NCBI GenBank assembly: GCA_001799195.1
Contig: MGSU01000036.1
Location: 1 to 17,988, forward strand
DNA: 17,988 nt
Source: Deltaproteobacteria bacterium RIFOXYA12_FULL_61_11
Lineage (GTDB): Bacteria; Bdellovibrionota_F; JAHFAK01; YA12-FULL-61-11
Direction: 5' to 3'
A program made the translations under genes and the position numbers. Every line of letters starts with the position of its first letter. Within the stretch, counting starts at the first letter, position 1. Positions 1-17,988 of the stretch are shown piece after piece. The notes beneath the pieces are model-generated. The model saw only the letters and a program-made list of their open reading frames with translations. It was not told the origin of the DNA and searched no databases.

Positions 1-351
1 AATTCCCTAGGAACGCTCCCTCTTAGCACACCTGGGCAAAAAAAGCACGCCATTTTCGAGGATTATTGTAACCAACCAGTCTTGGGTGAATTGCAGATTG
101 TTCTAATCACCATCCATATTGGGGTGGCGCCGACGGGGGACCCCCGCCACGCGCAAGCATGAGCATGGTGGGGGTGAGAGGCGACAGGACCCCTTACCCC
201 ACCCAAGACTGAATGCTTACGGAGTATTTACCCCATCTGGCGCGGTGTGTCGTTTCGGGTTCTCGTCGAGGCGGGGACCGTCATGCTCCACTGCTCGGTC
301 TTGAACCGGCGGCTGGTCGTTTTTCAGCTCTGTGTTGACGAGGGGGCCTGG
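1..351. other. Gene-free leading region with repeat copy A
   Basis: No convincing coding region is seen. Bases 1-76 show nothing recognisable. Bases 77-211 are copy A of the dispersed inverted-repeat element. Bases 212-351 are the 3' flank of the minus-strand gene that stops at 352. I see no strong hairpin with a T-tract that would end that gene. An open frame starting at 119 exists only because it lies in the repeat; the same frame is interrupted in copy B, so it is not treated as a gene. Confidence 0.6.
77..211 (+). repeat. Dispersed structured repeat element, copy A
   Basis: A 135-base element bounded by a perfect 12-bp inverted repeat, CAGTCTTGGGTG at 77-88 and CACCCAAGACTG at 200-211. 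The core 121-199 matches copy C (16160-16238, opposite strand) at 77 of 79 bases and copy B (from 6094) at roughly 90%. Inside the core, CCCCCGCCA (141-149) can pair with TGGTGGGGG (166-174) around a 16-base loop. After the 5' end block, GATT (96-99) can pair with AATC (105-108). No open reading frame is conserved across the three copies. The size and terminal inverted repeats fit a MITE-like or REP/BIME-like element, or a structured RNA. No enzyme that would move it is in the window. Confidence 0.85.
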
Positions 352-765
352 TCAGCCCTGGACCTCGGGATTCTTCCAGCCATTGAGGGAACCGTCGTCT
401 TCGTACCAGTCGATCCGTTCGACCTCGAGCTCGAGGACCTCGAACTCTTGGTCCGAGGAACTCTTGTAGTGTTGGTGGAGAATGGGCTCGGCCTCGAACA
501 GTGCGGCCCGAAGGGAAGGTTCGTCGCGGAAGACGGTCCGGCCGTGCACGAAGCGGAGAAAACCTTGGTCGTCGGTGACGTAGAAGGAAAAGGCCGGGTT
601 CTCTCGCAGGGCGGTCATTTTACGGCTGGAACGATCGGTGTGGGTGTAGAGCCGGTCACCGAGAGACGTGATCGTCATCGGACGAACGGTCGGGAGCTTG
701 TCGCTGGTGACGGCGAAAGGGACGATCGGACGATGCCGGAGATAATGCTGAAGTTCTTGCAACAT
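352..765 (-). CDS. Pyridoxamine 5'-phosphate oxidase-like FMN-binding family protein
   Basis: A 137-residue protein that looks like the single split-barrel domain of the pyridoxamine-phosphate-oxidase-like superfamily (general stress protein 26 type). These proteins usually bind FMN, F420 or haem as dimers in the cytoplasm. The evidence is the family-like order: PTVRPMTI (about 25-32), LYTHTDRSSRKM (39-50), then NPAFSFYVTDD and FLRFVHGRT (56-77), ending in ELEVERIDWY (112-121). The start at 765 was chosen over an in-frame ATG at 897 because AAGGAGAG lies just upstream and the extra 44 residues resemble no family sequence. It is probably a monocistron with its own promoter near 846-874. The substrate cannot be told from the sequence; true PdxH is longer, so vitamin B6 synthesis is unlikely. 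Confidence 0.75.
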   Translation of the reverse strand: MLQELQHYLRHRPIVPFAVTSDKLPTVRPMTITSLGDRLYTHTDRSSRKMTALRENPAFSFYVTDDQGFLRFVHGRTVFRDEPSLRAALFEAEPILHQHYKSSSDQEFEVLELEVERIDWYEDDGSLNGWKNPEVQG

Positions 766-845
766 GGTCGAGCTCTCCTTCGCGGTGGACGTGTTGTCGC
801 CGAGGTACCGGTGACGGTGGCAAGAGGTGCCTCGATCGACGTTCC

Positions 846-874
846 ACCATAGGTACCGAGGTAACCCTTGGCAA
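846..874 (-). promoter_or_regulatory. Candidate sigma70-type promoter for the FMN-binding-fold gene
   Basis: Read on the minus strand, TTGCCA (869-874) is followed after 17 bases by TATGGT (846-851), matching the consensus at 5 of 6 and 4 of 6 positions. Transcription would start about 75 bases before the ATG at 765. The evidence is positional only. Confidence 0.4.
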
Positions 875-1011
875 GGGAGTACGGTAGGAGAAGGCACTTC
901 TCAATGGAGGTAGGGTGCTACTCGAGGTCGAGCGAGGCTCGAACGAAAGAACTTTGAAGAGGGGATCAGCGTGAGACGGGAAGGTCGAGGGAGAGGCTCA
1001 GGTGCTCAGAG

Positions 1012-1926
1012 TCACCAAGCCGGGATGGCGATGCACTCGTCGTTCGGACCGCACTCGGGAACCTTGGCGAAGACGGCCTTGGCGCCCAGACCGAGCTTGG
1101 CTTTCTTGGCTGCGAGCTTGGCCTTCAGGTTTTCTTCGGCCTTGAGCTGGGCTTCGATGATCTTCTTGGCGACCATCTCTTCCTTGACGTGCAGATAGTC
1201 GACGCCTTCCTTGATCTTGGTGCCGACGAACACGATCACGTCTTGCAGCAGCTTGTTGAAGAGGGCGTTGACGCCGAGGATGAAGGAGGCGACCTTGATG
1301 TTGATCTGCAGGAAGCCTTCGGTCATGCCCTTGTAGAACTTCGACAGGTCGGTCATGCCCTTGTAGACAAAGGCCATGACGCTACCGTAGGCGGCGGCCA
1401 GGGCGATACCCGTGGCCACGACGATCTTGGCCGCGATGGTGGCGACTTGGTCGGCGATCTCGAGGGCGAAGATCTGGATGTTCAGGCCGGCGATCTTGGC
1501 AAAGTTAGCCATGATCTGCAGGGTATGCTCGACCATGTCCATCCCGAGGATGAGCATCGAGTCCCCGATCTTCATGGTCTGGTCGATGGCGATGACCACG
1601 GTCTGCGCGATGGTCTCGAGCACCATATCGACAGCGGCGCCCCAGATGATGACGAACTTGAGGCCGGTGGCGGCGGTGTCTTTTACCATGGTCCAGCTCT
1701 TCTCGAGGGTGTTCTTGACCACCTTCTTGGAGACGATCATGACGCGCTCGCCGATCTGCGGAGCGGCTTTGCCCTCGTCGAAGGTCAAGAGGTCGTCACC
1801 AACCTGATCCTTGAAAGCCTTCGACCACTTGGTCACGAGGATGCAATCCTCTTGCGGGAGAACCGACGTGGCGTACGCGGTTCCGGTCAGGAACAACACG
1901 ATCAGAATACCCAGGATCTTCTTCAT
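1012..1926 (-). CDS. Secreted alpha-helical protein of unknown function
   Basis: I do not recognise this family. The 304-residue product starts with a clear Sec signal peptide (MKKILGILIVLF..., likely cut after AYA at residue 19), so it is exported to the periplasm or beyond; there is no lipobox cysteine. Residues about 85-235 are a long run of hydrophobic and amphipathic helix, including IIWGAAVDMVLETIAQ and a short internal duplication (YKGMTDLS / YKGMTEGF, 188-205). Residues 250-290 are Lys/Ala/Glu-rich and probably coiled coil. The tail has a close cysteine pair (C292, C298), with one more cysteine at 28. The start at 1926 has a strong AAAAGGAG site 7-9 bases upstream; an in-frame ATG at 2016 lacks one and would add a non-signal N-terminus. 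The strong site suggests good expression. A membrane-active or lipid-binding role is conceivable but unproven. Confidence 0.75.
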   Translation of the reverse strand: MKKILGILIVLFLTGTAYATSVLPQEDCILVTKWSKAFKDQVGDDLLTFDEGKAAPQIGERVMIVSKKVVKNTLEKSWTMVKDTAATGLKFVIIWGAAVDMVLETIAQTVVIAIDQTMKIGDSMLILGMDMVEHTLQIMANFAKIAGLNIQIFALEIADQVATIAAKIVVATGIALAAAYGSVMAFVYKGMTDLSKFYKGMTEGFLQINIKVASFILGVNALFNKLLQDVIVFVGTKIKEGVDYLHVKEEMVAKKIIEAQLKAEENLKAKLAAKKAKLGLGAKAVFAKVPECGPNDECIAIPAW

Positions 1927-1973
1927 AGCTCTCTCCTTTTGAAGAAGTTGAACAAGGGGGTAACCAAGTGGAA

Positions 1974-2003
1974 TGGGTACTCCAAGTCCAGTGGGGATGT
2001 CAA
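1974..2003 (-). promoter_or_regulatory. Candidate sigma70-type promoter for the secreted helical protein
   Basis: On the minus strand a perfect TTGACA (1998-2003) is followed after 18 bases by TACCCA (1974-1979), a weak -10. The start would lie about 40 bases upstream of the ATG. A 12-bp palindrome abuts the upstream side of the -35 box, so the promoter may be regulated. Confidence 0.4.
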
Positions 2004-2007
2004 GAGC

Positions 2008-2019
2008 AATGTGCACATT
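2008..2019. promoter_or_regulatory. Perfect 12-bp palindrome next to a -35 box, possible operator
   Basis: AATGTGCACATT is a perfect palindrome located 4 bases upstream of the TTGACA proposed for the minus-strand gene. That spacing would suit an activator dimer. Only one copy was seen and no cognate regulator is identified. Confidence 0.35.
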
Positions 2020-2089
2020 ATTTTTACGCGTGTTTCCTTGACCTGGTGCGACAACAAGGTCTCTGCTCCCCAGCGTTTGTGGGTTTGCC

Positions 2090-2119
2090 TTGCCAGAGCG
2101 GTGGTGGACTTGGTAGTAT
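2090..2119 (+). promoter_or_regulatory. Candidate sigma70-type promoter for the FHA-sigma54 activator gene
   Basis: TTGCCA (2090-2095), 18-base spacer, TAGTAT (2114-2119): 5 of 6 and 4 of 6 consensus matches. It implies a leader of about 195 bases. No -24/-12 sigma54 element was seen upstream of this gene. Confidence 0.35.
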
Positions 2120-2321
2120 CACACCCCAGCAGGAATCCGGTCTATGAGAAGTTGTTCTACAAGGGCAGGCAGAGCGAGAAGAGGATGAACCGAGACCGCC
2201 ACCAGGGCTGCGAACCGAATTCCCGGATCCTCGGAGGGGCGGTACCGTCGGTGTTGCAGACGGGTCCCTCTCTATGCGCGTTGTCCTGCGCATTGCGTCG
2301 TCCCCGCTTCAGGTGGGCTAG

Positions 2322-4178
2322 ATGGGTGGGGCTATGAAGAAGCCAGGAAAGACCCAGATCACGGTTACGTCAACCCCCTTGCGCGTCCGCGAACGGCCTG
2401 AGCTCGAGAGCACTCCGTATCTCATCGCCACCGCCGGCGTGCTCCAGAACCGTATCTTCTACCTGCCGCCGGAGCGGGTACTCACCCTCGGGCGGTCCGA
2501 GGATTCGTTCCTCCAACTCGAGGATGAGCAGGTCTCGAGACGGCATTGTCTGCTCGAACGCAAGGGGGATACGGTCTTCTTGCGCGATCTGAACAGCACC
2601 AATGGTACTCAGGTCAATGGAGAGCGCATCGTCGAAGTGGCTCTGCGCGATGGGGACCGCCTCACGGTGGGCGGCTCGCAGTTCACCTTCCAGGTGCCGA
2701 CCACGGTCGGAGGCGCCGCGCCCGGCCTCAGCCTCAAATCCCACGCCTATTTCGAACAACGGCTCGAGGAAGAGATCGATCGGGCTGGACGCTTCCAACG
2801 CTCCTGCGCTCTCCTTATGGTCTTCGAGGACCAGAGCGGCAGAGAAGGGGAGCAACGCGAGGATCTCTTGGCCATAGTAGCCAAGGTGCTTCGCCCCATG
2901 GACATCGTCGGACTCTACGGCAAGGGGCAGCTCGAGGTGCTGCTCCCGGAGTCGGGACCGGAAGAGGCGCGACGGGTCGCCGAGAACCTGGCCACAGGGG
3001 CTCCGGTGACGCTCAGGGAACGACTCAGTATTGGTTTCGCTGCCTTCCCCAGCGATGCCCAACGCAAAGAAGTGCTCATCGAACGGGCTCGCCGAGCAAT
3101 GATCCGAGCTCGCTCGCGAGAGGGGATGGGAATCGAGCAAGGGGGAGAGGGAAAGGTACGGCGCCTGACTCTTCCCGCGACGCGCATCATCTTCAAGAAC
3201 GAGAAAATGCTCCAGATCGCCGAACTGGTCCAACGGATCGCTCCGACCGGTATTTCGGTGCTGATCCAAGGCGAGACCGGAGTCGGCAAGGAAATCATAG
3301 CGCAAGCCATCCACCACAACAGTCCTCGGAACAAAGAACCCTTGATCTCGTTGAATTGCGCCGCGTTGCCCGAGGGTTTGCTCGAGAGTGAGCTCTTCGG
3401 GCACGAGCGGGGAGCCTTCACCGGTGCCGAGTCGGCCAAGCCGGGTATGTTCGAAGCGGCTCATCGCGGCACTATTTTCCTCGATGAGGTCGGGGAGATG
3501 AGCGGCAGGACCCAGGTCAAACTGCTCCGCGTCCTCCAGACCCACAAGGTCATGCGGGTCGGCAGCACCCAGGAACGCACGGCCGATGTGCGGGTCATCG
3601 CGGCCACCAACCGGAATCTCGAACGCGCGATCGAATCCGGCGATTTTCGCGAGGACCTCTTCTACAGGCTCAATGCCATCACGTTGAACATCCCGCCCCT
3701 GCGCGACCGGCGCGAGGAGATCCCCCACCTGGTCGGGGTGTTCCTCGAGGAGTTCGCGGCTGTGTACGGGAAACGCATGCTCGAACTCTCCGGGGACGTC
3801 CTCGAGCTCATGCTCCAATACGATTGGCCTGGTAATATCAGAGAATTGCGGAATTGCATCGAACGGGCCGTGGTCCTCACCGAAGGTTCGACCATCCTGC
3901 GTGAACACCTGCCGACCAAGATTTTCCAATACCATCAGGAGCAGCGGACCAAGGTGCGACGCAAGGAGGGGGGGGAGGCCCTGACCTATTTCTCCAATGA
4001 TGCGGCCGCAGAGGGGGGACTAGCCGGCAACCTCAAACAGGCCATGGACGACTACGAACGCGACCTGATCGTCCAAGCGCTCGAGCGTTGTTCCGACAAT
4101 CAGACGAAAGCTGCCGAGTTGCTGAAAATTCCGCGACGGACCCTGGTGAGCAAGATTCGCAAGTACGGTTTGAGCTGA
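2322..4178 (+). CDS. FHA-domain sigma54-dependent transcriptional activator with degenerate GGDEF-like module
   Basis: A 618-residue enhancer-binding protein that would remodel sigma54-RNA polymerase by ATP hydrolysis. The FHA domain (about 33-125) carries GRSEDS, SRRHC (72-76) and NSTNGT (91-96), the phosphothreonine-binding signature. Residues 138-270 resemble a GGDEF fold, but the active motif is replaced by YGKGQLEVLLP, so diguanylate cyclase activity is unlikely. The AAA+ domain (about 288-530) has Walker A GETGVGKE (317-324), GAFTGA (364-369), which contacts sigma54, and Walker B GTIFLDEVGE (383-392). A Fis-type helix-turn-helix ends the protein (578-618). There is no receiver domain, so control is probably by Ser/Thr phosphorylation read by FHA, as in myxobacteria. 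The start at 2322 has GGTGGG upstream; the ATG at 2334 is an alternative. Its targets are unknown. It converges on the next gene with 12 bases between stops. Confidence 0.93.
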   Translation: MGGAMKKPGKTQITVTSTPLRVRERPELESTPYLIATAGVLQNRIFYLPPERVLTLGRSEDSFLQLEDEQVSRRHCLLERKGDTVFLRDLNSTNGTQVNGERIVEVALRDGDRLTVGGSQFTFQVPTTVGGAAPGLSLKSHAYFEQRLEEEIDRAGRFQRSCALLMVFEDQSGREGEQREDLLAIVAKVLRPMDIVGLYGKGQLEVLLPESGPEEARRVAENLATGAPVTLRERLSIGFAAFPSDAQRKEVLIERARRAMIRARSREGMGIEQGGEGKVRRLTLPATRIIFKNEKMLQIAELVQRIAPTGISVLIQGETGVGKEIIAQAIHHNSPRNKEPLISLNCAALPEGLLESELFGHERGAFTGAESAKPGMFEAAHRGTIFLDEVGEMSGRTQVKLLRVLQTHKVMRVGSTQERTADVRVIAATNRNLERAIESGDFREDLFYRLNAITLNIPPLRDRREEIPHLVGVFLEEFAAVYGKRMLELSGDVLELMLQYDWPGNIRELRNCIERAVVLTEGSTILREHLPTKIFQYHQEQRTKVRRKEGGEALTYFSNDAAAEGGLAGNLKQAMDDYERDLIVQALERCSDNQTKAAELLKIPRRTLVSKIRKYGLS

Positions 4179-4190
4179 GCAGGAGCACGT

Positions 4191-5972
4191 TCAGGGTTTC
4201 GCCGGTCCTGGTTGAGCGGGAGTGCTCTGAGCCGCCGGCTTCTGCGGTTTGAGGTAGATATAGTCGAGGTTGTGCAGCGCATTGCTGAACGGGGTGGGCA
4301 AGGGATCGAAGTTGCCCAGGTCGTTCCAGCCCGCCGAGAGGAAATCGGGAATCACCGTGAAGATGAAGGGTAGGTACTCGGCCGCGAGGACCTGCCAACG
4401 GTTGTAGAGTTCCCTGCGCCGTCGCTGGTCCACCTCGCGCATGGCTTGCTCGAAGATGTCGTCGATCTCTTTCTCCCACGAGGTCGAGGGTTTGCCCTGG
4501 AGGGGGTACCACATGTGCATCCTGCCCGAGGACATCCAGACTTGCCGGCTGGTGTAAGGGTCGCGGCTTCCCGTCAACCCGACGAGGATGGCGTCGTAAT
4601 CGCTGGTCTGGGTCAAACTGGTGACGACGGCATTGAACTCCTTGGGGGTGAAGTTGACGGTGAGCCCAAGGCGTTCCAGGTCTTCACGGATGATGCCGCA
4701 GATCTTGATGTTGTCCTGGCGATGGATCGAGGTGTGGAGGTCGAATTCTAAGGGGTTGCCCTGGGAGTCGCGCAGTTTTCCATGTGGTTTTTCCGGTCGG
4801 AAGCCAGCTTTCTCCAAGAGTTTCCTGGCTTTCTCCAAGTCGTAGGGATAGCGGGGAACAGCGTCGAAATAATAGCTGCGCAGGCTGGGACTGAGCGGTC
4901 CGTGTTGCTCGACGGCCAAGCCGTTCATGACTTCGGTGATGATCCTGCGTTTGTCGATGGCATGGGCGATGGCGCGGCGGAAGTTCACATCGCGGAACCA
5001 ACCGATCTTGCGTTGCCGGGTTTTCGAAGTGCCGACGGCATTGGCCAGGTCGAGGTTCTGGTTGAAGACCACGAAGAAGGACCCGAAGGAGTGCCCGGCT
5101 TCTCGGATGGTGAAGTCGGCTCCGGGTTGCCGTTTTCGCAGGATGTCGTACGACAGACCGCGCAGATCACCGCCGCGCAAGCCGAAGACGTGGAGTTCCC
5201 GCGTGGTGAACTTGAGCAGGGCGAGATCCTGGTCGGAGGTGAGGTGGACCTGCACCCCATCCAGGTAGGGTAATTGGTTACCGTAGTCATCGCGCTTGTA
5301 ATAGTAAGGGTTGCGCTTGAGCTTGAGATGAGAACCGGGGACGTATTCGGCCAGGACGAAGGGGCCAGAGCCGATCAGGGCTGCCGGAGGTGTGGTGGTG
5401 GTGTAGCAGTTCTCGAAAGCGTCCAGGACCGCGGGTTTGTCCAGCAGATGGGCCGGTAGGATTTCGAGATTGTTGAGATAACTCAGGAAATCGCCGAAAC
5501 GGTCGGGCAGGTGAAAACGGGCGGTCAAGGTATCCAGGACCACGAGTCGAACCGGTTTCTGGAAGATGAGCACGGATTGCTCGAGGTTGAGCTTGGGTTG
5601 GGTGTAGATCTTGTTGAAGGTGAAGGCTAGGTCGGCGGTGGTCAGGGGTTGACCATCAGACCAGCGCAACCCGGGGCGGAGGGAGACTTCCCAGATCCGC
5701 CCTTGCTCGAGCATGCTCCAACGCTCGATCAACCCGGGCCCGAGGTCGAAGGTCCTTGGGTCGATGTCGATGAGCGCGGCGAAGAGCATGTTGGTGATGT
5801 CGGTCGAGCTGACTTCTTGGGCCAGGATCGGATTGAAGGTCTTGGGGTCCGAGGTCACACTGAAGTGAAGGGTTTTGCCATAGAAACCTTGTTCGTAGCG
5901 CGGCGGAGCGGCGATACTCGGTGCGGTGCCGAGGTAGAGCAGGAAGAGAGTGAGGGCTGCCGTGCGCTGCAT
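4191..5972 (-). CDS. Peptide-type ABC transporter periplasmic solute-binding protein (SBP family 5)
   Basis: A 593-residue exported protein of the DppA/OppA/AppA family, which captures peptides, nickel or related solutes in the periplasm for an ABC importer. It has a signal peptide (MQRTAALTLFLLYLGTAPSIA) without a lipobox cysteine, so it should be soluble. Family features are TLHFSVTSDPKTFNPI (about 34-49) and the signature region WSDGQPLTTADLAFTFNKIY (104-123). The C-terminus ends in a Pro/Ala/Gln-rich tail. The start at 5972 is preceded by AGGAGT at normal spacing; an upstream in-frame ATG at 6074 would place a non-signal sequence first and run into repeat copy B. No permease or ATPase gene lies in the window, so it is an orphan here and its ligand cannot be named. 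Confidence 0.9.
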   Translation of the reverse strand: MQRTAALTLFLLYLGTAPSIAAPPRYEQGFYGKTLHFSVTSDPKTFNPILAQEVSSTDITNMLFAALIDIDPRTFDLGPGLIERWSMLEQGRIWEVSLRPGLRWSDGQPLTTADLAFTFNKIYTQPKLNLEQSVLIFQKPVRLVVLDTLTARFHLPDRFGDFLSYLNNLEILPAHLLDKPAVLDAFENCYTTTTPPAALIGSGPFVLAEYVPGSHLKLKRNPYYYKRDDYGNQLPYLDGVQVHLTSDQDLALLKFTTRELHVFGLRGGDLRGLSYDILRKRQPGADFTIREAGHSFGSFFVVFNQNLDLANAVGTSKTRQRKIGWFRDVNFRRAIAHAIDKRRIITEVMNGLAVEQHGPLSPSLRSYYFDAVPRYPYDLEKARKLLEKAGFRPEKPHGKLRDSQGNPLEFDLHTSIHRQDNIKICGIIREDLERLGLTVNFTPKEFNAVVTSLTQTSDYDAILVGLTGSRDPYTSRQVWMSSGRMHMWYPLQGKPSTSWEKEIDDIFEQAMREVDQRRRRELYNRWQVLAAEYLPFIFTVIPDFLSAGWNDLGNFDPLPTPFSNALHNLDYIYLKPQKPAAQSTPAQPGPAKP

Positions 5973-6010
5973 GGAAAGACTCCTGCGAGAGACCCTGGAG
6001 AGGTTCCTTC

Positions 6011-6040
6011 TATGTAATGTTTCAGTGAAGAGCCAGTAAA
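6011..6040 (-). promoter_or_regulatory. Weak promoter candidate for the solute-binding protein gene
   Basis: On the minus strand TTTACT (6035-6040), 18-base spacer, TACATA (6011-6016). The match is modest. The spacer contains exactly one arm (6021-6034) of the 14-bp inverted repeat that encloses repeat copy B, so any protein bound there would contact this promoter. Confidence 0.3.
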
Positions 6041-6207
6041 AGAAAAACAGTACAGTTTTGGGTGGATTGCACATGAGTGACCTTTACCTCGCCGGGGTGG
6101 CACCGATGGGGGGCCCCCGCCACGCGCAAGGATGAGCATGGTGGGGGTGGGAGGTGACAGGACCCCTCGACCCACCCAAGACCGAACTCCTATGGCTCTT
6201 CACTGAA
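6021..6207. repeat. Perfect 14-bp inverted repeat flanking repeat copy B
   Basis: TTCAGTGAAGAGCC (6021-6034) and its exact reverse complement GGCTCTTCACTGAA (6194-6207) are 159 bases apart and enclose copy B. Copies A and C lack this outer pair. One arm is inside the leftward promoter candidate and the other ends 26 bases before the rightward TTGACA. Possible readings are a longer version of the element, a DNA-looping operator pair, or a cruciform. Confidence 0.75.
6053..6184 (+). repeat. Dispersed structured repeat element, copy B
   Basis: A 132-base copy in the same orientation as copy A. Its ends, CAGTTTTGGGTG (6053-6064) and CACCCAAGACCG (6173-6184), are an imperfect inverted repeat. The core (6094-6173) differs from copy A at about six positions plus one indel, but keeps CCCCCGCCA and TGGTGGGGG with a 16-base loop. 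The segment between the 5' block (ending GGATTGCA) and the core is unrelated to those of A and C. The open frame of copy A is interrupted here by a stop. This is the most diverged of the three copies. Confidence 0.8.
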
Positions 6208-6233
6208 GCCTTACCCCTCTATGGTGAAAAGGG

Positions 6234-6263
6234 TTGACAAAAAAATCAAGAAGTGTTTAGCAT
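6234..6263 (+). promoter_or_regulatory. Sigma70-type promoter for the dnaG-rpoD cluster
   Basis: A perfect TTGACA (6234-6239) is followed after an 18-base A-rich spacer by TAGCAT (6258-6263). It lies about 150 bases upstream of dnaG and downstream of repeat copy B, so the repeat would not be in this transcript. It is the best-matching promoter in the window. Confidence 0.55.
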
Positions 6264-6410
6264 CCGTCCTTCGATTCTGCCGGCGACCCGGATGAATTAC
6301 AGCGTTTTGAAATTGCTGGGTTGTGGGCGACGACAACGCCGCGCCCCTGAAGTACCCGACGAGCTCCTGGCCGAGCGACCAGGGATGAGGTGGTTTTGAG
6401 GTATGACGCG

Positions 6411-8264
6411 GTGTCCACCGGAAGGTACATCGAACGCGAATCCCTCCTCCGTCTCCGCAGCATCATCGATCTCGCCGATCTGGTCGGTGATTACGCTAAG
6501 CTTAAGCGAGTGGGCTCCAATTTCCAAGCTACTTGCCCCTTCCCCGATCATGCAGAGAGCAAGCCGTCCTTCTACGTCAACTCGGAGAAGGGGGTCTATA
6601 CCTGCTTCGGATGTAATCGGCACGGCGATGCGATCTCGTTCCTGATGGAAATGGAGGGCCTCACCTTCAACGAAGCGGTCGTGAATCTCGCCCAACGGTA
6701 CCAGGTCGAGTTGGTCTATCGAGGGAACCCCGAGCAGGATACCCGGCCGCGTCAAGCCCTGCGTATCCTCGAAGAAGCCAAGACTGCCTATCATTCCGCT
6801 CTCCTGGAGTTGCCCAGGGACCACGAGGTGTGGGCCTATACCCGGCGACGTGGGTTGAGCGAAGAGGTGATTCGCGAACTGCAGCTCGGGTATGCCCCCG
6901 AGGGTTGGCAGTACCTGGTCGAGCGGTTGCGCGCTCTTCGACTCGACCTCGATCTGGCCGTCGAGATCGGGTTGCTCGGGCAGGGACAGCAGGGGCGGGT
7001 CTACGATTTCCTTCGCCATCGCCTGGTTTTCCCCCTGGTCCGGTTGAGCGGGAGTTTGCTCGGTTTTGGTGGGCGGGCGCTCTCCGCAGAGGTCGATCAG
7101 AAGTACGTCAATCCGAGGGAATCGTTCGTGTACCAAAAACGCGAACACCTCTATGGTCTGCATCTGACGAGGCACCACGTCAAGGCCGCGAACTGTTGCG
7201 TGGTCGTCGAGGGCTACATGGACTTCGTGAGCCTGTACGCCCGGGGGGTCAAGAATGTCGTGGCCGCGTTGGGCACGGCCTTGACTGCCCAGCAACTGGA
7301 ACTCATCCGCCGTTTCACCGACAAGGTCGTGCTCTGCTTCGATGGGGATCGAGCAGGTGTGCGGAGTATGGAACGCAACCTACCCCCGATCTTGCAGAAA
7401 GGCTTGCAAGGGTTCGCGGTGGATCTGCCCGATGGTGAAGACCCCGATAGTGTGATCCTCAAGCACGGGCAAGGGGAAATGGTGCGTTTGATCGAAAGGG
7501 CCCGGCCGCTCCTGGCCTTCTACATCGACCATCGCCTGAACGAGGAAGGCGGCGCTTATGGGCGCAACACCGTCGCACGTGAAGTGCTCAAGATCCTACG
7601 CGAGGTCCCGAGCCGCATCGATCGCAAACTGGCGGTGGAACAGGCCGGGCGCATGCTCGACATCCCGGAGAGCTTTTTCTCCGCGGAACTGGGGCTCGTG
7701 CCGGAGGTTGCTCGCCGGCGCAAGGAGCGCACGACCGACGTTGTTCCGGGGAACGCTGAACCCGAGATCGGGTTGCTCCAAGCGCTGCTCCAGGACGAAG
7801 AGCTCGTGTTCGAGGCCGGAGATCTGGAGCTCGTGGAACTCGTCGAGGCCGGTCCGGTCCACGGAGCGCTCGAGAGACTCGTTCGACATGCCGCCGAGCA
7901 CGAGGCGGTTGATGCCAAGGTTCTGCTCGACGAGGCCGAAGGTACTCCCGAACAGGCTGTCCTCCGCGCGGCTCTGTTCCCGGACCAGCGCCTGGGGAGT
8001 TCCGACCCGCGCCAACTCTACAGAGCCTGTTTGGATCTCCTCGTGCGCAGAGCAGTGGAACGGCACTTTGCCGAACTGAACCGCGAGGTCGCCCGTTCGC
8101 TCTCGGCGCGAGAGCAGGAGGACGGAACGACGAGTGAGTTGAAGAATTTGTTAGAGCGCCAGGGCGAACTGCGCCGCTGCATGGCCCGATTGAAGGAAAG
8201 ACCCCCGGGAGAACTCGAGGTCCGAGAACTCGTCGGTCTGGTGCGCGGTGTGGTCGGGGCTTGA
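6411..8264 (+). CDS. dnaG: DNA primase
   Basis: Makes RNA primers for the replication fork. Counting from GTG 6411 (617 residues), the zinc-binding domain has C42, H47, C65 and C68 (CPFPDH ... CFGC); the histidine sits two residues further on than in the common CPFH form. The TOPRIM catalytic core shows EGYMD (267-271), GTALT (288-292), DGDRAG (311-316) and DPD (344-346). The C-terminal third, where the DnaB-interacting domain should lie, resembles nothing I can align by eye. The start at 6411 ([16 protein letters not shown]) puts 16 residues before the conserved block, as in E. coli DnaG, and has GAGG upstream; GTG 6390 would add seven residues. It is first in a cluster with rpoD, 31 bases downstream, as in the macromolecular synthesis operon. 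Confidence 0.96.
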
Positions 8265-8295
8265 CCCGATTTTTGACCTCAGGGAGTTCGACTGC

Positions 8296-10067
<1,772 letters not shown>

Positions 10068-10068
<1 letters not shown>

Positions 10069-10141
10069 GGCCCATAGCTCAGTTGGTCAGAGCAGCCGGC
10101 TCATAACCGGTCGGTCCAAGGTTCAAGTCCTTGTGGGCCCA
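10068..10141 (+). tRNA. tRNA with CAT anticodon, probably tRNA-Ile2 (lysidine type) rather than tRNA-Met
   Basis: A complete cloverleaf of 74 bases: acceptor GGGCCCA/TGGGCCC (7 bp), D stem GCTC/GAGC, anticodon stem GCCGG/CCGGT with loop CTCATAA (anticodon CAT, 10102-10104), T stem CAAGG/CCTTG with loop TTCAAGT, discriminator A. CCA is not encoded. A CAT anticodon serves initiator Met, elongator Met or Ile2. The first pair is a normal G-C, which argues against initiator. C4-G69 and C5-G68, reported TilS identity pairs, and the GGTTCAAGTCC T-arm resemble E. coli ileX, which also lies near rpoD. Automatic annotation may read tRNA-Met. Its first base is the last base of the rpoD stop codon, so it must be processed from, or overlap, the rpoD transcript. 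Confidence 0.93.
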
Positions 10142-10192
10142 TCACACACGCTGCATTGGTAAGGATGTTGGAAGCAAAGGGAGGTGAGGAGC

Positions 10193-11053
10193 GTGCTTGA
10201 ACAACTCAGGTTGCTGTGCGAGTTCCAGAAGATCGATTTAGCCCTAGAGGAGATCGAGAGCGTCCGCAAGGTGGTGGCTGATGAGTACTCCGCCCTGCAG
10301 GTGAAATTGCGAGAGCTCGAGGAGCGATTCGCCCTCCTCGAAGAGCAGGGCAGCGACCTGGTGAGCGAGAGCAACGAACTCGAGTCGAAGCTGGCACTCG
10401 ACAATGAGAAGATCCAGCGCAGCGAGGCCAAACTCCTCGAGATCAAGACGACCGAAGAGTACGAGGCGGGTTTGCGGGAGATCGAGAACAAGCGCATCGA
10501 GATCGAGGAGACCGAGACCGCGATCCTCGAGAAGAGCGAACTGGTCGACCGCTCCAAACTCGCGATCAAGGAGATGTCGACCCAGATCGAGACCTTGCGC
10601 AGTCAGGGGGAGACGATCCGCCAACGGTACGAACAAGTCTCCATCGAGACCGATGCCCGCAAGTCGGAGACCGCTAAGAGCAAGGAAGGTCTGATCAGCA
10701 AGATCGACAAGCGGTACTTGGCCAGATACGAGTTCTTGAAGAAGCATCGCCAAGGTGCGGTCGTGGTCGGTTGCAAGGACTACGTTTGCACCGGCTGTCA
10801 CATGGGGGTTCCGCCCCAGCTCTATTACCAGTTGCAACGCACCAACGATGAGTACCTGTCGTGCCCCTCGTGCCAGCGCATCATCTTCTTCTTCAAGCAC
10901 AACCTCGATGGGCAGTTCCCTCCCCAGGAGGAGCCGCCTCCGGTCGAAGAGAAGCCCAAACGGGCTAAGAAGCCGGCCAAGAAGAAGGAAGGGAAGAAAG
11001 TAGAAAAAGAAGAACAAGAAGAGAAAGAAGACGTAAGAGAAGAGCAGGAGTAG
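10193..11053 (+). CDS. C4-type zinc-ribbon coiled-coil protein (zf-RING_7 / DUF164-like)
   Basis: A 286-residue cytoplasmic protein. Residues about 1-170 are a long Glu/Lys/Leu-rich coiled coil. A zinc ribbon follows, with four cysteines in two CxxC knuckles: CTGC (199-202) and CPSC (224-227). The last 45 residues are a low-complexity Pro/Lys/Glu tail. Members of this family are widespread, poorly characterised, and to my knowledge often lie beside rnpB; a nucleic-acid-binding or scaffold role is suspected but not established. GTG 10193 was chosen because GGGAGGTGA lies at good spacing; GTG 10184 would have its site too close. The tRNA is 51 bases upstream. The 3' end overlaps the P1 helix of RNase P RNA. 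Confidence 0.85.
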   Translation: MLEQLRLLCEFQKIDLALEEIESVRKVVADEYSALQVKLRELEERFALLEEQGSDLVSESNELESKLALDNEKIQRSEAKLLEIKTTEEYEAGLREIENKRIEIEETETAILEKSELVDRSKLAIKEMSTQIETLRSQGETIRQRYEQVSIETDARKSETAKSKEGLISKIDKRYLARYEFLKKHRQGAVVVGCKDYVCTGCHMGVPPQLYYQLQRTNDEYLSCPSCQRIIFFFKHNLDGQFPPQEEPPPVEEKPKRAKKPAKKKEGKKVEKEEQEEKEDVREEQE

Positions 11054-11406
11054 ATCGGGCGGTCGCCGGGGTTCGTCCTCGGAGGAAAGTCCGGGCTTCG
11101 CAGAGCGGGATGCTGGGTAACTCCCAGGGGAGGCAACTTCCGGAAAGTGCCACAGAAAAGATACCGCCGCTCGATGGGAGCCCCCGAGCGGTAAGGGTGA
11201 AAAGGTGAGGTAAGAGCTCACCCGGGCAGCGGGTGACCGCGGCCCGAGGTAAACCCCATCCGAAGCAAGGCCAAATAAGGGGTCGCCAAGGGTTGCTCGC
11301 CCGAGATCCCGGGTAGGCCGCTCGAGCCCGTCGGTAACGCCGGGCCTAGAGTAATGACCGCCGCCATGGGCACCCATGGCACAGGACCCGGCTTACAGAT
11401 CTGCTT
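11048..11406 (+). ncRNA. rnpB: RNase P RNA, bacterial class A
   Basis: The catalytic RNA that cuts 5' leaders from pre-tRNAs. Conserved blocks appear in canonical order: GAGGAAAGTCCGGGCTTC (from about 11081), ACAGAAAAGATACCGCC (11152-11168), GGTAAGGGTGAAAAGGTG, GAAGCAAGGCCAAATAAGG, GGGTAGGCCGCTCGAGCC, AGAGTAATGACCGCC and ACAGGACCCGGCTTA. The ends were set by P1: GAGTAGATC (11048-11056) pairs with GATCTGCTT (11398-11406) over 9 bp including two G-U pairs. This makes the RNA about 359 nt and puts its 5' end across the stop codon (11051-11053) of the zinc-ribbon gene. The exact ends are uncertain by a few bases. An L15-like AAGGGTT could provide the GGU that contacts tRNA CCA. Confidence 0.95.
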
Positions 11407-11409
11407 CTC

Positions 11410-11444
11410 GGTCGGGGAGAGCCAAGGATGGCTCTACCCCGGCC
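11410..11444 (+). terminator. Strong hairpin directly after RNase P RNA
   Basis: GGTCGGGG plus AGAGCC pairs with GGCTCT plus CCCCGGCC: 14 bp with one bulged A and an AAGGAT loop, starting four bases after P1. There is no T-tract (AATTCT follows), so it may be a weak or factor-aided terminator, or a 3' processing and stability stem. Confidence 0.5.
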
Positions 11445-11480
11445 AATTCTCCATGCTACTCGAGGCGGCGAGGAAAACCC

Positions 11481-13457
11481 ATGGCAGGGATCGACGAGGA
11501 GGAAGAGGCCACCTTCCCGAGCAAGAAGGTGCTGTGGGTCCTCATGGGGATCTTCCTGCTCCTCCGGCTGCTCTTCTATGTCGAGCTGCGCGATACCCCG
11601 GTGCTGCTCAATCACGAGCTCAGTCCGGAGACCGACAGTTCCTGGTACATCACCTGGGCCGACCGGTTGCACGAGGACCCACTCGATCGCGCGGGGAACC
11701 ACCCGGAGTTTGGTTGGATGGCGAGCTTCGGGGACCGGGCTTTCTGGACTGAGGTCTGGGGAGGCTGGAATATCTATCACCAGTCGCCGTTGTATGTGTA
11801 CCTGGTAGCCTTGGTCCGGCTGCTCGATCCCCGGGGCATCGACTTCCTGGTCTGGCTCCAGTTCCTCTTCGAGCTGGCCGCGGCTCTGCTGGTCTATCTC
11901 GGTGCCAGACGGGTCTTCGACGAGAAGGTCGCGCTGGTCGCTTTCGGCCTCCTGGCAGTGCTCGGCCCCAACGCCTTCTATGCGGTCATGGTCCAACGCA
12001 CCGTCCTCGTCCTCTTCTTCCAGGCCGTGGTCCTCTACCTCTTCATCCTCGGCAGGGTGCGGTGGTCCGGACCGGTCGGGTTCTTCTTCGGGGTGGCGTT
12101 CCTGCTCCAACCGACCTTCCCCGTCTACCTGCTCTTCCTCCTGGTCATGGCCTGGTCGTACCGCAGGGCAGCCTGGTACGCGGGTGGATTCCTGCTCGGG
12201 CTCAGCCCGCTCCTCCTGCGCAATCTTCTCGTCGGCGCACCGCTCCTCTCTTCCTCCACCAGGGGTAAGGAGGCCCTGCTGTTGGGGCATTGTGTCGAGG
12301 CCCATCCCTTCCAGCTCCATTTCCCCGAACGCTACGGAGACCTCTTGGCCGAAGCCGGCAGCGCGGTAGGCGTCTGGTGGGCCTCCTTCCGCTGCGGCAG
12401 TCCGGGCGAGTACCTCCTGTTCCAGGGGAAAAAACTTCTGGCCATGGTACAACCCATGGAAATACCTAATAATTTTAGTCTCGAGTTCAGTAGCCACTTC
12501 TCGACGTTCCTTGCCTTTTCGCTGGGGTATCGTACCCTCTTCGTGCTGGCGTTCACGGGGGGGCTTCTCCTCCTTCCTCGCTGGGGCCGGATGGATAAGG
12601 AAGCGCGCAGAACCTTCCTGCGGCTCGGTTGGTGGTTCGGCTTGACGGTCGTGACCCTGCTGGTGACCACGGTCCTCCCGCGTTATCGCACTCCCCTGGT
12701 CCTACCGGCGACTATCGTCGCCTCATATGCCTTGGTGTACCTCGGACGGGAGGTACTGCGCAGGGACGTCGCCGGAGTAGCGCGCTGGGGTTTGGCCGCG
12801 GCTCTGGTCGCCGTACCCTATCTCACCCTCGCGGGGGTTCTCTCCCCGCGGGTCTTCAGGCCCAACGAGTACGTCCTGGCCTCGGCAAGGTACTTGGAGC
12901 AAGGGAGACCGGAGAAGGCCGAAGAGGTACTCGAGGCCTTTGCCCGGGCGTTGCGAACCCATGCGCCCGAGGACCGAACTCATGCGGCTGTTCAAGCCCT
13001 GTTGCGGGGGCAGACCATGCTGGCGCTCCGCCGCCATGAGGAGGCCGTCGAGGCCTTGGCCGGGATCCTGGAACACCCTGTTCATGGAGGTAGTGCGAGG
13101 TTCTATTCCGGCCTGGCCTTGCACGCCCTGCGAGGGAAAGAATCCAAAGCGATCGCGATGTTGCGTTCGGCCTTGGACCTGTTGCCCGAAGGGTTGCAAC
13201 GGCTCGAGGCCGAACAGTTCTTGAGTGAATGCAAGGCAAAACGCCGCCTCGCCGAAGAGAAAGCCCGGCGGGCCAAGGAGGATCGCTCCCTGGCGGCTTT
13301 CGAAGCCGTGCAAAAGGCAGAAGGGCATCCGGAGAAGAGCCTTGCTGAGGAAAACCCCGGCGGTGGAGAGGTTTCCACGCGAAAACCCCGCGCCACGGTT
13401 CCTACCCCGGCCGAAGACCAGCCCGAGGAAGAACTCGACTATTCGTTGCCGGAATGA
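11481..13457 (+). CDS. Polytopic membrane protein, GT-C glycosyltransferase-like, with C-terminal TPR-like region
   Basis: A 658-residue inner-membrane protein. The first transmembrane helix (about 16-32) is followed by a large loop with ETDSSWYITWADRL, recalling the acidic first loop of GT-C fold transferases (PMT/ArnT/GT39 type), which move a sugar from a polyprenyl-phosphate donor. About ten further hydrophobic segments run to about residue 455. Residues about 465-590 form helical pairs like TPR repeats (YLEQGRPEKAEEVLEAFARA, LRRHEEAVEALAGILEHP, GKESKAIAMLRSALDLLP). The tail is charged and Pro-rich. ATG 11481 has AGGAAA upstream; ATG 11376 lies inside RNase P RNA and is rejected. It converges on ahcY with 9 bases between stops. 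Donor and acceptor are unknown, and the transferase assignment rests on topology, not a decisive motif. Confidence 0.7.
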   Translation: MAGIDEEEEATFPSKKVLWVLMGIFLLLRLLFYVELRDTPVLLNHELSPETDSSWYITWADRLHEDPLDRAGNHPEFGWMASFGDRAFWTEVWGGWNIYHQSPLYVYLVALVRLLDPRGIDFLVWLQFLFELAAALLVYLGARRVFDEKVALVAFGLLAVLGPNAFYAVMVQRTVLVLFFQAVVLYLFILGRVRWSGPVGFFFGVAFLLQPTFPVYLLFLLVMAWSYRRAAWYAGGFLLGLSPLLLRNLLVGAPLLSSSTRGKEALLLGHCVEAHPFQLHFPERYGDLLAEAGSAVGVWWASFRCGSPGEYLLFQGKKLLAMVQPMEIPNNFSLEFSSHFSTFLAFSLGYRTLFVLAFTGGLLLLPRWGRMDKEARRTFLRLGWWFGLTVVTLLVTTVLPRYRTPLVLPATIVASYALVYLGREVLRRDVAGVARWGLAAALVAVPYLTLAGVLSPRVFRPNEYVLASARYLEQGRPEKAEEVLEAFARALRTHAPEDRTHAAVQALLRGQTMLALRRHEEAVEALAGILEHPVHGGSARFYSGLALHALRGKESKAIAMLRSALDLLPEGLQRLEAEQFLSECKAKRRLAEEKARRAKEDRSLAAFEAVQKAEGHPEKSLAEENPGGGEVSTRKPRATVPTPAEDQPEEELDYSLPE

Positions 13458-13466
13458 CGGGGTGGT

Positions 13467-14867
13467 TCAGTAACGATAGTGGTCCGGCTTGAAGGGTCCG
13501 TTCACCGGAACGCCGAGGTAGGTCGATTGGCCTTCGGTCAACTGGGTCAAGCGAGCACCGACGTGTGCCAAGTGTAAGCGGGCTACTTCTTCGTCGAGAT
13601 GCTTGGGAAGACGGTACACCTTCGGTTCGTAGCGTTCGCGGTGCTGCCACAGATCGATCTGCGCCAACACCTGGTTGGTGAAGGAATTGGACATCACGAA
13701 CGAGGGATGGCCCATCGCGCAGCCGAGATTGACCAGTCGGCCCTCGGCGAGCAGGAAGATCGAATGTCCGTCGGGAAAGGTGAAGCGATCGACCTGGGGT
13801 TTGATCGTCTGCCGTGCGATATCGGAGCGCCGAAGCAGGGGCTCGACCTGGATCTCATGGTCGAAGTGCCCGATATTGCAGACGATGGCCTGATCGCGCA
13901 TGCCTTCGAGATGGGCGAGGGTGAGGACATCCCGACAGCCGGTGGCAGTGACGAAGATGGTGGCTTCGGCTAGGGCGTCTTCTACGGTGATCACTTCGAA
14001 GCCGTCCATCGAGGCTTGCAAGGCGCAAATGGGGTCGATCTCGGTGACCAGGACCCGGGCGCCCGCACCGCGCAAGGACTGGGCCGACCCCTTGCCGACA
14101 TCGCCGTAACCGCAGACGCAGGCGACCTTGCCGGCGATCATGACGTCCGTGGCTCGGCGGATGCCGTCGACCAGCGATTCTCTACAACCGTAGATGTTGT
14201 CGAACTTCGATTTGGTGACCGAATCGTTGACGTCGATGGCGGGCACCAACAGCTCTCGCCGTTCCGTCATTTGATAGAGCCGGTGCACGCCGGTGGTGGT
14301 TTCCTCTGAAACCCCGCGCCAATCCTCAACCACGCGGTGCCAGAAGCCCGGTTTCTCTACCTGGAGCCGGCGTAGTTGTTGTTGCATGGCGCGTTCGTCC
14401 CCGCTGCCGCACTCGAGTTCGAGGATGGCAGGGTCGTTCTCGGCGGCATAGCCGCGGTGGATCATCAGGGTGGCATCCCCGCCGTCATCGACGACGAGTT
14501 GGGGACCTTTGCCATTGGGGAAAGCGAGAGCCTGCAGGGCGCACCACCAGTAGTCCTCGAGACTCTCGCCCTTCCAGGCGAACACCGGGATGCCGGCCGC
14601 CGCGATCGCGGCCGCGGCGTGGTCTTGGGTGGAGAAGATGTTGCACGAAGCCCAGCGCACCTCGGCGCCGAGCTCCCGCAGGGTCTCGATCAGCACGCCG
14701 GTCTGGATGGTCATGTGCAGGGATCCGGAGATCCGAACTCCGCTGAGCGGTTTCTTGGCGGCCTCCCGGCGGCGAAGGGACATCAACCCGGGCATTTCTT
14801 TCTCGGCGATCTCGAGCTCGCGGCGGCCGAAGGCGGCCAAGCCCAGGTCTGCAATCTTGTAGTTCAT
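13467..14867 (-). CDS. ahcY: Adenosylhomocysteinase (S-adenosylhomocysteine hydrolase)
   Basis: Hydrolyses S-adenosylhomocysteine to adenosine and homocysteine, relieving product inhibition of methyltransferases. The 466-residue cytoplasmic enzyme shows the family blocks: [19 protein letters not shown] (4-22), [16 protein letters not shown] (48-63), the substrate region [13 protein letters not shown] (212-224), the NAD-binding GYGDVGKG (253-260), and the C-terminal KPDHYRY. Length is normal for a bacterial member. AAGGAGTT precedes the ATG. It is the second gene of an operon with metK: the metK stop is only 14 bases upstream. The pairing joins SAM synthesis with recycling of its by-product. 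Confidence 0.97.
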
Positions 14868-14881
14868 GATAACTCCTTGTC

Positions 14882-16039
14882 TTAAAAAGCGGCCCGGAGG
14901 TCCGAGGCTTTGTCGGTGCGTTCCCAGGTAAAATCGCTGTCCTTTCGTCCGAAATGTCCATAGGCCGCGGTCTTGCGGTAGATCGGGCGCAGGAGATCGA
15001 GGTGGGTGATGATCTCGGCTGGTCTCAAGGGGAAGAGCTCACGGACCACGACGCTCAGACGCCGTTCGTCGACCTTCCCCGTGCCGTAGGTCTCGATCAT
15101 GACCGAAACCGGGTCGGCCACGCCGATCGCATAGGCGAGTTGGACCTCACAGCGGTCCGCGACCCCCGAGGCAACGATGTTCTTCGCGATGTACCGAGCC
15201 ATGTAAGCCGCACTGCGGTCGACCTTGCTCGGATCTTTGCCGGAAAAACATCCGCCGCCGTGGTGACCGGCCCCGCCATAGGTGTCGACGATGATCTTGC
15301 GTCCGGTCAAGCCGCAGTCGCCCATAGGACCGCCCACGACGAAACGGCCGGTCGGGTTGATGTGGAACACGGTCCGTTTGGTGAGCAAGTTGGTGGGAAG
15401 GGTCTTCTCGATGATCTCGGAGATAATGCCTTCGCGCAGCTCGGCCTGACTCACGTCTGGGGTATGCTGCGTGGAAATGACCACATTGTTGATCTCGACC
15501 GGTTGATGGTTGCTGTAGAGCACGCTGACCTGGCTCTTTCCGTCTGGGCGCAGGAAAGGGAGGCCCTTGGCACGCCGCGTACGGGCGAGGGCCTTGGTCA
15601 GGTCATGGGCGCATTGGATGGGAAGGGGCATGAGCTCGGGGGTTTCGCGGCAGGCGTAGCCGAACATGATGCCCTGGTCTCCGGCGCCTTGTAAGCCCGT
15701 GGCCACGCCATCGACCCCTAGGGCGATGTCTGGGCTTTGGCGGCCTATCGAAGTGATCACGGCGCAGGTTTCCCAGTGGAAACCCATGTCGGCGTTCACG
15801 TAGCCGATGTCCCGGATGGTGTTGCGTACGATGGTGGGGATGTCGGTATAGCACTTTGTGGTGATTTCTCCGGAGACGAAGGCGAAGCCGGTGCTGACCA
15901 TGCATTCGCAGGCCACGCGGCCTTGGGGGTCCTGGGCGAGGATATCATCGAGAACGGCATCACTGATCTGGTCGGCGACCTTGTCCGGATGTCCCTCGGT
16001 CACGGATTCCGAGGAGAAGATATAATCCTGGTTCGACAT
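14882..16039 (-). CDS. metK: S-adenosylmethionine synthetase (methionine adenosyltransferase)
   Basis: Makes S-adenosylmethionine from ATP and methionine in the cytoplasm. The 385-residue protein from ATG 16039 starts with the usual block, [20 protein letters not shown] (8-27). [12 protein letters not shown] (118-129) and [14 protein letters not shown] (261-274) match the two family signatures. In the second, cysteine replaces the usual alanine before FSGKD. AGGAGG lies 11 bases before the ATG; a second in-frame ATG at 16078 would add 13 residues unlike the family. metK is first in the operon with ahcY. Its upstream region contains repeat copy C. I looked for a SAM or SAH riboswitch there and found no match to the motifs I know. 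Confidence 0.97.
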
Positions 16040-16144
16040 AACAGCAAAATCCTCCTGTTCGTGCCGGCCTCGGTGCATGAGCCGACCTCAAGGATCCTCC
16101 ATAACCCGAAATCGAACGCGAAGACAAGCTCCGATTCTGCAACC

Positions 16145-16280
16145 CTTCAGTCTTGGTTTGGGTAAGGGGTCCTGTCGCCTCACACCCCCACCATGCTCAT
16201 GCTTGCGCGTGGTGGGGGTCCCCCGTCGGCGCCACCCCAACGTGGTGACAAACCACCTGCAATCCACCCCAAGACTGAAG
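16145..16280 (-). repeat. Dispersed structured repeat element, copy C
   Basis: A 136-base copy reading on the minus strand, toward metK, whose start is 106 bases away. Its ends are the perfect 12-bp inverted repeat CTTCAGTCTTGG (16145-16156) and CCAAGACTGAAG (16269-16280). Its core matches copy A at 77 of 79 bases. One of the two differences turns a G-T pair in the internal 9-bp stem into A-T, making CCCCCACCA/TGGTGGGGG fully Watson-Crick. After the 5' block, GGTG can pair with CACC where copy A has GATT/AATC, so two pairs change in a compensatory way. Confidence 0.85.
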
Positions 16281-16437
16281 ACATACCTGATTCTCATGAG
16301 GTGCTCGAGCCTTCCGGAGGAAGGCAGAAATGGATGCGTTGCGTCGATCCCGAGGCCGGTGAGGTGGGGACGAGATGTCTCCGTACCTGAGAAGCGGCGG
16401 CCCCAGGGCTTGGGAGGAGAACATTTAACTTAATGAC

Positions 16438-16443
16438 TATAAT
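16438..16443 (+). promoter_or_regulatory. Consensus -10 box upstream of the lipoprotein gene
   Basis: A perfect TATAAT in a locally A/T-rich patch, about 65 bases before the ATG at 16507. No TTGACA-like box lies at 16-18 bases upstream, so it would be a weak or activator-dependent promoter. Confidence 0.3.
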
Positions 16444-16506
16444 GGTGAATTATCTGGAACAAGGTTTGCAGTCGGTCCAGCCAGAACGGTTCCACGGAGA
16501 TACCCC

Positions 16507-17853
16507 ATGTACTCGACCTTGTTCGTCCTCATCTCCTTGTTGGTGGTGGTCGGTTGTGGTGACGATCGAGTGCCGAACGATTATTTCGATCGCAATGGTT
16601 ACGCCTCGACCGTGGACACCACTCCCCAAGGGAGCACCATCGCCGATGCCAACGGCAATGGACAGGGGACTACGGACAATGGGGCTGGGTCTGATCGGGA
16701 TGGCGACGGTATTGTCGACAGCTTGGACAATTGCCCCGCGACCGCCAATCCGGGTCAAGAAGATGAGGATGAAGACGGAGTAGGCGATGTCTGCGACAGC
16801 GAGGGCGACGATACCGACAAGACCGATCGCGACGGAGACGGCGTGTTCGATGACCGCGATAATTGCCCCGGGATCATGAATCCGACCCAGGCCGATAACG
16901 ATCACGATGGTTTGGGCGATGTCTGTGACGATGACGATGACCAAGACGGTATCAAGGACGAGGATGACAACTGCCCCTTCGTCGCGAACCCCGAGCAGGC
17001 CGACCGCGATGGGAACGGCGTGGGCGATGCGTGCGAAGAGAACGGCAATGGGAACGGCAATGGGAACGGCAATGGGAACGGGAACGGCTGTGAACCCGGT
17101 GATCCGAACGATGAGTGCAACGATTACAACGGCTACCCGGACAATGGTTGCGACTGGGGTACCCCCTGCGTGATCGATCCCTGCACCGCCACCGATCCCT
17201 GCGACGTGGTCGATCCCTGCGATGCCGATGATCCCTGTGCCGGCGAGACCCCTTTCGACGCCGAAGCCCACTTGAAACTCTACTACCGCTTCAATGAAGG
17301 TAGTGGCACCGTAGCCAGGGACAGCTCCGCTGCTGGTAATAACGGCACAATCGTCAACGGTCAGTGGTGGGATTGCCCCGAGTTCGGCGATCGCACCATC
17401 CTCAACTTCGACGGCGACACCAGTTTCGTCAAGGTCGAGAACAGCGAGAGCCTCCGTATCCGCAGCGAAATGACCCTCGAGTTCAATCTGCGTATGAAGG
17501 GGTTCGGCGACAGTAACTATCCCAAGATCCTGAGCAAGAACGATGCGTACGGCTACGTGGTGTACTACAATGTCGCCCAACGGATGCTCTACTTCAAGAT
17601 GGTGATCGGCGAGCGTATCGTCGAAGCGCCCATCGGCGATATCGCCATGGACCGCTGGGCCTCGATCGCGATCACGTATGACGGCGAGTACGTGCGGTCG
17701 TACCTCAACGGCATGCGGACCGCCCAGGTCGCGGCCACGGGTTCCATCGCGATCAACGACGAGCCCCTGTACATCGGCGGGCAAGAAGGCGAGACCGCGT
17801 TCCAGGGCCACATTGACGAAGTCAGGATCTACGACGCCGCCCTGGTGTACTGA
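16507..17853 (+). CDS. Lipoprotein with thrombospondin type 3 repeats and a LamG-like domain
   Basis: A 448-residue surface or outer-membrane lipoprotein. The signal peptide ends in a lipobox, VVGC, with lipidated C17. Residues 62-178 hold thrombospondin type 3 repeats, seen as [30 protein letters not shown] and [13 protein letters not shown], each closing with GDVC or GDAC; these bind calcium through DxDxDG loops and are disulfide-linked. Then come an Asn-Gly repeat (179-194) and four DPC units at six-residue spacing (225-244). The C-terminal domain (about 250-448) has the concanavalin/LamG-like jellyroll pattern: [27 protein letters not shown] and [12 protein letters not shown]. Such proteins usually bind sugars or serve adhesion; the ligand is unknown. 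GGAG lies seven bases before the ATG. No neighbour forms an operon with it. Confidence 0.88.
17041..17088 (+). repeat. 12-base tandem repeat encoding Asn-Gly linker
   Basis: Three exact copies of AACGGCAATGGG (17041-17076) plus a degenerate 12 bases, giving 16 residues of alternating Asn and Gly. Unit length is a multiple of three, so copy-number change would lengthen or shorten the linker without breaking the frame. Confidence 0.85.
17176..17238 (+). repeat. 18-base periodic repeat encoding DPC units
   Basis: GATCCCTG recurs at 17176, 17194, 17212 and 17230, exactly 18 bases apart, encoding Asp-Pro-Cys every six residues with variable residues between. It looks like a cysteine-bearing spacer between the calcium repeats and the LamG-like domain. 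Confidence 0.8.
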
Positions 17854-17898
17854 GCCTCTCTCCCCACTCCCCGACCTTCTCGTTAACGCTTCTCCCAC

Positions 17899-17943
17899 AA
17901 ACCTCTCCAACCCTGCACTCCCCCGAAGAGGGAAAGAGGTTTT
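17899..17943 (+). terminator. Possible terminator after the lipoprotein gene
   Basis: AAACCTCT (17899-17906) pairs with AGAGGTTT (17935-17942), with CCCT/AGGG pairing inside and four T at 17940-17943. The loop is long, so it is a modest candidate located about 45 bases after the stop. Bases to the window end show no gene. Confidence 0.35.
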
Positions 17944-17988
17944 CAGGTCGCACCTGCTGTCGAGGATTAGGAATGGAGGAGAGTGAGT

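Follow-up and report, generated by a model that had tools for sequence, protein, structure and literature searches.

The window, i.e., the whole analyzed stretch of 17,988 nucleotides, harbors three copies of a short repeat, here termed A, B, and C. Copy A lies between the contig edge and a gene with its 3' end at 352. Copy B is located ahead of dnaG (6390-8264, + strand, assigned by Pfam), which is followed by rpoD and, directly after it, by a tRNA-Met (10068-10141). Copy C is positioned beside metK (S-adenosylmethionine synthetase; 14882-16042, - strand), which starts about 97 nt past the element. In addition, the window contains a bacterial RNase P RNA of class A (11047-11411, 293 bits) and a protein combining an FHA domain, a weak GGDEF match, and sigma-54 activator domains (2322-4178). 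Another protein (16507-17853), read by eye, is composed of Asp-rich thrombospondin-type-3-like repeats, a Gly-Asn-rich stretch, and a probable LamG-like C-terminal part.

Limits and flanks of the three copies

The initial annotation had placed the repeats at 77-211, 6053-6184, and 16145-16280, and copies are indeed present at these places, with A and B in one orientation and C in the other. Copies A and C differ at 2 positions over about 79 core bases, as it had also stated. Its description of the copies as always lying between genes holds for B and C, whereas A is bounded by the contig edge on one side. The limits given for A and C were too short, and those for B were wrong, its true ends being located 30-40 bp farther out.

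The complete copy A spans 68-220 (153 bp, + strand) with the ends GTAACCAACCAGTCTTGGG and CCCAAGACTGAATGCTTAC, and its near-invariant structured core occupies 121-193 (+). Copy B extends over 6014-6214 (201 bp, + strand) with the ends GTAATGTTTCAGTGAAGAGCCA and TGGCTCTTCACTGAAGCCTTAC and has its core at 6094-6166 (+). It belongs to a third subfamily whose ends read GTAATGTTTCAGTGAAG..., and its limits are therefore those given here. Copy C covers 16139-16286 (148 bp, - strand), with the core at 16166-16238 (-). The outer ends of all three copies are GTAWNCCTTCAGTCTTGG-like, and an end profile from the aligned copies yields the consensus GTAtcCCTTCAGTCTTGGG at both ends. Terminal inverted repeats are thus present as had been claimed, but they are not confined to 12 bp: in the alignment of copies the similarity runs outward to GTA...TAC, giving imperfect repeats of about 18-20 bp.

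Each window copy is flanked by an 8-bp target-site duplication, a feature that the initial annotation had proposed to look for and did not describe. Copy A lies between GGATTATT (60-67) and GGAGTATT (221-228), copy B between CCTTCTAT (6006-6013) and CCCTCTAT (6215-6222), and copy C between CCGATTCT (16131-16138) and CTGATTCT (16287-16294). The two members of each pair are identical at 7/8 positions.

A multi-copy family with 8-bp target duplications

The expectation that the genome would hold many more copies is borne out. In the genome of origin (4.64 Mb, 342 contigs, 87% complete), copy A gives 42 BLAST matches, and a covariance model trained on 38 copies gives 93 matches of 90-260 bp with E-values down to 2.5e-41, well beyond what chance would produce. 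The elements are mostly 145-150, 200, or 255 bp long and are without coding capacity. Outside this genome, 58 related or distant genomes contain no real match, the one hit being a 34-base stretch at 2e-4. The element was likewise not found in the one other genome of the same phylum that was searched, nor in plasmids by blastn. Exact core and module patterns, which miss diverged relatives, have no match in genome contigs and viral contigs. Moreover, the core matches no known Rfam family, either at the gathering score or at E<=5, when compared with the Rfam covariance models.

The duplication seen in the window is a property of the family. For the well-delimited copies with both ends (46, then 49), flank identity peaks only at a length of 8, reaching 0.56-0.57 vs 0.26 for shuffled pairs. 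With junction shifts of <=3 nt allowed, flanks match at 7-8 of 8 positions in 29/49 copies, compared with about 1% of mismatched pairs. Such duplications are hallmarks of DDE transposition. The family also has the other attribute of a miniature inverted-repeat transposable element (MITE), namely multiple copies with no transposase gene inside. Of the two classes suggested initially, MITE or REP-like, the first agrees with the inverted repeats, the 8-bp duplications, and the ~90 non-coding copies, whereas the duplications speak against the second.

Like other bacterial MITEs, such as Correia elements and MITEAba12, the elements are short, non-coding, and numerous, and they carry terminal inverted repeats and target duplications. 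They differ in the fixed insertion upstream of promoters described below, in the much stronger conservation of the core relative to the ends, and in optional covarying hairpin modules. A literature search returned no report of a promoter-targeted bacterial MITE.

Spacing between the element and predicted promoters

The distance between the element and the neighboring promoter is sharply defined. On each outward-reading strand (R+ and L-), the score for the -35 box is highest 19 nt from the element end, at 5-6 SD above the mean of other positions. This single sharp peak, at 19 +-1 nt, is absent on the two inward-reading strands. The fixed insertion site relative to promoters is newly described for this family. 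An outward sigma70-like promoter is predicted 15-23 nt from an end in 31/49 copies, a call requiring a score of >=5 within this span on either side; the promoters are sigma70-type consensus predictions, not mapped starts. Of the two controls, the opposite strands give 3/49 and the 45-53 nt span gives 4/49. Predicted promoters are found on the right side only in 18 of the 49 copies, on the left only in 10, and on both sides in 3. The remaining 18 show no score above the threshold in the 15-23 nt span, and the weak cases A and C are among them. Both orientations of the element relative to the promoter occur.

In the window, exactly 19 nt separate the end of copy B from a TTGACA at 6234-6239, located ahead of dnaG and then rpoD. 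Together with a -10 box about 17-18 nt on (TTAGCA/TAGCAT), this hexamer forms a predicted promoter at 6234-6262 (+). For copy A, the sole promoter candidate is a weak one reading leftward, and the promoter between copy C and metK is a weak match to the consensus. The third subfamily repeats the 19-nt spacing, although it was excluded from the end fitting: besides copy B, two of its members, L106 and L115, carry TTGCCA-17-TATGCT and TTCCCC-17-TATGCT, respectively, at 19 nt. In the best-scoring cases, the start of the downstream ORF is usually 54-118 nt from the element end. From their sequences, we take the ORFs behind these promoters to include a DAHP synthase, a band-7 protein, a GGDEF response regulator, and an alanine racemase.

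The family is best read as a non-autonomous DDE-type element, i.e., a MITE, with promoter-upstream targeting. In the mechanism that we propose, a DDE transposase acting in trans would recognize GTAWNCCTTCAGTCTTGG-type ends and insert the element through an 8-bp staggered cut in either orientation. The element would come to lie at a fixed place upstream of a sigma70-type promoter, separated from its -35 box by 11 bp in addition to the 8-bp duplication, and targeting might proceed through promoter-bound RNA polymerase or through the promoter DNA itself. Selection would maintain the core, whether as a cis-acting signal for transposition or as a structured RNA or DNA that the host employs. To this overall explanation, comprising ~90 MITEs, a DDE transposase in trans, an 8-bp cut, and a fixed site upstream of the -35 box, we assign a probability of roughly 0.75. 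If it holds, these gene-less promoter-targeted copies would form a natural data set for studying promoter recognition by a transposase.

The conserved core, the candidate transposase, and alternative readings

The 73-column core has a nucleotide diversity of 0.045, compared with 0.23-0.31 in the arms and end repeats, so that arms and ends are about five-fold more diverged. In the 15 copies with both ends that were also found by an end-only pattern, the values are 0.041 vs 0.21-0.32; the low diversity is therefore not caused by the use of the core in finding copies. Relative to the arms, singletons in the core are depleted about four-fold (Fisher p 5.5e-5), and most copies have zero mismatches over 67 core sites, six subfamily positions being left out. 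Mismatches in the end repeats are significantly commoner in copies with decayed duplications, whereas core mismatches are not. One core pair is changed from G-C to A-U in 11/38 copies and is never broken; the remaining pairs hardly vary and are hence little informative. The core loop reads AAGCATG in 19/33 copies. These patterns fit either constraint after insertion or homogenization among copies.

The ~200- and 255-bp elements contain optional modules of 52 bp, each with two hairpins, at two places in the core. In one element (L114, 1300-1557), a third hairpin module is nested inside a module of the first type. The three module types have the loops AGGA, CCTCCA, and AGGA in common and differ in their stems. 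Among 14 modules, pairing occurs in 96.7% of cells vs 83.5% after shuffling, both-sided changes are found at 6/13 pairs, and the covariation score is 0.407, compared with 0.165 for shuffles and <=0.163 for slid registers. Such covariation supports folding of the modules as a single strand, either RNA or DNA. A CsrB/RsmZ-like GGA-hairpin RNA acting as a CsrA sponge was considered and rejected, the ARGGA motif being conserved only in the optional modules and not in the core loops.

A folded core that stays almost unchanged beside decayed ends may serve the cell or the element's own spread. It is possible, at well under even odds, that the core is a host regulatory element, namely a structured RNA or a protein-binding DNA used by the cell at many promoters, which was first dispersed by transposition and retained afterwards. 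The scarcity of singletons in the core agrees with such a role, as do the absence of core mismatches from most copies even where duplications and end repeats have decayed, the G-C to A-U swap that preserves its pair, and the module hairpins kept paired through both-sided changes. Against this role, the element is oriented either way with respect to the promoter, the downstream genes are functionally unrelated, and the conservation of the core could also stem from concerted evolution by gene conversion between copies or from selection for the ability to transpose. A stronger version appears unlikely: the element would then act as a mobile regulatory cassette, targeted transposition having put its structured, selectively maintained core at a set distance ahead of dozens of promoters and so built a putative shared regulon. 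If it were true, a common element for control (or insulation) would serve all the genes behind the targeted promoters. Whether elements of this kind turn into shared regulatory parts can be tested with the present family, thanks to its near-invariant core next to decayed ends.

For the promoter-targeted MITE that we favor, a transposase would have to act in trans. The initial annotation had proposed looking for a transposase gene flanked by the same ends, and none was found between CCTTCAGTCTTGG ends in the incomplete assembly (87% complete, 342 contigs). Similarly, exact and near end matches across the 342 contigs include no autonomous relative with the same ends; they comprise the ends of the MITEs and a few solo ends adjoining ordinary genes. 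The solo ends on C82, C162, C193, C253, and C18 were rejected as parts of an autonomous element, since by eye their flanking genes are ordinary and include no transposase. The neighbors of solo ends, also read by eye, are radical-SAM-like and nucleotidyltransferase-type proteins and a C-terminal HDOD-like protein. Autonomous copies often drop out of fragmented assemblies, so that their absence here is weak evidence, and the mobilizer is one that we infer.

Targeting upstream of promoters has so far been described in bacteria for a few transposase families; to our knowledge, the p-MULT transposases (TnGBS, ISLre2, ISKra4) are the only bacterial ones with this preference. The p-MULT elements of the Mutator superfamily have inverted repeats of 18-39 bp with a terminal C and direct repeats of 8-9 bp (PMC3942029). 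They insert ahead of sigmaA promoters, 13-17 bp from the -35 box, and do so on both sides if the inverted repeats are alike (PMC3942029). With TnGBS and ISLre2 (p-MULT 3) and ISKra4 (p-MULT 4), the present family shares the imperfect inverted repeats of ~18-20 bp with a terminal C, the 8-bp duplication, the fixed distance upstream of the -35 box, and the use of both orientations, which is reported for elements with symmetric inverted repeats (PMC3942029). In contrast, its 19-nt spacing is outside their 13-17, it is without a transposase gene, and the incomplete assembly gave no p-MULT transposase match. Particularly, neither the ISKra4 model (NF033572) nor Transposase_mut (PF00872) has a match in the genome; the ISLre2 model (NF033529) has none either, and its positive control gave no signal. 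We tentatively favor a transposase of the Mutator superfamily (p-MULT; TnGBS, ISLre2, ISKra4 type), at somewhat less than even odds.

An IS66-family transposase is a less likely mobilizer, and the promoter spacing would then represent a previously unreported preference; an enzyme of some other class, described or not, accounts for the remaining probability. IS66 ends begin with GTAA and IS66 duplications are 8 bp long, features that the MITE family shares, many of its ends reading GTAAGC, and the genome contains one IS66 TnpC gene (PF03050, 316 bits). However, the inferred outer end of this resident IS66, GTAAGCGCGTAATTATCC, has only GTAAGC in common with the MITE, and the resident copy lies inside an IS5-like transposase gene and not upstream of a promoter; moreover, we know of no promoter targeting by IS66. 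The resident IS66 was rejected as the carrier of the MITE because the ends differ after GTAAGC. This element is located within the IS5-like gene on L053 (1720-3136). On its other side it is cut by and joined to another repeat, which is also found at C196 beside an apparent IS3-type transposase, and it may therefore be inactive.

A purely selective origin of the pattern, in which insertion is untargeted and copies outside the upstream regions of genes are lost through their harmful effects, is very improbable. Selection will certainly purge insertions that disrupt genes; in keeping with such a filter, no window copy is inside a gene, and many other copies are close upstream of ORFs. Survival alone would nevertheless spread the distances broadly, so that it is insufficient to produce one sharp peak on the outward strands only.

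A repeat of the REP/BIME or BOX kind, located between genes and not spread by DDE transposition, would match the short, intergenic, structured, and modular character of the family, BOX elements likewise being modular, but it is effectively refuted by the 8-bp duplications and the inverted repeats at fixed ends. REP-type elements have neither end duplications nor long terminal inverted repeats, and a REP element was rejected on account of the duplications. The likeness to pneumococcal BOX lies in a modular intergenic repeat with optional internal units, whereas here the unit count varies by hairpin modules within an element that has terminal inverted repeats and target duplications.

Two further arrangements involve element ends. 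On L024 (C32:16-335), two elements from different subfamilies form a tandem pair 8 bp apart, the first having integrated immediately next to the end of the other. The contigs L132 (1-260) and L037 have ~39 nt in common, including flank and element end (GGATGCCCGGAACTGGGCGCGGTATCTTCAGTCTTGGGTG), and differ in their interiors; on L132, this is followed by genes that, by eye, resemble an AbiE-type toxin-antitoxin pair.
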